Positions 1 to 64,000 of a DNA stretch of 64,000 bases are shown here, piece by piece. The stretch is from Pusillimonas sp. TS35 (GTDB lineage: Bacteria; Pseudomonadota; Gammaproteobacteria; Burkholderiales; Burkholderiaceae_B). The stretch's first letter is position 1, and the number at the start of each line of letters is the position of its first letter. The notes beneath the pieces are model-generated. The model made no database searches, had not been told where the DNA came from, and saw only the letters and a list, made by a program, of their open reading frames with translations. The stretch is taken from NCBI RefSeq assembly GCF_009857885.1, contig NZ_WWER01000001.1, forward strand, positions 124,001 to 188,000, read 5' to 3'. The position numbers and the translations under genes were made by a program.

Positions 1-873
1 CAGGCCGGGCGGCAACAGCCCTTGCAGTTGGCTGGTATGCCCGGCGGCGGCATCGGCAGCCTCTATGGTCGCGGCGCTAAGCAGGGCATCTCCTGTTTGG
101 CTGGCGGTAAACGCAGCCAGTGCCTGCTGCGGGTTGGCGAACGTAGGGCGGCTGGTATCGGGCGCGGTATCGTTCAGGCGCGCCTGCATGGCGCGCACGG
201 CTCGAAAGGCGCCATCGGTCTGGATCAGACGACCCTGGACGGATGTGAGGCGTGTACCGGGATGATTGCCGGGCAGTTGCGCGGCGGTGCCGATAGCGTG
301 TGCCGGCAGCGCGGCGGCGCGCAAGCCGCTTTCGTTGGTTGCGAGCGTTGCTGCGCTACTGAAGCTTGTCGCCGCTGGCGCGGCGAGAAGGGCTTCTTCA
401 GGGCGCGCGCCTGACGGCGTTGCCGCCGCATGCAGGCTGCTTTGCACCGGAACGGTGTGTGTGCCCGCAGTGGCTGTGGCATCGACGCCAGCCGTATTGG
501 TGGGCGCAGCCTCACGGCCGGCTCGCATGCCTTGCTGAAGCATTGCTGCCTGCAGCGCGATATCCAGAGCCAGGGCGGGCAAGCCTTCTGTGCCGTCGTC
601 TTGGTCGTCGTGAGCCGCGCCGAGGTCTGGCTCGGTGGCCTGGCCGGCCGCGTCGGCGGTGCCTTCAACCGTGTCGATGGCGGCGGCGTCCTGGGGTTTT
701 TCCGATTGCGTGTCGCGGGGTCGAGAGGCAGGAGACTGGGCGTTTACCTGCCGTGGCGCCGCCTGCTGGTGCCCAGCCAGGATCTGCGTGAATCCGCGGT
801 CGCCGTCGGGCATCGATGCGGGCGGAGGGCTTGTTTCGGTGCGGCTGGCGGCTGACAGGGGCGGTATATTCAT
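1..873 (-). CDS. fliK: Flagellar hook-length control protein FliK, N-terminal part (runs off left edge)
   Basis: The reading frame starts at an ATG at 873 and stays open to the left edge (291 codons), so only the N-terminal part is in the window. The product is Ala/Gln/Thr-rich and low in complexity, as in the N-terminal ruler part of FliK; the conserved C-terminal hook domain is not visible. It lies 11 nt downstream of fliJ, the usual fliK place in a fliFGHIJK operon. FliK is an exported ruler that stops hook growth and switches the export gate to filament substrates. The call rests on gene position and composition, since this part of FliK is poorly conserved. Confidence 0.8.
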   Translation of the reverse strand, partial: MNIPPLSAASRTETSPPPASMPDGDRGFTQILAGHQQAAPRQVNAQSPASRPRDTQSEKPQDAAAIDTVEGTADAAGQATEPDLGAAHDDQDDGTEGLPALALDIALQAAMLQQGMRAGREAAPTNTAGVDATATAGTHTVPVQSSLHAAATPSGARPEEALLAAPAATSFSSAATLATNESGLRAAALPAHAIGTAAQLPGNHPGTRLTSVQGRLIQTDGAFRAVRAMQARLNDTAPDTSRPTFANPQQALAAFTASQTGDALLSAATIEAADAAAGHTSQLQGLLPPGL

Positions 874-884
874 GGCGGCGTCGA

Positions 885-1337
885 TCAATGGTTTTGTTGT
901 TGGCGGCGACGGTACAGGATGGCCGAGTGCTCGTCGTAGCGACGCTGTTCGGCCCGGTTCTCCCGGTGCTGCAACTGTTGCTGGTGCCGCGACTCCAACG
1001 CTTCAAATGAATTCAGGCGCTTCTTCTGGTCGCGCCAATGCTCGCGGCCGGTATTCACCTGGATATCCAGCTGCGCGAGCACCTTATTCTGCTGCATGAT
1101 TGCTTGATCCAAAGTGGCAATAAAGCGGTTGAAATTCTGATAGTTCGATGCTGAAATGCCCAACTCGCCGGCCCGCTGCAGGCGTTCAACGTAATCCATG
1201 CGGTAGCCCTGCAGCATCGAAAGCTGCTGTTCGGCGCTGCGCCGTTCGTCCATCAGGCCGCGTAGATGGCGCCCAGCCCCTTCCAGCCCTTCCTGGGCAA
1301 GATCGATCAGCGTTTTCAGTGATGCGCGTTCAGCCAT
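885..1337 (-). CDS. fliJ: Flagellar export chaperone/escort FliJ
   Basis: This 150-residue, highly charged, almost wholly helical coiled-coil protein (many Gln, Arg and Glu) lies between fliI and fliK. FliJ is the central stalk of the FliI ATPase ring; it recycles export chaperones and links ATPase to export gate. Length fits the family (about 147). The fliI stop is 9 nt upstream, so translation is probably coupled. Sequence identity between FliJ proteins is low, so position in the operon carries much of the call. Confidence 0.9.
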   Translation of the reverse strand: MAERASLKTLIDLAQEGLEGAGRHLRGLMDERRSAEQQLSMLQGYRMDYVERLQRAGELGISASNYQNFNRFIATLDQAIMQQNKVLAQLDIQVNTGREHWRDQKKRLNSFEALESRHQQQLQHRENRAEQRRYDEHSAILYRRRQQQNH

Positions 1338-1346
1338 GTTGGTTCA

Positions 1347-2804
1347 TTACAAAGGAAAGCCGCGTCCGCGGTCGGGCCCCAGCAGTTGCGCCAGTTCACG
1401 AGCTGCAGACTCGTAGCTGCTGCGCGTTGAAATATCCTGCTGAAGGTAAGCTTCCAGATGTGGATACATCCGGATAGCCTCGTCGATCTGCGCGTCGTTG
1501 CCGGCCGTGTAGGCACCTACGGCAATCAGGTCGCGGTTGCGCTGGTAGCGCGACAGCATCTTCTTGAAGGTGTGCACCATCGAGAATTGCTGCGTGGGCA
1601 CAACGGCCGACATCACGCGCGAGATGGACGCTTCGATATCAATGGCGGGGTAGTGGCCGGCTTCCGCCAGGCTGCGTGACAGCACGACGTGGCCGTCCAG
1701 GATCGCACGGGCCGAATCCGCAATGGGATCCTGCTGATCGTCGCCTTCGGTCAGCACGGTATAAAAGGCGGTAATGGAGCCAGCTTCGTGCCCGTTGACC
1801 GGCGCGCCATTGCCTGCGCGCTCGACCAGCGCCGGCAGCTTGGCAAACACCGATGGCGGATAGCCCTTGGTGGCGGGCGGCTCGCCAATAGCCAGTGCAA
1901 TTTCCCGCTGCGCCATGGCATATCGGGTAAGCGAGTCCATAATGAGCAGCACGTGTCGGCCTTGATCGCGAAAATGCTCGGCCAGTCGTGTGGCATAGAC
2001 CGCGCCTTGCAGGCGCAGCAGGGGCGACACATCGGCGGGGGCCGCCACGACCACGGCGCGCCGCATCCCTTCAGGCCCCAGGTTGTGCTCGATGAACTCC
2101 TTCACTTCGCGGCCGCGCTCACCGATCAAACCGACGACGATGACATCAGCCTGTGTATATCGGGCCATCATGCCCAGCAGCACACTCTTGCCCACGCCGG
2201 AGCCGGCAAACAGGCCCATGCGCTGGCCCCGGCCGACCGTCAGCAGACCGTTGATGGCGCGCACGCCCACATCCAGTACAGTGTCCACCGGCGCGCGTTG
2301 CAGCGGATTGATGGTCTGTGCAGAAAGCGGCGCTGTGTCGACGTGGCCCAGGGCACCCAGATCATCCAGCGGCCGGCCCGCGCCGTCGAGTACGCGGCCC
2401 AGCAGTGCGTCGCCTACCGGAAGGCGGTGCGACTGTACGCTGGCGGCGCTAGGGGTGCCGGCTTGTGGCAAACGGCTGTGTGCGGCGGGTTCGATGGGGA
2501 TGACGCGGGCCCCGGGCGGCAGGCCCGAGATATCGCTTTGCGGCATGAGGTAGAGCGTCCGGTCGTGGAAGCCGACGACCTCGGCATCGGCCCAGCGGCC
2601 TGCGCCAGCGGAGATTTCGATGCGACAGGCCGCGCCCACAGCCAGCCTCAGGCCCGTGGCTTCCAGCACCAGGCCCGTGGCGCGGGTGACGCGCCCCGAC
2701 TGATGCCAGGATTCGGTGGCGGCCACCTGTCGGCTATGTTTTTCCAGCAGCGTGCGCCAAGCGCCCGCCGAATGAGGCGCGGCAGGGTCACCCACGGCTG
2801 TCAT
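1347..2804 (-). CDS. fliI: Flagellum-specific ATPase FliI
   Basis: FliI is the hexameric ATPase of the flagellar type III export apparatus, at the cytoplasmic base. The 485-residue product shows a Walker A P-loop (AGSGVGKS, about residues 200-207) and a Walker B stretch ([11 protein letters not shown], about 286-296) followed by the family's [21 protein letters not shown] region, as in F1-beta-like secretion ATPases. I use the ATG at 2804 because CGGAG lies 4-8 nt upstream. A longer frame from a TTG at 2855 exists but would overlap fliH by 68 nt. With the chosen start the overlap with fliH is 17 nt. Confidence 0.96.
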
Positions 2805-3570
2805 GCTCCGTTGCTCTGCCCAACGCTGCAAGTACGCGTTGCCAGCGCGTGGCAAGGGTAGCGTCTACGCTGCCAAGCACGGTGTTTGCGATGCAGCCGC
2901 CGCGCGCGATCGTTTCGTCAGGCATCAGGCGCCACGGCCCCGCCGATGGGTCGCTTTCAAGGTGCTCCCGCACCAGCGCGGCGTCGTCTGGATGCAGGCG
3001 CACCGTCACCAGCGCGTCGGGGTCGGCCTGTGTGCGCAGTACATCGCGCACCAGATCGAGTATTTTCTCTGGTTGCATATCCAGTGTGCTGTGCAGCACC
3101 TGCTCTGCAATGCGGATGGCCAGCGACACTAGCGCTTCGCCGGTTTCCGCTTCAAATGCATGTACCGATTGGGCCAGGCCATCCGCGAGGCTAGCCAGTT
3201 GCCGTGCCTTCGCGTGCGCGTCCGCCGCGCCGTCTTCACGGCCTTGAGCCAGGCCGGCTTGGTAGCCGGCATCATAGCCTTGCTGGTGGCCGGCGGCTGT
3301 CCCTTCCCGCAAGCCCAAAGCGTGGCCTTGCGCATAGCCTTCTTCGTGGCCGCGGGCCTTTGCATCGTCGTGCAACTGCAGCGCCTGAGCGTGCATTTTC
3401 CTGGCTTGGGCTAGCGCGGTGGCCAGCGCGTTGTGTTCGGCAGCGTCGCCTTCGGCACGGGCTTGCGCGTTGGCGACGGCACGGCCAGGCCGGCGCGGGG
3501 CTAGAGCTTCGGGCCGCCAACGCTGCCAGGCGCTCGCGATGGTGTCGGCGTGTTCGGGGTGATCAGACAT
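2788..3570 (-). CDS. fliH: Flagellar assembly protein FliH
   Basis: FliH is the peripheral stator that binds FliI and holds it at the C-ring. The 260-residue product has a charged Ala/Gln-rich N-terminal half containing a Gly-repeat helix ([20 protein letters not shown], followed by further xGxxxG steps), a hallmark of FliH. The C-terminal half carries the stator-like domain ([12 protein letters not shown]... [12 protein letters not shown]). It overlaps fliG by 8 nt at its start and fliI at its end, so the genes are tightly coupled. Confidence 0.94.
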
Positions 3571-4564
3571 ATTCGTCGTTTCCGAGGCCGCTCAGGCTGA
3601 ACTGGCCCGATTCGGCGAGCTTGCGGGCGATCTGGACAATGCGCTTCTGCTCTTCTTCCACCTTGGACATGCGCACCGGCCCCTGGGCTTCCAGGTCGTC
3701 GCGCAGCATCTCGGCCGCGCGGTTGGACATGTTGCGAAAGAACTTGTCGCGTAGCTCGTCGGGCGCGCCCTTGAGCGCGATTGTGAGCTGCGTAGTGTCG
3801 ACTTCCTTGAGGATGAGCTGGATGGCATTGTCTTCGATGTCCGCGAGGTTCTCGAACACAAACATTTCGTCTACGATGCGCTGCGCCAGGTCAGCGTCAA
3901 GCTCGCGCAAGCTGTTGACAACGGCCTCTTCTTCATTGCTGCTCATGAAGTTCAGGAGCTCGGCCGCGGTGCGCACACCGCCCATCTTGCTGCGCTTCGC
4001 GCCTTGGCCGGATAGCATGTCGTTGAGCACTTCAGTCAGTTCGTTCAGTGCGGCAGGCTGTACACCGCCAAACGTGGCGATTCGCAGCATTACGTCATTG
4101 CGCAGGCGTTCATTCAGCATTGCCAGAACAGCCGACGCCCGGTCGCGTTCCAGGTGTACCAGTATGGTGGCAATGATCTGCGGGTGTTCATCGGCGATGA
4201 GTTCCGCGACGCTGTTGGCGTCCAGCCAGTTCAGGGCGTCGATGCCATTCGCCCCGTCGCCGGCTTCGAGAATATCTTCAATCAGGCCGGCGGCACGGTC
4301 ATTGCCCAGCGCTTTGTTCAGCACGGTGCGGATATAGTCGTCAGAGCCCAGTGTGACAGCCAGGAACTGGTCGGCCTCCTGGCGGAATTCTTCCAGCACA
4401 CCGTCTACGTCAGCGCGCGTCACATGCTTGAGATTGGCCATAGCGCTGCCGATCTGTTGCACCTCGCGGGCGGACAGATACTTGAACACTTCGGCGGCGG
4501 CATCCTCGCCCAACGACATCATCAGGATGGCACAGCGGTCCGGGCCTGCATTAGCGGTTTGCAT
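3563..4564 (-). CDS. fliG: Flagellar motor switch protein FliG
   Basis: FliG forms the upper C-ring, bridges FliF to FliM and carries the torque-generating charges facing the stator. The 333-residue length is typical. The N-terminal domain binds FliF. The middle and C-terminal domains show the conserved pattern VDEMFVFENLADIEDNAIQ, then ALKGAPDELRDKFFRNMSNR with alternating charged residues on the torque helix. It overlaps fliF by 14 nt and fliH by 8 nt. Confidence 0.97.
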   Translation of the reverse strand: MQTANAGPDRCAILMMSLGEDAAAEVFKYLSAREVQQIGSAMANLKHVTRADVDGVLEEFRQEADQFLAVTLGSDDYIRTVLNKALGNDRAAGLIEDILEAGDGANGIDALNWLDANSVAELIADEHPQIIATILVHLERDRASAVLAMLNERLRNDVMLRIATFGGVQPAALNELTEVLNDMLSGQGAKRSKMGGVRTAAELLNFMSSNEEEAVVNSLRELDADLAQRIVDEMFVFENLADIEDNAIQLILKEVDTTQLTIALKGAPDELRDKFFRNMSNRAAEMLRDDLEAQGPVRMSKVEEEQKRIVQIARKLAESGQFSLSGLGNDEYV

Positions 4565-6212
4565 CTTTCTTCTCCATCCACGAGCGCAGCACCATGGCGA
4601 CGGCGCGCGGGTCCTTAATCGCCATTTCGCGGGCGGTCTTTAGGTTGTCTTCGTAGCGGTTCAGCTCGTTGGCCAGGCGCTCGGCGGCTTCCGCTTGCTC
4701 GCGGGCCTTGTCCTGCTGAACCTGGTCGGCCTCCACCTCGGCCTGCGCGCGTGCACGCTCGGCCACCATCGGCCTGCCGATGACGCGCCACAAGATGTAG
4801 ACAAGCAGGGCGATGACGAGATACTGCAGAAGCTTCATGCCGTATTCGAGATAAACGGGGTTCTCCCAGAAATGCGGCGTAATGGAGATGGGGTCGTTGA
4901 ACTGGCTGTTGACCACACTCAGTGTGTCGCCGCGTTCCTCGGAATAGCCCATGGCTTGGCGCACCAGCTGATCCAGCTTCTGCATGTCCTGGGCGGTGAG
5001 TGGCTTCAGGCCCTCATCGGTGAAGCGATAGTTGACAACCACCGCGGCGGACAGACGGCGAAGCGTGCCAGCGGGGCCTTTGACGTGGTTGATGGTGCGA
5101 TCAACCTCATAGTTCACCGTGGCATCGTCGCGCTGTGAACCGCTGCCCTGTTGTGCGGTGTTCTGCGTTGTGCCCAGCGTCTGGGCGCCTGCGGTACTGT
5201 TGGCGGGGTTGTTGTCCTGATTGGCGGCCGGCGGCGTCTGGATAGGAGCGGTCGCATTGGCGGGCGGCTGGTTGGTGAGCGCGCCGGGTACGCCTTCGGG
5301 CGGAAGCATATTGCGCTGTAAGGATGAACTGGTCTGCTTGCTGCGCACCGCGGCCTGGCCGGGCTCCTGGTTGGGTCGGTAGACTTCGGAGGTCTGTTCC
5401 CGCTGCGAAAAATCCACGTCCGCAGTCACTTGAGCGCGCACGTTACCAGGGCCTACCAATGGATTGAGCAGAGTAAGAATGCGCTGAACGGTGCGTTGTT
5501 CGATGTCGTTGACTAGGCCACGGCGTGCATTTTCGGCGCCTGCCTCACCGGCTGGCGCCGAGAGCAAGCGGCCATCCTGATCTACAACGGATACATCGGC
5601 CGCGTTCAAGTGCGGCACACTGGACGATACCAGCCATGCAATAGCATTTACCTGGGCGTCGCTCAGCGTACGCCCTGGATAGAGCGTGAGCAGTACAGAG
5701 GCAGTGGGCGGTTGACGGTCACGCACAAACAGCGATTCGCGCGGAATCGCCAGGTGAACCCGCGCGGCCTGCACGGCGTGCAACGACTTGATTGAATTGG
5801 CCAGCTCACCTTCGAGCGCGCGCTGGTAGGTAACTTGCTCGGTAAACTGGCTGGCGCCAAAGCGTGACTGATCGAGTAATTCGAAACCTGCCGTGCCACT
5901 ACGCGGCAGGCCCTGTTGAGCCAGGGCTAAGCGTACTTCATGCACCTTGTCTTCGGGGACCATGATGGCCTGCCCACCGCCTGATAACTGGTAGGGCACG
6001 TTCATCTGCCCCAGCGCTGCCACAATTGCGCCGCCGTCGCGGTCTTCGAGGTTGGTGAACAGAACGCTGTATGCAGGGCCGCGCGACCACAGTACCGCCG
6101 CCGCCACGATTGCGATTACTGCGGAAGCCACGGCCATTTGGATATGGCGTGGCCACGCCGCAGGCTTTGAGACTGTCTGCAGCCTTTCCTTCCACTGTGC
6201 TGCGATGCTCAT
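4551..6212 (-). CDS. fliF: Flagellar MS-ring protein FliF
   Basis: FliF builds the membrane MS-ring on which rod, export gate and C-ring assemble. The 553-residue product has a TM helix at about 26-42 and the ring-building YscJ-like domain (EGELANSIKSLHAVQAARVH). A long Pro/Asn/Gln-rich linker spans roughly 280-400, a second TM is at about 459-478, and the C-terminal FliG-binding tail follows (KTAREMAIKDPRAVAMVLR). The frame extends upstream to 6431, but the ATG at 6212 has GAGG 6 nt before it and gives the usual FliF N-terminus. First gene of the minus-strand operon. Confidence 0.96.
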   Translation of the reverse strand: MSIAAQWKERLQTVSKPAAWPRHIQMAVASAVIAIVAAAVLWSRGPAYSVLFTNLEDRDGGAIVAALGQMNVPYQLSGGGQAIMVPEDKVHEVRLALAQQGLPRSGTAGFELLDQSRFGASQFTEQVTYQRALEGELANSIKSLHAVQAARVHLAIPRESLFVRDRQPPTASVLLTLYPGRTLSDAQVNAIAWLVSSSVPHLNAADVSVVDQDGRLLSAPAGEAGAENARRGLVNDIEQRTVQRILTLLNPLVGPGNVRAQVTADVDFSQREQTSEVYRPNQEPGQAAVRSKQTSSSLQRNMLPPEGVPGALTNQPPANATAPIQTPPAANQDNNPANSTAGAQTLGTTQNTAQQGSGSQRDDATVNYEVDRTINHVKGPAGTLRRLSAAVVVNYRFTDEGLKPLTAQDMQKLDQLVRQAMGYSEERGDTLSVVNSQFNDPISITPHFWENPVYLEYGMKLLQYLVIALLVYILWRVIGRPMVAERARAQAEVEADQVQQDKAREQAEAAERLANELNRYEDNLKTAREMAIKDPRAVAMVLRSWMEKKDANR

Positions 6213-6542
6213 TGGATGCCTCGGAGGCCCTTGGACGACAGATGGGTGCGGCAGAACGGCAGGCAAATGGAGAGCAGGGAGTACATGCGGCGTGGACATA
6301 GGTAAGAGAGCCTGAATTATCGCGGCGGTGCGGAGCAGAGCAAGCACCGAAAAGCGCTGGTTTTCGCCGTCATTTAGCTTCTTATGCGTGGCCGCGCCGG
6401 CACATGCGCGGCGTGCTTGCGTTTGCCCCACTAAAGCCTGAACTGGTGGCCTTTATGGCATCAGACGTAGGGTTCGGGGAGGGCGGGGGAACGGTACAGT
6501 AGAGCCCAAATTTATCATTCGGCTTTAGGCCGTACTGTTCTC
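6213..6542. other. Divergent fliF / fliE promoter region
   Basis: These 330 bases separate fliF (minus) from fliE (plus) and must hold both promoters. I looked for sigma-54 (GG-N10-GC) and sigma-28 sites and saw no convincing match. There is no credible gene: the upstream extension of the fliF frame lacks a good ribosome site. Confidence 0.6.
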
Positions 6543-6875
6543 ATGGCCATTCAGCACCTGTCCGCGATTGAAAACATGCTTGCGCAAATGCGCGCCGTTG
6601 CCCAGGCCGCGTCGTCCACTGCCCCTGCCCGCGTCGATGCGCTTGGCGAGAATGGGGGGTTTGCCGATGCGCTGGCTCGCTCACTGGCGCGCGTGTCCAC
6701 CATGCAGAATGCTGCCGCTGCGCAAGGTCGCGCCTTCGAGCTTGGCGCGCCAGACATAGCCTTGAATGATGTCATGATCGATATGCAGAAGGCGGGTATA
6801 GCCTTCCAGGCTACCGTCCAGGTGCGCAACAGGTTGGTGGCCGCCTACCAGGAAATCGCCAGCATGCCCGTGTAG
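6543..6875 (+). CDS. fliE: Flagellar hook-basal body protein FliE
   Basis: FliE links the MS-ring to the proximal rod and is an early export substrate. The 110-residue product ends in the nearly invariant FliE signature (QKAGIAFQATVQVRNRLVAA, then YQEIASMPV). The N-terminal half is Ala-rich and variable, as usual. It is alone on the plus strand, divergent from fliF, and its 3' end faces the FlhB-like gene. Confidence 0.95.
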   Translation: MAIQHLSAIENMLAQMRAVAQAASSTAPARVDALGENGGFADALARSLARVSTMQNAAAAQGRAFELGAPDIALNDVMIDMQKAGIAFQATVQVRNRLVAAYQEIASMPV

Positions 6876-7006
6876 TGCAGGCATTTCAATGCCCGCCATT
6901 GGGTGGCGTCTGGTCGTGAACGTTTTACAATAATCGCGCCCGCATCTCAGATTTTACTCAACGGCCCTCTCGACATACAAGCCGTTTTCCCTTTCCGTCG
7001 CCTGGC

Positions 7007-7402
7007 TCAGTCCATAAGCGACGGTTTTTTTTGCGAAGTGCTTTCCAGGCTATACAGCCAGGCCAGAAGGCTGGCCACGGCCTCATACAGAGCCGGAGGG
7101 ATTTGCGCATCTAATTCCAGTCGCATCAGCACGCTCACCAGTTCAGGTGATTCATGCACGTGCAGGCCATGGTCGCGTGCAGCGCGGATGATGCTCTCGG
7201 CGACTGTGCCGTAGCCTTTGGCCACCACGCGCGGCGCAGCCTGCTTGCCATCGTACGCTAGCGCAACCGCGACCGGGCGGTGGGTTGGGGCGGAGCGTTG
7301 ATCCATTGCGTTGCGTTGATCGCTTATATTTCGCTGATCGGGTGAGGTTTCGTGCAAACCGTCCTGCGCACCGCTGTGCCCGCGTCCATGTGAATGGTTC
7401 AT
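7007..7402 (-). CDS. FlhB C-terminal-domain-like protein (FhlB)
   Basis: A 131-residue protein without membrane segments that resembles the cytoplasmic C-terminal domain of FlhB/YscU export-switch proteins: PVAVALAYDGK, APRVVAKGYG and IPPALYEAVASLLAWLYSLE align with FlhB-C. The autocleavage motif NPTH is not intact; a PTH survives just ahead of the domain (APTHRPVAVALAY). The N-terminal 45 residues are polar and degenerate (repeated DQR). Its start overlaps the FliK-like gene stop by 4 nt (ATGA), so the two are co-translated. In full FlhB this domain is the contact point for FliK, so a role in substrate-switch control is a reasonable inference. Confidence 0.85.
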   Translation of the reverse strand: MNHSHGRGHSGAQDGLHETSPDQRNISDQRNAMDQRSAPTHRPVAVALAYDGKQAAPRVVAKGYGTVAESIIRAARDHGLHVHESPELVSVLMRLELDAQIPPALYEAVASLLAWLYSLESTSQKKPSLMD

Positions 7403-8886
7403 TCCTCATGCCCCGGTGGTGCTGGTGATGCCGATGATGCTGGTGTCGCTGGCAGGACTTCGCCGCCGGCTATCGAAAGTTGATCCAGCGTCAAGCCCTG
7501 CCGAACCCAGCCGCTGCGCAGCTCGCCCAGCCCGGCCCGCATCATGTCCGCCGTCGCATCGCCCGCAAGCAGCTCGGCGCTCAGGCGCTCTGCCGTCAGT
7601 GCTAGCCGGGCCTCCACGCGACCCAGTAATGGCAGGTCGATGACCAGTCGCGTATGCCAGTGCGGCACTGCGGCGCCGTGATCGTCTTCGCGTTCTTCGC
7701 GCCGTACTTCCCAATTGAGCGGCGTGTCGGGCCAGGCTGTTCCTTGCCATGCAATTGCCTGGTTGGCCAGTGCCTCCAATTGCTGACGCACCAGCAGTTG
7801 TTCTTCTGGCGCAAGATCGGCCAGCTCTTGAGGCGACCCGCTAGACGAGACTGGCCGCGCGAGGGCTTTGGGTTCGCGCTGCAGGCGCTCAAGCGGGTAG
7901 CGGCCTGCGGACATTCTTGCGATATGGGATTCATAGAACAGGCCGCTTTCCTGCAGGGCCTGCGCCAAGGCGGAGGTGAGTTGGGCGGTCAGCGGAGAAG
8001 CGCCTGCGCTGGCATGCACGACGGCCTGTGCAGCCGACGCCGAACCAACGCCAGCTCCGCTCATTCCCGCCTCGCCGGCCTGTACCGCCGTGCTGCTCGT
8101 TACCGCCTGAATGCTGGCGGACGGTAGTCCGGTGCCGGGCAGGCTGCCGGGCGGCGTCATGTTCTGGCCTGCCCTGGTAAGCCCTTGTCCGGCAGACAGC
8201 GTACCCTGCGCAGTGGATGAGCCTGCCGCTTGCGGGCCGCCGGGTGCTTGCATGGCATCTGTGTCGCCGATGCCTGCGCCAGCCTGTCCTGGTGCGCTTG
8301 CGCGCCCGGCACTAGCATGAGCAGTGGTTCGCGTGGTGGTTTGTGCGGTGTGTGCGCCTGTTGTGGGCTGCGCCGCAGCGGCCGCGCCTTCGGACGCTAA
8401 GGCGCCAGAAACGGGTACGCCAGATCCTGCTGTGTTGCCCCCTTGTTGCGGTTGACCCCGCTGCCCGAGCACCAGCAACGGCGTGTGCCCTTGCACAGGC
8501 GGCGCGTTGCCGGGGTAGCGCGCCAGCAAGGCGAGAATCACCCGAGCGGCATGACCCAGCGTGGTAGGCGCGGAGGGTGTGGATGTGTTGTCGGTAGTCG
8601 TATGGCCCGTCGAGCCGCTCGCAACACGTGCCTGCAGCTCCGCATTGCTGACCCGAGAGCGGCTGCCGGTGGTGTTCTCGCGTCGGGCATGATCGACCGC
8701 TTCGCGTGGATCGCGGCGCGGATCGTTTTCGATGGCAGGTATGCGTTCGGACGTTGGCGGTTGGCTGACGGCATCGGGCCGCGCACCCGAAGCAACATTG
8801 GCCTGGACGGACAGGGTCGTGCCCAGCGCGGCATCCAAGCGTTGTACCAGCAATGTGCCAAGTGAAGAAGGGCCGCCTGGGCTCAT
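7399..8886 (-). CDS. Second FliK-like flagellar hook-length control protein
   Basis: This 495-residue protein has a long Ala/Gly/Thr/Ser/Gln-rich N-terminal part (about 1-330) and a structured C-terminal domain (about 345-480: QLEALANQAIAWQGTAWPDT, LVIDLPLLGRVEARLALTA, LRSGWVRQGLTLDQLSI) that reads as the Flg_hook domain of FliK. It is separate from the fliK gene at the left edge, so the cluster has two FliK-type genes. The downstream gene is FlhB-C-like and overlaps it by 4 nt. It may be a paralogous ruler or switch modulator. Confidence 0.85.
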   Translation of the reverse strand: MSPGGPSSLGTLLVQRLDAALGTTLSVQANVASGARPDAVSQPPTSERIPAIENDPRRDPREAVDHARRENTTGSRSRVSNAELQARVASGSTGHTTTDNTSTPSAPTTLGHAARVILALLARYPGNAPPVQGHTPLLVLGQRGQPQQGGNTAGSGVPVSGALASEGAAAAAQPTTGAHTAQTTTRTTAHASAGRASAPGQAGAGIGDTDAMQAPGGPQAAGSSTAQGTLSAGQGLTRAGQNMTPPGSLPGTGLPSASIQAVTSSTAVQAGEAGMSGAGVGSASAAQAVVHASAGASPLTAQLTSALAQALQESGLFYESHIARMSAGRYPLERLQREPKALARPVSSSGSPQELADLAPEEQLLVRQQLEALANQAIAWQGTAWPDTPLNWEVRREEREDDHGAAVPHWHTRLVIDLPLLGRVEARLALTAERLSAELLAGDATADMMRAGLGELRSGWVRQGLTLDQLSIAGGEVLPATPASSASPAPPGHEE

Positions 8887-8910
8887 GGATTACGGTAACA
8901 AAACCCGGTG

Positions 8911-9240
8911 TCAGGAACCGGATTGCTGATAATAGGCGTGCAGTACGGCGCGCTGCTGCTTGAGGCCACCCAGCAGCATTGCCAGGCGGTCCATTTCAGG
9001 CGAGATCAGCGAGCGAACGCTGGCATCGTCTTCGAGAATGCGCGCCAGTAGGCGTTTGCGCAGCATGCGCTCTTGCTCATCACAGGGTTCAGGGCAGTCT
9101 CGGAGCTTTTCAACTGCCGCGTGATAATCCACGCCCAAGCTGGCCACTTCGCGCCAATGCTGGGCCTTGGCCTCGAGCAGCATCTGTCGGACGATCCGAG
9201 CGATGGTTTCGTAGCGGGGGAGTACAGGGCGTTCGGTCAT
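8911..9240 (-). CDS. fliT: Flagellar protein FliT
   Basis: FliT is the export chaperone of the filament cap protein FliD and in enterobacteria also binds FlhDC. The small, charged, helical product follows fliS directly, the standard fliDST order, and has the typical opening (RYETIARIVRQMLLEAKAQ). I chose the ATG at 9240 (109 aa, GAAAG just upstream). In-frame ATGs at 9255 and 9252 and a TTG at 9285 are alternatives that would overlap or closely follow the fliS stop. Start uncertain; family likely. Confidence 0.82.
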   Translation of the reverse strand: MTERPVLPRYETIARIVRQMLLEAKAQHWREVASLGVDYHAAVEKLRDCPEPCDEQERMLRKRLLARILEDDASVRSLISPEMDRLAMLLGGLKQQRAVLHAYYQQSGS

Positions 9241-9268
9241 ACTTTCGATCATCATCGTTGCCAGCTGC

Positions 9269-9685
9269 TCAGGCGGGAGCACCAACCGCAGTGCGCCATG
9301 CGTCGCCGATATCCGTCAGCATGCGCTCGGCAAGGTCGAGTTTCTCGGCGTCTGCATTCAGGTTCGCCAACAACAGGTTGCGGATGATGAGTTCATAGAC
9401 CGCAATCAAGTTGATCGCCAGTTCCCCGCCCGCATCCTTGTCGACGCTGGCCTTCAAGCCGCTGTCGACAATGTCAATGGCTTTGGAGATTGCCATGCCG
9501 CGGCCCTGCGAGTCGCCCTGCTGCATATGCAGTCGCGCCTTCAGGATCGCTGCACGCGCGCCGTCGAACAACAGCGTGATGAGATGTTCTGGGCTGGCGC
9601 TCAAAACCTGCGTTTCGAGGCCGACGCTCGCGTAGGCGCGAGTTGCGTGGCGGCCGCCGGTCGGGCGGGGGTGGGCGTATGTCAT
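9269..9685 (-). CDS. fliS: Flagellin chaperone FliS
   Basis: FliS binds the C-terminus of newly made flagellin and keeps it unfolded for export. The 138-residue helical protein carries the FliS pattern ASPEHLITLLFDGARAAI, the KAIDIVDSGLKASVD segment and GELAINLIAVYELIIRNLLL. The start codon overlaps the fliD stop by 4 nt (ATGA), so it is coupled to fliD. Confidence 0.95.
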   Translation of the reverse strand: MTYAHPRPTGGRHATRAYASVGLETQVLSASPEHLITLLFDGARAAILKARLHMQQGDSQGRGMAISKAIDIVDSGLKASVDKDAGGELAINLIAVYELIIRNLLLANLNADAEKLDLAERMLTDIGDAWRTAVGAPA

Positions 9686-11094
9686 TTTTTATTACTGCTA
9701 CTGCTGCTTAGGTTGGCGAGTTGTTGGGTGAGATAAGAGCTGATGGAATTCATTTGCGCCAGCGTGGAATCGAGTTGGATGAACTGCTTGCGCATGCTTT
9801 CCATCTTGACGTCGATGCGATCCGACGTGGCCTGGTATTGCTTTTCAAGGTCTTTCAGCGTGGCAGTCATACTGTCGGACGCCAGGCTGATTGTGCCGCC
9901 GCTTTTGGTGTAGCGATCAGACACTGCACTGGCTTTGGTGGCAATGCCGCCAGTGTCGGAGAACAGCTTGCGCACATCGACCATGTTGGCCTTCAGGGCC
10001 GCGTCCAGCTTGGTGTTGTCGATGACGAGCTTGCCTTCCTTTGGATCGGTGGTAATGCCTATCTGTGCAAGGGTGGCGAACGCGCCCGAGTTCTGGGCCG
10101 TGTTCAGCGCGCCACGAAGCTCCGACTGTACGCTGCGCGCCAGGCTGTCGCCCGTGAGCGCGCTGGCTGTCTGGTTGTCGACGTTGTAGGTGGTCAACGA
10201 TTTGATGATGCCCTGCAGGCTGTTGTACGTATCGACAAATGTCTTGATGGCCCCGCTGGTGACGCTGTCGTTTGCTGTAATCGACAGCGATTCGGGCTTG
10301 CCGGCCGTTGTGGTCTGGGCCAGTGTAAGCGTCACACCTTCGATCGCACCATCAATCGTATTACTTTGGTTGGTGACGGAAATACCGTTGACCACCACGC
10401 TTGCGTTAGTGGCGGCGGTTTCAGCCAGGTTAGGGTTGGGCGCGCCGCCTTTATCGAAACCGAACAGGGCATTGACACCCGATACATCCGAGGCGCCGTC
10501 CGCCGCCGCAACGGTGATGGACTGGACTGCAGCATCGGTGCCCGTTGCCTGCGATGTGAGCAGCAGGCGATGGGGATTGGCGCTGCCGTCATTGACCAGT
10601 GTGGCGTTCACACCCAGGCCGCTCTGTTCGTTGATCGCCTTGACGATGCCTTCGAGCGAGGAGTTGGCCTGAGAGACAGTAACAGCCTTGCTGGAGCCAT
10701 TTGCAAGTGTGACGGTAAGCGTGACGTCGCCCGCAGCCAGCGTGCTTGTACGGCTTGCCTGGCCTGTGCCGGTAAGTGTCTGGCGGGTGGCTAGTGCTTG
10801 CACGTCTATCATGTATTCGCCGGCAATGGCTGCCGAGGTGGCGGTGGCGGTAAAGGCGCTGCCACCCGCCTTGGCCGTCATCGCACCGAAGGTTTCCGCC
10901 TTGCCCAGTGCGTCGGCTGCCGCTTTGAAAGCTTCAATGGCGCTTTTGATGGTGCCATAGCCGGACAGGCGGCTTTGTACCGCCTTGGCGCGCGTGTCGA
11001 TCAGCGTGAGCGCACCGTTTTCGCTCTTGCGCAGATTCTCCAGCAGAGTGTCCAGGGGGAGCCCCGAACCGACCCCGATCGATGAAATAGCCAT
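9682..11094 (-). CDS. fliD: Flagellar filament cap protein FliD (HAP2)
   Basis: FliD caps the growing filament and places incoming flagellin subunits. The 470-residue product starts with SSIGVGSGLPLDTLLENLR, a typical FliD N-terminus, has coiled-coil ends and a Thr/Ala/Ser-rich middle, and ends in SLAQMNSISSYLTQQLANL. A good ribosome site (CGGAG) precedes the ATG at 11094. It is followed by overlapping fliS and probably lies in one transcript flaG-fliD-fliS-fliT. Confidence 0.96.
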   Translation of the reverse strand: MAISSIGVGSGLPLDTLLENLRKSENGALTLIDTRAKAVQSRLSGYGTIKSAIEAFKAAADALGKAETFGAMTAKAGGSAFTATATSAAIAGEYMIDVQALATRQTLTGTGQASRTSTLAAGDVTLTVTLANGSSKAVTVSQANSSLEGIVKAINEQSGLGVNATLVNDGSANPHRLLLTSQATGTDAAVQSITVAAADGASDVSGVNALFGFDKGGAPNPNLAETAATNASVVVNGISVTNQSNTIDGAIEGVTLTLAQTTTAGKPESLSITANDSVTSGAIKTFVDTYNSLQGIIKSLTTYNVDNQTASALTGDSLARSVQSELRGALNTAQNSGAFATLAQIGITTDPKEGKLVIDNTKLDAALKANMVDVRKLFSDTGGIATKASAVSDRYTKSGGTISLASDSMTATLKDLEKQYQATSDRIDVKMESMRKQFIQLDSTLAQMNSISSYLTQQLANLSSSSSNKK

Positions 11095-11211
11095 TAAATT
11101 ACTCCGTTGCGATATTGTCAGCGAGTTTGCGTCGCGCCAGTGGGTGTGAATGGCGGGCGAACGCCGCCTTGTTCAGCTTTTTGCGTGGGCCGGTATATAT
11201 CTGGGCCCCGA

Positions 11212-11592
11212 TCAGGCCGTGGTGTTGACGCTGCGGCCCTGTAGTTGAGCAATCATCTTTGCTACCCGGATGACCGCCTCGGTGGGCACAGTGCGCAAGA
11301 CATCGCCGGACTCACTGTCGATGATCGACACCACCACGCGATCAGTGTCAGGGTCGATATCGAAGCGCATGCCGGTCGACCACGCCTGCATATGGTTATT
11401 GACCGCCTCCAACGCCTTGTCGAGCGGGTCTTGCGGATACTGCTGCGCCTGGGCCTGCGTAGCATCGTTGCTAGTGCGGGTTTCGGCGGCCGCGGATATC
11501 TTTACCGCGGCGTCCGGCAACGGCATAGGGCGCTGCTCCGCCAGCAGGTCGGCGGCCATGGGCACGGCGGCATAAGCGATCGGGTTGACCAT
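11212..11592 (-). CDS. flaG: FlaG family flagellar protein
   Basis: The 126-residue product has a variable N-terminal part and a conserved C-terminal FlaG domain: KALEAVNNHMQAWSTGMRFD, DRVVVSIIDSESGDVLRTVP and AVIRVAKMIAQLQG. FlaG proteins influence filament length or cap stability and usually sit just upstream of fliD, as here (117 nt gap). A sigma-28-type promoter lies about 100 nt upstream, so it is probably the first gene of a late-class flaG-fliDST transcript. Confidence 0.92.
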   Translation of the reverse strand: MVNPIAYAAVPMAADLLAEQRPMPLPDAAVKISAAAETRTSNDATQAQAQQYPQDPLDKALEAVNNHMQAWSTGMRFDIDPDTDRVVVSIIDSESGDVLRTVPTEAVIRVAKMIAQLQGRSVNTTA

Positions 11593-11685
11593 TCTGAAGC
11601 TCCAGTGGTGGTTCTTGCTCGACGTTCGGACGGCGTTCTACCGGGGTAGACGCATCCAAACAGGGTGCGCAACCCATCATGCGCG

Positions 11686-11712
11686 GTAACGGCGCGAGGC
11701 GGATTTTCTTTA
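11686..11712 (-). promoter_or_regulatory. Sigma-28 (FliA) promoter of flaG-fliDST
   Basis: On the minus strand, TAAAGAAA (11712-11705), an 11-base spacer and GCCGTTAC (11693-11686) fit the enteric sigma-28 consensus TAAAGTTT-N11-GCCGATAA with exact spacing and 11 of 16 matches. It lies just over 90 nt upstream of the flaG start. Confidence 0.75.
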
Positions 11713-11819
11713 ATTGATGGAACAGCCGAGGAAATCGCGCTCTGATCCTGTCAACACCCCGCAAGGCCCCGCCGGACAATATCCACTCCCCATCTCAACC
11801 TGTACGTACAGCTCCCTGC

Positions 11820-12578
11820 ATGCTTGGTACTGAAGACCAACTCGTCGCACAGTACGCGCCGCTGGTTCGCCGGCTTGCGCTGCAGATGGTTGCGCGCCTG
11901 CCGTCCAGCGTAGAGTTGGACGACCTCATGCAGGCCGGCATGATGGGCCTGTTGGATGCGCTGCGCCGCTACCAGCGTACCGCGCAGGCGCAGTTCGAAA
12001 CCTATGCCATCACACGCATACGCGGTGCCATGGTGGACGAATTGCGCAGCCAGGACTGGCTGCCGCGCTCTATGCGCAGCAAAGCCAAAGAGATCGAATT
12101 GGCCGTGGGCCGTTTGATGCCCCTTCTTGGCCGCCCCCCCACCGAGGCGGAAATCGCCGAGGAACTGGGCATCGGGCTGGCAGACTACCAGAAGATGCTG
12201 GAAGACGCCTGTGGCGTGCAGGTGATTCATTACGAAGACTTGGCGCGCCATCGGGAAGAGGGTGCTTCTATTCCCGAGCCCACCGGCGGTGGCGATGTCC
12301 CGCTCTGGGCATCCAACCCCTTGCGGCAACTGATGTCCAACGGCTTGCGCCATGCCTTGATTGAAGCCATCGAAGGCTTGCCTGAGCGTGAGCGTCTGTT
12401 GCTGGCCCTGCAGTTTGAGCACGACCTGAACCAGAAAGAAATCAGCGCCGTGATGGGCGTAACCGAAGGCCGCGTCTCGCAGTTGCGCTCACAAGCCGTC
12501 GCCCGCATCCGCGCCGCGCTGGCGCGTGATGACTGGCAGGAAGGCGTCGGTGAAGCAGCGTTGCAAGCGCTGATATAA
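11820..12578 (+). CDS. fliA: RNA polymerase sigma-28 factor FliA
   Basis: FliA directs transcription of late flagellar genes (flagellin, cap, chemoreceptors). The 252-residue product shows region 2 (LDDLMQAGMMGLLDALRRYQ, then QFETYAITRIRGAMVDELR), region 3 (GRPPTEAEIAEELGI) and the region 4 helix-turn-helix (HDLNQKEISAVMGVTEGRVS). Its promoter region faces that of flaG. It is the likely reader of the sigma-28 sites at 11686-11712 and 13503-13529. Confidence 0.96.
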   Translation: MLGTEDQLVAQYAPLVRRLALQMVARLPSSVELDDLMQAGMMGLLDALRRYQRTAQAQFETYAITRIRGAMVDELRSQDWLPRSMRSKAKEIELAVGRLMPLLGRPPTEAEIAEELGIGLADYQKMLEDACGVQVIHYEDLARHREEGASIPEPTGGGDVPLWASNPLRQLMSNGLRHALIEAIEGLPERERLLLALQFEHDLNQKEISAVMGVTEGRVSQLRSQAVARIRAALARDDWQEGVGEAALQALI

Positions 12579-12850
12579 AGGGGGCTTCCTCGGCTGCGAC
12601 GTCGGCGGCCAGCCGCTTTGCGTTACGCCTTTGCTTGGCTTGTCCGCTGGCTTGGCTTGTGTTGTCGCGCTGTGTAGTAGCACCCCATGCCCATACCGCT
12701 GTGCTCCGTCTCCACCGCCGCCTCCACACTGCGGTCCCGCCTCGTGCCGCTGTTCTAGTTTTATGAGCGGCGACACGCTGGACGCGCCCAGCTTTTATGC
12801 CCAGGTTGCCGTATTGCGACAAGCATTTTGAAGCGCCTTGCCTGCCTAAT
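12579..12850. other. Non-coding stretch downstream of fliA
   Basis: I see no gene in the region between fliA and the NsrR-like site. Its open frames are short, Arg/Pro/Ser-rich and lack ribosome sites. No strong Rho-independent terminator was found after fliA. Confidence 0.5.
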
Positions 12851-12873
12851 AAGATATATTTAATATGTATCTT
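12851..12873. promoter_or_regulatory. NsrR-like operator upstream of the hemerythrin-like gene
   Basis: The 23-base near-palindrome beginning AAGATATATTT and ending TGTATCTT matches the NsrR (nitric-oxide sensor) consensus AAGATGYATTTNAAATRCATCTT at about 20 of 23 positions with the right spacing. It lies 100 nt upstream of the hemerythrin-like gene, an NsrR-regulated class in other proteobacteria. No nsrR gene is in the window. Confidence 0.65.
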
Positions 12874-12973
12874 AATGCGTGGGCTGCACGCGCATTGTTC
12901 CTTTTTGCAGCCTCCCCACGGCGGTCGCACATGGCTGTCGCGGCGGCATTACAACAATCAGCACGGAATCGCC

Positions 12974-13384
12974 ATGGAAATCGATCGCTTCAAACATCAC
13001 CACGTCCAAATACTGCAAGGCATAAAAAAAATGCGCGAGTACGCGCACGCAGGCATTGCCGAACATGCCAGCGTCATTGCGCAGCAACTGAAAGAACTGA
13101 GCTCCCTGGTCACCCTGCATTTGGCCATCGAAGACCGCATCCTTTACCCCGCCCTGCGGCAGGGCGCAGATGCAGAGCTTGCCCGCATGGGCAAAGCCTA
13201 CCAAGACGACATGAAAGGCATCGCCAGCGCCTACATTGCGTTTTCCCGACAATGGCGCACCGGCGCCGCCATCGCTGCCGCCGCCGAAGAGTTTCGCGCC
13301 CAAGCCAACGTCGTGCTGCGCGACCTGCATGCCCGCATGCAGCGCGAGAACCGGGAGTTCTATCCAGCGATCGAGGCGGCTTGA
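12974..13384 (+). CDS. Hemerythrin-like (HHE) domain protein
   Basis: The 136-residue, four-helix protein keeps the spaced metal-ligand residues of an HHE domain: HHHVQIL near the N-terminus, LHLAIEDRILYP around residues 47-58 (H-x3-E) and LHARMQRENREFYP near the C-terminus. Such di-iron proteins bind O2 or NO or help repair Fe-S clusters. The ATG at 12974 is preceded by GGAA; the longer frame starting at 12797 has no ribosome site. It stands alone between fliA and fliC, with an NsrR-like operator upstream, suggesting a nitrosative-stress role rather than a flagellar one (inference). Confidence 0.85.
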   Translation: MEIDRFKHHHVQILQGIKKMREYAHAGIAEHASVIAQQLKELSSLVTLHLAIEDRILYPALRQGADAELARMGKAYQDDMKGIASAYIAFSRQWRTGAAIAAAAEEFRAQANVVLRDLHARMQRENREFYPAIEAA

Positions 13385-13502
13385 GTGAATGGTTAGGCTT
13401 GGAACGAACTCCACGTTTGCAAAAGCAGCTAATGGCCGCAAGCGTCGAAAGTTATGCCAGCGCGTTGAGAGTGCGAGCAGCAAAAGTTTTTCACGCTGTC
13501 CC

Positions 13503-13529
13503 TAAATTTCTCGATGCGATCTCCGTAAA
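13503..13529 (+). promoter_or_regulatory. Sigma-28 promoter of fliC
   Basis: TAAATTTC, an 11-base spacer and TCCGTAAA match the sigma-28 pattern TAAAGTTT-N11-GCCGATAA with exact spacing (about 11 of 16). The predicted transcript start leaves a 5' leader of roughly 120 nt before the fliC ATG, with AGGAG at its end. Confidence 0.72.
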
Positions 13530-13658
13530 CCCAGATGTACAGGAAATACAGGGCCTGCCCGACACTCAGGTGAAGGGCCAGGATTCCACCCGAAAATCGG
13601 GGTTTCCTGGTCAACTGGGCCCTACCAGGCCAAAGCCTTTTCCCTACAGGAGTGATCC

Positions 13659-14846
13659 ATGGCTGTCATTAACACCAATTACTTGGCTCTGGTTGCACAA
13701 GGCAATCTGAACAAGTCTCAATCTTCGCTGAGTTCCGCCATCGAGCGTCTGTCCTCGGGCATGCGTATCAACAGCGCCAAAGACGATGCCGCAGGCCAGG
13801 CCATTGCCAACCGCTTTACCTCCAACATCAAAGGCCTCACCCAAGCGGGCCGCAATGCCAACGATGGTATTTCGATTGCGCAGACAACTGAAAGTTCGCT
13901 GAACGAGATCAACAACAACTTGCAGCGTATCCGCGAACTGGCGGTTCAGGCTTCCAACGGTACGAACTCGTCTTCGGATCTGACCTCCATCCAGGCTGAA
14001 ATTGACCAGCGCCTGTCGGAAATCGACCGTATTTCAGAGCAAACCCAGTTTAACGGCACCAAGGTTCTGGCCAGCGACAAGACGCTGAGCATCCAGGTCG
14101 GCGCCAACGACGGCCAGACCATCGACATCCAGCTCAAGCAGATCGACAGCGGCAAGCTGAGTCTGCAAGGCTTCAATGTGAATGGCACAACGGGCACGCT
14201 TGGTGCTGCGACGGCCGCCCAGATCAAGAAGAACTACGGCGACAGCACTGCTGTGACGGCAGTCAAAGTTGACTCGACCAACTTTGCGACCAATCTGTCC
14301 GCTCGTCTGGGCATTGCCGATACCAGCATCGCCCCCGCCGCGGCCGTGGTTCAGGATGGCAAGGGCAACTGGTACGCCCAGGTGGATATCACGGCGGCCA
14401 GCGCAGGCGAGTCCGCCGCGCTGAAGGCAAACGGTTTCGATATCGACAACAGTGCTACCAAGTCCTACTACATTGCCCTGGATCCTCAGAAAGCAACTTT
14501 TGCCGGCACCGATGCAACGATCGCGATCGATGGCAACGCGGTCAGCTTCAAGGCGCTGGTTGGCAATTCGACATCCAATCCGCTGGACGCGCTGGATAAG
14601 GCCTTGGCAAGCGTTGACAGCCTGCGCAGCGACCTGGGTGCGATCCAGAATCGCTTCCAGTCCACGATTACCAACCTGAACAACACGGTCACCAACCTGT
14701 CCGCTGCTCGTTCGCGCATCGAAGACGCTGACTACGCTGTCGAAGTGTCGAACATGACGCGTGCTCAGATCCTGCAACAGGCTGGCACCTCGGTTCTGGC
14801 CCAGGCCAACCAGGTTCCGCAGACTGTGTTGTCGCTGCTGCGTTAA
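13659..14846 (+). CDS. fliC: Flagellin
   Basis: The major filament subunit, 395 residues. Both conserved ends are present: N-terminal D0/D1 ([46 protein letters not shown]) and C-terminal D1/D0 ([40 protein letters not shown]). The centre is variable and Ala/Thr/Asp-rich, as expected for the surface-exposed domain. AGGAG precedes the ATG. It has its own sigma-28 promoter and a terminator after it, so it is monocistronic. Confidence 0.98.
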
Positions 14847-14865
14847 TCCGCGCTTACTGCACTCT

Positions 14866-14941
14866 GATTTCCGGCGCTTTCCGGAAATCGGCAGTTGGAC
14901 GAGGCCGCCACTTCCGGAGACGGGCGTGGCGGCCTTTCTAT
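14866..14941 (+). terminator. fliC terminator region (two hairpins)
   Basis: A 9-bp perfect hairpin (GATTTCCGG / CCGGAAATC, 14866-14889) without a U-run is followed by an 8-bp GC-rich stem (GGCCGCCA at 14903-14910 with TGGCGGCC at 14927-14934) and then TTTCTATT. The second hairpin has the form of a Rho-independent terminator. Confidence 0.75.
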
Positions 14942-15167
14942 TGCGCTTCAGCCACAAAACGCTAGCCTATTCGTCGGGTGCCCTGGTGTTTTCCTTCGGG
15001 CGCGCTGGGGTGGCACATTGCTAGGCTATGGTTTACGTGTCCAAAACGCGTTTGTTCCGCGTAATCCCTTCTGGAAGAAGCCAGTATTCTGCATGTCTAG
15101 CGCCCGAGCGGGTGTTTGCGTGCATGCAGGCCGCAGCATCTCGCCGCATCACCACCAGGAGCCACCG

Positions 15168-16823
15168 TTGACTACAGAGCACGCATCCACCATTGATCTC
15201 GACGACGCCACGCAGCAAGCCAATCGGGATATTACCGAGACTTACGACAAGCAGGTATATACCTCAAATGCCTTTCCCTTTTCGTCGCCAGGTCATTTGC
15301 GTGCCGCAGCGCATCTGTGGGGCCTGGAGGCTGTGCCGCTGGAACGCGCTCGCGTCCTGGAGTTGGGCTGTGCAGGGGGCGGCAATATATTGCCGTTTGC
15401 CGTAGCCTACCCACACGCGCACGTGGTGGGGGTGGATTTGTCATCAGTGCAGGTGGAGCAGGGCCAGCACGTTGTCCAGGCTTTGGGCCTGAACAACCTC
15501 TCCCTGCATGCGATGAGCCTGACCGATATCACGCCGGAATTCGGGCAGTTCGACTACATCATTGCACATGGGGTATTCAGCTGGGTCCCGCCCGAGGTGC
15601 GCGAAGCGATGCTGCGCATTCTGCGTGAGAATCTGTCACCGAATGGTATTGGCTATATCAGTTACAACACCTATCCAGGTTGGAAAGCGGGCGACATCGT
15701 GCGCGATGCCATGCTGCTGCACAGCCATACTGCCCAAGACGAAGGTGAGAAGCTGGCTGCAGCCAAGGCGATGCTGAATCTGCTATCAGAAGGTATCGCG
15801 GACAGCAACCCGTTGGCGCCGTCTTTGCGCGGAGCGGTTGCTCAGTTGAACACGCATTCGGACTACTACATTGCCCATGAGTATCTGGAACTCTACAACA
15901 GCCCGTGCTACCTGCTGGAGTTCGTGAATCTGGCCGACCAACACGACTTAACACATGTGGGCGATGCTGATCCTCATGTGGAAATGTCGGCCAGTTATGG
16001 ACAGAACGTCCAGTTGAATCATAGCTTGGTGGCCTTGGGGCAGCCACGAGAGGTACGTCAGCAGTATCTGGATTTTTCCGTGGGGCGCAACTTTCGCAAA
16101 AGCTTGGTGGTGCATAAGAAGCGCGCCAACCAGATACTGACAAGTCCCGATGTTGAACGTTTGGCAGACCTGCGTTGGGCGGGTTGGTTTACAGAGGTGG
16201 CGCCGGAGCAGAATGCCCCCAAGGGGCAGTTGTCGTTTCGCAGCTACAAGGATAAGCCCTTGTACAGTCGCGACCCGGTGGTTATTGCCATTGTCCGTGT
16301 ACTCACGAATGCGTGGCCGGCGAGTATCGATTTTGAAACGCTGTGCGAGCGTGTGCAAACGGCGTTGGCGTGCTCGGCGTTGGCGCAATCGGCGGCAAGC
16401 GATCGCCAGGCAGTGCTCACAGCGTTGCAAACACTGTTCCGGCTCAACAGCCTGCGTTATACGTTTGAGCGCGTGCCTTACGATAGGCCCGCACAGCGTC
16501 TTGAAGGCCCATGTCTGCTTGCTGGCTCGGCCGATCTTTTCCGTATGCGCCAGGATCCCACCTTTGGAGTGGGAAATTTCAATCTTTGGCATGACACCGT
16601 CAATCTGCGGCTGGCAGAGGCTGAAGCCTTCCTGTTGCCGCACATCGACGGTAGCCATAGCCGTAGGCAACTGGCTACGTTGCTGCGTGATGCATTGGGC
16701 CGGGGTGCAGTGCCGACCACCGATGGAAAGTCTTTGAAAGGTCAGCGCAACCTGGATGCCATCGCTGACAAGATTGTGGGAAATCTGCTGGACTTGCTGG
16801 GGCGGCATGCATTGCTGCAATAG
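15168..16823 (+). CDS. Class I SAM-dependent methyltransferase with methyltransferase regulatory domain
   Basis: The 551-residue protein has an N-terminal Rossmann methyltransferase domain with SAM motif I (VLELGCAGGG, about residues 63-72) and the acidic motif II (VVGVDLSS). A large C-terminal region (about 230-500) reads as the methyltransferase regulatory domain. I chose the TTG at 15168 because AGGAG lies 7 nt upstream; an ATG at 15093 is possible. It directly follows fliC on the same strand beyond a terminator. Its substrate is unknown. Location suggests flagellin or another flagellar protein (inference), but small-molecule or general protein methylation cannot be excluded. Confidence 0.85.
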   Translation: MTTEHASTIDLDDATQQANRDITETYDKQVYTSNAFPFSSPGHLRAAAHLWGLEAVPLERARVLELGCAGGGNILPFAVAYPHAHVVGVDLSSVQVEQGQHVVQALGLNNLSLHAMSLTDITPEFGQFDYIIAHGVFSWVPPEVREAMLRILRENLSPNGIGYISYNTYPGWKAGDIVRDAMLLHSHTAQDEGEKLAAAKAMLNLLSEGIADSNPLAPSLRGAVAQLNTHSDYYIAHEYLELYNSPCYLLEFVNLADQHDLTHVGDADPHVEMSASYGQNVQLNHSLVALGQPREVRQQYLDFSVGRNFRKSLVVHKKRANQILTSPDVERLADLRWAGWFTEVAPEQNAPKGQLSFRSYKDKPLYSRDPVVIAIVRVLTNAWPASIDFETLCERVQTALACSALAQSAASDRQAVLTALQTLFRLNSLRYTFERVPYDRPAQRLEGPCLLAGSADLFRMRQDPTFGVGNFNLWHDTVNLRLAEAEAFLLPHIDGSHSRRQLATLLRDALGRGAVPTTDGKSLKGQRNLDAIADKIVGNLLDLLGRHALLQ

Positions 16824-16873
16824 GGGCGCGAAACAACGGGCTGCAGGATAAAGCGCCGGCGGCCCGTTAATGC

Positions 16874-18478
16874 CTAACGCGGGTTGCTTAGCTGCTCTCG
16901 CCGCAAGAATATCCCCGTTGCCAGATTCAAATGCTCAGCGCTATGCCGCAAGGCGTCGATGGTGGCGCTGAGTACTCCGGCCAAGGTCGTGTTCTGTTGT
17001 GTATCCGTTTCCAATGCCCGAAGCGCGCTGCGCAGTTTTTCCATGTTTTCGGCCTGTTCCAGCGATGCGGCGCTGATGCCGGAGATCAGGCCGCTTACGT
17101 GCTGCACGGATTGCACAACATCGTCCATGGCGGCGCCGGCGCGGCTGGCTTGGTCGGCGCCTTGCTGGACGCGGGCGATAGATGACTGGATCAGCGGCTT
17201 GATGTCGTTGGCGGCGGCGGCTGTTTTCTGGGCGAGATTGCGAACTTCGCCGGCCACGATGGCAAAGCCGCGCCCGGCTTCGCCTGCACGGGCGGCTTCT
17301 ACGGCGGCGTTCAGGGCCAGGATATTGGTCTGGAAGGCGATGCTTTCGATCAGGGTGACGATGTCGCCGATCTGGGCGGTGCCCGCCTGTATGCCTTGTA
17401 CTGCTTCAATGACGCCCTTGACGACATCGCCGCCGTGGCGGGCGATATTCATGCTTTGTGCGGCTTCCTGGTTGGCTTTGCGCGCATCGTAGGCGTTGCG
17501 GCTGACGGCGTCGGACAACTGATCAATGTGGGTGCTTGTATCCTGGATGGCGTTGGCCTGGCGGCCTGTGCGCAGGGAGAGCTGGCTGTTATTGGCATGC
17601 AGGGTTTCGGTGGTGCCCGATGCGGACTCGGTGCCGGCGCGTACCTCGCTGGTGATGCTGAGCAGGCTTTTGCGCATGACATCCAGGTAGAAGTAAAGCT
17701 CGGCCACATCGCGGTCACCCACGCCGGCGGCGTCTACGGGGATGTCGAGGTTGCCGGCGGACACCTGGCGGGCGATTTCTGCCGCGTTGGCCAGTGGCGC
17801 CAGCACGTGGTTGGCGGCGCGCCAGCCCTGGTAGAGTGCGCCGGCGGCGGCAATGCCGATGGCGCCAAACACCCATGCCTGCTGACTGGCGGGCACGCCG
17901 CCGAGCGCGGCATAGCCAACGGCCGTGCCTAGCGCGCCCATGGCCAGAACCGCGCTGCGGAACAGGCCGGCCCTCAGCGTGGGGCGAAACGGCTTTGCGA
18001 AGATACTGATCATCCGGCGCCAGCCTGTGGGTACGAGGCGGCCTTCGCGCAGCGTATGGCCGCGCAGCTGCCCCTGGTTGATGCTGCTGTACAGTGCCTG
18101 GGCCTGTCGCACTTGTTCCTGTGTGGGCCGCACGCGCAGTGATGCGTAGCCTTCGACCACACCTTTGCGACGTACCGGCACCACGTTGGACAGCACCCAA
18201 TAGTGGCCGCCATCTTTGCGGCGGTTCTTGATCATGCCCCGCCATGGCTTGCCAGCCTTGAGGGTTTGCCACAGATCCTGGAACGCGAGCGGTGGGATGT
18301 CTGGATGGCGGATGATATTGTGCGGGCTGCCCATGAGCTCGTCCCGTGCAAAGCCGCTGAGCTTGATGAAGGCTTCATTGGCGTAGATGATCACGCCGCG
18401 CGTATCGGTTTTGGAAATCAGGAAGTCGTCGGGATCAAGCCGGGTTTCGATGCCAGTGACCGGCAGGTTCTTGCGCAT
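16874..18478 (-). CDS. Aer-like methyl-accepting chemotaxis protein (PAS domain)
   Basis: A 534-residue energy/redox taxis receptor. It has a cytoplasmic N-terminal PAS domain (about 15-120, with [20 protein letters not shown] and [17 protein letters not shown] as in Aer) and two close TM helices (about 171-192 and 201-218) with almost no periplasmic loop. A HAMP-like stretch follows, then the signalling domain with the conserved hairpin ([37 protein letters not shown]). There is no C-terminal CheR-docking pentapeptide. Aer binds FAD in the PAS domain and signals through CheW/CheA. No che genes are in the window. Confidence 0.93.
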
Positions 18479-18856
18479 GGATTAGTTCCTTATGCCTCTT
18501 GCGGCTGGGGCGTGCGTCGTATGAAAATTCGCCCACCGCCGGTAGTGAGGGCGGGAGGAGGAGGCCAACAGACGGACGGTTCAATCAAAGACCATATTGC
18601 GAGTATGGTTTTTATAAAGCCGCAATATTAGCCAAAAAGCGCACGGTTTTTATGGTTCGATCTTTGAAGTTTTTGATTCCTGTCACATTGGCTGTTGGTC
18701 CGTGGCTGGCTGCGCGCTGGCGTGTAGCGCGTAGTGCTCAGTGGGCCCACGGTGATACTGTCTCAACTTGATCAGTTGCGGACGTTAGATGACCGTCTTG
18801 ACGTGTTATCGCGTTGAGAAGCGCGTACCCCACGGCGGTCGAATATGGGCGTGAAA
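18479..18856. other. Non-coding region between the Aer-like receptor and the TRAP operon
   Basis: No gene is supported here. It should contain the promoter of the receptor gene; I found no clear sigma-28 match. A small hairpin (ACCATA ... TATGGT followed by TTTTT, about 18590-18613) is visible but has no obvious gene to terminate. Confidence 0.5.
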
Positions 18857-18888
18857 CAAAAAAACCGCTGCCATTGCGGGCAGCGGTT
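18857..18888 (-). terminator. Terminator of the TRAP operon
   Basis: On the minus strand AACCGCTGCC, a 6-base loop and GGCAGCGGTT form a 10-bp perfect stem followed by a run of T. It sits 28 nt after the dctM stop. Confidence 0.9.
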
Positions 18889-18915
18889 GGTTGGGCAGCG
18901 TACTACGTCAGCGCG

Positions 18916-20856
18916 TCAGTACAGCACTTCAGGCAGCCACAGCCCAATGCCGGGGAACAGATACAGCAGCACGATGGCGATGACCTGTATACCCATGAAG
19001 GGCAGCATGCCAGCGAAGATCTGGTTCAGGGTGACATGCGGGGGCGCGACGCCCTTCAGGTAGAAGGCCGACATGGCCACCGGTGGCGAAAGGAAGGCTG
19101 TCTGCAGGTTGAGTGCCACCAGCAGCCCGAAAAACAGCGGGTCGATCTGGTAGTGGGCCAGCAGCGGCAGAAAGATCGGCATGAAGATCACGATGATCTC
19201 TGTCCATTCCAGCGGCCAGCCAAGCAGGAAGATGACGATTTGCGCCAGAATCATGAACTGAACGGGTGTGAGATCCATGCCCATCACCCAGTTGTTGATG
19301 ATCTCCTGCCCGCCCAGCAGCGCGAACGCAGCCGAGAAAATGCTGGACCCGACGAATAGCCAACACACCATGGCACTGGTCTTGGCCGCCAGATACACGG
19401 ACTCTTTCATCATGTCCATGTTTAGCCGGCGGTAGGCTAGCGCCAGGAGTATGCCGCCGAAGGCACCCATGGCCGCCGCCTCGGAGGGCGTGGCAAAGCC
19501 GAACACAATGCTGCCTAGTACCGCCAGAATCAGGATGGCCAGCGGGAAAAATGAGCCGAGCAGCATCTTGAAGATTTCGAGCCGCGCGAAGCTCAGGTAA
19601 GCATAGTAGATGAGCAATGCAAGCGTGCCGATCGCAAGCGCGATCCAGAATGCAGTAGGTGCGCCGGGACGGGCTGTGACTTCGCCAGTATCGGCGCTGG
19701 GGTTGTCGCTGGCACTGCTATCGGCCGGTGCGGTTGCCGCGCCGGGTGGTTCGGCCAGACCGCCAGAAGACTCTGCGCCTGGGGGCTCCGCCAGACCGCC
19801 TAGCGAATTGGCGCCGGGTGGTTCGGCCAAGCCGCCGGAGACCGCGCTGCTGTAGTTGCCGCCCAGGCCCATGGGCATGAGTTCGGTCTCGACCTGTATG
19901 GTGCGGGAGGTGAGTGAACTGTAGGTAAAGCCCATGATGAGCACAAACAGCAGCGCTGGCAGCAGCGTGATGCCCAAGTTGCGGACCAATACGAAGCCGG
20001 GCACATCGATGTTGCGTTTGCCCTTTATGGCACCCAGCAGCCCGGGTAGGGCGCGATGGCTGATGGTGTCGCGGATGGTGGCGGCAAACTCGGGCAGGGC
20101 AACGCGCCGCTGTTCTGCCGTGAGCGGTGGTGCGGACTTGGGGCTGATCTTGGCCACAATCATCACGTACAGCACATACAGCAATGCCAGCATGATGCCT
20201 GGAAAGAACGCGCCCGCATATAGCTTGACGACGGACACGCCCGCCACCGCGCCATAAACGATAAGCAGCACTGAGGGTGGGATCATGATACCCAGGCAGC
20301 CACCCGCGGTGATGGAACCGGCCGTCAGCCGGATACTGTACCCGGCTTTGAGCATGGCAGGCATGGCCAGCAGGCCCATCAGTGTGACCACCGCGCCCAC
20401 AATGCCGGTTGCCGTGGCAAAGACCGCGCAGGTAATGATGGTGGCCACCGCCAGCGAGCCCGGCACGCGCGCCATGGCCAAGTGGAGGCTGTGGAACAGC
20501 CGCTCGATCAGGTTGGCGCGTTCGACCAGGTAGCCCATGAAGATAAACAGCGGCACGGCAATCAGCACGTCATTGGTCATGACAGCATAGGTGCGCAGTA
20601 CCATCAAGTCCAGCGTTTGCTCGATGGCGATCTCGGGGCCCATTTGGCGGTAGGCCAGATAGGTGAACATCACCCCCATGCCCATCAGCGTGAACGCAGT
20701 GGGGAAGCCCAGCATAATGGTGACGACAATCAGGGCCAGCATCAGCAGGCCCAGGTGGCCATTGGTCATCTCGGCCGGCGACGGCATCAGCCAGACCAGG
20801 CCGATAACAATGGCGATCAGGATGGATAGCCCAAACCAGACTTCTTTTCTCATCAA
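18916..20856 (-). CDS. dctM: TRAP transporter large permease subunit (DctM-like), extended form
   Basis: The ion-coupled permease of a tripartite TRAP importer, 646 residues, longer than the classic DctM (about 430) because of an insertion in the middle. Many TM helices are visible, with typical motifs near the start (MLALIVVTIMLGFPTAFTLM, MGYLVERANLIERLFHS) and end (GWPLEWTEIIVIFMPIFLPL). The insertion (about residues 320-400) lies between two TM segments. It contains three tandem 12-residue repeats GGLAEPPGA-x-x-x and a Ser/Ala/Asp-rich stretch. Overlaps dctQ by 4 nt. Substrate not predictable from this subunit. Confidence 0.92.
   Translation of the reverse strand: MMRKEVWFGLSILIAIVIGLVWLMPSPAEMTNGHLGLLMLALIVVTIMLGFPTAFTLMGMGVMFTYLAYRQMGPEIAIEQTLDLMVLRTYAVMTNDVLIAVPLFIFMGYLVERANLIERLFHSLHLAMARVPGSLAVATIITCAVFATATGIVGAVVTLMGLLAMPAMLKAGYSIRLTAGSITAGGCLGIMIPPSVLLIVYGAVAGVSVVKLYAGAFFPGIMLALLYVLYVMIVAKISPKSAPPLTAEQRRVALPEFAATIRDTISHRALPGLLGAIKGKRNIDVPGFVLVRNLGITLLPALLFVLIMGFTYSSLTSRTIQVETELMPMGLGGNYSSAVSGGLAEPPGANSLGGLAEPPGAESSGGLAEPPGAATAPADSSASDNPSADTGEVTARPGAPTAFWIALAIGTLALLIYYAYLSFARLEIFKMLLGSFFPLAILILAVLGSIVFGFATPSEAAAMGAFGGILLALAYRRLNMDMMKESVYLAAKTSAMVCWLFVGSSIFSAAFALLGGQEIINNWVMGMDLTPVQFMILAQIVIFLLGWPLEWTEIIVIFMPIFLPLLAHYQIDPLFFGLLVALNLQTAFLSPPVAMSAFYLKGVAPPHVTLNQIFAGMLPFMGIQVIAIVLLYLFPGIGLWLPEVLY
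19739..19846. repeat. Three tandem 36-bp repeats inside dctM
   Basis: Three adjacent 36-bp units start at 19739, 19775 and 19811 and keep the reading frame. Each encodes GGLAEPPGA plus three variable residues in the large loop of the permease. The units differ at several third positions, so the array is not a very recent expansion. Confidence 0.9.
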
Positions 20857-21485
20857 AGGCTCCCTTCCTGTTTCTGCTTGCGCACGATGGCCTGGTCAGC
20901 CTCGCGGATTTCCTGATCGTCAACGTGGACCATGTCTTTGAGTTTATCCAGGTCAACTTCCTCAACGTCTTTTTCACGGCTAGGCCAGGAACCGCGCTTT
21001 ATGCAGCGCACGCAATAGACCACTTCGACAAAGCCCTGCAGCAGCAGCGCCAGCCCCGCAAGCGGGATGATGAATTTGAATGGATAGATGGGCGGGCCGT
21101 CGGCGGTAATGGTTGAGTGCTCGTTGATTGCGTACGATTCGAGCGCATAGCCGTAGCCTGCCCACACCAGCGCGATGACGCCCGGAAAGAAGAACAGGAT
21201 GTACAGGATCAGATCGAGGCTGGCCTGGAGACGATCGGGGAAAAAGCCGTACAGCACGTCGCCGCGCACGTGGCCGTTCTTGGAAAGTGTATAGGCGCCC
21301 GCCATCATGAACAGTGTGCCGTACATCATGTTCATGGCATCAAAGGACCATGAGTGAGGGGCGCTGAGCGCGTAGCGCGAGAAGACTTCGTAGCTGACAA
21401 ACAGCGTCAAGGCCAGAACCAGCCAACCAAACATCTGACCGATCCACGTGTTGACGCGGTCTATGGTGAGTAGCAATGCTTGCAT
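20853..21485 (-). CDS. dctQ: TRAP transporter small permease subunit (DctQ-like)
   Basis: The 210-residue product has four predicted TM helices (for example FGWLVLALTLFVSYEVFSRY and LILYILFFFPGVIALVWAGY) and a charged cytoplasmic C-terminal tail (Asp/Glu/Lys-rich). This is the DctQ layout, with a longer tail than usual. The frame opens at a TTG (21488), but the ATG at 21485 is the better start. Its stop overlaps the dctM start (ATGA). DctQ pairs with DctM to form the membrane complex that receives substrate from DctP. Confidence 0.92.
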   Translation of the reverse strand: MQALLLTIDRVNTWIGQMFGWLVLALTLFVSYEVFSRYALSAPHSWSFDAMNMMYGTLFMMAGAYTLSKNGHVRGDVLYGFFPDRLQASLDLILYILFFFPGVIALVWAGYGYALESYAINEHSTITADGPPIYPFKFIIPLAGLALLLQGFVEVVYCVRCIKRGSWPSREKDVEEVDLDKLKDMVHVDDQEIREADQAIVRKQKQEGSL

Positions 21486-21610
21486 CAATATCTACCCTGA
21501 ATAAAAGGGGAAAGCCGTCTTGCCGGCCGGCCGCGCGCGTGGCGCTCACCGGCCCAGAATCGGCCCGAATGGCCGGGGTGTGGCCGTTGCAGTGCTGGGA
21601 ACAGTGCAAA

Positions 21611-21647
21611 ATCAAAAAAACCGGCCCCAGTACCAAAGGGGCCGGTT
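21611..21647 (-). terminator. Intra-operon terminator between dctP and dctQ
   Basis: On the minus strand AACCGGCCCC, a 9-base loop and GGGGCCGGTT form a 10-bp GC-rich perfect stem followed by seven T. It lies directly after dctP and ahead of dctQM, so it should lower dctQM transcription relative to dctP. Confidence 0.92.
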
Positions 21648-21657
21648 GGATCAGGCA

Positions 21658-22818
21658 TTAACTCTTTTTGGGGGCTGCTTTCTTGGCAAAGTAGTGGTTG
21701 TAGGCCATGCGCCGATTGTTGTTGGTGTCCATGTCCCAAGGCACGGCACGCGAGGCGAAGGCGCGCTGGGATTCCTCGATCTCTTTGAAGAGGGCGTTGG
21801 TTTCCTTCTTTTTGGCGATGATGCCGTCCCAGGTAGTGAGCTGCTCTTGGAGGATGCTGTCGGGCGTTTTGTAGAACTTGACGCCGTCCTGCTGCAGCTT
21901 GATGTAATCTTGGGAGTAGCGGTCGACTGCTTTCCAGGACATGTCGGCCGACGAGGCTTCGACCGCGTTGGCGATGATCGCCTTCATCTTCTCGGGCAGG
22001 GCGTTGTATTTGTCTTTGTTGAAGGTGATTTCAAAGGTTTCCGCCGCCTGGTGGAAGCTTTGCAGCATGCATACCTTGGACACGTCTGGGAAGCCGAGCA
22101 GACGGTCGGACGTGGCGTTGTTGAACTCGGCACCGTCGAGCAGGCCGCGATCGAGCGCAGGCACGATTTCGCCGCCGGGCAACGCGTTCACTGCGGCGCC
22201 CATCGCCGTGAATAGGTCGATGGCCAAGCCGTTGGTGCGGAACTTCAGGCCTTTGAGGTCTTCAGTCTTTGTAATCGGTTTCTTGAACCAGCCAAAAGCC
22301 TGCGTGGGCATGGGGCCGGTGAGGAAGGTAACGACGTTGCCGCCAATTTCCTTGTAGAGTTTGTCGAGCAATTCTTTGCCGCCGCCGTACTTGTGCCATG
22401 CCAGCACCATGTTGGCGTCCATACCCATGGCCGGGCCCGAGGAATACAGTGCCAGCGCGTTCTGCTTGCCATAGTTGTAGCCCAGTACGCCATGGCCGCC
22501 ATCAAGCGTGCCCTTGGATACGGCATCGAGTAGTGCGAACGCGGGCACGACGGCGCCGGCCGGCAGCACTTCGATCTTGAGGTCGCCACCTGTCATGTCG
22601 TTGACTTTCTTCGCGAAATCAAGCGCGTACTCGTGGAAGATGTCGACCGTGGGCCATGTGCTCTGGAACCGGAGGTTGGTGACCCCCTGCGCTTTGGCAA
22701 TGGCGGGGAAGCCCATGGACATCGCCGCAGCGGTGCCGGCGGCTGCACCACCCAGAAAGCGGCGGCGGGAAGCCTGGGTAGTGGTGGACGATGCGTCCGG
22801 GGTAATGCGGCTTTTCAT
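21658..22818 (-). CDS. dctP: TRAP transporter substrate-binding protein (DctP family, TakP/SmoM-like)
   Basis: The 386-residue periplasmic solute receptor has a twin-arginine signal (SRRRFLGGAAAG, cleavage after about residue 43, AIAKAQG). Conserved DctP features follow: LRFQSTWPTVDIFHEYALDF, EDLKGLKFRTNGLAIDLFTA and LPGGEIVPALDRGLLDGAEF. The overall pattern resembles the 2-oxo-acid receptor TakP and relatives; the real ligand is not known. Strong ribosome site (AGGAG). It is first in the operon, transcribed from a sigma-70-type promoter at 22898-22927. The Tat signal implies export as a folded protein. Confidence 0.93.
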   Translation of the reverse strand: MKSRITPDASSTTTQASRRRFLGGAAAGTAAAMSMGFPAIAKAQGVTNLRFQSTWPTVDIFHEYALDFAKKVNDMTGGDLKIEVLPAGAVVPAFALLDAVSKGTLDGGHGVLGYNYGKQNALALYSSGPAMGMDANMVLAWHKYGGGKELLDKLYKEIGGNVVTFLTGPMPTQAFGWFKKPITKTEDLKGLKFRTNGLAIDLFTAMGAAVNALPGGEIVPALDRGLLDGAEFNNATSDRLLGFPDVSKVCMLQSFHQAAETFEITFNKDKYNALPEKMKAIIANAVEASSADMSWKAVDRYSQDYIKLQQDGVKFYKTPDSILQEQLTTWDGIIAKKKETNALFKEIEESQRAFASRAVPWDMDTNNNRRMAYNHYFAKKAAPKKS

Positions 22819-22897
22819 TGCTGGTCTCCTGACTTATGGCTTGGTTATTTGCTGCAACGACTGAGAATCTTTGTGTGATCACTCTACTGCCGGTGTT

Positions 22898-22927
22898 TTT
22901 ATAGGCGATAGACTGAGCCATAGTCAA
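22898..22927 (-). promoter_or_regulatory. Sigma-70-type promoter of dctPQM
   Basis: On the minus strand TTGACT (22927-22922) and TATAAA (22903-22898) are separated by 18 bases, about 80 nt upstream of the dctP ATG. The rest of the 460-bp gap between dctP and the GntR gene holds only a short tandem repeat. Confidence 0.55.
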
Positions 22928-23132
22928 CAATTTGTAAGCAGGTTAAAACCCTTATAGCCCTAACCATTGAAGCTGTGTTTTGGGACGAAACTCTAGTGTT
23001 TTCAGGGTGTTGACGATTGGCCGAGTTGGCGATTACCTGTCTGGAGAAGCAGTAGGGAGATGCTGGCTATGATCTGGTGTAACGCATAACGTTGCTTGGT
23101 GGCGTTATTGGCGCGGCCGGATTACATGGCAC

Positions 23133-23173
23133 GGAGGGTGCGGCTTGGAGGGTGCGGCTTGGAGGGTGCGGCA
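23133..23173. repeat. Tandem 14-bp repeat, three copies
   Basis: The unit GGAGGGTGCGGCTT occurs at 23133, 23147 and 23161 (the last copy differs at its end). Related GGAGGGT words follow to about 23200. It lies in the non-coding gap just after the GntR-family gene. Confidence 0.85.
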
Positions 23174-23278
23174 CGGGGGGTCTCGCACGGAGGGTCGGGT
23201 GCAGAGGGCGGCGGGCGAGCCGTCTTGGGTGCGGCGGTATGTGCCGCAGAACGTGGCGTGGTGACGCGCCGAGGCGGA

Positions 23279-24028
23279 TCATCCCAGGATGTTGCGGCTC
23301 ACTGCGTGCAGATGTTTGGATAGTGCATGGCGCGCGCGCTCGGCGTCCCGCGTCTGCAGCGCTTCAAATATGGCTTTGTGTTCGGCCTCGCGTTCGGCAC
23401 GGCGTTTCGCCGTAGCGTTGCGCCGTTTCAGTTCGCCCCATTCGGCCAGGTCACGCGCAGCGGTGATCATGCGGTAGATATCGACCAGCAGCACGTTGTG
23501 CGTGGCTTCCGCGATGGCTTGGTGGAATAAGCCATCCCATGCTTCGAATTCTTCCTGGGTAGTGGCGCGTTCGGCACCTTCGATCGCGGCACGTATGCGG
23601 TCCAGGTCCGCCGCGTTGGCGCGGCTGGCGACCAGGGCGGGCAGCAAGGGCTCGATGAGGGCTCGGGCTTCCATGATTTCCTGCGGACTTGCGTCGCGGG
23701 CCGGCGGAGCAGAGGGAATGGATGCAGCGGCATGCACTTCGTCGAACGCAGCGTTCTCAGCAATGTACGTCCCACTGCCTATCACGCGCACAATGCGGCC
23801 GCGGCCCTCTATACGGCCCAGCGCTGCGCGGATGGCCCCGCGCGTTACGCCGTAGCGTTCGGCCAGCGCCCGCTCCGTGGGCAGACGATCGCCCGGTTTG
23901 CTGTCGGGGCTGTCGATAAGCGCCGTAAGGACGACGTCGAGGTGTGTGCCGCCGACGTGCGACTCGTCCCGGCTTGGGGACTGTGCCCGGCGTGTACCTT
24001 TGGCGACTGGGGAGTTAGCTGTGGTCAT
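23279..24028 (-). CDS. GntR family (FadR subfamily) transcriptional regulator
   Basis: The 249-residue protein has an N-terminal winged helix-turn-helix (about 30-95; GDRLPTERALAERYGVTRGA, GRGRIVRVIGSGTYI) and a C-terminal FCD ligand-binding domain. The FCD domain has the expected spaced His residues (LFHQAIAEATHN, EAEHKAIFEAL, SKHLHAV), likely metal ligands that help bind a small carboxylate. It lies between the TRAP operon and the TauE-like gene and likely controls one or both. Two FadR-type palindromes stand upstream of its start, consistent with autoregulation. Confidence 0.92.
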   Translation of the reverse strand: MTTANSPVAKGTRRAQSPSRDESHVGGTHLDVVLTALIDSPDSKPGDRLPTERALAERYGVTRGAIRAALGRIEGRGRIVRVIGSGTYIAENAAFDEVHAAASIPSAPPARDASPQEIMEARALIEPLLPALVASRANAADLDRIRAAIEGAERATTQEEFEAWDGLFHQAIAEATHNVLLVDIYRMITAARDLAEWGELKRRNATAKRRAEREAEHKAIFEALQTRDAERARHALSKHLHAVSRNILG

Positions 24029-24122
24029 GTTGAAAATGCTTCATGCATATATGGCGTGGAAGCTGGTGGTGCGGATCGCCTGTCGCACGTGCCTTGCATA
24101 AATAAGCGCCCCAATAACGCAA

Positions 24123-24136
24123 ATTGGTTAACCAAT
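24123..24136. promoter_or_regulatory. FadR-type operator 1 (perfect palindrome)
   Basis: ATTGGTTAACCAAT is a perfect 14-bp palindrome containing the TGGT-NN-ACCA core typical of FadR/PdhR-type GntR regulators. It lies between the divergent GntR and TauE-like genes, 95 nt upstream of the regulator start. Confidence 0.75.
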
Positions 24137-24175
24137 ATACAGCAAAAACCACAAAATTACCGTGTTTTTAATACC

Positions 24176-24188
24176 ATGGTTGACCAAT
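24176..24188. promoter_or_regulatory. FadR-type operator 2
   Basis: ATGGTTGACCAAT repeats the TGGT-NN-ACCA core of operator 1 with its centre 52 bp away, about five helical turns. A weaker third word (TGGTGAACC, 24190-24198) follows immediately. Confidence 0.68.
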
Positions 24189-24341
24189 TTGGTGAACCGA
24201 TGGCATGATGCATACGCATCTATACATGCAAAGTAGCGGTTGCCTGCTTCCTGGCTCGCGCTCGCTGCTCGCTTGTTTTCACAGGGTGGGGCGCCGGGTG
24301 CGCTGCGCCATTGGTACCAACTCTCCGCGTTTTACCCTCAC

Positions 24342-25151
24342 ATGACACTCACGCTAGCTATTGAGTTACTGATCATCGGCCTGGGCTCGGGCTTTATCGC
24401 GGGCCTGCTGGGCATAGGCGGCGGCATGGTCATGGTACCTATTCTTACTTTTTTGCTTTCCCGCACTGGGGTGGCGGACGGGCTGGCGGTGAAAATGGCT
24501 ATTGCCACGTCGATGGCGGTGATTGTGTTCACTTCCATTTCCAGCGTGCGTGCGCATCACAAACGCGGCGCCGTGCGATGGGACATTGTCGCCAAGCTCG
24601 CTCCAGGCATCGTCGTCGGAAGCCTGATCGGCAGCATCGGGGTGTTCTCGCTGCTGAAGGGGAGCTATCTGGCGATCTTCTTCGCGGTATTTGTTGCTTT
24701 CTCAGCCACGCAGATGTTCCTGAACAAAAAGCCATCCCCCAGCCGCGAAATGCCGGGCACGGGTGGCCAATTGCTGGCCGGCGGCGTTATCGGGCTGATC
24801 TCGGGCTTGGTGGGTGCTGGTGGGGGATTCATCAGTGTGCCGTTCATGGCATGGTGCAACGTGGCCATCCATACCGCCGTCGCCACCAGCGCGGGGCTGG
24901 GCTTTCCCATCGCGCTCAGCAACGTGGCAGGTTACGTGGTATCTGGTTTGTCGGTTCAGGGACTGCCGCCGGGCTCATTCGGCTATATCTGGCTGCCGGC
25001 GTTGGCACTCATTGCCACGGGCAGCGTGCTTACCGCACCCTTGGGCGCCAAGGCAGCACACAGCCTGCCGGTGGCTACGCTCAAACGCGTGTTCGCCAGC
25101 ATGTTGTATCTACTGGCGGCGTATATGCTGTGGAAGGGGCTTGCCGCTTAG
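24342..25151 (+). CDS. TauE/SafE family sulfite exporter / permease
   Basis: The 269-residue membrane protein has about eight TM helices in two repeats, each with the Gly-rich family motif: GSGFIAGLLGIGGGMVMVPI near the N-terminus and ISGLVGAGGGFISVPFM in the middle. Members export sulfite or sulfoacetate or transport other anions. The ATG at 24342 is preferred to a TTG at 24240, since it starts right at the first TM helix, though no clear ribosome site is visible. It is divergent from the FadR-type regulator. Linking it functionally to the TRAP importer (uptake of an organosulfonate, export of sulfite) is only an inference; no sulfonate-cleaving enzyme is nearby. Confidence 0.88.
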   Translation: MTLTLAIELLIIGLGSGFIAGLLGIGGGMVMVPILTFLLSRTGVADGLAVKMAIATSMAVIVFTSISSVRAHHKRGAVRWDIVAKLAPGIVVGSLIGSIGVFSLLKGSYLAIFFAVFVAFSATQMFLNKKPSPSREMPGTGGQLLAGGVIGLISGLVGAGGGFISVPFMAWCNVAIHTAVATSAGLGFPIALSNVAGYVVSGLSVQGLPPGSFGYIWLPALALIATGSVLTAPLGAKAAHSLPVATLKRVFASMLYLLAAYMLWKGLAA

Positions 25152-25288
25152 GGCGCACTCTTGGTCGGCACCTCTTGGTCAGCATTGAGCCAGGAGGTAG
25201 AAATGCCTCCAGGCTTAGCCGGGCGGGCACCTGCGGCAGTGTACGTTTAGCCCCTGAGGCATAGATCCTGCTGCCTGCGGGATACGAA

Positions 25289-25323
25289 AATGCACTGATG
25301 GCCGTGTCGGCCACCAGTGCATT
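25289..25323. terminator. Convergent-gene hairpin terminator
   Basis: AATGCACTG-A-TGGCC, a 5-base loop and GGCCA-C-CAGTGCATT form a 14-bp stem with a single mismatch between the convergent TauE-like and secreted-protein genes. On the minus strand it is followed by TTTTC, so it is the better terminator for the 25352-25669 gene. Confidence 0.7.
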
Positions 25324-25351
25324 CTGCTACCCGCAGCGTGTGGGGTGCGGT

Positions 25352-25669
25352 TTAGAACGCAAAGCCCCCAATACGGATCACCGGTTCGATCACAATAGAA
25401 GGCGCATCTTCGTAGTAAACGTGCTCTTCATAATAGTGGCGGTGACGCGGCGGCTTGCACTTGCGCTTTTCCTTGTACTCGCCATCGCGCTTGTATTCGC
25501 GTTTTATCTTGCAGTTGCCGACCCAGTATTCCTCTTTGAATTCCCGGTGGCGGCCGTAATCCTCGTAGTAATCGTGATCATCGTCATAATCGTCCCAGTC
25601 TGCGAGCGCGACTTGGGGCAACGCGGCAAGCGCCGATGCGAGCAACAGAGTATGCAGCAATACCTTCAC
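25352..25669 (-). CDS. Small secreted Tyr/Asp/His-rich protein
   Basis: Function not recognised. With the GTG at 25669 (AAAGG about 9 nt upstream) the product is 105 residues and begins with a clean signal peptide (MKVLLHTLLLASALAALPQVALA, cut before DW), so it is periplasmic or secreted. The mature part is rich in Asp, Tyr, His, Lys and Arg, with an acidic stretch (DDYDDDHDYYEDYG) then a basic one (KIKREYKRDGEYKEKRKCKP). It has two Cys that could form a disulfide. The frame extends upstream (ATG at 25738), which would bury the signal peptide. Confidence 0.65.
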   Translation of the reverse strand: MKVLLHTLLLASALAALPQVALADWDDYDDDHDYYEDYGRHREFKEEYWVGNCKIKREYKRDGEYKEKRKCKPPRHRHYYEEHVYYEDAPSIVIEPVIRIGGFAF

Positions 25670-25980
25670 GGAAGACGCCTTTCGAGATAAGAACGCCTGC
25701 AGTGTAAGCCGCTCAAGGCCCGCGAGTCGGATACGCATATCTCGGAATGTAACCCCGCCTTGTATAGGCGCCGTGCGTGTAGCACCTGGATACGTTGTGG
25801 GCTCGCTGGCGGCCAGGCCGTTCACCAGGCATGCTGGCCCTTGCGGCTGTTATCCGGTTTCTGTCCGGGCCTATCATCAAGCAGGGCGCCGTCCGTCAGT
25901 TCGCGATTGTTGACAGTCAGCTTGCCGTGCCTAGAGTGCGTATAGGTCAGGCGGTGACCACGACAAGCATTACACGCCGC

Positions 25981-26018
25981 AAAAACAAAACTGCCCCACA
26001 TCTTTCGATGCGAGGCAG
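25981..26018 (-). terminator. Displaced terminator, probably the original tRNA-Met terminator
   Basis: Read on the minus strand: CTGCCTCGCATC, GAAA tetraloop, GATGTGGGGCAG (12-bp stem with two G-T pairs), then TTTTGTTTTTG. It sits 13 bases beyond the outer copy of the 19-bp tRNA 3'-end repeat, the same distance as the terminator next to the intact tRNA. It is best explained as the tRNA terminator separated from its gene by the insertion. Confidence 0.8.
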
Positions 26019-26031
26019 CCTAGTGAATTCT

Positions 26032-26050
26032 TTGGTGGCGCATCCCTGAT
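26032..26050. repeat. Outer attachment-site repeat (att)
   Basis: Nineteen bases, TTGGTGGCGCATCCCTGAT, identical to the 3' end of the tRNA-Met gene at 28544-28562. It has no tRNA body next to it, so it is the distal att scar of the element. Confidence 0.88.
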
Positions 26051-26197
26051 GCTGGGATTTTGCCCAGTGTTACGTAGAATATATATAATTCTCAACGTCT
26101 TACAAGCTGCTTGGCGCTAGTGTATCAGCGGGGTGTACCAGCTTCCAAGCGAAATCGATTACGAAATTCTTGGGCAAAAACACCTGCTTGTTCAGTT

Positions 26198-26211
26198 TAT
26201 ATGCGCATATA
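26198..26211. promoter_or_regulatory. Palindromic operator overlapping the ccdAB promoter
   Basis: TATATGCGCATATA is a perfect 14-bp palindrome overlapping a TATAAT-like -10 element (26208-26213) about 50 nt upstream of ccdA. The layout fits autorepression by a CcdA-CcdB complex. Confidence 0.6.
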
Positions 26212-26261
26212 ATTTGTTGAGGAAGGTGCGCATAGTCGCACTACTGCATAAGGAGATTGTC

Positions 26262-26510
26262 ATGCTGACCGGCAACCGTCCCCGCAGCGCGGCAAGGCGT
26301 GCCACGAATGTGTCACTGCCAGAGGACCTTCTTTCCGAGGCGAAGGCCTTGCAAATCAATATCTCGCAGGCCGCTGAAGCTGGTGTTGCCCAGGCCATCG
26401 CACGCACGCGCAGCGAGCGCTGGCTTGCCGAGAACAAGGAAGCCATTGAGAGCTCCAACGCTTTTGTTGAAAAACACGGCCTTCCACTGGCAAAGTATCG
26501 GATGTTCTGA
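26262..26510 (+). CDS. ccdA: CcdA-type antitoxin
   Basis: The 82-residue product has a basic N-terminal ribbon-helix-helix-like DNA-binding part (RPRSAARRATNVSLPEDLLS, then EAKALQINISQAAEAGV). Its acidic C-terminal tail (ERWLAENKEAIESSNAFVEK) matches the toxin-binding end of CcdA. The start has a strong ribosome site (AAGGAG). The stop overlaps the ccdB start by 1 nt (TGATG), the usual toxin-antitoxin coupling. It neutralises CcdB and represses the operon. It lies inside the degenerate tRNA-Met element, where it may select against loss of the region. Confidence 0.92.
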   Translation: MLTGNRPRSAARRATNVSLPEDLLSEAKALQINISQAAEAGVAQAIARTRSERWLAENKEAIESSNAFVEKHGLPLAKYRMF

Positions 26511-26809
26511 TGAGCCGCTACGACGTTTACGCGAACCCGTCAGGCCATGGGTATCTTCTTGATGTCCAGGCAGACATCCTGCAGTCGCTAAATACGAGAG
26601 CTGTTGTGCCACTGCTACCACTTGGCGAGGCGCCCAAACCAGCAAAGACACTTAACCCTGTTTTTGACATAGGTGGTGAACCCTACGCGATGGTGACGCA
26701 ATACATCGCTGCAGTTCCGGACAGGGAGCTACAGAACCCCGTATGCAGTCTCCGACAGTTGCACGACGATATTGTGGGTGCCATTGACTTTTTGTTTCAT
26801 GGATTCTGA
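26510..26809 (+). CDS. ccdB: CcdB-type toxin (gyrase poison)
   Basis: The 99-residue product aligns by eye with F-plasmid CcdB along its whole length: an N-terminal beta-strand YDVYANP, LLDVQADIL, AVVPLLPL, PVFDIGGEPYAMVTQYIAAV, then LHDDIVGAIDFLFHGF. F-plasmid CcdB ends in Trp-Gly-Ile, which inserts into GyrA; here the end is His-Gly-Phe, so the critical Trp is replaced. Length is normal, with no frameshift. Toxicity may be altered, or this may be one of the chromosomal CcdB variants. Confidence 0.92.
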   Translation: MSRYDVYANPSGHGYLLDVQADILQSLNTRAVVPLLPLGEAPKPAKTLNPVFDIGGEPYAMVTQYIAAVPDRELQNPVCSLRQLHDDIVGAIDFLFHGF

Positions 26810-26835
26810 CTTGTCAGAGCGGGAGGCCATGCGTG

Positions 26836-27360
26836 TTAGATATCGCTCACGCAGTGTCTTTGCTCGAAGTGCCGGTCAGTGGGTTTCAGCGCATTTACCT
26901 CATGTAGTGATGCACCATCATGCACCCATATGGCTAGTCCGGATGGAAACGGAGCCGTGCCGATAATTGTGAATATGATGCCGCTTAACTGCTTTTTGGC
27001 CGCAATGGCATAGTCTGCGGCGAGTTCTACATCCTCCTGCGATGGGGATGGCACCGGCTCCGGGTGTGAATGCCATAGCCCGATGCAGTGCAATCCCTTG
27101 GAGAACATCCTCTTGCGCTCAGCCATTGCTGTACTGGGAACAAACTGAACTCGTGCCCGTCGGGACCATGCTGGCTTCAACAGCGTGGCTTCGTCGATGA
27201 CGATGGTGTCGGTGGTAAGGTCTCGCGAGTACAGCTGACGTACAGATTCCTTTGCGTTCCAGGCACATTGGGTGTGCTGAGAGAGAAACAGGGCAACGTG
27301 CCCAGGAATTTCCAGCTTCCAGCGTGCCCGGGCAACTTGGTATTGGAGGGCCTCGCTCAT
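26836..27360 (-). CDS. JAB/MPN (JAMM) metalloprotease, deubiquitinase-like
   Basis: The 174-residue product carries a complete JAMM zinc motif: H97-S-H99, seven residues, S107, two residues, D110 (in GLWHSHPEPVPSPSQED), plus an upstream Glu (E38 in KESVRQLYSR) at the expected catalytic position. In bacterial ubiquitin-like systems such proteins cut Ubl or substrate conjugates. The ATG at 27360 overlaps the TGA of the E1-like remnant (ATGA), so the two were an operon. The protease looks intact while its E1 partner is destroyed. A TTG-started longer frame (27522) is simply the E1 coding region in another frame. Confidence 0.85.
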   Translation of the reverse strand: MSEALQYQVARARWKLEIPGHVALFLSQHTQCAWNAKESVRQLYSRDLTTDTIVIDEATLLKPAWSRRARVQFVPSTAMAERKRMFSKGLHCIGLWHSHPEPVPSPSQEDVELAADYAIAAKKQLSGIIFTIIGTAPFPSGLAIWVHDGASLHEVNALKPTDRHFEQRHCVSDI

Positions 27361-27777
27361 GGTGCGCCCATGACTGAACGGTAGTCTCTGGTTCGCATGA
27401 CAGAATCGTAGCGGGAGCCGTCCAGGGGCACGATGGCGCGCAGAGGGACCTGGCCTGAGACAGGAAGGGCGTCGTAGAAAGCTTTTGTCCTTACCCAGCT
27501 CCACACAGTTGCCTCGGTGCATTGGCCATCAAGCACGGCGAGGACCCGTTCTGTAGCGAATGCCGCGCCTTGCCAGGCATCCGCAGCGCCGTAGGGGTGA
27601 CATTGGGGCTATCAAAGCGTTCGCTGTCGACAATGTCCAGGTTACCGACACCAGCGCGGGCAAGCAATTCCACAATGGGGCTTCCCAGGGACCCACAGCC
27701 GATGATGAGCACCTTTTTCTGCTGCCTTTTCTCGAATGGTTTCGGCGCGTGGTCTCGCGTGAGGCCCCAAGAGGCGT
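27357..27777 (-). pseudogene. E1-like (ThiF family) adenylyltransferase remnant
   Basis: Two pieces of one E1-type gene survive in different frames. The first reads KPFEKRQQKKVLIIGCGSLG, then SPIVELLARAGVGNLDIVDS (27773-27620). This is the nucleotide-binding Rossmann start of a ThiF/E1 domain with GCGSLG. The second, in a frame shifted by one, reads PYGAADAWQGAAFATERVLA, then TEATVWSWVRTKAFYDALPV, and ends VMGAP at 27357. The adenylation core and the catalytic Cys region are missing between them, and the upstream part is cut by the integrase gene. The end overlaps the JAB start by ATGA. Originally probably an E2-E1 or E1 protein of a Ubl-type system. Confidence 0.82.
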
Positions 27778-28448
27778 CTAAGCCTTCGGCTCTGAGTGGT
27801 TAGAAACATACAGATGGCTCAAATCCACGCCTTCGAACCTAATCATGTCTACAGCTTCAATCAGGGCCTGGTTGCTGAACGTGCGACGACCACCGCTTTT
27901 CTTTCCGTAACGGTCGGTCATCCCCTCAAGGGAATGCCCCATAAGAGCATCGAGAATCGATTCTGAAACACCGCTTTCAATGCCGAAATCCTTCATGTTG
28001 TGCCGGAATGAATGGAAGGTGTAGCGAGAGTCGTCGATGACGTGCTCGTCCAAGTATTCATTGAACCACGTTGAAAAGATGGCGGTGTATTGCTGGTATT
28101 TGTTCAGGCGCAGTTGCGGGAACAGCCGTTCATGCCCTTGTTCGCGTCGGCTTTCGACGAAAGCCTTAAAGCCGATTTTGAGCAGTTCCGGGTGCACGGG
28201 CACTGAGCGCCACGATGTATCATTTTTCACGAATTGCGTTTCGTCCAGTTCTGTGATGCGTATCCAGAGCTGGTCACTGCGTAGGGAAATGTCGTTCACG
28301 AAGAGCTGACCAATTTCTTCCAGTCGTGCGCCTGTGGTGAACGCTATACGTTCAATGTCGCGGGTTGTTGGGCGGTGTATGTACCAGCCTTCTGTACCAG
28401 CTACTTCGTCTAGCAACTTGTCGTTAAACCTAAAATGGAAACCACTTT
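27778..28448 (-). pseudogene. Tyrosine recombinase (phage-type integrase), N-terminus missing
   Basis: About 212-223 residues of the catalytic domain remain, with the active-site pattern visible: Arg in TTGARLEEIGQL, H-x-x-R in HSFRHNMKDFG, His in LMGHSLEG and Tyr in MTDRYGKK. The frame opens just after a TAA at about 28449-28451, and no ATG is available (first usable codon TTG at 28416). The arm-binding and core-binding N-terminal domains are therefore lost. It sits 96 bases from the tRNA-proximal att, the usual place for the integrase of a tRNA-targeted island. It probably cannot excise the element. Confidence 0.85.
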
Positions 28449-28495
28449 AGATGAAAAAACACCATTGAAAATCAAATACTTACGTATTCAAGAAA

Positions 28496-28532
28496 CAAAA
28501 AAAAACCGCCCCGAACCTTGCGGTTTCGGGGC
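28496..28532 (-). terminator. Terminator after tRNA-Met (brought in by the element)
   Basis: Minus strand: GCCCCGAAACC, GCAA loop, GGTTCGGGGC (10-bp stem with one bulged A) and a long T run. It lies 12 bases beyond the tRNA CCA end, mirroring the displaced terminator at 25981-26018. Confidence 0.88.
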
Positions 28533-28543
28533 AGCTTGTATTC

Positions 28544-28562
28544 TTGGTGGCGCATCCCTGAT
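28544..28562. repeat. tRNA-proximal attachment-site repeat (att)
   Basis: The copy within the intact tRNA-Met gene: 18 bases of the tRNA 3' end including the encoded CCA, plus one flanking base. The partner copy is at 26032-26050. Confidence 0.88.
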
Positions 28563-28621
28563 TCGAACAGGGGACCTGCGGATTATGATTCCGTCGCTCT
28601 AACCGGCTGAGCTAATGCGCC
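28545..28621 (-). tRNA. tRNA-Met (CAT), elongator
   Basis: A 77-nt cloverleaf with encoded CCA. The acceptor stem is GGCGCAT / ATGCGCC, D-arm AGCTCAGCCGGTTAGAGC, anticodon loop ATCATAA with anticodon CAT, and T-arm GGTTCGAATC type (CTGTTCGAATCAG). The acceptor and loop features fit elongator tRNA-Met rather than initiator. Its 3' end serves as the att site of the adjacent element. Confidence 0.95.
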
Positions 28622-28756
28622 ATAACGGAAGACCGCAACTATAGCATAGCGTTTTAATGCTGTGCAAGTGGGTGTTTGTCACTCGTAACCAGCGTCTGGT
28701 TGCGCTATGTTGCATCGAGGGCTGCACGCAGTGAGTACAATTGCGCTGATTTCAAT

Positions 28757-28828
28757 GCAGGGACGACCTTGCCACCGGCCATTACGCTTTCGTGCGAGTA
28801 GCCGGCGCCCGTAATTGGGGACGGCCCC
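28757..28828 (+). ncRNA. Guanidine-II (mini-ykkC) riboswitch
   Basis: Two small hairpins with ACGR loops, the hallmark of the guanidine-II class. P1 is GCAGGG-ACGA-CCTTGC (28757-28772, six pairs with one G-T). P2 is GGGG-ACGG-CCCC (28817-28828). The linker is 44 nt and contains its own possible CCGGC/GCCGG pairing. P2 ends 3 nt before the GGAG ribosome site of the exporter gene, fitting translational control in which guanidinium-stabilised hairpin pairing frees the site. The gene behind it is a Gdx/SugE-type SMR exporter, the known partner of this class. Confidence 0.9.
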
Positions 28829-28841
28829 TGTGGAGAAACTG

Positions 28842-29168
28842 ATGTCTGCATCATGGTCCTGGGCTGTTCTTGTGCTGGCCGGTCTGTTCGAAGTCGGCTG
28901 GGCCGTTGGCCTGAAATACTCGGAGGGGTTTACGCGGCTTTGGCCGTCGTTGGCAACGGCTGCGTCCATGCTCGTCAGCCTCGGGCTGCTCGGGTTGGGT
29001 ATGAAGCAGCTACCCTTGGGCACCGCATACGCGGTCTGGGTAGGTATCGGCGCGGTTGGTACGGTGGCTGTGGGCATTGCTGCCCTGGGCGAGCCGGCCG
29101 GCCCAATGCGCCTGGCGAGTGTCGCCTTGATCGTGGCCGGCATTGTGGGTCTGAAGCTTAGCGCTTGA
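28842..29168 (+). CDS. gdx: Guanidinium exporter Gdx (SugE-type SMR transporter)
   Basis: A 108-residue, four-TM small multidrug resistance protein. The first helix carries the essential Glu in [19 protein letters not shown], a pattern typical of the SugE/Gdx branch. Later parts follow the family ([35 protein letters not shown]). It works as a dimer exchanging guanidinium for protons. The ATG at 28842 has GGAG 6 nt upstream. The guanidine-II riboswitch directly ahead settles the Gdx rather than drug-efflux assignment. A GNAT gene follows 18 nt downstream, probably in the same transcript. Confidence 0.93.
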
Positions 29169-29186
29169 GTTTGAAGGAGATTCTTT

Positions 29187-29621
29187 GTGGACATGAACAT
29201 CAACATTGTTGTGGGCGATTGGGCAAAATGCCAGCGTGATGCCACCGATATCCGGTACAAAGTGTTTGTGCAAGAGCAGCATGTGCCACCCGAACTCGAA
29301 ATGGATGATCAAGACGCCGCGTGCGCGCATGCGGTGGCCTATAACGCGCAGGGAGAGGCGGTGGGCACCGGCCGTCTGCTGCCTGACGGGCACATCGGCC
29401 GCGTGGCGGTGCTAGCCGAATACCGGGGGGCGGGCGTGGGCTCGCGCCTGCTGGATGCGCTGATGGATGAGGCGCGGCGCCGCCGTCATATGGAAGTGGT
29501 GCTGTCCGCGCAAACGCATGCGCGCGCCTTCTATGCCCGCAAGGGGTTCGTCGCGGAAGGCACCACTTATATGGATGCTGGTATCGAACACGTGACAATG
29601 CGCCATGCGCTGACCGCGTAA
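29187..29621 (+). CDS. GNAT family N-acetyltransferase
   Basis: The 144-residue product is a GNAT fold. The acetyl-CoA-binding loop is VAVLAEYRGAGVGSRLLDAL (motif A, R-G-x-G-x-G), and it is followed by VVLSAQTHARAFYARKGFVA with the C-terminal Tyr. The N-terminal part (ATDIRYKVFVQEQHVPPELE) resembles ElaA/YjcF-like members. Substrate unknown. I keep the GTG start at 29187 because AGGAG lies 7 nt upstream; an ATG 6 nt further in is possible. It follows gdx closely, so it could be co-induced by guanidine, but no functional link is established. Confidence 0.9.
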   Translation: MDMNINIVVGDWAKCQRDATDIRYKVFVQEQHVPPELEMDDQDAACAHAVAYNAQGEAVGTGRLLPDGHIGRVAVLAEYRGAGVGSRLLDALMDEARRRRHMEVVLSAQTHARAFYARKGFVAEGTTYMDAGIEHVTMRHALTA

Positions 29622-29727
29622 GGGGGCGGTAGCCTGGACGCGGTGCTCTCTGGCTTGGCGCCAGGCTGCGGCCTTCTTCGGGCCCTCTTTGGTGGCTGCC
29701 TGGCGTTACGCGGGCGGCGCTTCCACC

Positions 29728-30936
29728 TCAGGCCCGTGCCCCCTTGATTTTCACAGCCTGGGCGGCTCGGCGGGCTCGGTCGCGGGCGATATCGGTATCG
29801 CTGCCGTAGGCCAGTGCGACACCCATGCGCCGCTTCGGTGTGCTTTCGGGCTTGCCGAACAGCCGCAGATCTGTGCCCGGCACGCTGAGCGCCTGTTGCA
29901 CGCCTTCGATGACCACTGACTGCGCGTTGACTTCACCATAGATGACTGCGCTGGCCGCGGGGCTGCGCATGTCGGTGCTTACCGGCAGCCCAAGGATCGC
30001 CCGCGCGTGCAGCTCGAATTCGCTCTGCCACTGGCTGGCCATGGTGACCAGGCCGGTATCGTGCGGGCGCGGGCTCACTTCGCTGAACCATACTTGATCG
30101 CCCTTGACGAATAGCTCGACGCCGAAGACACCCAAGCCACCTAGGTTGGCGGTGAGGGTGCGGGCGATATCACGAGCTTTGCGCAGCGCCTCGGGGTGCA
30201 TGGGGTGCGGCTGCCAGCTTTCGACGTAATCGCCCGCCACTTGCAAGTGCCCGATAGGCTCGCAGAAGCGGGTTTCCACCTCGCCGGTTGCGCCCTGTGC
30301 GCGGACGGTAAGCAGGGTGATCTCGTAATCGAAATCGACAAAACCTTCGACGATGATGCGGCCATGGCTAACGCGGCCGCCCGCCATGGCGTAGTTCCAC
30401 GCGGCCTGTACGTCGCCGGGGCCGTCCACCTTGCTTTGGCCTTTTCCGGAGCTGCTCATGACAGGCTTGACGATGCAGGGGTAAGCGATGCCGTTGTCGA
30501 TGGCGGCTTGCAGCGCCTGCAGCGAATCGCAGAACTTATAAGGGCTGGTGGGCAGGCCCAAGGTTTCGGCCGCCAGGCGCCGGATGCCTTCGCGGTCCAT
30601 GGTCAGGCGTGCTGCCCGCGCGGTGGGAATGACGCGGGTGACGCCCGCAGCTTCCAGCGTCTCAAGCACCGGTGTGGCAATCGCTTCGATTTCCGGTACC
30701 ACGATATCCGGCCGTTCGGCCTCGATCAGCGCCTGGAGCTGGCGTGGGTCCGTCATATCGATGGTGCGCGCGTGATGGGCGACCTGCTGGCCGGGAGAGT
30801 TGGCGTAGCGGTCGACAGCGATCGTTTCGACGCCCAGGCGCTGCAGGGCGATGATGACTTCTTTGCCGAGTTCGCCGGCGCCGAGCAGCATGACGCGTTT
30901 GGCGGCCGGGGAGAGCGGGGTTCCGAGGGTGGTCAT
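29728..30936 (-). CDS. purT: Formate-dependent phosphoribosylglycinamide formyltransferase PurT
   Basis: PurT makes formyl-GAR from GAR, formate and ATP in de novo purine synthesis, replacing folate-dependent PurN. The 402-residue ATP-grasp enzyme shows the N-terminal Rossmann motif [20 protein letters not shown], the ATP-binding lysine and small loop ([15 protein letters not shown]) and [20 protein letters not shown]. Length matches E. coli PurT (392). The ATG at 30936 is chosen over an upstream in-frame codon (30984) because it gives the normal N-terminus. Apparently monocistronic. Confidence 0.96.
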
Positions 30937-31149
30937 GGACGTATCCAGAGAGCCTGAAAACCCGCATTGTACGGTGGGGGGCACGCGATGCGTGAGGTTG
31001 CCATGCCGCCCCAGCCAAATGCTGTGGGCGCCCGCTCGTGTACGAGCCCGGCGCCCGGGGTGGGCTGCGGCGAAGCACTGCTTATGCCCGATTGAGGCAG
31101 TGGGGGCTTGGCGCCGTGGCCCAAGCGGTATCCGACGCCAAGATGATGT

Positions 31150-32433
31150 TTACGCGCCTGTGCCGGAGAGTTCCGCTGCTGGCTCTGAGTGGGCCTCGAT
31201 AGCGCCGGCTGACGCGGCCGCGTCTTGGTAGCTGGCTGCCGCCGTGAAGAGCACGTCAGTAGAGGAGTTGAGCGCGGTTTCGGTGGAGTCCTGCAGCACA
31301 CCAATGATGAAGCCCACGCCTACTACCTGCATGGCTAGGTCGTTGGGAATACCGAACAGGCTGCACGCCAGCGGGATCAGCAGCAGTGAGCCGCCTGCAA
31401 CACCAGAAGCCCCGCAGGCACACAGGGTGGCCACAAGGCTGAGCAGCAGCGCGGTGGGTATGTCGACCTGGATGCCCAGCGAGTTGACGGCCGCGAGCGT
31501 GAGCACGGTGATGGTGACGGCGGCACCTGCCATATTGATGGTTGCCCCCAGGGGGATGGAAACCGAGTATGTGTCTTCAGGCAGCCCCAGCTTTTTGCAC
31601 AGCGCCAGATTGACGGGGATGTTGGCGGCCGAGCTGCGCGTGAAGAATGCGGTGATGCCACTTTCGCGCAGGCAGGTAAAGACCAGCGGGTATGGGTTGT
31701 GGCGGATCTTGAAGAACACGATCAGCGGGTTGACGACCAGGGCGACGAACAGCATGCTGCCCAGCAGCACGGCCAGCAGCTTCGCGTAGCCGGCCAGAGC
31801 GCCAAAGCCTGTATCGGCGACCGTGGCGGCCACCAGGCCGAAGATGCCCAACGGGGCGAGACGGATGATGACCTTGACGATGAAGGATAAGGCGTTGGAG
31901 ATATCGCCGATGACGTTCTTGGTTGTGCCATGTGCGTGGCGCAGACCAATGCCCAGCCCGATCGCCCATGCCAGGATGCCCATGTAGTTAGCGTTGGCGA
32001 TGGCTGTAACGGGGTTGGCAATAATGCTGTTCAGCAGGCCACCGAGCACTTCGGCGATGTTGCCGGGTGGGCTCAGCGCCGCCGAGGTCTGTTTTAGTGT
32101 GATGGTGAGCGGGAAGCTGAAGCTTGCAATCACTGCAACCAGTGCGGCGGCCAACGTACCGATCAGGTACAGCAGGATCACTGAACCCATGCGCGTCTGC
32201 TGGCCATGGCGGTGGTTGGCGATGGAGGCGGTGACGAGTGCCAGCACCAGCACCGGCGCGACCGCCTTGAGTGCGCCGATGAACAGCGTGCCGAGAAGGG
32301 CCGAACGCGCGGCGAGGTCTGGCGACAGGACGCCGACCAGAATGCCGGCGACCAAGCCAATGGTGATCTGCAGGACCAGGCTGCCGTGTTTGATGAAGTG
32401 CATAACGGGGTTTTGCCGACTTGCGTGGCGCAT
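31150..32433 (-). CDS. sstT: Serine/threonine:Na+ symporter SstT
   Basis: The 427-residue member of the dicarboxylate/amino acid:cation symporter family has eight TM segments and two re-entrant loops. Recognisable features are [60 protein letters not shown] and [20 protein letters not shown], the last two being the substrate- and Na+-binding motifs of SstT. The ATG at 32433 has GGAG 6-9 nt upstream; the upstream frame to 32661 lacks a site. Divergent from the MscS-like gene. Confidence 0.94.
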
Positions 32434-32795
32434 GGGGAACTCCTGGCACAAAGTAGTGCGCATGCGGAAATGGATACGAAGTGTGACCCGTTGCACGCGC
32501 GGGCCGCACCAAAGACTCGCAAGCGGGGACGGTGTGGCCGGCGTGAACGCCGGCGAGCCGGAGCCGCCATGAAACCGGCCGGCAATGGCGGCCGGATGGC
32601 GGCGCGAGGCGGGCAGCTGGCATGCAGATGCGTGACCGGGCCAAACCCGGTATTCTAGCATTGACCGCAGTCATGTCATTTTTCCGCCTCTCGCCGATGC
32701 CTGTGTATCCTGACGGGTTACGGGATGTGACCTTGCCGGAAAACTTCTCCTGCATGCCGTGGTCACAAGGATGTTTCATTACAGGGCCTGTCCGC
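32434..32795. other. Divergent promoter region of sstT and the MscS-like gene
   Basis: These 362 bases separate two divergent genes and contain no supported gene; the open frames here are upstream extensions without ribosome sites. I saw no clear operator or riboswitch. Confidence 0.5.
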
Positions 32796-35324
32796 ATGGC
32801 ACGCAGTTCTTTGTTTTCACGATTCAGAGCATTGATCCTGGTGGTTTCGCTCCTGCTGCTGGGCGTGCTGGTGGCAATGCCCGGTGGTATGGCGCCGGTA
32901 GCGATGGGGCAGGGCGCACAGCCCAAGCCCATCGAGAATGTCGAGAAAGTCCTGGAGGACACGCAAAAGGCTGTCAACCGCATCCAGGAAAGCCTGAAAA
33001 AAGATCCGAACGCCGCCGACGACGCGGCGCTTGCCAGCATGCGCGATGCGTTGCAAAAGGGGCAGTCCGCCGCGGACGACATTGTTGCCCAGCTTGCGCC
33101 TCAGCTTGCTGATGTGCAGGCTCGCATCAAGCAGTTGGGCGAGCCGTCCACCGATGTTCCCGAGCCGCCCGATATTGTCGCCCAACGCAAGGATCTCGCG
33201 AGCAAACAGTCATCGCTGGATGGGCAAATCAAACTGGCTCGCCTGCTGGGCGTAGAAGCGGGGCAGGGGGTGGACCAGATCTCGCAATTGCGGCGTCAAC
33301 GCTTCCAGGCGGAGCTGGGCAATCGTTCCGAAAGCTTTTTTTCGCCAGCGTTCTGGGCCGACGTCAAGCGAGACCTGCCCTATGATTACACGCGCCTTGG
33401 CGAAGTGGGCGATCAACTCGCCGAAAGGCTGGCGGCGGTCCCGACCCGCGTCTGGGCACTCGCGGGTGCGCTGGCACTGCTGCTGGTCGTGGTGGGCGAG
33501 TTCATGCGGCGGGGGCTGCGCGGGTTTACTGTCCAGCACACCGCACCCACGCGCTTGCGGCGATCCATTTTTGCTGTCTTGCGGATTGCGGTATATACAT
33601 TGGTGCCGGGGCTGCTGGCCTCGATCGCGCTGGCTGTCCTGAGGTGGGAAGACGGGCTGGACGAGGCCGTGCAACTATTCCTGGTGCAGTGTGTGACCGC
33701 GATATACATGGGCGGCTTTGTTGCTGGCCTGGGCATGGCGCTATTGTCGCCGCGCCGGCCCAGTTGGCGTCTGCCGTTGGTTTCGGATGCGCTTGCTGAC
33801 CGCCTTTCATGGTTGCCGGGTGTTTTTGCCGCCACCATTGCGTTTGCCTGGGTTGCGCAGCAATTGCTGGCGCTCACCAATGCAACCTTGAGTACGACAC
33901 TGTTAGTCAACGGCCTGATGACGCTGCTGCTTAATGTGTTGATCGGCTTCTCTGCTTGGACTTTGCGCACCAGCCTGCGGCAGCAGGCTGTGGATGCGGC
34001 CGCGGCGTTACCGCCAGACGCCGAATCTTCCCCGATTTCCGCAGCCGGTGCGCGTGCCCGCATGGTGCCCTCGCTCCTGGTGGCTGTGATCGCCGCAAGC
34101 CTTACGGCTTTTGCAATGGGGTTTATTGCCCTCAGCACCCTGATTGCGCAGGAGATTATTTGGCTGAGTCTGATCGGCTCAACCGCATATCTGTTGGTTG
34201 CGCTGGTGGCCGACATCTTCGACAGCCTGACGGCGCGGGTGCGCGACGATCACGAGGCGCGTCTCTTGAGCGGGCACCAGGCGCGCGCGCGCAGCCAGTT
34301 GCTGGTGCTCGTATCGGGTACGCTGCGCTTGGCGGTCGTGGTGCTGGCTGTGACGCTGGTGTTATTGCCCTTTGGCGAGAACCCGACCGACTGGCTGCAC
34401 CGGAGGCTCGGGTTTCTGTTGTCGGGGTTTCAGGTGGGTCAGGTACAGTTGCGGCCCACCTCTATTTTGCTCACGCTGGGGATACTGCTCATCGGTTTTT
34501 ACATCGTGAGGGTGGTGCGGGGCTGGCTGGCGGATCAGTTCCTGCCGGTTACGCGTCTGGACGACAGTATGCGTACGTCGGCCGCTAATTTGCTCAGCTA
34601 TCTGGGCTATGTTGCGGTTGTCGTGGTGTCGATTTCGGCGTTGGGCATTGGGCTGGAGCGCATGGCCTGGGTGGTGAGTGCGCTATCAGTGGGTATTGGT
34701 TTCGGCCTGCAGGCAGTGGTGCAGAATTTTGTGTCGGGTGTGCTTCTAGTGGCCGAGCGCCCCATCAAAGTGGGCGACTGGGTTAGCCTGGACGGAGGTG
34801 TGGAGGGTAACGTGCGCAAGATCAGCGCGCGCGCTACCGAGATCGAGATGTTCGACCGTTCCACAATGATCGTGCCGAACTCCGAATTCATTACCAAGCG
34901 TGTGCGTAATGTAACCTTGGCGAATCCGCTGGGCGTGGTGTCGCTCAAGTTTAATATGCCGCTCAGCACCGATGCGGATGCCGTGAGGGACATCATGCTC
35001 GATGCCATTCGTGAGCAGGAGGAGGTGCTTGAAACGCCTACACCATCTGTAAACCTGGATGGTTTCACGCACGAAGCGCTTATGTTCTCGGCAACCTGCT
35101 ATGTGGGGTCGCCCCGCATGGCGAGCGGTGTTCGCAGTCAGCTGTTGTTCGGGATTCTACGTCGATTGCGGCAGGCCGATCTGGCGCTTTATGTGCGTCA
35201 GCCCGCCGATGTGGGCGCACCGGGTGTTTCAGGCCGAGCGGACGGCGACGGTGAGGATGAGCAAGGTGTGGGGCGCAAGGAGAAGCCCGGCGACGACGCC
35301 CCGCCCTTACCATTACAACCATAA
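32796..35324 (+). CDS. DUF3772 domain mechanosensitive ion channel (MscS family)
   Basis: An 842-residue inner-membrane protein with a signal peptide (ALILVVSLLLLGVLVAMPGG) and a periplasmic DUF3772-type helical domain (about 35-200, Gln/Asp/Lys-rich). Around ten TM helices follow, ending in the MscS core: pore helix SVGIGFGLQAVVQNFVSGVL, beta domain VGDWVSLDGGVEGNVRKISA, then TMIVPNSEFITKRVRNVTL. Such large MscK/MscM-like channels release solutes under osmotic downshock. The C-terminal 40 residues are charged and disordered (GRADGDGEDEQ). The ATG at 32796 begins the signal peptide. Confidence 0.9.
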   Translation: MARSSLFSRFRALILVVSLLLLGVLVAMPGGMAPVAMGQGAQPKPIENVEKVLEDTQKAVNRIQESLKKDPNAADDAALASMRDALQKGQSAADDIVAQLAPQLADVQARIKQLGEPSTDVPEPPDIVAQRKDLASKQSSLDGQIKLARLLGVEAGQGVDQISQLRRQRFQAELGNRSESFFSPAFWADVKRDLPYDYTRLGEVGDQLAERLAAVPTRVWALAGALALLLVVVGEFMRRGLRGFTVQHTAPTRLRRSIFAVLRIAVYTLVPGLLASIALAVLRWEDGLDEAVQLFLVQCVTAIYMGGFVAGLGMALLSPRRPSWRLPLVSDALADRLSWLPGVFAATIAFAWVAQQLLALTNATLSTTLLVNGLMTLLLNVLIGFSAWTLRTSLRQQAVDAAAALPPDAESSPISAAGARARMVPSLLVAVIAASLTAFAMGFIALSTLIAQEIIWLSLIGSTAYLLVALVADIFDSLTARVRDDHEARLLSGHQARARSQLLVLVSGTLRLAVVVLAVTLVLLPFGENPTDWLHRRLGFLLSGFQVGQVQLRPTSILLTLGILLIGFYIVRVVRGWLADQFLPVTRLDDSMRTSAANLLSYLGYVAVVVVSISALGIGLERMAWVVSALSVGIGFGLQAVVQNFVSGVLLVAERPIKVGDWVSLDGGVEGNVRKISARATEIEMFDRSTMIVPNSEFITKRVRNVTLANPLGVVSLKFNMPLSTDADAVRDIMLDAIREQEEVLETPTPSVNLDGFTHEALMFSATCYVGSPRMASGVRSQLLFGILRRLRQADLALYVRQPADVGAPGVSGRADGDGEDEQGVGRKEKPGDDAPPLPLQP

Positions 35325-35370
35325 GGGAGCGCGGCGTGCGCAGGCACGCCGCTTCCTGGGCACGCATAGC

Positions 35371-35403
35371 AAAATGCCGACTGCATTTCTGCAATCGGCA
35401 TTT
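35371..35403 (-). terminator. Terminator after tRNA-Leu copy 1
   Basis: Minus strand: AAATGCCGA, imperfect inner stem and loop, TCGGCATTTT. It begins 8 nt after the CCA end and is shared with copy 2. Confidence 0.8.
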
Positions 35404-35411
35404 CGTGGTAT

Positions 35412-35496
35412 TGGTGCCCAGGAGAGGACTCGAACCTCCACACCTTGCGGCACATGGACCTGAACCATGCGCGTCTACCAATTCCGCCACCTGGGC
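35412..35496 (-). tRNA. tRNA-Leu (CAG), copy 1
   Basis: An 85-nt class II tRNA with a long variable arm and encoded CCA. Acceptor stem GCCCAGG / CCTGGGC, anticodon CAG within GGTTCAGGTCC, T-arm GGTTCGAGTCC. It is identical to the copy at 54064-54148 on the other strand. Confidence 0.95.
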
Positions 35497-35597
35497 ATAA
35501 AGTGTATGCTATCGCTTTATACTGCGTGCCGCGAGTTGCGCTACATCTTTAAGAGGCGCAAAGTATAAACCAAATTTTTAAAGAATGGAAATCTCTC

Positions 35598-38048
35598 TTG
35601 GCCAAGAAATCGAGAAACGCGCCGGACACCCCTGAAACCGCCATCGATCAAGCAGACTTGCCGCCTGATTTCGACCCCGATGTCCCCACACGGGAAGCCA
35701 TTCTTCAGCATCTGCGTAATTCAGGCAAACCTATGTCGCCCAAGACATTGGCGCGTGCGCTGGGTACTTCGGCCGACTCCGTGGGTTACGAACGGCGCCT
35801 GAAGGCCATGGAGCGCGATGGCCAGGTGTTCTTCAATCCCAAGGGCCAGGTACTGCTCAACACCCAATTGGATTTCATCGCCGGCAAGGTCCAGGGGCAC
35901 CGCGACGGCTTCGGTTTTTTGCTGCGTGATGACGGCGGGCCAGACCTGTTCCTGGCGCCGCGTGAAATGATGAAGGTGCTGCACGGTGACCGCGTGTTGG
36001 CCAAACCCAATGGCGAATATCGCGGCAAGCCCGAAGCCATCATCGTCGAAGTGGTTGAGCGCCGCACCGACAAACTGGTAGGCCGCTTCTTGAAAGAGCG
36101 CGGCGCTTATATTGTCGTGCCCGAAGACCAGCGTATCAAGCACGATATCCTGATCCCGGCGGCCGATGCGGGCGGCGCTGAAAATGGCCAAGTGGTTACT
36201 GTGCAGATCGTACGCCAGCCTGCGCGCCATCTGCAGCCCGTCGGGCGTGTGGTCGAGGTGCTGGGCGAAATCGACGATCCGGGCATGGAGATCGAAATCG
36301 CGGTACGCAAGTTCGATGTGCCGCACGAGTTCTCGGATAGAACCAAAAAACAGGCTGCGGCATTGCCCGAAACAGTCAGCGCCGCAGACTTGAAAGGTCG
36401 GGTCGATCTGCGCGACATCCCCTTTATCACGATCGATGGCGAAGATGCGCGTGATTTCGACGATGCCGTGTTTTGCACGCCGGTCGAGTTGGGCACCGAA
36501 AAACGTCGCCGCCGCGGCTGGCGTTTGTTGGTCGCGATTGCCGACGTTAGCCATTATGTGCGCCCCGGCGACGCCCTGGATGAAGACGCGCTCGATCGTG
36601 GCACCAGCGTTTATTTCCCGCGCCGCGTCATCCCCATGTTGCCCGAGTCGCTGTCCAACGGGCTCTGTTCGCTCAACCCCGCAGTTGACCGGCTGGTCCT
36701 GGTGTGCGACATGGTAATCGCTGACGGCGGGGCGAAGTCGGGTGCCATCACCGCATACCAGTTCTACGATGCCGTCATCCACTCGCATGCGCGCACCACC
36801 TATACCGATATCTGGGCGGCGCTGCAGCAGCCCACCGGGCCGGCCGCACAAGCCTTGGGTGAAATCATGCCGCATGTGCAGCATCTGTACGAGCTCTACC
36901 AGATATTCGCACATGCGCGCGTCAAGCGCGGCGCTATTGATTTCGAAACCACCGAAACCCGTATCGTCTGTAATCCGTTGGGCAAAATCGAACGCATCGA
37001 AGCCTATGTGCGCAACGACGCCCACAAGCTGATCGAAGAGTGCATGCTGGCCGCCAACACATGTGCAGCCGAATTCATGAAACGCAATCGCCGCATGGGG
37101 TTGTACCGTGTGCACGAAGGCCCGACACCAGAAAAGCTCAAGGCCCTGCGCGATTATCTGCGCAACCTGGGGCTGTCGCTGGGGGGCGGCGACGACCCAT
37201 CCACGCAGGATTACGCCGAGCTGCTCAAGGCAGCCAGCAACCGGCCGGACTACGAAATCATCCAGACCATGTGTCTGCGTTCCTTTCAGCAGGCTATCTA
37301 CAGCCCTGAACAAGTGGGGCACTTCGGCCTGTCGTACGAGCACTATGCGCACTTCACATCGCCGATCCGACGCTATCCCGATCTGCTCACGCACCGCGTG
37401 ATCAAAGGCGTTCTGCGCGGCACCCGCTACGTGCCCGATATTGACGACAGCGGTGTGGCCGCGCTGCCGGCGCGTGAGCGCGAGCTTGCCGTCTGGGAGA
37501 AGCTTGGCCTGCTGCTTTCCGCCTGCGAACGCCGCGCCGACGACGCATCGCGCGATGTCGAGGCTTGGCTCAAGTGCTGGTTCGTCAAAGAGCGCGTGGG
37601 TGAAGTCTTCAGCGGCCGGGTGACGGGGGTCGCCAGCTTCGGCATTTTCATTACCCTGGATACATTGTTTGTCGAAGGCATGGTGCACGTGTCTGAGCTC
37701 GGCTCCGATTACTTCCAGTACAACGAAGCCATGAATGAACTGCGAGGCGAACGCACAGGCATGCGCTACCGGCTTACTGATGCGGTGCAGGTGCAGGTCT
37801 CTCGCGTCGATCTCGAAGCGCGGCGCATTGAGTTCCGGCTGGTCAAGGGTACGGGTTTCAAGGCGCTCAAAGCAGCGCTTGACGCGGAATCCGCCCCACC
37901 TCCGCAGCGCAAGATCAAGCGAGCAGCGCCAGCCAAACCGGCGGCGCTCAAAGGCACCGCCCGCCAGCGCAGGGCGGAAGCCAAACGCAGCGCCAAGGGT
38001 GAGTCCGCGCAGCACAAGGGCCCAGGCGGCGGGCACGGTAGACGATAG
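35598..38048 (+). CDS. rnr: Ribonuclease R
   Basis: RNase R is the processive 3'-5' exoribonuclease that degrades structured RNA, including rRNA fragments and stalled mRNAs. The 816-residue product has an N-terminal winged helix ([20 protein letters not shown]), cold-shock domains and the RNB catalytic domain with the metal-binding Asp cluster ([12 protein letters not shown] and [20 protein letters not shown]). [20 protein letters not shown] and the S1 domain ([20 protein letters not shown]) follow. It ends in a Lys/Ala/Arg-rich tail ([19 protein letters not shown]). The start is a TTG at 35598 with GGAAA upstream; no ATG fits. rlmB follows 82 nt on, a common pairing. Confidence 0.97.
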
Positions 38049-38130
38049 CCCGCAGTCGGGGCCGCGCCATGCGCGCCCCGGCGGGATTACAATTCCCGGC
38101 ATCGCATCTATATTCCCCACAAGGAACCGC

Positions 38131-38880
38131 ATGTCTTCCCTTCAGGTCCTGGCGGGCTTTCACGCCGTGATTTCCCGCCTGCGCCACGCGCCCGACTCCA
38201 TCAAAGAGCTCTACATCGAGGCATCGCGCCACGACAAACGCATGCAGGGCCTCATCCAACAGGCCGAAGCGGCTGGCCTGCGCCCGCGCGCGGTGCCCCA
38301 GGAGCGCCTGGACGGCTTGGCGCGCGGCACGCGCCATCAGGGCGTGGTAGCGCTGGCCCAGGCGCGCAGCCTCGCCATGGACGTGGGCGAAGTGCTCGAC
38401 AACCTTGAGGATACCGGCACGCCGGCGCTGCTGCTGATTCTGGACGGCGTGACTGACCCGCACAATCTCGGTGCTTGCCTGCGCACGGCCGATGCCGCCG
38501 GCGTTCACGCCGTGATTGCACCGCGCGACCGCGCAGTCGGCCTCAACCAGACCGTGCAGCGCGTGGCCTGCGGGGCCGCGGAAACCGTTCCGTACCTGAT
38601 GGTGACTAATCTTGCCCGTACCATGCGCGAGCTGAAAGCGCGGGATGTGTGGCTGGTGGGTACAGACGATCAGGCCGAGTCGGGTATACACCAGGTGCAG
38701 GCGCGCCGCGCCATGGCGTGGGTGATGGGGGCCGAAGGCGAAGGCATGCGGCGGCTTACGCGCGAAACCTGCGATGAGTTGGTGCATATCCCCATGCTCG
38801 GCTCCGTCGAGAGCCTGAATGTCAGCGTTGCCAGCGCGGTGTGCTTGTACGAAACCGTGCGTCAGCGTCAAGCGCAATAA
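38131..38880 (+). CDS. rlmB: 23S rRNA (guanosine-2'-O)-methyltransferase RlmB
   Basis: RlmB methylates the 2'-O of G2251 in the P-loop of 23S rRNA. The 249-residue SpoU-family knotted methyltransferase has an L30e-like N-terminal domain ([20 protein letters not shown]). The three SpoU motifs are [32 protein letters not shown] and [20 protein letters not shown]. An AAGGA ribosome site precedes the ATG. It lies directly after rnr, as in many betaproteobacteria. Confidence 0.96.
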
Positions 38881-39073
38881 GCTTCTGATGCGCGGCGGGC
38901 GGCGCCCCGTGCCCTGTATGCTGCCTGCCGTGATCGGGCTGGGGTTGGCAGGGCACTGCGGCGTGGCGTTGTCGCTGGCGGCATCGTGGCGGGCAAACTC
39001 GCCCGCAGCCCTGTGAGCGGCAGGCGTAGAATGTTACGCCTGCACATATCTTCTTGAACGCATCAATCACATC

Positions 39074-40306
39074 ATGGCCAATAACGGTTTCACTACCAAC
39101 ATCGTCCACTCCGACAGGCGCGGCGACGTCGCGCACGGCGCCGTACACAAGCCGGTACACCCCTCCACCGAATATGCTTTCGCAGACTCGCGCGAGCTGG
39201 CGGCGGTCTTCCAGGGTAAGGCAGGCTATACCTATGCCCGCCAAGGCACGCCGACCACGGCGGCGCTCGAAGTCAAGATTACGCAAATGGAACAGGGCCA
39301 CGCCACCGTGACGTTCGCGACCGGCATGGCCGCGCTGGCCGCCACGTTTTTCACCCTGCTCAAGGCGGGTGATCACCTGATCAGCAGCCAGCATATTTTC
39401 GGCAACACCAACAGCCTGCTGGGCACGCTTGCCGACCTGGGCGTGCAGGTAACGTTTGTCGATGCAACCGACGCCGCCAGCGTGCGCGCGGCATGGCGGC
39501 CCGAAACCCGTATGGTGTTCACCGAAACACTTGCCAATCCGGGCACCCAGGTGGCCGACCTCGAAGGCATTGGCACTTTCTGTCGCGAGAAGCAGTTGGT
39601 GTATGTGGTCGACAACACGTTGACGTCGCCGCTGTTGTTCCGGCCCCGCGACGTGGGCGCCAGCCTTGTCGTCAATTCGTTGTCCAAGCATATTGGCGGG
39701 CATGGCAACGCACTGGGCGGGGCGGTTACCAGCACTGGTCTGTATGACTGGTCTGCTTATCCAAATATTGCCGAGCCCTATCGCAAAGGAGATCCCATCG
39801 GATGGGGTCTCACGCACATCAAGAAGAAAGGCCTGCGCGACATGGGCGGCACGCTATCTTCCGATGTGGCGCATCGACTTGCCGCAGGGGCCGAAACGCT
39901 GGCGCTGCGCATGAGCCGCATCTGTGATAATGCCCTTGCTTTGGCCAAGTATCTTGCAGAACATCCGCGCGTTCGTGCCGTGCACTATCCGGGGCTTCCC
40001 GGCCATGCGCAGCATGCGCGCGCCAGCAAGCTGTTCGGCGGTCGTTATGGCGGCCTGATGGGTATTGAACTAGAGCCCGGCATCGAGGTGTTCGATTTTC
40101 TGAATCGCTTGCGGGTGCTGGCATTGGCAACACATTTAGGCGATAACCGTACGCTGGTGCTGCCGATGGCCCAGACTATTTACTACGAGATGGGGCCGGA
40201 GCGTCGCGCCCAGATGGGGATTTCCGATACGTTCCTGCGCATGTCGGTGGGGATAGAAGATATTGAGGATCTGATCGAGGATTATCGCCAGGCGCTGGAA
40301 ATATAG
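39074..40306 (+). CDS. Cystathionine gamma-synthase family PLP enzyme
   Basis: The 410-residue Cys/Met-metabolism PLP enzyme has the substrate/PLP motifs YTYARQGTPTTAALEVKITQ, VTFATGMAAL, the Asp of VDNTLTSPLLFRP that binds the pyridine N, and the Schiff-base Lys in NSLSKHIGGHGNALGG. The C-terminus has ATHLGDNRTLVLPMAQTIYY and MGISDTFLRMSVGIEDIEDL. Members include cystathionine gamma-synthase, cystathionine lyases, methionine gamma-lyase and O-acetylhomoserine sulfhydrylases; reaction specificity cannot be read safely. Stand-alone gene. Confidence 0.92.
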   Translation: MANNGFTTNIVHSDRRGDVAHGAVHKPVHPSTEYAFADSRELAAVFQGKAGYTYARQGTPTTAALEVKITQMEQGHATVTFATGMAALAATFFTLLKAGDHLISSQHIFGNTNSLLGTLADLGVQVTFVDATDAASVRAAWRPETRMVFTETLANPGTQVADLEGIGTFCREKQLVYVVDNTLTSPLLFRPRDVGASLVVNSLSKHIGGHGNALGGAVTSTGLYDWSAYPNIAEPYRKGDPIGWGLTHIKKKGLRDMGGTLSSDVAHRLAAGAETLALRMSRICDNALALAKYLAEHPRVRAVHYPGLPGHAQHARASKLFGGRYGGLMGIELEPGIEVFDFLNRLRVLALATHLGDNRTLVLPMAQTIYYEMGPERRAQMGISDTFLRMSVGIEDIEDLIEDYRQALEI

Positions 40307-40463
40307 GCGGTTCCGCAGCGCAATGCCAATTCCTCGTAGCTGAGCTAGTAGCACATATGCCTGGCCTTGTGCCGGGCTTTGCACCAAAGTTTTCTTTTTT
40401 TATTTCATGTGTTGCAGAACACCCGTGAAGTCAACAAATATGCGGGTTGTGGGCGCTTTTCCC
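40307..40463. other. Non-coding gap upstream of the HU promoter
   Basis: Part of a 352-bp gene-free interval between the PLP enzyme gene and HU. A T-rich stretch (about 40388-40402) may end transcription of the former. No gene is supported. Confidence 0.45.
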
Positions 40464-40492
40464 TTGACAGCCCTTATATTCAAAGGCTTAAT
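40464..40492 (+). promoter_or_regulatory. Sigma-70 promoter of HU
   Basis: TTGACA (40464-40469), a 17-base spacer and CTTAAT (40487-40492) make a strong -35 with a moderate -10. The resulting leader is about 160 nt. Confidence 0.65.
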
Positions 40493-40658
40493 ACGCGTTA
40501 GCCAATGAGGGTGAGTTGTTGGCATCGCAACAGCACCTGGCTGCACCCACGGTATGTGGGTCCTTCGATGTCAAGCATCGCAGCAGTATATTTTGTAATC
40601 AAGGGGTCAAGCCTGCGGGTCAGGCTTGGCTAAATAATCTTCTAGGGGTAATCCTTAA

Positions 40659-40931
40659 ATGAACAAAACAGAGCTTATCGAACATATCTCTACCAAAGCC
40701 GATCTGTCGAAGGCCGACGCCGGCCGTGCGCTCGAAGCGTTCATCGGCGCAGTCAAGACGACGCTGAAGAAGAAGGGCACGGTAACTCTGGTGGGCTTCG
40801 GTACCTTCGCGGTCACCGAGCGTGCCGCCCGCTCGGGCCGTAACCCCCGTACCGGTGAAACCATTAAGATCAAAAAGGCCCGTGTGCCCAAGTTCCGCCC
40901 GGGCAAGGCCCTGAAAGACGCCGTCAACTAA
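40659..40931 (+). CDS. hupB: DNA-binding protein HU (HupB-like)
   Basis: HU is the abundant histone-like dimer that bends and compacts DNA. The 90-residue product begins [20 protein letters not shown] and has the conserved arm [20 protein letters not shown] and [20 protein letters not shown]. Typical HU length. The ATG is preceded by a usable ribosome site (GGGGTAAT). Own promoter; tRNA-Val follows downstream. Confidence 0.97.
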
Positions 40932-41067
40932 AGCGGCGCGGGGTGCCGGCCATCGGCGGGCGCCCCGGTTCAAGGTGTGCTCACCTTGCGAAATTTATCA
41001 AAAACTACTAGAATCTCACGCTTGACGCGTTAAGCGGCGGCAGTGGCCGGCAGGTATAAAATCCGTC

Positions 41068-41143
41068 GGGTGCTTAGCTCAGCTGGTAGAGCGGCGCCCT
41101 TACAAGGCGTAGGTCGGGGGTTCGAACCCCTCAGCACCCACCA
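41068..41143 (+). tRNA. tRNA-Val (TAC)
   Basis: A 76-nt cloverleaf with encoded CCA: acceptor GGGTGCT / AGCACCC, D-arm AGCTCAGCTGGTAGAGC, anticodon loop CTTACAA (anticodon TAC), T-arm GGGGGTTCGAACCCCTC. It lies 136 nt after HU. Confidence 0.96.
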
Positions 41144-41160
41144 CTTAATTCGTAAGTAAA

Positions 41161-41193
41161 AAAGGCACTTAAGGAAGCTTAAGTGCCTTTTTT
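41161..41193 (+). terminator. Terminator after tRNA-Val
   Basis: AAAGGCACTTAA, a 6-base loop and TTAAGTGCCTTT form a 12-bp perfect stem followed by TTT. A-run and T-run symmetry means it could also act on the minus strand. Confidence 0.92.
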
Positions 41194-41267
41194 ATGTGCC
41201 CTCAATCACCCGAAATGGGAGCCAAAAGGCGCCTCAACCATCCGAAAATCGGTTGAAACCACCCGGC

Positions 41268-42341
41268 CTACGCCCTACACTGCGAGCCACCCAAATTAGT
41301 AAATGCTGGCATGGCCGCAAGCGATGTCTGAATGAAGTCGATCGCTGATTCCGCGTCGGTGTGCAGCAACTGCCCGCCGATCCGGGCCGCCCACCAGGCT
41401 TCCGTGCCGCCAGCGTTGCGCCATTCGCGCAGGCAGCGCGTATACAACTGCAGATCGTACTCTTCGGTGATGCCGATTGCGCCATGTACTGCATGGGCGA
41501 TATCGGCAATGAGTACCGCAGCTTCGCTGCAGCGCGTCTTGCCGATCGCGGCCATCAGAGGGCGGGGCATCCAGCCTTCGCCCTGGCAGGCTATCTGAGC
41601 CGCCATGCGCGATGCCCAAGTGCGTTCCGCCAGGACGCTGATCTGGTTCTGGATAGCCTGGAAGCGGCCGATGCTTTTACCAAACTGTGTGCGCTGGTTG
41701 GCGTAGTCGAGTGTCAGGGCCAATACGCGTGCGGCTGCACCGGCCATAAGCGGCGCCAGGCTGGCGGCGCACAGTACGGCGGGTTCAATGTTGAGCGTGG
41801 CGTCCGTGTGCGCGGCAAGTGCCTCCGTGGGCACAGTACCCCAATGCAGATCGGCCAGCAGGCTGCCATGGCCAAGATCGCTGTCTTTGCGGGCCGCAGC
41901 AATGGGCAGCAACAGGGCGCGGTTGCCGGCCGCGTATAGCAGCCAGTCCGCTACACGGCCAAACGGTACGGCGTAAGCATGGACGCCATGCTCGTCCTGA
42001 CACGCACCCAGACCGGCGATGGTGATGGCGCCCTTGGGGGCTGTTATGCCGACGGCATGCAGCCATGCGCGAGCCAGGGCCGTTTGGACATAGGGGAGCG
42101 GAACCGCGTGGTAACCGGCGCTCAGGAAAAGTGGAAACGCCTGTGCCAGTGCCAGACCCGCGCCGCCCGCGCTTTCGGGTAGCAGCACATCCAGAAACCC
42201 CGATTCTTCCAGTTGCGCCCAGTGAGCGCCGCCCGCACCTTGTTGTGTTGCGTCGTGCAGCGTGGCAGGGGAAAACGCCGAGGCAAACAGCCGCTCGATG
42301 GCTTCGGTAAAAAGGTTGTCGGTACTCGTCAAGGTTGTCAT
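41268..42341 (-). CDS. Acyl-CoA dehydrogenase family protein (short form)
   Basis: A 357-residue flavin-dependent acyl-CoA dehydrogenase-fold protein. The visible features are LEESGFLDVLLPESAGGAGL and, in the C-terminal helical domain, TLDYANQRTQFGKSIGRFQA, then HAVHGAIGITEEYDLQLYTR. The FAD/acyl-binding middle is shorter and less conserved than in the partner gene 12 nt upstream. Two adjacent ACAD genes often encode a heterocomplex, as in steroid side-chain degradation; here that is only an inference. The ATG at 42341 has GGAAG upstream. Confidence 0.88.
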   Translation of the reverse strand: MTTLTSTDNLFTEAIERLFASAFSPATLHDATQQGAGGAHWAQLEESGFLDVLLPESAGGAGLALAQAFPLFLSAGYHAVPLPYVQTALARAWLHAVGITAPKGAITIAGLGACQDEHGVHAYAVPFGRVADWLLYAAGNRALLLPIAAARKDSDLGHGSLLADLHWGTVPTEALAAHTDATLNIEPAVLCAASLAPLMAGAAARVLALTLDYANQRTQFGKSIGRFQAIQNQISVLAERTWASRMAAQIACQGEGWMPRPLMAAIGKTRCSEAAVLIADIAHAVHGAIGITEEYDLQLYTRCLREWRNAGGTEAWWAARIGGQLLHTDAESAIDFIQTSLAAMPAFTNLGGSQCRA

Positions 42342-42353
42342 GTCCAATCTTCC

Positions 42354-43508
42354 TTAGCGCAGGCCCAGGCCGCGTGCGATGATGCCCCGCAGAATCTCGC
42401 GTGTGCCGCCGCGCAGCGAGAAAGTAGGGGCCAACTGCTCCAGATACGTGAGGGTGCGCCGCAATTCGGTGGGCGCGGGCTTGTCGGGCTGCGAGCCAAG
42501 TACGTCGCCGATCCAGCGGGGGATGCATTGCTCGATTTCGGTGCCCAGATCTTTGACGAGGGCCGCCTCAATGGCGGGGTTTTCCCCGCGCACAAGCTTT
42601 GCTGTGAGCGCGATGGAGAGCGAGCGCAGCACCGCCAGCCATGCCACGATGTTGCCCAGGGTTGCCCGCGTGGCATGGTCGTCCACCTGCGCGGCGCGGC
42701 AATGGCGCAGCCAGCTTTCTACCAGCACCATGCTGGAGTACAGGCGTTCGGGCCCGCTGCGCTCGAAGGCGAGTTCGGCGTTTACCTGCGCCCAGCCATT
42801 ACCTTCCTCACCGACCAGAGCATCTTCCGGACACTGCACATTATCGAAGAACACCTCGGAGAAATGTGCATCCCCGGCCATGTCTTCAATGGGGCGTATG
42901 GTGACGCCAGGCAGGCTGAGGTCGACAATGATCTGAGACAGGCCGATATAGCGATCGCTGGTTTCACCGGACGTGCGCACTAGCGCGATCATGTAGTGAG
43001 AATGCTGAGCGTTGGTGGTCCAGATCTTGCTGCCGTTAAGCAGCCAGCCATTGGTGGTACGCGTGGCGCGCGTCTTGATGCTGGCAAGGTCGGAGCCCGA
43101 GTTGGGTTCGCTCATGCCGATGCAGAAAAAGGCTTCGGCCTTGCTGATGCGGGGAAGATAGAACTGCTTCTGGTCTTCACTGCCGTACTTGAGAATCAAA
43201 GGGCCGCTCTGCCTGTCTGCGATCCAGTGCGCAGACACTGGAGCACCGGCGGCCAGCAGCTCTTCAGACAGAACGAACCGGGCAAAAGCCCCGCGGCCCG
43301 CGCCGCCGTATTCGCGTGGAAGGGTTAGCCCCAGCCAACCCTGGTTTGCGAGTGCCCGGCTGAAATCGGCATCAAAGCCAAGCCAGGAGCGAGCGCGGAT
43401 GTCGGCAGGCATGCCCGACAGTTTTTCCGCCAGGAAGGTGCGCACCGGCGCGCGCAAGGCTTCGTCCTCGGCGGGTATGGCGGTCAGTTCTAGCGTATCT
43501 ATCTTCAT
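42354..43508 (-). CDS. Acyl-CoA dehydrogenase
   Basis: The 384-residue flavoenzyme introduces the 2,3 double bond in an acyl-CoA. It shows LGLTLPREYGGAGRGAFARF, the FAD/substrate motif FCIGMSEPNSGSDLASIKTR, LLNGSKIWTTNAQHSHYMIA, EVFFDNVQCPEDALVGEEGN and the C-terminal TFSLRGGTREILRGIIARGL. The acyl chain preferred is unknown. Transcribed with the second dehydrogenase gene (12-nt gap) and divergent from the enoyl-CoA hydratase gene, so the three are probably one degradation set. Confidence 0.93.
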   Translation of the reverse strand: MKIDTLELTAIPAEDEALRAPVRTFLAEKLSGMPADIRARSWLGFDADFSRALANQGWLGLTLPREYGGAGRGAFARFVLSEELLAAGAPVSAHWIADRQSGPLILKYGSEDQKQFYLPRISKAEAFFCIGMSEPNSGSDLASIKTRATRTTNGWLLNGSKIWTTNAQHSHYMIALVRTSGETSDRYIGLSQIIVDLSLPGVTIRPIEDMAGDAHFSEVFFDNVQCPEDALVGEEGNGWAQVNAELAFERSGPERLYSSMVLVESWLRHCRAAQVDDHATRATLGNIVAWLAVLRSLSIALTAKLVRGENPAIEAALVKDLGTEIEQCIPRWIGDVLGSQPDKPAPTELRRTLTYLEQLAPTFSLRGGTREILRGIIARGLGLR

Positions 43509-43733
43509 GATTGCTGGTCTGCGTTGAAAGGCGGTATTTGTGGGCCCGTGCGACGTAGTGCCATAGAGGCAGCGCCGTCTGCAACGCGATACTATGGGGG
43601 CAAGAGCCGGGGCTGTCTAATATTATTATTTGGATGATTGATATCAATTGAATATCGACGGCAGCCCGGGGTTGTGCCGTAGTGTCGCGGCGAGCCTTGC
43701 ATCAACGACAACCCGAACTACTGGAGCCCTCGA

Positions 43734-44522
43734 ATGAGTGAGCTATTGCATTTTGAGCAGGACGAGTACGGAATCGTAACCCTGACCATGGACTATCCGC
43801 CCACACGGAATGCTCTTACGGGCAACGGGATGGTAGATGCGTTCCTGGCCGCTTTTCAGCGCATCCAGACCGAGCATACCGCGCGCGTCGTGATCATTAC
43901 CGGCGTGGGCAATGTGTTCTCATCGGGCGGCAGCATCGATGAAATGGAAAGGCAGTTGCAGCCGCGCTACGATAGTGGTGTGCTGCGCCATGAGTATCGC
44001 GAAGGTATTCAGCGGCTGCCTTTGGCACTGCACAATCTGGAGGTGCCCACCATCGCAGCCGTCAACGGCCACGCGATTGGCGCAGGTTTTGATCTGGCCT
44101 GCATGTGTGATGTGCGCATCGCCGTTGATACCGCGCGTTTTGCGGAGAGCTTCGTGAAGCTGGGCATTATCCCCGGTGATGGCGGCGCCTGGTTTCTGCC
44201 GCGCCTCATCGGCATGTCGCGGGCCGCCGAGATGACGCTGACGGGCGATGCCATCGACGCGCAGTGTGCGCTGGAATGGGGCCTGGTGTCTCGCGTAGTT
44301 GCAGCGGATTCGCTGATGAAAGAGGCGCGCGGCATCGCCCTGCGCATTGCCGCCAATCCGCCCGAGGCCGTGCGTATGTCCAAGCGCTTGCTGCGCGAAG
44401 GCCAGCACACGCGGCTGGATACCTTGCTTGAGCTTTCCGCAGCCTTTCAGGCCATCGCACACAAAACGCCGCAGCATGCCGAGGCCGTTGCGGCGTTCAT
44501 GGCGAACAAACGCTCACGTTGA
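43734..44522 (+). CDS. Enoyl-CoA hydratase/isomerase family protein
   Basis: The 262-residue crotonase-fold enzyme has an oxyanion-hole motif VITGVGNVFSSGGSIDEMER and the catalytic segment TIAAVNGHAIGAGFDLACMC, followed by FAESFVKLGIIPGDGGAWFL with acidic residues in the usual places. Hydratase versus isomerase or other crotonase chemistry cannot be decided. Divergent from two acyl-CoA dehydrogenase genes across 225 bases. That gap has an imperfect palindrome near 43640-43658 (GATATC-AATT-GAATATC) that might be an operator. Confidence 0.92.
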   Translation: MSELLHFEQDEYGIVTLTMDYPPTRNALTGNGMVDAFLAAFQRIQTEHTARVVIITGVGNVFSSGGSIDEMERQLQPRYDSGVLRHEYREGIQRLPLALHNLEVPTIAAVNGHAIGAGFDLACMCDVRIAVDTARFAESFVKLGIIPGDGGAWFLPRLIGMSRAAEMTLTGDAIDAQCALEWGLVSRVVAADSLMKEARGIALRIAANPPEAVRMSKRLLREGQHTRLDTLLELSAAFQAIAHKTPQHAEAVAAFMANKRSR

Positions 44523-44616
44523 CACGCGAAGGCACTTAGCGTGTTCGCGCGTCAATGCCGCAGGGGCAGACGCCCCATCGGCCGCCGCGATAAGCAGCCG
44601 GTGTGACGCGCCGCGA

Positions 44617-47190
44617 TCAGGCCTGGGCCACCCGGTCAGCAATGTGGCAAAGCGCCGCTTCCACTTGGTCGATCAGGATCAGGCACAGGTCGCCCTGGTT
44701 TAGCCGTTGCAGTGCGGTGTCGATCGCCAGCATCTCGCCATGTATCTCCTGTACGTGCGTAGCCCGCGTAGCGCCGGCCAGGCCCGCGCGCAGCAGTGCG
44801 AGCACTTCACCTTCGGCGCGGCCGCGCTGACAGGCGTCCTCGTACAGAATGACATCGTCGAAGGCATTGCCCAGGATCTCGGTCTGGCGCTGCAAGTCAA
44901 TGTCGCGGCGGTCGCCCGCGCCGCTGATGACGACGCTGCGCCGGCTCGCCGGCATGCGATCGACCGCGTCGACAAGCGCCTGGATGGCATCGGGGTTGTG
45001 GCCGTAGTCGGCGATCAGTGTGGCCCCGCGGTACGAAAATACGTTGAAGCGCCCCGGTGCCGTATGGGCATCATTGACGAATGACTCAACAGCTGTTGTC
45101 AGCTGCGTGTGACTAAGGCCCGCCGCCCAACCGGCCGCCAGCGACGCCATGGCGTTCTCGACCTGAAAGCCGATGGTGCCATTGCGGGTAAGGGGAATCC
45201 GTGCCATGGGAAAGCGCAACTCGACAGTGCTTTCGGCCAGCACAATGTCATTGTTGTCGACATAGGCGACGCGATGGCCTTTAGCCCGGTGCGTCGCAAG
45301 CAGGGGGTTTCCGCCGTCGACGGCAAAGAAGGTCACCGCGCCTGGGCAGTTCTCGGCCATAGCGGCCACATGCGGGTCGGCGGCATTCAGGACTGCCATG
45401 CCGTCAGGTGCCACGTTCTCGACAATAACGCGCTTGACGACCGCCAGATCCTCAACCGTCTGGATGTAGTTCAGCCCCAGGTGGTCACCGACGCCGACGT
45501 TGGTTACCACCGCAATATTGCAGCGATCGAAGCCCAGTCCTTCGCGCAATATGCCGCCTCGTGCTGTTTCGAAGACGGCGGCATCCACATCAGGATGCAT
45601 CAGTACATTGCGGGCGCTGCGTGGGCCGCTGCAGTCGCCGGTGTCGATGCATTCGCCGCTGATGTAGACGCCATCGGAGTTGGTCATGCCTACGCGCAAG
45701 CCGGCATTGCTCAGCATATGGGCGATGAGGCGGGTGGTGGTGGTTTTGCCGTTGGTGCCCGCAATGGCAACGACGGGAATGCGGCCGCTCTCACCCTCTG
45801 GAAACATATTGGCGATAATGGCTTCGCCAACTGCGCGCCCCTTTCCGAACGACGGATCCAGATGCATGCGCAAGCCAGGCGCCGCATTGACCTCCACAAC
45901 GCTGGCGCCCTGCTGATCCAGCGTCTCATAAACATTCTGGCTCACCAGGTCGATACCGCAGATATCCAGCCCCACCATTTGTGCGGCGGCCACTGCCGCA
46001 GCCGCCAGTTCAGGGTGTACCTGGTCGGTGACATCGGTGGCTGTGCCGCCGGTGCTGAGGTTGGCGTTATTGCGCAGCGTGACCAGCGCGCCCCGTTCGG
46101 GTATTGATTGGGCGGTGTAGCCTTGCCTGGCCATCGTGGTGACGGCAATCTCGTCATCCAGGCGAATACGCGTGAGCGAGGTGCCGTGGCCCTCACCGCG
46201 TGCGGGGTCGGCATTGATGATGGCGACCAGTTCTGCGATTGTGTGTTCGCCATCGCCGGTGATCTGTGGCGGGTCGCGCCGCGCGGCGGCCACCAGCTTG
46301 TCACCGATGACGAGCAGGCGGAAGTCGTGACCAGGAAAGTAGCGCTCCACAATCACATCGCTGCTTATTTCGGCCGCGACGTCGAAGGCCGCCAGCACTT
46401 GGTCGCGGCCGATGAGATTGACGGCTACGCCCTTGCCCTGATTACCATCGCGTGGCTTGACGACGACCGGCGCATCGATACGCTGTGCGGCTTCCCATGC
46501 TGCCTCGCTCGTGGTGACGCTGTAGCCGTCGGGCACCGGCACGCCCGCTGCGCGCAACAGCGACTTGGTGAGGTCTTTGTCTTGTGCGATGGCTTCGGCG
46601 ATGGCACTGGTGCTGTCGGTTTCCGCTGCCTGTATCCGGCGCTGGCGGCTGCCCCAGCCGAATTGCACCAAGCTGCCCTGCGTAAGGCGGCGATAGGGGA
46701 TGCCGCGCGCCACAGCGGCCTGCACGATGGAGCCAGTGCTGGGCCCTAGCCTGACGTCTTCATTCAATTCGCGCAGCCGGTTCAGCGCATCGGCCAGATC
46801 GAAGGGCGTGTCGTCGGCGGCGGCGCGGCACAATGCACATGCCAGATCAAAGGCCAGGCGGCCGACATCTTCTTCAGAGTATTCGGTAATGACCTGATAC
46901 ACGCCCGCTTGTTCGGTTTCGCGTGTACGGGTAAAGGAAACAGGGCACTTGGCCTGCGATTGCAGGCTGAGCATGGCGCACCCGACTGCGTGGGCGAGCG
47001 GGTAGTTTTGGAGGTGATTGGGCGGCAGTTGCAGGTCGATATCGGGAAACCGCGCGCGCAGCCGGGTTTCGAATCCGGGCTGTGCGTCAATCGCGCACTC
47101 TGTCTCCGTGCACGAAACCACTGCTTCGATCGACGTGCGTCGGCTCCAGAGATTGGGGCCACGCAGGGCCCGAATACGCAAGACTTCCAT
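44617..47190 (-). CDS. cphA: Cyanophycin synthetase CphA
   Basis: CphA polymerises Asp and Arg into the storage peptide multi-L-arginyl-poly-L-aspartate using ATP. The 857-residue protein has the N-terminal CphA domain (1-160), an ATP-grasp domain (about 205-465; DLTKSLLRAAGVPVPDGYSV, VVVKPRDGNQGKGVAVNL, VVEVNAAPGLRMHLDPS) and a Mur-ligase-like domain with P-loop GTNGKTTTT at 478-486, then FETARGGILREGLGFDRCNI and YGHNPDAIQAL. All three domains look intact and full length. It lies 61 nt downstream of a paralogue. Confidence 0.96.
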   Translation of the reverse strand: MEVLRIRALRGPNLWSRRTSIEAVVSCTETECAIDAQPGFETRLRARFPDIDLQLPPNHLQNYPLAHAVGCAMLSLQSQAKCPVSFTRTRETEQAGVYQVITEYSEEDVGRLAFDLACALCRAAADDTPFDLADALNRLRELNEDVRLGPSTGSIVQAAVARGIPYRRLTQGSLVQFGWGSRQRRIQAAETDSTSAIAEAIAQDKDLTKSLLRAAGVPVPDGYSVTTSEAAWEAAQRIDAPVVVKPRDGNQGKGVAVNLIGRDQVLAAFDVAAEISSDVIVERYFPGHDFRLLVIGDKLVAAARRDPPQITGDGEHTIAELVAIINADPARGEGHGTSLTRIRLDDEIAVTTMARQGYTAQSIPERGALVTLRNNANLSTGGTATDVTDQVHPELAAAAVAAAQMVGLDICGIDLVSQNVYETLDQQGASVVEVNAAPGLRMHLDPSFGKGRAVGEAIIANMFPEGESGRIPVVAIAGTNGKTTTTRLIAHMLSNAGLRVGMTNSDGVYISGECIDTGDCSGPRSARNVLMHPDVDAAVFETARGGILREGLGFDRCNIAVVTNVGVGDHLGLNYIQTVEDLAVVKRVIVENVAPDGMAVLNAADPHVAAMAENCPGAVTFFAVDGGNPLLATHRAKGHRVAYVDNNDIVLAESTVELRFPMARIPLTRNGTIGFQVENAMASLAAGWAAGLSHTQLTTAVESFVNDAHTAPGRFNVFSYRGATLIADYGHNPDAIQALVDAVDRMPASRRSVVISGAGDRRDIDLQRQTEILGNAFDDVILYEDACQRGRAEGEVLALLRAGLAGATRATHVQEIHGEMLAIDTALQRLNQGDLCLILIDQVEAALCHIADRVAQA

Positions 47191-47251
47191 GTAAAGCTAT
47201 CCTCGTTGTATTTGTGTCGTGGCGACTAGTGAGCAGGTGGCGGTGCGTATG

Positions 47252-49465
47252 TCAGACCGACACTTCGAGTGCGGGGGCCGTGCTGTCGGGCGCGACACTG
47301 ATGTCGGCTTGGTCTTGCCCGAAGGTTTCGACGCCAGTGCGGATCAAGGCTGGGTCCAGGCCCAACGCCCATGCCGCGGCAATGGCCGCAAGCATGTTGT
47401 CGGTTTGCTGCGTATCGCGACCAGCGTCGGTAACGGGTATGGCTGCCAGGCTGGTGAGCTCGGTAAGTGCGTCGCCGTGTGCCAGCATCACTTTGCCTTC
47501 GCGCGCGACGACCGCACGCTTGCCTGCGGCAAGGTGCGCCCTCAGTGCGGTGCCGGCACCTGTCTGGCTGAAGAACACCACATCGCCATCGCTCAGTTCG
47601 GCCAGTGCGGCAACATTGCTGTCGTCCGCGTTCAGTATTGATGCGCCTTCGGCCAGCACCACGTCGACCTGCGTACGCATTACCTTGGACAGCGCCTCGG
47701 TATCGGCAATATGCAGTTCAGGTATCAGTTGCGCTGTATCGAGATTGGTGACGATGCCGATCAGGCAGCGATCGTAGGGTATGCCTTCGGTGCAAATGGC
47801 GCGCACCCCAGTTTCGATAACGCCCGCTTGCATTGCACGGTTAAGCAAGACCCGCTGTGCCTGTTCCCAATTTGCGCAGTCCTGGGTTTCAACCTTGCGG
47901 CGGCCAAAGTACAGGCCGTCGCTGCAGGCCAGCCCGGTGTTCCACCCATGCATCTGGAGCAGGCGGGTGACAATGCGGGCGACGGACGTCTTGCCGTGGC
48001 TGCCTCCCACGCCGATCAGTGGAATTCGAGCGTTTGCCCCTTCGGGAAAGAGGTGCTCGACAATGGCCTCGCCCACCGCGCGCGGTTCGCCCGCGGCTGG
48101 TCGCAGATGCATGAGCAGGCCGGGCCCCGCATTGACCTCTACGATGGCGCCACCCTGTTCGGCCAGCGGGCGCGAGATGTCCCGCGCAACCAGATCCACG
48201 CCAGCGATATCCAGCCCCACGACGCGCGCGGCCAGTGCCACTGCTGCCGCAACGGAAGGGTGCACCTCGTCGGTGCAGTCGATGGAAACATTACCATTGC
48301 GCTGGATGACGACGGTTTGGCCCTCGGGCACGACCGTGTCCGCTGCGTAGCCTTGGCGGGCGATTTCCAGTCGCGCCGCGGAATCCAGGCGGATGATGTT
48401 CAGAGGGTGGTCTTCATCGCTGCCGCGGCGCGGGTCGGCGTTGATCTGGGAGTCGATCAATTGCTCCACGGTGCTGACGCCGTCGCCGCGGATTGCCGCC
48501 ACGTCGCCGCGCGCGGCCGCCACCATGCGTCCCCCAACCACCAGCAGGCGGTGTTCATCGCCTTCTATGAAGCGTTCTACCATGACGCCGCTGCCTTCGT
48601 CGGCTGCGACGGAGAATGCGGTTTCGATATCGGCACGACCCGACAGATTCATGAAGACACCGCGGCCATGGTTGCCGTCCACCGGCTTGACCACGACAGG
48701 CAGGCCGATATCCTGGGCGGCTTCCCAAGCTTGCTCGGCGCTATCCACAAGTACACCCTCGGGGACGGGCACACCGCAGGTGCTCAGCAGCGTTTTGGTG
48801 AGGTCTTTGTCGCGCGACACGCCTTCGGCGATGGCACTGGTGCGGTCGGTTTCGGCCGTCCAGATGCGGCGCTGCGCTGCGCCGTATCCCAGCTGCACCA
48901 GGTTTGCTTCGCTAAGGCGTATGGTGGGGATGTCGCGGTCGTCGGCCGCGTTGACAATGCATTCGGTACTCGGCCCCAGGCGCAGTGAATCTGCCAGCTC
49001 GCGCAGCTCGGCAACGGCCCCGTCGACGTCGTAGGTGCGATCTTCGATGGCAGCCATGACCAGATCGCGCGCCGCGTACAGCGCCGCACGCGTCAGGGGT
49101 TCGTACCAGGCCCGCACAATGACCTTGTAGACCCCGCGTACGGAGGTTTCGCGCGCCCGGCCCAAGCCGCCCGGCATGCCTGCCAGAGCCTGCAGTTCGA
49201 GCGTGACGTGTTCCAGGATGTGCGCCGGCCACGTGCCATTGCGCAGACGCTGCAGGAAACCACCCCGCTCACCGATACTGCAGCGGTGCTCGATCAGCGT
49301 CGGCAGCCACGAGGAGAGGCGTTCGTACAGACCTGGAATGGTGTTGGACGGAAAATCCTCGAGATCGCCGATATCCACCAGCGCTTCGATGACCGGCCGA
49401 TAGGCCCAGATACTGGGGCCGCGCAGGTACTGCATTGTGACAATGTCAATGTATTTTTTGCTCAT
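47252..49465 (-). CDS. Cyanophycin synthetase paralogue CphA'
   Basis: A 737-residue relative of CphA and the first gene of the pair. It has the same three-part layout: an N-terminal domain (1-170), ATP-grasp (about 215-465; DLTKTLLSTCGVPVPEGVLV, VVVKPVDGNHGRGVFMNL, IVEVNAGPGLLMHLRPA) and a Mur-ligase-like part. The P-loop is GGSHGKTS (487-494), closer to the MurC type than to CphA's GTNGKT. The C-terminal region is about 120 residues shorter than in the neighbour. Paired cphA/cphA' genes are known in several beta- and gammaproteobacteria; the role of the second protein is not settled. Confidence 0.9.
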   Translation of the reverse strand: MSKKYIDIVTMQYLRGPSIWAYRPVIEALVDIGDLEDFPSNTIPGLYERLSSWLPTLIEHRCSIGERGGFLQRLRNGTWPAHILEHVTLELQALAGMPGGLGRARETSVRGVYKVIVRAWYEPLTRAALYAARDLVMAAIEDRTYDVDGAVAELRELADSLRLGPSTECIVNAADDRDIPTIRLSEANLVQLGYGAAQRRIWTAETDRTSAIAEGVSRDKDLTKTLLSTCGVPVPEGVLVDSAEQAWEAAQDIGLPVVVKPVDGNHGRGVFMNLSGRADIETAFSVAADEGSGVMVERFIEGDEHRLLVVGGRMVAAARGDVAAIRGDGVSTVEQLIDSQINADPRRGSDEDHPLNIIRLDSAARLEIARQGYAADTVVPEGQTVVIQRNGNVSIDCTDEVHPSVAAAVALAARVVGLDIAGVDLVARDISRPLAEQGGAIVEVNAGPGLLMHLRPAAGEPRAVGEAIVEHLFPEGANARIPLIGVGGSHGKTSVARIVTRLLQMHGWNTGLACSDGLYFGRRKVETQDCANWEQAQRVLLNRAMQAGVIETGVRAICTEGIPYDRCLIGIVTNLDTAQLIPELHIADTEALSKVMRTQVDVVLAEGASILNADDSNVAALAELSDGDVVFFSQTGAGTALRAHLAAGKRAVVAREGKVMLAHGDALTELTSLAAIPVTDAGRDTQQTDNMLAAIAAAWALGLDPALIRTGVETFGQDQADISVAPDSTAPALEVSV

Positions 49466-49797
49466 CTTCGAGGAATTGGACGAAAGAGAGGGGGGGATGC
49501 GGCGAGGCGGCGGGAAGCGTCAGGAGACGGATACGCGGAGAGAAAGAGAACGCATTTGCAAGGCGCAATCAAAGAGGATAAATAATGGCGAGACAAGTTG
49601 CCGAGAATGCAGATTTAACTCCTGCTTGAATGGGAGTGCAAGAGATTCTGGTGGCTCGGGGCGGCGAAACAACACAAAATTTGTCAATTCCCCTATTTGC
49701 AGGGTTTGGGAGGTATTCTGCCTCATCAGGGTGGCCTGAATTTGTGTATATTCCTCCTTTTTTTCGGCCCAATCGGATGAATGCGGAAGTAAATCAG
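49466..49797. other. Divergent control region of the cyanophycin module
   Basis: About 330 bases between cphA' (minus) and the ABC transporter gene (plus), purine- and T-rich in places. It must hold promoters for both arms; no clear operator was recognised. Frames here are upstream extensions of the ABC gene without ribosome sites. Confidence 0.55.
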
Positions 49798-52005
49798 ATG
49801 GACGCGCCCGGCAGTGTGCCTGCTGCATGGCGTGCATCGCTGGCGCAACAGCTTGCCCCGGGGGAAACTGTTCGAGCCTGGATGGAAACCGATCTGGACG
49901 GCCGCCTGCGGTTCAGCCAGGGCCTGATTGCCGTTACCAGCCGCCGTCTGCTGGCTTGGCAACCTGATACCGCCCAGTGGCAGTCATGGGACGCTGCCCC
50001 CGGCCTGGCGCTGCAACTGCACGACCATGCCGGTGTGGGCACGCTCGCTTTACAGGATGCGCACGCTTGTCTGGCAACGTGGCGCTATACCTTGCGGCAC
50101 GATCGCAGCGCGCACGCGCTCGCTGCGCAATTCAATCGACGCCATGGCACCGAGGAGCCTTCTGGGTATGTGGCGGCCAGCCCACGCGTAGGTGTGCCCT
50201 CGTCGTGGGCCCTGTTGCGGCTGTGGCGGTTCGCCCGGCCCTACCGAGGGCAATTGCTGACCGGTTTTCTGCTGACGCTCGGGGCTACTGCCGCTGCGCT
50301 GGTGGCGCCGTACCTGACCATGCCACTCATGGACAAGATCTTGATCCCTTTTCAGAACGGGCAACCGGTGGATTGGGGCCTGGTGCGGCTGTATCTGAGC
50401 GGGTTGTTGGTATCGTCGATCCTGGCTTGGATACTGGGCTGGGGCCGGACATATATCCTGGCGCGCGTCAGCGAGCGCATTGGTGCCGATTTGCGCACCG
50501 CGACCTATCAGCATCTGCAAGGCCTGTCGTTGCAGTATTTCGGCGGCAAGCGCACGGGTGATCTGATCTCCCGTATCGGTTCCGAATCTGATCGTATTTG
50601 CCTGTTCCTGTCGCTGCATTTGCTCGATTTCGCCACCGACGTGCTTATGATCGCGATGACCGCGATCATCCTGTTCACCATCAACCCCTGGCTGGCCATC
50701 GTCACACTGCTGCCGCTGCCTTTCATTGTCTGGCTCATCCACTTGGTACGCGACCGTCTGCGCCACGGTTTCGAGCGAGCCGACCGGGTCTGGTCAGAAC
50801 TTACCAACGTGCTGGCCGACACAATACCTGGCATACGTGTGGTCAAGGCATTTGCGCAAGAGCGCCGCGAGGTGGCGCGTTTCCGCGAGGCCAACAATCG
50901 CAATCTGGTGGTCAACGACAAGGTCAATGCGGTCTGGTCGTTGTTTTCCCCCACAATCACTCTGTTGACCGAGGTGGGGCTGTTGGTGGTGTGGGCTTTC
51001 GGCATCTGGCTGGTCTCGCGCAACCAGATCACGGTGGGCGTGCTGACGGCATTTCTCACTTACATTGGCCGCTTTTATACCCGTCTCGATTCCATGAGCC
51101 GGATCGTATCGTTTACCCAGAAGGCAGCCGCTGGCGCCAAGCGCATCTTCGATATTCTCGACCATGTATCCAGCGTACCTGAGCCCTCGCCCGCCAACAC
51201 AGTGCGCCTGGAGAAGGTGCGTGGCCGCATACAGCTTCGCAATATCCGGTTTCGCTACGGCAACCGCCCGGTCATTCGCGGTATCGATCTGGACATTGCG
51301 CCAGGCGAGATGATTGGTCTGGTGGGGCACAGCGGTTCGGGCAAAAGTACCGTGGTCAACCTGATCTGCCGCTTCTACGATGTTACTGATGGCGCAATCT
51401 TGCTGGACGGCGTCGACATCCGCATGCTGCCGGTTTCCGATTACCGGCGCAATATTGGTTTGGTGCTTCAGGAACCTTTCCTGTTCTTTGGCACGATCGC
51501 CGAGAACATCGCCTATGGCAAGCCCGAGGCCAGCCGCGAAGAAATTATTGCTGCTGCCCGCGCGGCCCATGCCCACGAATTCATCCTGCGCCTGCCGCAT
51601 GGCTACGATTCGTTGGTGGGCGAACGCGGCCAGGCGCTGTCGGGCGGCGAGCGCCAGCGCATCTCTATCGCCCGCGCACTGCTTATCGATCCGCCCATTT
51701 TGATCCTGGACGAGGCCACCTCATCGGTCGATACCAAGACAGAACAGGAAATCCAGAAAGCGCTGGACAATCTGACGCGCGGGCGCACCACGATATCCAT
51801 CGCGCACCGCCTGAGCACACTACATCAGGCCGACCGCTTGGTGGTGCTGGACCGTGGTGTCGTCGTGGAAGAGGGCAGGCACGATGTACTGCTTGCCAGC
51901 AACGGTGCGTATGCGCGCCTGTACCAGGCGCAGGCCCGTGGCGAGGTGGACGTCTCCAGGGGTGAAGGTTGGGATGGCAGCGACGACGATGACGATACCC
52001 CTTGA
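49798..52005 (+). CDS. Cyanophycin-associated ABC transporter (fused permease-ATPase)
   Basis: A half-transporter of 735 residues. It has an N-terminal soluble domain of about 130 residues (PH-like beta pattern; TDLDGRLRFSQGLIAVTSRR) and a type I exporter membrane domain with six TM helices. The ATPase shows Walker A GHSGSGKST, Q-loop LVLQEPFLFFG, signature ALSGGERQRISIARALLIDP, Walker B ILILDEATSS and an H-loop in ISIAHRLST. The start at 49798 has GGAAG 8 nt upstream; an ATG at 49777 is possible. Its place next to cphA/cphA' and DUF1854 matches a family NCBI names as cyanophycin metabolism-associated (recalled, not searched). Substrate unknown. Confidence 0.9.
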   Translation: MDAPGSVPAAWRASLAQQLAPGETVRAWMETDLDGRLRFSQGLIAVTSRRLLAWQPDTAQWQSWDAAPGLALQLHDHAGVGTLALQDAHACLATWRYTLRHDRSAHALAAQFNRRHGTEEPSGYVAASPRVGVPSSWALLRLWRFARPYRGQLLTGFLLTLGATAAALVAPYLTMPLMDKILIPFQNGQPVDWGLVRLYLSGLLVSSILAWILGWGRTYILARVSERIGADLRTATYQHLQGLSLQYFGGKRTGDLISRIGSESDRICLFLSLHLLDFATDVLMIAMTAIILFTINPWLAIVTLLPLPFIVWLIHLVRDRLRHGFERADRVWSELTNVLADTIPGIRVVKAFAQERREVARFREANNRNLVVNDKVNAVWSLFSPTITLLTEVGLLVVWAFGIWLVSRNQITVGVLTAFLTYIGRFYTRLDSMSRIVSFTQKAAAGAKRIFDILDHVSSVPEPSPANTVRLEKVRGRIQLRNIRFRYGNRPVIRGIDLDIAPGEMIGLVGHSGSGKSTVVNLICRFYDVTDGAILLDGVDIRMLPVSDYRRNIGLVLQEPFLFFGTIAENIAYGKPEASREEIIAAARAAHAHEFILRLPHGYDSLVGERGQALSGGERQRISIARALLIDPPILILDEATSSVDTKTEQEIQKALDNLTRGRTTISIAHRLSTLHQADRLVVLDRGVVVEEGRHDVLLASNGAYARLYQAQARGEVDVSRGEGWDGSDDDDDTP

Positions 52006-52018
52006 GCGGAGCCACGCG

Positions 52019-52486
52019 ATGAACCACCCCCTTATCCACCTGCGACGCGATAACTTCGGCAGGCTGATGCTGCGCCTGGACGACGGCGGCGAGGCGCACG
52101 TGACGCCGATGCGCAGTTTTCCGATCTCCGCGCCGCAAGAGGGCTTGTCGCTGGTGCGCCAGGACGGTTCTGAGGCCGTGTGGATTGAGCACCTCGACGA
52201 TGTGGACGAGGCCACGCGCGCGCTGTTGCACGAAGAGCTTGCCAGCCGCGAATTTACGCCTGAGATCCGGCGCATCGTGCGTATTTCTAGTCACGCCACG
52301 CCCAGCCAATGGCAGGTAGAAACAGATCGCGGACCGACCACGCTTACCCTCAAGGGCGAGGAAGATATCCGCCGCCTGTCGCCCGCCATGTTGCTGATTG
52401 CAGACGCCAACGGTATTTACTTTCTGATCCGCGACGTGACAGGGTTGGATCGTGCCAGCCGGAAGCTGCTGGATCACTTCCTCTAA
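52019..52486 (+). CDS. DUF1854 family protein, cyanophycin-associated
   Basis: A 155-residue soluble protein of the DUF1854 family: short beta-rich modules (RRDNFGRLMLRLDDGGEAHV, VTPMRSFPISAPQEGLSLVR) and ADANGIYFLIRDVTGLDRAS near the end. It starts 13 nt after the ABC gene with GGAG 8 nt upstream, so the two form an operon. Conserved linkage of this family with cyanophycin synthetase and the ABC exporter suggests it serves the same process, but its activity is unknown. It may be a regulatory or substrate-handling partner of the transporter. Confidence 0.85.
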   Translation: MNHPLIHLRRDNFGRLMLRLDDGGEAHVTPMRSFPISAPQEGLSLVRQDGSEAVWIEHLDDVDEATRALLHEELASREFTPEIRRIVRISSHATPSQWQVETDRGPTTLTLKGEEDIRRLSPAMLLIADANGIYFLIRDVTGLDRASRKLLDHFL

Positions 52487-52494
52487 GACTAGAA

Positions 52495-53664
52495 CTAGAC
52501 AAAGGGTCGCCTGCGGCGGTTGCCTTCACGCAGCCGGATGTCGGTAGTGGCGGGGCGCACATAGCGGGCGCATTCGCGCGTTCGGTCTATGCAGCCGCCA
52601 TTGGCATAGACCCCAGCGGGATCCCGCAGGCGCTCCATTTCTTGCACAATGCGGGCCACTTCGTGTTCATCGGCCATGCTTTGCGCCACGCGCTGATCGA
52701 CGACACTGTCGTCTACACGCAGTTTACCGTTGTCGCTCACATACGTGGCGTGGCGCCAGTGGTAGAGTTCGACACACTTTGAGGCCAGTGTGAAGGGTTG
52801 ATCGCGTTTCCAGAAATTGGTGAACAGGCCAGCGCCCAGATACATCACCCACGACCCTTCGTAGCCTTCAACATTGGAGGAGGTTGGGTCCGGGTTGCGG
52901 AACCACAGCCGGTCGCCGGGCACGTAGAAACGCGGGGGCAGCGGCGCCTTTGTGCTGCCATATTCGCGCAAGAATACCTCATGGAATTTGCCCGACATGA
53001 TGGCGCGGGTTTCCCACTGGCGCTGGAGTTGGCCGAGCAGTGTCGGGTTGCTGCGTGCCGCCTCTTGGGCGATGCTTAGCAGCATCACGTATTCTGTGGC
53101 GCGATAGCAAGAAAATGAATACAGCTTGCCGCTATGCGCAGGCTGGGTGGCAGCGACGAGTGCTTCCACGAGCGGCTTGCCAGGTATCAGAACAAAACCT
53201 GTTTCTTCGCTATATTGCCAGAATTCCTCAGGGCGTTCCGCTGCCTCGGTATCAAATGCCAGCGCAGTGCGACGGGCATTTTCGACAATATTGTGGCGAA
53301 TGCGGACAGCTGACCTGAGCTCGTCGATACTGGGGTAGGGGAAGGCGACTGGGCTGACCAGCATGGCCAGCAGTATTTCGAGGTCGAGGTGATCCGGCCG
53401 GATATGGGTGTCCAGGCTCAGGGTTTTACACAGCTGCGTGGTGTCGTGCTGTGGCGCCCAGTCGTGGGCAAAGGCGGTGCTGAGCCTGAACCGGATGAGC
53501 GCACCCTTGGGGCCGCGCTCGTGCGTGACGACGATGTAGTTCGCCACGCCGACTTCGTCCAGATATGCCAGCGCCTTGTGGCGGGCAGCGCCGAGCTGGT
53601 GCTCGGGGACGTGGAATTCGATACCGCCGGTACGTAATTGTGCCGGCAAGGACACATGAGGCAT
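52495..53664 (-). CDS. Tgl-like protein (spore-coat transglutaminase family)
   Basis: About 389 residues. Residues from about 100 on align by eye with Bacillus Tgl (protein-glutamine gamma-glutamyltransferase): SPVAFPYPSIDELRSAVRIR, then HNIVENARRTALAF, LYSFSCYRATEYVMLLSIAQ with the candidate nucleophile C186, and YVPGDRLWFRNPDPTSSNVE. The partner residues of Tgl (Glu next to the Cys, Glu of RGEN, His of FAHG) appear as Ser, Ser and Asn here. An N-terminal region of about 100 residues is absent from Bacillus Tgl. The start is uncertain (ATG 53664 or 53688; neither has a clear ribosome site). Convergent with DUF1854, 8 nt apart. Function unknown. Confidence 0.7.
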   Translation of the reverse strand: MPHVSLPAQLRTGGIEFHVPEHQLGAARHKALAYLDEVGVANYIVVTHERGPKGALIRFRLSTAFAHDWAPQHDTTQLCKTLSLDTHIRPDHLDLEILLAMLVSPVAFPYPSIDELRSAVRIRHNIVENARRTALAFDTEAAERPEEFWQYSEETGFVLIPGKPLVEALVAATQPAHSGKLYSFSCYRATEYVMLLSIAQEAARSNPTLLGQLQRQWETRAIMSGKFHEVFLREYGSTKAPLPPRFYVPGDRLWFRNPDPTSSNVEGYEGSWVMYLGAGLFTNFWKRDQPFTLASKCVELYHWRHATYVSDNGKLRVDDSVVDQRVAQSMADEHEVARIVQEMERLRDPAGVYANGGCIDRTRECARYVRPATTDIRLREGNRRRRPFV

Positions 53665-54063
53665 GATGGCTATGAATAAGACCGCCATAGGCGGGACGAA
53701 ATGGGACGCAGCATACCTGAGACTGGTCAACAAAAAAAGACAACATTTTCTAGTGTGGACGGCAGACGACAATTCGTAAAGAGGAATTATTTATTCCAAT
53801 GTTTTTTAAAGACACTTTGTTTTAATGTAAACGTCTGCATTGTTTGAGGTTTTTATTTCGTGTCCTATTAATTGTGGGGAAGAGTGCCGTCTTTGTCAGC
53901 AGTGCGTTATGCCGTATCTGTTAGCGGGCTTGCAGGCGTTTCTACTTCAGGGCTCGGTAAAATTTTTTGCAGCGCTCGGTGCATGGGCCAGAAAATACTG
54001 CTATAATTTTTTTCTTTCCTAGCGGAAATATTGCGCAAGTTTCTTCACAGAAGTGCCCGCAAA
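53665..54063. other. AT-rich non-coding region upstream of tRNA-Leu copy 2
   Basis: Roughly 400 bases, clearly more AT-rich than their surroundings, between the Tgl-like gene and tRNA-Leu. They should hold the tRNA promoter and the Tgl-like gene's promoter. No gene is supported. Confidence 0.5.
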
Positions 54064-54148
54064 GCCCAGGTGGCGGAATTGGTAGACGCGCATGGTTCAG
54101 GTCCATGTGCCGCAAGGTGTGGAGGTTCGAGTCCTCTCCTGGGCACCA
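54064..54148 (+). tRNA. tRNA-Leu (CAG), copy 2
   Basis: An 85-nt class II tRNA with encoded CCA, identical in sequence to the minus-strand copy at 35412-35496; anticodon CAG. Its terminator (54157-54189) is also identical. The upstream sequence differs, so the two have separate promoters. Confidence 0.95.
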
Positions 54149-54229
54149 ATACCACGAAATGCCGATTGCAGAAATGCAGTCGGCATTTTGCTATGCGTGC
54201 CCAGGAAGCGGCGTGCCTGCGCACGCCGC
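54128..54229. repeat. 102-bp direct repeat, copy 1 (tRNA-Leu 3' end and flank)
   Basis: From CGAGTCC in the tRNA T-arm through CCA, terminator and the GC-rich hairpin. Every base appears to match the copy 157 bp downstream. Confidence 0.9.
54157..54189 (+). terminator. Terminator after tRNA-Leu copy 2
   Basis: AAATGCCGA with TCGGCATTTT around an imperfect inner stem, 8 nt after the CCA end. The same hairpin recurs in the 54285-54386 direct repeat. Confidence 0.8.
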
Positions 54230-54284
54230 GCGAGGACGAGAAAGGCCGGGCATGCAGGCCCGGCCGGGGTCGCGCCTGTGTGAC

Positions 54285-54386
54285 CGAGTCCTCTCCTGGG
54301 CACCAATACCACGAAATGCCGATTGCAGAAATGCAGTCGGCATTTTGCTATGCGTGCCCAGGAAGCGGCGTGCCTGCGCACGCCGC
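54285..54386. repeat. 102-bp direct repeat, copy 2 (orphan tRNA-Leu 3' end)
   Basis: Contains only the last 21 bases of tRNA-Leu plus its 3' flank; no tRNA body precedes it. The 55 bases between the copies include a GGCCGGGC / GCCCGGCC hairpin (54243-54264). It looks like a recombination or att scar. Confidence 0.9.
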
Positions 54387-54800
54387 TGAAAGCGCGTGAA
54401 TTTGACGGGAACCCCGGAGGGGCGAGCGATCGAAGCGACCAGCCTGCCCCGCCACGGCGCCGCGGCTAAAGAACACCACCGTCCGCGGCAAGCAAAGCCC
54501 CCTCGGTTGAAGCGGGCAGGCTGGTACAAGGCAGAAACTGGCGCAGCGGCGGAAAACTGGCTGATATGTCGGTAAATAATTGATTTGTATCGAATGAGGG
54601 TGAAGGAAATATACCCAGTAGCAACCGGCGCGATATAAAGTAAACAGCGTGGCACAGCCGTACAGCGTGGCACAGCCGTACAGCGGTACCGCTGAACACG
54701 CGACGCACTGCGCGTGGCAACACCACAATGGCGCTTTTGCAGCTGCGCCTTAATATAAAAAGGTGCATGTTGCCGCGCCAGCAAACAAGCCATTCATTAT
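54387..54800. other. Non-coding region upstream of tonB with an 18-bp tandem repeat
   Basis: No supported gene. It contains ACAGCGTGGCACAGCCGT twice in tandem (54644-54661, 54662-54679) with the start of a third copy. A CAGCCTGCCCCGC / GCGGGCAGGCTG long-range inverted pair lies near 54440-54525. Confidence 0.6.
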
Positions 54801-54820
54801 AATTGCGAATCGTTCGCATT
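54801..54820. promoter_or_regulatory. Fur box upstream of tonB
   Basis: The core TGCGAAT-C-GTTCGCA (54804-54818) is a 7-1-7 inverted repeat flanked by AAT and TTA, the form common at Fur sites of Bordetella and Pseudomonas iron genes. It lies about 85 nt upstream of the tonB ATG and followed by AT-rich sequence, so iron repression of tonB-exbB-exbD is expected. Confidence 0.75.
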
Positions 54821-54902
54821 AATGATAGTATTTTTCGCTTGTAGTCGCGGCTTCCAATGCAATATGGTCTGCCGTGTGGTCGTTTACTTTCCCGCAGGAT
54901 TC

Positions 54903-55712
54903 ATGTCGCGCTCTCGTGTCAAAACAAATCAACCCTTGGGGCTGGTCAAGATGGCTGGTGCCGTAGGCGCATTGGGCTTGCATTTGGCGGTTCTTGGCGC
55001 CATCGTGGCTTCGCCGCCCAAACCCAGCATCTCCGAGCCTGAAACGGTCGAAGTACGCTTCGTCGAAATCGCCGATGAAATCGTCGATTCGGCGCCCGCC
55101 GAAGAGCCATTACAGGAACTTGCCCAAGTCGTGCCAGAGCCCCCACCAGAACCGGAGCCAGAGCCCGTCGTCGAACCTGAACCCGAACCGGTCATAGAGC
55201 CCGAACCAGAGCCTGAGCCCGTCATTGAGCAGTCCGAACCCGAGGCCATCACGCCGCCGCCTCCGCCGCCCAAACCCAAGCCTGAACCGAAGCCAAAACC
55301 CAAACCAAAACCCAAGCCCAAGCCGGTCGTCAAACATGAGCCCGTAAAAGAAGCGCCGCAGGCGGCGCTTTCTGGCCAGGCCGCGGTTCCGGCAGCGCCC
55401 AAGGCACCGGCCCAGCCGATCGACCCCAACCGTCCGCGCATGATCGGCAAGGTCGATTATCTCGGTCGTCGCCCGCAGCCCGTGTATCCACGCGCGTCCG
55501 AGCGGCGCGGTGAGCAAGGCCGCGTAGTGGTTCGGGTGCTCATTTCGCCCCAAGGTTCGGTCCTCCAGGCCTCGGTGCGCGCCTCATCGGGTTTCGAGCG
55601 CCTTGACGAAGCCGCCCTCAAGGCCGCACGCGTTGCCCGATTCAAGCCGTACACAGAAAACGGCATCGCCTACCGGGCGATGGCCGACATCCCTTTTGAC
55701 TTTGTTTTATAG
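54903..55712 (+). CDS. tonB: Energy transducer TonB
   Basis: TonB spans the periplasm and passes proton-motive energy to outer-membrane receptors for siderophores and heme. The 269-residue product has an N-terminal signal anchor (GALGLHLAVLGAIVASPP) with the His-containing face, then a long Glu-Pro and Lys-Pro repeat spacer (about 75-160) typical of TonB. The C-terminal TonB domain follows (YPRASERRGEQGRVVVRVLI, SGFERLDEAALKAARVARFK). The ATG at 54903 has AGGA upstream; the frame opens at 54822, inside the Fur region. First gene of tonB-exbB-exbD. Confidence 0.95.
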   Translation: MSRSRVKTNQPLGLVKMAGAVGALGLHLAVLGAIVASPPKPSISEPETVEVRFVEIADEIVDSAPAEEPLQELAQVVPEPPPEPEPEPVVEPEPEPVIEPEPEPEPVIEQSEPEAITPPPPPPKPKPEPKPKPKPKPKPKPVVKHEPVKEAPQAALSGQAAVPAAPKAPAQPIDPNRPRMIGKVDYLGRRPQPVYPRASERRGEQGRVVVRVLISPQGSVLQASVRASSGFERLDEAALKAARVARFKPYTENGIAYRAMADIPFDFVL

Positions 55713-55721
55713 GACCGACGA

Positions 55722-56564
55722 ATGTTCGATTTACTCAACAGCGCGATGCACGTGCTTGCCCAGGTGGCTGATGCGACGCAGCCAGCCGCCGCGACCATGG
55801 CGCAATCGCCCGGCCCCATGGCACCGCACAGCACCGAAACCGGCATGCTGCACTTTATCTCGCAAAGCGACATCGTGGGCAAGGGCTTGTTCGCTGCATT
55901 GCTCCTGATGTCCCTGGCAAGCTGGTACCTCATCTTCGTCAAGTCTTATACCAACTGGCGCACCCGCCGCCGCAGCAGCAAGTTCCTGCACGAATTCTGG
56001 GCTGCCAGCTCACTTGACCAGGTCGAAAACGAAATCCGCACGCATGGCGCCACAGAGCCTTTCGCACATCTGGCCAGTCATGCCATTCATGCCCAGAACC
56101 ACCATACGCGCTATGGCGCGCTGAAACTCGAAGAAAAAGGCTCCACCGACTCCTTCGTCACCCGCACAATCCGCAAAGTCATCGACGAAGAAACCGCCAA
56201 GCTCGAAAACGGCCTCACTGTGTTGGCGTCCATCGGCTCCACCGCCCCTTTCATTGGCCTGTTCGGTACTGTGTGGGGCGTGTACCATGCGCTGGTGGGC
56301 ATCGGTTTGTCGGTTGATGGCGTCACCATCAACCGCATCGCCGGCCCAGTGGGCGAGGCGCTCATCATGACAGGCCTGGGCTTGGCCGTGGCCATCCCGG
56401 CGGTGCTGGCATACAACGCGTTTGTGCGCGGCAACCGCGTCTACCTGGCGCGGCTCGACGCTTTCGCACACGACCTGTTCACCTTCCTGTCCACCGGCCA
56501 GCAGGCGTTTGAATGGACGGGCAAAGAGCGCCGGGTGGCACTGGCTGCCAGCAAAGGAAACTAA
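55722..56564 (+). CDS. exbB: TonB-system proton channel ExbB
   Basis: The 280-residue product is ExbB, the pentameric channel that, with ExbD, uses the proton gradient to energise TonB. It has a Pro/Ala/Thr-rich N-terminal extension (about 10-45), TM1 (KGLFAALLLMSLASWYLIFV), a cytoplasmic loop and the conserved C-terminal pair of TM helices (ENGLTVLASIGSTAPFIGLF, GTVWGVYHALVGIG; EALIMTGLGLAVAIPAVLAY). It starts 9 nt after tonB (AGGA upstream) and its stop abuts exbD. Confidence 0.96.
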   Translation: MFDLLNSAMHVLAQVADATQPAAATMAQSPGPMAPHSTETGMLHFISQSDIVGKGLFAALLLMSLASWYLIFVKSYTNWRTRRRSSKFLHEFWAASSLDQVENEIRTHGATEPFAHLASHAIHAQNHHTRYGALKLEEKGSTDSFVTRTIRKVIDEETAKLENGLTVLASIGSTAPFIGLFGTVWGVYHALVGIGLSVDGVTINRIAGPVGEALIMTGLGLAVAIPAVLAYNAFVRGNRVYLARLDAFAHDLFTFLSTGQQAFEWTGKERRVALAASKGN

Positions 56565-57116
56565 ATGGCCTTCGGAAGCTTCGACAGCAAAAGCGGCAGC
56601 CATACCGTCAGCGAAATCAACATGGTGCCGCTGATCGACGTCATGCTGGTGCTGCTCGTGATCTTCATCATCACTGCGCCACTGCTGAGTCATTCGATCA
56701 AAATCAACGTACCCCAGGCGTCAGCCCAGCCGGTCGAGCAGGAGCCCAAATCCATCGATCTCGCCATCGATGACGCAGGCGGCATCTTCTGGAACGAAAC
56801 GCCCATCGCAGCGGATCAGCTCAGGCAGCGATTCGCCGCCGAAGCGAAGCAAGAGCCCCAGCCCGAAGTTCGCATCCGCGCCGATTTGAACACGCGCTAT
56901 GAAGTACTGGCGCAAGTCATGAGCGATGCCAAGGGTGCTGGGCTCAAGCGGCTGGGCTTCATCACACGCCCGGGGGCTGAGCATTCCGCTGCGCCATCTT
57001 CCTCAAGCCAGGCAGCTCCGGGCAATACACGGGGGCAGGGCATCACCGGCCAAACAAGTGGGCCGGCACCCGCCGGCGCAGGCGCAAGCACCCCCGCGCA
57101 GCAACCCGCCCTGTAA
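56565..57116 (+). CDS. exbD: TonB-system protein ExbD, with extended C-terminus
   Basis: ExbD partners ExbB. The 183-residue product begins with a cytoplasmic stretch (SHTVSEINMVPLIDVMLVLL) that includes the essential TM Asp (LIDVMLVLLVIFIITAPLL), followed by the periplasmic domain (DLNTRYEVLAQVMSDAKGAG, LKRLGFITRP). Typical ExbD ends near there; here about 40 more residues follow, Ser/Gly/Ala/Pro/Gln-rich and probably disordered. Directly after exbB with no gap. Confidence 0.95.
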   Translation: MAFGSFDSKSGSHTVSEINMVPLIDVMLVLLVIFIITAPLLSHSIKINVPQASAQPVEQEPKSIDLAIDDAGGIFWNETPIAADQLRQRFAAEAKQEPQPEVRIRADLNTRYEVLAQVMSDAKGAGLKRLGFITRPGAEHSAAPSSSSQAAPGNTRGQGITGQTSGPAPAGAGASTPAQQPAL

Positions 57117-57206
57117 GGTTTAGGCTGGTTGTCAGGGTTGTAACGATGGCGCGCATGGCCCTGTCTTGGGCCGCCGTGCGCGGCGTGTTCACGATAGAAT
57201 CGTCTC

Positions 57207-57884
57207 ATGCGAGTACTAGTAATCGAAGACGATACAACGCTTGGCCACGCGCTGCAGGAGTTCCTGGATGAACAGGGCTATGCGGTCGACTGGCTGGCAG
57301 ATGGCGCCCAGGTCGTCGGCGCGGTGGCGGGGCAAAGCTACGATCTTCTCCTGCTCGATCTCAACCTGCCTGGTGTAAGCGGGCTCGATGTGTTGCGTAA
57401 GCTGCGCGGCAGCGGTGAACAAGTGCCCGTCTTGATCCTTACCGCACGCGATGGTCTCGAAGACCGCGTCGCGGGGCTTGATGCGGGCGCTGACGACTAC
57501 GTCACCAAGCCGTTTGAGCTCGCCGAGCTGGCTGCGCGCGTACGTGCTTTCGCGCGGCGGCGGGTCGGGCAGGCGCAGCCCCGCATCGAGGCCGGGCCTT
57601 TGGTGTTCGACTCCGTTGGGCGCGAGGTGCGGGTCAATGGCGAGCGTCTTGCACTTTCGGTGCGCGAGCTTTCTGTGCTCGAGATGTTGATGGCGCGGGC
57701 CGGCCGTGTGGTTACAAAGCGCCAGATTGTCAATTCACTGTCGGCATGGGATGCCGACTTCAGCGAGAACGCCGTCGAGGTCTATGTATACCGGCTGCGC
57801 AAGCGGCTAGAGGGTACGGGCGCAAGCATACAAACGGTGCGCGGCTTCGGCTATCTGCTCGACGTCGACGGTGCGGCTGCTTAA
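57207..57884 (+). CDS. OmpR-family response regulator (QseB/TctD-like)
   Basis: The 225-residue regulator has an N-terminal receiver (acidic pocket EDD at 7-9, phospho-acceptor D51 in LLLLDLNLPG, Lys in DDYVTKPFEL). Its C-terminal winged helix ends in FSENAVEVYVYRLRKRLEGT and IQTVRGFGYLL. It overlaps the histidine kinase gene by 14 nt when the GTG start of the latter is used. The stimulus and targets are unknown; position after tonB-exbBD gives no strong hint. Confidence 0.95.
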   Translation: MRVLVIEDDTTLGHALQEFLDEQGYAVDWLADGAQVVGAVAGQSYDLLLLDLNLPGVSGLDVLRKLRGSGEQVPVLILTARDGLEDRVAGLDAGADDYVTKPFELAELAARVRAFARRRVGQAQPRIEAGPLVFDSVGREVRVNGERLALSVRELSVLEMLMARAGRVVTKRQIVNSLSAWDADFSENAVEVYVYRLRKRLEGTGASIQTVRGFGYLLDVDGAAA

Positions 57885-58956
57885 TTTCTGGCGTGCGCTC
57901 ATGCCGCCCGGTTCGCTGGCGCGGCTACTGGTGTTGCGGTTGTTCCCGGCCGTGGGTGTGCTGGTGGCCATCGATTTGCTCGCCACTTGGGTCATGACGC
58001 GCAAGATCGCACTCGAATCCTGGGTATTGAACGATATCTTCTGGACCATGGTCATCGGTCAGGTGCTGCTGGTGTCGATTTTTGCATGGATCCTGGTCTC
58101 TGGTGTGCGCTCCGGGCTTGCCAGCATCAATCGCCTGTCGCGTGAGATCAGCCAGCGTTCGGTCGATGACCTGCAGCCGCTGGATGTGGCCGGCCTGCCC
58201 ACCGAGGTTGCACCGCTCGTTACGCATTTCAATGACCTGCTCGTGCGCCTCGACGACTCCCTGCAGGCGCAGCGCCGCTTCATTGGGCATGCCGCCCATC
58301 AATTGCGTACCCCACTCACCGGTCTGAAGCTCGAATCCGAGCTCATGCTTACCCGAAACCTGCCCGACGATGTGCGGCAGCGCGCTGAACGCATTAAGAT
58401 GGTGACAGATCGCATGATACGGCTGGGGCAGCAGTTGCTGGTGCTGGCGCGTGCCGACTCCTCCAGTCGTCCGCAAGACAGTTTTGTGCGTATGGATCTC
58501 TCCGAATGGGTGCGCGAGAGCGCGGCAGAATGGATCCCCGCAGCGCGTGCGAAGCACGTGGATGTGCAACTGCAGGCGCCGGCGGAGCCTGTATGGGTGG
58601 ATGTGGATCCGCTGCTGCTTGAAGAATTGCTCAGCAACCTGATCGACAATGCGTTGCGCTATGCCGACGGCCTGACGGCGATCAAGCTGAAGGTAGGCGC
58701 CAACCCTCCGTCACTCAGTGTCGAGGACGACGGCAAGGGTATCAGTGCCAGCGATGCCGAAAGGGTATTCGAGGCTTTTTACCGGGCACCTGACGCTGCG
58801 GCGGGCGGGTCGGGCCTCGGGCTCGCGATTGTGCGCGAAATTGCCAGGGCGCATGGCGCGTGGTGGAACCTTGTGAGCCGCCCCGATTTCCCCGGGACGC
58901 GGATCACATTGGTATTTCCGGGGCCGCGCATCGGTGCCAGGCTTACCCGCCCGTAA
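57871..58956 (+). CDS. Sensor histidine kinase (TctE/QseC-like)
   Basis: The 361-residue kinase has two TM helices (about 21-43 and 58-78) enclosing a very short periplasmic loop of about 15 residues. It therefore probably senses within the membrane or through a partner. A HAMP-like linker follows, then the dimerisation domain with H143 (GHAAHQLRTPL), the N-box LLSNLIDNALRYADG, the G1 box SVEDDGKGIS and the G2 box GGSGLGLAIV. The GTG start at 57871 overlaps the regulator gene; an ATG at 57901 is the alternative. It forms a cognate pair with the regulator upstream. Confidence 0.92.
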   Translation: MRLLNFWRALMPPGSLARLLVLRLFPAVGVLVAIDLLATWVMTRKIALESWVLNDIFWTMVIGQVLLVSIFAWILVSGVRSGLASINRLSREISQRSVDDLQPLDVAGLPTEVAPLVTHFNDLLVRLDDSLQAQRRFIGHAAHQLRTPLTGLKLESELMLTRNLPDDVRQRAERIKMVTDRMIRLGQQLLVLARADSSSRPQDSFVRMDLSEWVRESAAEWIPAARAKHVDVQLQAPAEPVWVDVDPLLLEELLSNLIDNALRYADGLTAIKLKVGANPPSLSVEDDGKGISASDAERVFEAFYRAPDAAAGGSGLGLAIVREIARAHGAWWNLVSRPDFPGTRITLVFPGPRIGARLTRP

Positions 58957-58989
58957 GTCGGCGGATGAGCCCGGCAGTGTCACAAACGC

Positions 58990-59553
58990 TTATTTGCTTA
59001 CACCTGTACCGGGTGCGGTGGGGACGGTGGGGTTGATATACCCGGGTGGCGATGCGGGGGTAGCGGGTGCTGCTGGCGCGGCAGGTGTGGCAGGGGCAGC
59101 GGGCGTCGTATATGCCGGTGGCACCGACGGTGTACCGGGTATGGTTGTACTGCCGGGCGTGCCCACGGGTACGGGGATGGTGCGTTCGCGCATCAAGCCG
59201 CCACGCATGACGCTGCCCGAAATCGTGTCGTTGCCGTTGGACATCAACTTCATGCAGTCATCGCGCTCGGCAGCGGGCAGCTTGGCACAACGGGCCATCT
59301 GGTTCTGTTGATAATTTTGGTTGCCGCGCATGAGGCGATTGCGGCGCGCCTCTTCCAGCGCTGCGCTCGCTTCGCGCATGCAGGTGGCTTGATCCTGGTT
59401 AGACCTGCCCGACTTGCACAGCGCGATATCTGCCTCGTATTGGGCGCGGGCATCGGCTTCTGTCTGGGCCTGGGCCGCGCCGACCGCCACGCATGCACCT
59501 GTGGCAAACGCTGCCAACACCATTCGGGAGAATAGGGTACGTGTTAACGACAT
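58990..59553 (-). CDS. Secreted Pro/Ala-rich protein, function unknown
   Basis: The 187-residue product has a signal peptide (SRMVLAAFATGACVAVGAAQ, cut near AQAQ). It has a mature N-terminal helical part with four Cys in two CxnC pairs (ADIALCKSGRSNQDQATCMR and MARCAKLPAAERDDCMKLMS), probably disulfide-bonded. The tail is low in complexity, with runs of Pro, Ala, Thr and Gly (PAAPATPAAPAAPATPASPP). The ATG at 59553 has GGAG upstream. It is similar in layout to small secreted proteins common in Bordetella, but I recognise no function. Convergent with the histidine kinase gene. Confidence 0.75.
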   Translation of the reverse strand: MSLTRTLFSRMVLAAFATGACVAVGAAQAQTEADARAQYEADIALCKSGRSNQDQATCMREASAALEEARRNRLMRGNQNYQQNQMARCAKLPAAERDDCMKLMSNGNDTISGSVMRGGLMRERTIPVPVGTPGSTTIPGTPSVPPAYTTPAAPATPAAPAAPATPASPPGYINPTVPTAPGTGVSK

Positions 59554-59663
59554 AAACCTGCTCCTTCTATCAAGATCCGGCGTCCGGAAGTTGAACGTCT
59601 GTCTACAGTATATCGGGGCGTACACACAGGCTCCACCTGTCGGGTAACTAAACGTATCGGCCT

Positions 59664-60065
59664 CTACGTGCGTGGTGGCTCGCCGGGGCGGGCCGCCTGA
59701 GGTGTGACCGACGTAGGCCCGATGCTGGGGCCGTATGCAGTGATTTCTTGCTCGCCCATGTGCAGACTTTCGGCGCGGCGGCGGATGGCGGCACGCATCA
59801 GCAGCATGGCTGTCACAGGCGAGGTGATCACCAGGAACATGATGATCAGAATAGGGTGCGCCACCAGACGGTGCTCATTGACCGAAGCCAGGATTATCGT
59901 AGCCATCAGCACACAGAAGGCGCCCAGCGTATTGGCCAGCGTGGGCGCGTGGATGCGGCGGAAGAAGGTGCGCAAGCGCAGCAGGCCGAGCGAGCCGGTG
60001 AGAGTGAGCACCCCCGAGATAACGAGCAGCAATGCTACGGGGATGGCGACGAGCAGGTCGGTCAT
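59664..60065 (-). CDS. phaG: Multisubunit cation/H+ antiporter subunit G (PhaG/MnhG)
   Basis: The 133-residue small membrane subunit has three TM helices: LLVAIPVALLLVISGVLTLT, the family core GSLGLLRLRTFFRRIHAPTL, then TLGAFCVLMATIILAS. The C-terminal 40 residues are polar and variable. Last gene of the antiporter operon; overlaps phaF by 4 nt. All subunits are needed for the antiport complex that exports K+ or Na+ in exchange for H+. Confidence 0.92.
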   Translation of the reverse strand: MTDLLVAIPVALLLVISGVLTLTGSLGLLRLRTFFRRIHAPTLANTLGAFCVLMATIILASVNEHRLVAHPILIIMFLVITSPVTAMLLMRAAIRRRAESLHMGEQEITAYGPSIGPTSVTPQAARPGEPPRT

Positions 60066-60343
60066 GGCTCAATCACCTCGCCACGCAGCAGGAACTTTGC
60101 CATGGCGACAGAGCTGACAAAGCCGAACATGCTGATGAGCAATGCGATGTCGAAATAGAGCGCCGAATTGAAATGCAAGCCCAGCACCAAGAGGATCAGC
60201 ATGCTGTTGATATACATGGTGTCCAGGGCAAGTACGCGGTCGGCCGCTGTGGGGCCGCGCAGCAGGCGTACGGCAGCCAGGACTACCGCCAGCGCGAAGC
60301 ACCCGAGGGCGAAGTGGGCGGCCCAGGTCACGAGAATATGCAT
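60062..60343 (-). CDS. phaF: Multisubunit cation/H+ antiporter subunit F (PhaF/MnhF)
   Basis: A 93-residue protein with three TM helices and the subunit F core LLRGPTAADRVLALDTMYIN, followed by ALLISMFGFVSSVAMAKFLL. Standard length and position between E and G; its stop overlaps the phaG start. Confidence 0.93.
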   Translation of the reverse strand: MHILVTWAAHFALGCFALAVVLAAVRLLRGPTAADRVLALDTMYINSMLILLVLGLHFNSALYFDIALLISMFGFVSSVAMAKFLLRGEVIEP

Positions 60344-60361
60344 GGCGAACTCACTTATCTG

Positions 60362-60856
60362 TTATTTGAAAATTTCCAGCAGTGGGCGCTCGTAGCGCAA
60401 CTGGATGATGTCCAGCCACTCCTGCTCGTCTTTGAGATCCAGGACGTGCAGCGTCAGGATACCGTCGGCGTCGGCATATTCGGACCATACCGTACCCGGT
60501 GTATAGGTGACAATGCAGGCCAGCACCGCAAGGCCGTGAGGATCGCGCAGGCGCAGCGGTATCTTGATGAAGCCGGGGGTGGCCTGCGAACGAGGCCCCA
60601 GCCAGATCAACCGCGCTACCGCGATGTTGGATTTGGTGATGTCCCAGGCAACGCGACCGGCGAGTAGGATGGCTTGGCCCAGCCTCCGCGGCGATGCACG
60701 CACGGGCCGCAATTGTGAAGCCCACAGTGCTGCCGCGAGCAGCACCCCGAGGAATGCGCCCAGTGCAATGTGGCCAGGCGAGGCACTGTCATTGAGCAAC
60801 AGCCAGAGCAGCAGCAGGAAGGCCGGCAGGATCAGGGCATTGAGCAGGCGCTTCAT
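60362..60856 (-). CDS. phaE: Multisubunit cation/H+ antiporter subunit E (PhaE/MnhE)
   Basis: The 164-residue subunit has two N-terminal TM helices (LILPAFLLLLWLLLNDSASP, ALGAFLGVLLAAALW) and a cytoplasmic alpha-beta domain with DITKSNIAVARLIWLG and CIVTYTPGTVWSEYADADGI, both typical of subunit E. The start overlaps the phaD stop by 4 nt; phaF follows 18 nt downstream. Confidence 0.93.
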   Translation of the reverse strand: MKRLLNALILPAFLLLLWLLLNDSASPGHIALGAFLGVLLAAALWASQLRPVRASPRRLGQAILLAGRVAWDITKSNIAVARLIWLGPRSQATPGFIKIPLRLRDPHGLAVLACIVTYTPGTVWSEYADADGILTLHVLDLKDEQEWLDIIQLRYERPLLEIFK

Positions 60857-62493
60857 GGCCGCGGCACCCCTGGGTGGACATTGCGCACCGGGCTCTGGGA
60901 GACCACCGCGTCGATATAGGCTTCAGGGTGGTCGAGGTAGGTGGCGGTGTCGCTCAAGTAGCGCATGATCGGGCCGGCCCAGAGCGCCAGCGCCACGCAG
61001 GCCAGCACCAGCATGCCCACCGGCCCGGCTTCGGACAAGCGCAGGCGGGGCGTGATGGTGTCTTCGTTGCTCCAGAATAGACGGATGCCGGTACGGCTGA
61101 AAGCGATGATAGTGGCCAGGCCCGAGAGCAACATGCCCGCGACCAGCGACCAGGCGGCCACGGAGGGCGTATCGGTGGCGGATGTCTGCAGTGCGGCAAT
61201 CAACAGCGAAAACTTTGCCACGAAACCCGACAATGGCGGCAGGCCGGCTACCAGCAACCCGCAGGCGATAAAGGCCATGCCCAGGAATGCCATGGCGGCC
61301 GGAATCGCTACCCCGACGACGTCGTCGGATCGGTTTGCTGTCTGCGGATCTTCGACATCAAAGGCTTCCAGCGTCACGGCAAGAATGTCGGCGCCGAAGG
61401 CTTGGGTGCGTTCGATCATTTCGAGCAACATGAAGAAAGCGCCCAGCGCCAGCACCGAGGTGATCAGGTAGAACAGGGCCGGGCCGGTGAGGGTGACACC
61501 CGGCATGCCCAGGGCTGCCAGCAGAGTGCCCGAGGACATGATTACGCAATAGCCTGCCTGGCGTTCCACTTGTGGCGCGGCGAGCACACCGATGGCGCCG
61601 AATGCAAGTGTGGCCATGCCCACCGGAAACATCCATTCGCCGCCAAAAGCGGCAGGCGCACCGGTTGGCAGCAGCAGCGAACCAATGCGCAACAAGGCAT
61701 AGATGCCTACCTTGGTCATGATGGCGAACACGCCGCCCACCGGCGGGCAGGCCGAGGCATAGGTGGCCGGCAGCCAGAAATTGAGCGGCCAGGCGGCGGC
61801 TTTGATCAGGAAGGCAATGCCTAGAATAGCGGCGCCGGCCTCGAACAGGCTGCGGTCGCCTCCGGTGAGCGTGCCTGCGCGCAGTGCCAGATCAGCCATG
61901 TTGAGGGTGCCGGTGACGCCATACACCAGCGCCATGGCAATCAGCAACAGAAAGGAGGCGACCAGGTTGACGGCGACATAGTGCAGCCCCGCCGCCACCC
62001 GCGCGCGCCCAGTGCCGTGGAGCATAAGCCCATAGGAGGCCGCCAGCAACACCTCGAAGAACACAAACAGATTGAACAGGTCGCCGGTAAGGAAAGCGCC
62101 GTTGAGCCCCATCAGCAGGAATTGAAATAGCGGGTGGAAGTGCACCCCGGCGCGGTCCCAGCGTGCAGTGGCGTAGACCCACGCCGCCAGGCCCAGTGAT
62201 GCGGTGAGCAGTAGCATGATGGCGGAAAGGCGGTCTACCACGGCAACGATACCGAAAGGGGCGGGCCAGTCGCCCAACAGGTACACGCCAACGCCGTCGG
62301 GCCAATCGCTGGGCAGATAGCCCGAGGACAGGCTGAGCAGGACAATGGCCAGTACGAGTTGTGCAAGCTGCGAGACCAGCCCCAGCCTCACCCTGACGCT
62401 GCGACGCGAATCGCCGAATAGCAGCATGGCGGCGCCGAGCATGAGCGGCACCGCCACGGGCAGAATGGGTAAATGGTGCAACCAGCCGGTCAT
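60853..62493 (-). CDS. phaD: Multisubunit cation/H+ antiporter subunit D (PhaD/MnhD)
   Basis: The 546-residue, about 14-TM subunit is homologous to complex I subunits NuoL/M/N. The proton-translocating region shows LFNLFVFFEVLLAASYGLML with its conserved Glu, and FLIKAAAWPLNFWLPATYAS with the key Lys. Further features are TKVGIYALLRIGSLLLP and GLPPLSGFVAKFSLLIAALQ. Its start overlaps the phaC stop by 4 nt. The C-terminal 60 residues are more hydrophilic. Confidence 0.95.
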   Translation of the reverse strand: MTGWLHHLPILPVAVPLMLGAAMLLFGDSRRSVRVRLGLVSQLAQLVLAIVLLSLSSGYLPSDWPDGVGVYLLGDWPAPFGIVAVVDRLSAIMLLLTASLGLAAWVYATARWDRAGVHFHPLFQFLLMGLNGAFLTGDLFNLFVFFEVLLAASYGLMLHGTGRARVAAGLHYVAVNLVASFLLLIAMALVYGVTGTLNMADLALRAGTLTGGDRSLFEAGAAILGIAFLIKAAAWPLNFWLPATYASACPPVGGVFAIMTKVGIYALLRIGSLLLPTGAPAAFGGEWMFPVGMATLAFGAIGVLAAPQVERQAGYCVIMSSGTLLAALGMPGVTLTGPALFYLITSVLALGAFFMLLEMIERTQAFGADILAVTLEAFDVEDPQTANRSDDVVGVAIPAAMAFLGMAFIACGLLVAGLPPLSGFVAKFSLLIAALQTSATDTPSVAAWSLVAGMLLSGLATIIAFSRTGIRLFWSNEDTITPRLRLSEAGPVGMLVLACVALALWAGPIMRYLSDTATYLDHPEAYIDAVVSQSPVRNVHPGVPRP

Positions 62494-62834
62494 GGATGAT
62501 TCTCCCGGCCGTCGACGTGGTCGGTGCCGGACAGGCCGCGTGAGGCCAGCAGCATAACCAGAAACAGTGCCGTGGTGGCAAAGCCGATCACGATGGCTGT
62601 TAGCACCAATGCCTGGGGCAGCGGATCGGTATACAGCGAAGGATCGACCCCTAGATCGGCCCGGATCACGGGTGGGGCGTCAAGCGTGATACGACCCATG
62701 GAAAAGATGAACAGATTGACGGCGTAGGACACCAGGGACAGCCCCATGATGACTTGGAAGGTACGGGGGCGCAGCAGCAGCCAAATGCCCGAGCCGGCCA
62801 GCACGCCGATGGCGAGAGAGAGAATGAGTTCCAT
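62490..62834 (-). CDS. phaC: Multisubunit cation/H+ antiporter subunit C (PhaC/MnhC)
   Basis: The 114-residue NuoK-like subunit has three TM helices: LILSLAIGVLAGSGIWLLLR, then TFQVIMGLSLVSYAVNLFIF with the typical GLSL-NL pattern, then DPLPQALVLTAIVIGFATTA, strongly conserved in MnhC. The ATG at 62834 overlaps the phaAB stop (TGATG) and is preceded by AGGAG; the longer upstream frame is just the end of phaAB in another frame. Confidence 0.94.
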   Translation of the reverse strand: MELILSLAIGVLAGSGIWLLLRPRTFQVIMGLSLVSYAVNLFIFSMGRITLDAPPVIRADLGVDPSLYTDPLPQALVLTAIVIGFATTALFLVMLLASRGLSGTDHVDGRENHP

Positions 62835-64000
62835 CAGGAGTCTCCTTCGTCCGAGGCGGCGCCCGGCTTGCGATACAGACGCAGCGACTGGTGAGCGAGC
62901 GCAACGAGCATAAGCACGGTGGCGCCGACAACCAGCATATATACGCCAGCGTCGAAAAGCAGCACGCTGGAGAGGTGTATCTTCCCGATCATGGGAAGCG
63001 CGAAATCGCGGCTGATGGCGGACAGGAAAGGTTTGTTTGCCCACCACACCAGCATGGCGGCGGAGCCGGCCGCCAGCAACCCGACGGCAAGCCAGTGTTG
63101 GGGATGAATGCGCGGGCGCGCTTCGACCCAGATAATACCGCCCACCATATACTGCAGGATGATAGCCGTGGCCATGATCAGGCCGCCGACAAACCCTCCG
63201 CCAGGCAGATTGTGGCCGCGAATCAGGAAATACAGCGAGATCAGCACGGCAAGGGGCAGCAGTAGCCGCACCAGCACGGCGGGGATCTTCATGACGCCGC
63301 CGGGCAGCGGGGCGTCGGGATCAGGCTCTGAGAACGTAGAGATCAGGTTAGTGCCGCCGAGCTGTTTGCGGCGCGCCTTGGGCAGCGCCATGCTTTCGGG
63401 TGGCGGCCGGAAACGGCGCAGCAGTGCGTAGACAGTGAGCGCAACAATAGCCAGCACGGTGATTTCGCCGAAAGTATCGAAACCGCGAAAGTCGACCAGG
63501 ATGACGTTGACGACGTTGGCGCCGCCGCCCAGCGGCACGGATTGCTCGACAAAAAACGCTGAGGTGCCGTCGGGCCGGGGACGTGTTAGTACGGCATAGG
63601 CAATGGCAGCAATGCCCCCGCCGCCGGCAATAGCGATGATGAGGTCGCGTGCGCGCCGGATATAGGCGCGTGCGGCGCTGCCGAATTCCGAGGGTTCGTC
63701 TTCGCCTTTCACACGTGGCGGCAGCCAGCGCAGACCCAGCAGAATGAGCACGACCGTGACGACTTCGACTGCAAGCTGGGTGAGGGCCAGATCGGGGGCG
63801 GACAGCCAGGCGAAGGTAACCGCGGTGATCAGGCCGGCGCCGCCGGCAAGCAGCAGGGATACCGCGCGGTGGTACTTGGCCTGGCGTGCCGCGCCGATGG
63901 CGCAGGCCGCGCCCGCGATCCACATCAGAGCAAAGAAGGGATTGATAGGGGTATAGCGCTGGGGCTCCAGCCACGCGCCGAATCGCAGCGGCAGCATAGC
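62834..64000 (-). CDS. Multisubunit cation/H+ antiporter subunit A/B fusion (PhaAB), C-terminal part
   Basis: The frame is open to the right edge, so the N-terminal NuoL-like part of subunit A lies outside. Visible are the DUF4040-type end of subunit A (SAPDLALTQLAVEVVTVVLI, LLGLRWLPP; DFRGFDTFGEITVLAIVALT) and, in the same frame, the MnhB domain (VRLLLPLAVLISLYFLIRGH, NLPGGGFVGGLIMATAIILQ, DAGVYMLVVGATVLMLVALA). The A-B fusion is the arrangement of the Pha-type antiporter. It ends overlapping phaC by one base. Confidence 0.92.
   Translation of the reverse strand, partial: AMLPLRFGAWLEPQRYTPINPFFALMWIAGAACAIGAARQAKYHRAVSLLLAGGAGLITAVTFAWLSAPDLALTQLAVEVVTVVLILLGLRWLPPRVKGEDEPSEFGSAARAYIRRARDLIIAIAGGGGIAAIAYAVLTRPRPDGTSAFFVEQSVPLGGGANVVNVILVDFRGFDTFGEITVLAIVALTVYALLRRFRPPPESMALPKARRKQLGGTNLISTFSEPDPDAPLPGGVMKIPAVLVRLLLPLAVLISLYFLIRGHNLPGGGFVGGLIMATAIILQYMVGGIIWVEARPRIHPQHWLAVGLLAAGSAAMLVWWANKPFLSAISRDFALPMIGKIHLSSVLLFDAGVYMLVVGATVLMLVALAHQSLRLYRKPGAASDEGDS

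Follow-up and report, generated by a model that had tools for sequence, protein, structure and literature searches.

The closest described systems

The systems closest to the locus described here are type II CBASS operons. The nearest of these, in the MAG FW106-10_bin.30 (locus L036, the same as L012), encodes an HNH-SAVED effector, a CD-NTase, Cap2 and Cap3 in four whole genes (563, 404, 594 and 168 aa). Another whole operon, alike in gene order and families but with a 2TM-SAVED effector, is found in Bordetella genomosp. 12 (L043, the same as L013), with no tRNA gene in the 19 kb fetched. In E. coli Cap3, the substitution E38A abolishes isopeptidase activity (excerpt of PMC10097602). Chromosomal ccdAB islets such as ccdO157 are the nearest parallel to the other end of our locus (excerpt of PMC2654758). 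The same excerpt discusses the stabilization of genomic islands by toxin–antitoxin pairs, and reports that ccdO157 of E. coli was unable to prevent large deletions or to stabilize a plasmid.

Here we analyze a window of 64,000 nucleotides from Pusillimonas sp. TS35 (contig NZ_WWER01000001.1, positions 124,001 to 188,000), in which a type II CBASS operon survives as a clear fossil whose lost parts can be listed. Its JAB protein is 58–59% identical to that of L036 and its two Cap2 scraps are 81% and 68% identical, and the ATGA overlap of Cap2 and Cap3 is found in both loci. In L036, however, all four genes are whole, and no match to the integrase scrap or to ccdAB adjoins them. Identity to the Bordetella JAB is 45%. 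Among solved structures, the Cap3 of 9ild has the nearest fold and has the JAMM residues in common with the window JAB, which differs in carrying an Arg after the Glu and in having no Cap2 or CD-NTase partner. The ccdAB pair resembles the ccdO157 islet in being small, with ccdAB alone forming the islet, but it is bounded by att copies at a tRNA-Met gene and is accompanied by the wreck of a defense system.

We consider it probable that the locus is an eroded tRNA-Met island with a dead type II CBASS, a JAB gene that is a mere passenger, and a ccdAB pair that possibly holds the island in place. As a defense system, the CBASS wreck is dead and ordinary, and it cautions against taking an open Cap3-like frame as proof that a genome has a working defense system; the ccdAB end of the island is the more interesting lead. 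Our literature search found no paper on a CBASS, or a CBASS remnant, with ccdAB at a tRNA gene, a result that holds for that search and not for the literature at large.

A 2.5-kb island at tRNA-Met

The integration target is a tRNA-Met (CAT) gene on the minus strand (28545..28621). A 19-bp att copy at its 3' end (28544..28562) recurs identically at the distal end of the island (26032..26050), where the 18/18 match of the core was reached by none of 200 block shuffles. The two copies lie 2,512 bp apart and form the direct repeat that marks a tRNA-integrated island. On the distal side, a promoter-like site lies upstream of ccdA (26060..26089, plus strand; 10/12, a consensus match alone). On the tRNA side lies a tyrosine integrase scrap on the minus strand (27778..28446, 222 codons; Pfam Phage_integrase 2.9e-13), of which only the catalytic C-terminal domain is left. 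Its matched relatives are 407–582 aa long, and without an N-terminus it does not amount to a functional integrase.

Two terminator hairpins, both on the minus strand, lie near the att copies. The first (25988..26021, z -4.7) lies outside the left att and is probably the host's own tRNA-Met terminator. The second (28490..28540; z -4.8 for 28488–28545 as folded) immediately follows the tRNA and lies inside the att, within the island. These are the positions that would be expected if the element had brought a replacement for the terminator of the tRNA.

Cap2 scraps and the deletions

Two pieces of Cap2, both on the minus strand, lie between the integrase and the JAB gene. Scrap N (27602..27799) carries the Rossmann start GCGSLG and corresponds to residues 317–382 of the L012/L036 Cap2; scrap C (27357..27599), which lies in a frame of its own, corresponds to residues 517–593 by DNA alignment. 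A tblastn search with the intact L012 Cap2 gave 27602–27799 (residues 317–382) and 27363–27608 (residues 510–593). Scrap N matches Pfam ThiF (E 1.6e-12) and scrap C has no Pfam match, and both match a single 573-residue PADLOC model of CBASS E1–E2 (Cap2), PDLC00856, at residues 303–363 and 504–570, respectively. The earlier note, which was made from the sequence alone, had described an E1 gene surviving only as its Rossmann start and its C-terminal end in another frame; both pieces can now be assigned to that one model.

The internal deletion is out of frame. Alignment to the closest intact operon, as the note had advised, was run with L012 and maps a loss of about 400 bp to 27599–27602, so that the deletion itself is confirmed and its proposed position near 27610 is corrected. 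The missing segment includes the cysteine of a PAC pattern (residue 512 in L036), which is present in 12 of 16 Cap2 relatives, the pattern having not been located in the other four. This residue may be the same as C513, the predicted E1 catalytic cysteine of Cap2 (excerpt of PMC10097602), judging from its position. Upstream of scrap N the whole remainder of Cap2 has gone, including the E2 domain. The integrase stop codon (27778–27780) falls inside the DNA covered by the Cap2 match, and the fusion of integrase and Cap2, to which the upstream loss had been ascribed, is real. Rather than a complete Cap2, an E2–E1 fusion with the cysteines of both domains, two out-of-frame scraps remain. The downstream junction is preserved: the TGA of scrap C (27357–27359) overlaps the ATG of the JAB gene (27358–27360) as ATGA, just as the note had reported, and Cap3 follows Cap2 as in type II CBASS.

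An assembly or sequencing error that conceals a whole Cap2 is the least probable of the explanations that we weighed. The assembly is in 25 contigs, which would favor it. It would, however, require that three separate losses (the integrase N-terminus, the integrase/Cap2 junction and the 400 bp within Cap2) all be errors, and the locus lies deep inside its contig, about 150 kb into 875 kb. Moreover, genome G187, from another genus, bears the island in another state of erosion.

Identity of the parent operon

A contig scan of genomes for JAB relatives gave 18 titled loci. Directly upstream of the JAB, 16 of them carry a CD-NTase and a full-length Cap2; L036, which supplied our Cap2 and CD-NTase queries, is one of the 16. 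The exceptions are L051, with a JAB alone, and L052, near a contig end. We looked for the CD-NTase C-terminus in 15 loci and could read it in 12; every one of the 12 ends in Gly or Ala, as is reported for those CBASS that have complete Cap2 and Cap3 (excerpt of PMC10097602). In view of the CBASS model matches of both scraps and of the JAB, and of the CD-NTase and Cap2 in 16/18 relatives, we conclude that the parent of the wreck was a type II CBASS operon whose Cap2 was of the E2–E1 fusion type. The earlier proposal of a remnant E1–JAB system is thus borne out, and the PADLOC best matches and the 16/18 loci narrow it to type II CBASS.

An E1 paired with a JAB is likewise found in Bil and other bacterial ubiquitin-like operons, and a Bil operon includes a gene for the ubiquitin-like BilA. 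We nonetheless regard descent from such an operon rather than from CBASS as highly improbable: the best PADLOC matches are the CBASS E1–E2 and JAB models, and 16 of the 18 titled relatives have a CD-NTase in the operon. Bil was set apart by general PADLOC matching and by the operons of the titled relatives, and in the island the same general searches identified no BilA-like ubiquitin-like gene.

The partners that a type II CBASS needs are missing. No CD-NTase was seen in the island, and a profile search of the whole genome with the SMODS family gave no match; the same model gives 40.2 and 35.3 bits for two intact relatives. Family searches of the same genome found no second Prok-JAB and, with ThiF, no other Cap2-like E1; the further ThiF matches are MoeB-like, TcdA-like and, weakly, flavoprotein-like (named by eye). 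As neither a CD-NTase nor a Cap2-like E1 is matched elsewhere in the genome, the JAB would be unable to act in CBASS here.

Among the relatives, a Cap3-like gene in Variovorax sp. J22G73 (L052:692–1275) appears to be broken between two reading frames and has a partial Cap2 next to it, close to the end of the contig. It is possibly a second decaying copy.

The JAB gene

The Cap3-type JAB/JAMM isopeptidase gene lies on the minus strand (26836..27360) and is open over 174 codons. Its product matches Pfam Prok-JAB with 42.6 bits (cut-off 25) and the PADLOC JAB (Cap3) model PDLC00900 over residues 5–159 (E 2.8e-61). The five JAMM residues E38, H97, H99, S107 and D110 are all present, the last four arranged as H97-S-H99-x7-S107-x2-D110 and E38 serving as the Glu. 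The protein accordingly has the ExnHxHx7Sx2D motif given for Cap3/JAMM isopeptidases (excerpt of PMC9313428). An AlphaFold2 model built with 13 sequences has a pLDDT of 85.5, and its best match in the PDB is 9ild, a Cap3 in complex with CD-NTase (TM 0.73, 16% identity).

Three residues after the catalytic Glu38, at position 41, the window JAB has an Arg. The 17/17 relatives in the alignment, from which L052 was left out since it is split over two frames, have Gly at this site, as do L009, L090, L092 and L093 and, among solved structures, the aligned chains of 9ild and 5cw6. (L006, L007 and L091 duplicate loci that are in the count, and for L010 the match stops before reaching the site.) This ExxG glycine is conserved in the alignment made here, and we do not claim it as a published criterion. 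Yet G41R is the only change in the window JAB among 26 otherwise invariant sites. In a leave-one-out comparison of the 16 other JAB sequences, with L051 excluded as disrupted, 13 show no such change and three show 1, 3 and 3. With only one site of 26 affected, and three of 16 other sequences bearing one to three changes of this kind, G41R is a weak sign of decay. The note had called the JAB gene intact, with the full JAMM motif (HSH-x7-S-x2-D) and a candidate Glu; the open frame, the motif and the Glu, which is E38, all stand, while the ExxG glycine has been replaced.

Whether the gene has been kept for a role was approached through its constraint. Measured against L036, the JAB has a pN/pS of 0.35, Cap2 scrap N one of 0.15 and Cap2 scrap C one of 0.24; the comparison is coarse, since synonymous sites are near saturation (pS 0.74–0.89). 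The dead scraps are at least as constrained as the JAB, and the constraint on the JAB therefore reflects the time before the break. Selection maintaining the JAB thus found no support in this test, its constraint being no stronger than that of the dead scraps. The window JAB and the intact L036 JAB are about equally similar to the remaining relatives, with no speeding-up of change seen. From these comparisons there is no evidence that the JAB is retained for a role; of the two fates that the note had offered, preservation for another role and later decay, only the second is favored.

In consensus scans, no promoter-like site was found on the minus strand between the tRNA and the JAB (the promoter scan totals 4 sites, against 2.1 ± 1.6 in shuffles), and no Shine–Dalgarno match of at least 4 lies upstream of the JAB ATG. 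The frame of Cap2 scrap N terminates at 27491–27493, about 130 nt short of coupling translation of the JAB. Because the promoter and Shine–Dalgarno matches are absent and the upstream frame stops short, the JAB is probably hardly expressed.

The JAB is matched in 6 of 268 family genomes at E <= 0.001, and in 5 of an even draw of 399 genomes of the order at E <= 1e-20, its own genome being included in both counts; no near-identical whole copy was found in either set. Seven plasmid records match at E <= 1e-10, all with less than 60% identity. Phage records gave no relatives, nor did viral contigs, which were searched with a single-protein query that detects close relatives only.

Could the orphan JAB have been retained because it works in trans as an isopeptidase, acting on CD-NTase conjugates of an incoming type II CBASS or on a host substrate? 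Its open frame, the kept JAMM residues, the predicted fold nearest to Cap3 and the absence of faster change speak for such a role. Cap3 may have further targets (excerpt of PMC10097602), and the excerpt of PMC11153139 cites a model in which Cap3 antagonizes Cap2. We think this very unlikely, given Arg41 in place of the Gly of 17/17 relatives, 9ild and 5cw6, a constraint that does not exceed that of dead scraps, and the lack of promoter and ribosome site matches. In addition, the JAB has been cut away in G187, and its own genome has no match to a SMODS CD-NTase. We thus retain the reading of the JAB as a decaying passenger, against which count its open 174-codon frame, the five JAMM residues kept and the good Cap3-like model.

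Distribution of the ccdAB pair

On the plus strand, ccdA (26262..26510; Pfam CcdA 1.3e-27) encodes the antitoxin and ccdB (26510..26809; Pfam CcdB 1.6e-30) the toxin. Both are intact, and as adjacent open genes they constitute a ccdAB type II toxin–antitoxin pair, with toxicity and neutralization predicted. The earlier note had passed over this pair. When the whole island was searched as DNA against 268 family genomes, 53 matched, the own genome included; in 23 genomes besides the own, matches fall inside the ccd stretch. G118, G159, G160, G229 and G233 of these 23 were left out of closer study, and our survey of ccdAB took in 20 fetched loci together with L014 of G187. Seventeen of the 20 matched ccdA, which with L014 makes 18 loci: ten have a tRNA-Met gene in the fetched stretch, L054 and L056 have att copies, and six have neither (L063, on a 4-kb contig, L065, L066, L068, L069 and L070).

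The att test comprised the window and 11 of the 12 loci with tRNA or att, L067 being left out since it has ccdA only. An att copy lies within 6 kb after ccdB in 12/12 loci, partly as a result of how the loci were selected. On the other side, 223–232 bp before ccdA, an att-like copy is found in the window and L014 (both 18/18), L059 (17/18) and L054 (15/18), at scores that none of 200 shuffles reached; the copy in L055 scores only 13/18, which 10% of shuffles reach, and in the other seven of the 12 loci no upstream copy was found. ccdAB occurs at the tRNA-Met or an att site in several genera, in some as cassettes of less than 1 kb with att-like copies on both sides. Both genes are open in 11/11 comparisons, with pN/pS of 0.11–0.32 (computable in 21 of 22; the L014 value rests on four differences), which suggests that the pair is under constraint.

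In one of these loci (L054:4880–9836, genome G125), two att copies beside ccdAB enclose genes for an ArsR-type regulator, a member of the low-molecular-weight phosphatase family, an SBF-family transporter and an FMN reductase, presumably an arsenic resistance set. A Phage_integrase gene follows this set at 9988.

Decay and persistence of the island

The sister island of G187 bears on how the pieces have traveled. It shares with the window, at 98% DNA identity, a 916-bp stretch that runs from the distal att across ccdAB to within the JAB end, against 78% identity for an RNase R-like core gene (named by eye) in the same neighborhood; ccdAB and Cap3 therefore moved together. A second flanking gene of L014 had no match in the own genome. 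In G187 the JAB is cut to 37–38 codons. The two genomes thus differ in how far the CBASS part has eroded, while ccdAB is whole in each. Just outside the distal att of this sister island lies a group II intron maturase-domain fragment (L014:12605–13087).

We propose that a small integrative island bearing a type II CBASS, with ccdAB at its integrase-distal end, entered the 3' end of tRNA-Met. One deletion would have removed the integrase N-terminus; another the stretch from the end of the integrase to the middle of Cap2, which, judging by relatives, held the effector, the CD-NTase and the E2 domain; and a third about 400 bp within Cap2 with the conserved E1 cysteine. From the anatomy of the island, the families of its pieces and the missing partners, we infer that conjugation and signaling would now be impossible, that the JAB would be a passenger awaiting loss, and that the island may be retained because its loss, through recombination between the att copies or through deletion, would take ccdAB with it and leave the cell exposed to CcdB. 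Since ccdO157 failed to stabilize in the excerpt of PMC2654758, this addiction step is put forward conditionally.

It could instead be that CBASS and ccdAB were inserted separately at the same att, with ccdAB being irrelevant to persistence. Other genera have ccdAB at this tRNA without a CBASS match beside it, some of the ccdAB cassettes are shorter than 1 kb with an att-like copy on each side, and no whole element with both was found; among the loci examined there is no intact island with integrase, CBASS and ccdAB. However, the ccdAB–JAB junction is 98% identical in another genus, so that at least these two moved together, which is silent on persistence. We judge separate insertion unlikely, if by no means negligible, and keep to the reading of a single island with ccdAB at one end. 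If ccdAB does act in this way, toxin–antitoxin pairs at island ends would help to explain why dead defense islands linger at tRNA genes.

The pattern may be a broader one. We suggest, tentatively and with some doubt, that in this family ccdAB caps the att-proximal end of tRNA-Met islands, where cargo is swapped or eroded, addiction holds the att–ccdAB end, and cassettes of att, toxin–antitoxin and att are the last survivors. The same-genus genome G075 is relevant to such cassettes. Near its tRNA-Met (L072:9021–9918), two att-like copies surround a toxin of the ParE type and an antitoxin of the Phd/YefM type, whose match falls below the Pfam cut-off, and the stretch also contains a 37-residue scrap 59% identical to the window integrase. 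We cite this Phd/ParE-type pair, in a like position beside a like integrase scrap, for the cassette reading.

In G074, of the same genus, no second att lies near the tRNA; a 57-bp copy of tRNA sequence (81%) is found 24 kb away, because of which this is not a proven empty site. The notion that sister species carry large defense islands here was dropped, since the stretch from a TSUP-like gene to the tRNA in G074–G076 is mostly metabolic by eye. In G076, also of this genus, two copies of the tRNA-Met 3' end enclose a Fic/DOC-domain gene (L112:1172–2380). The window also holds three tRNA-Leu(CAG) genes within 40 kb, at 14624–14707, 35412–35496 and 54064–54148, and two lie close together in L014.
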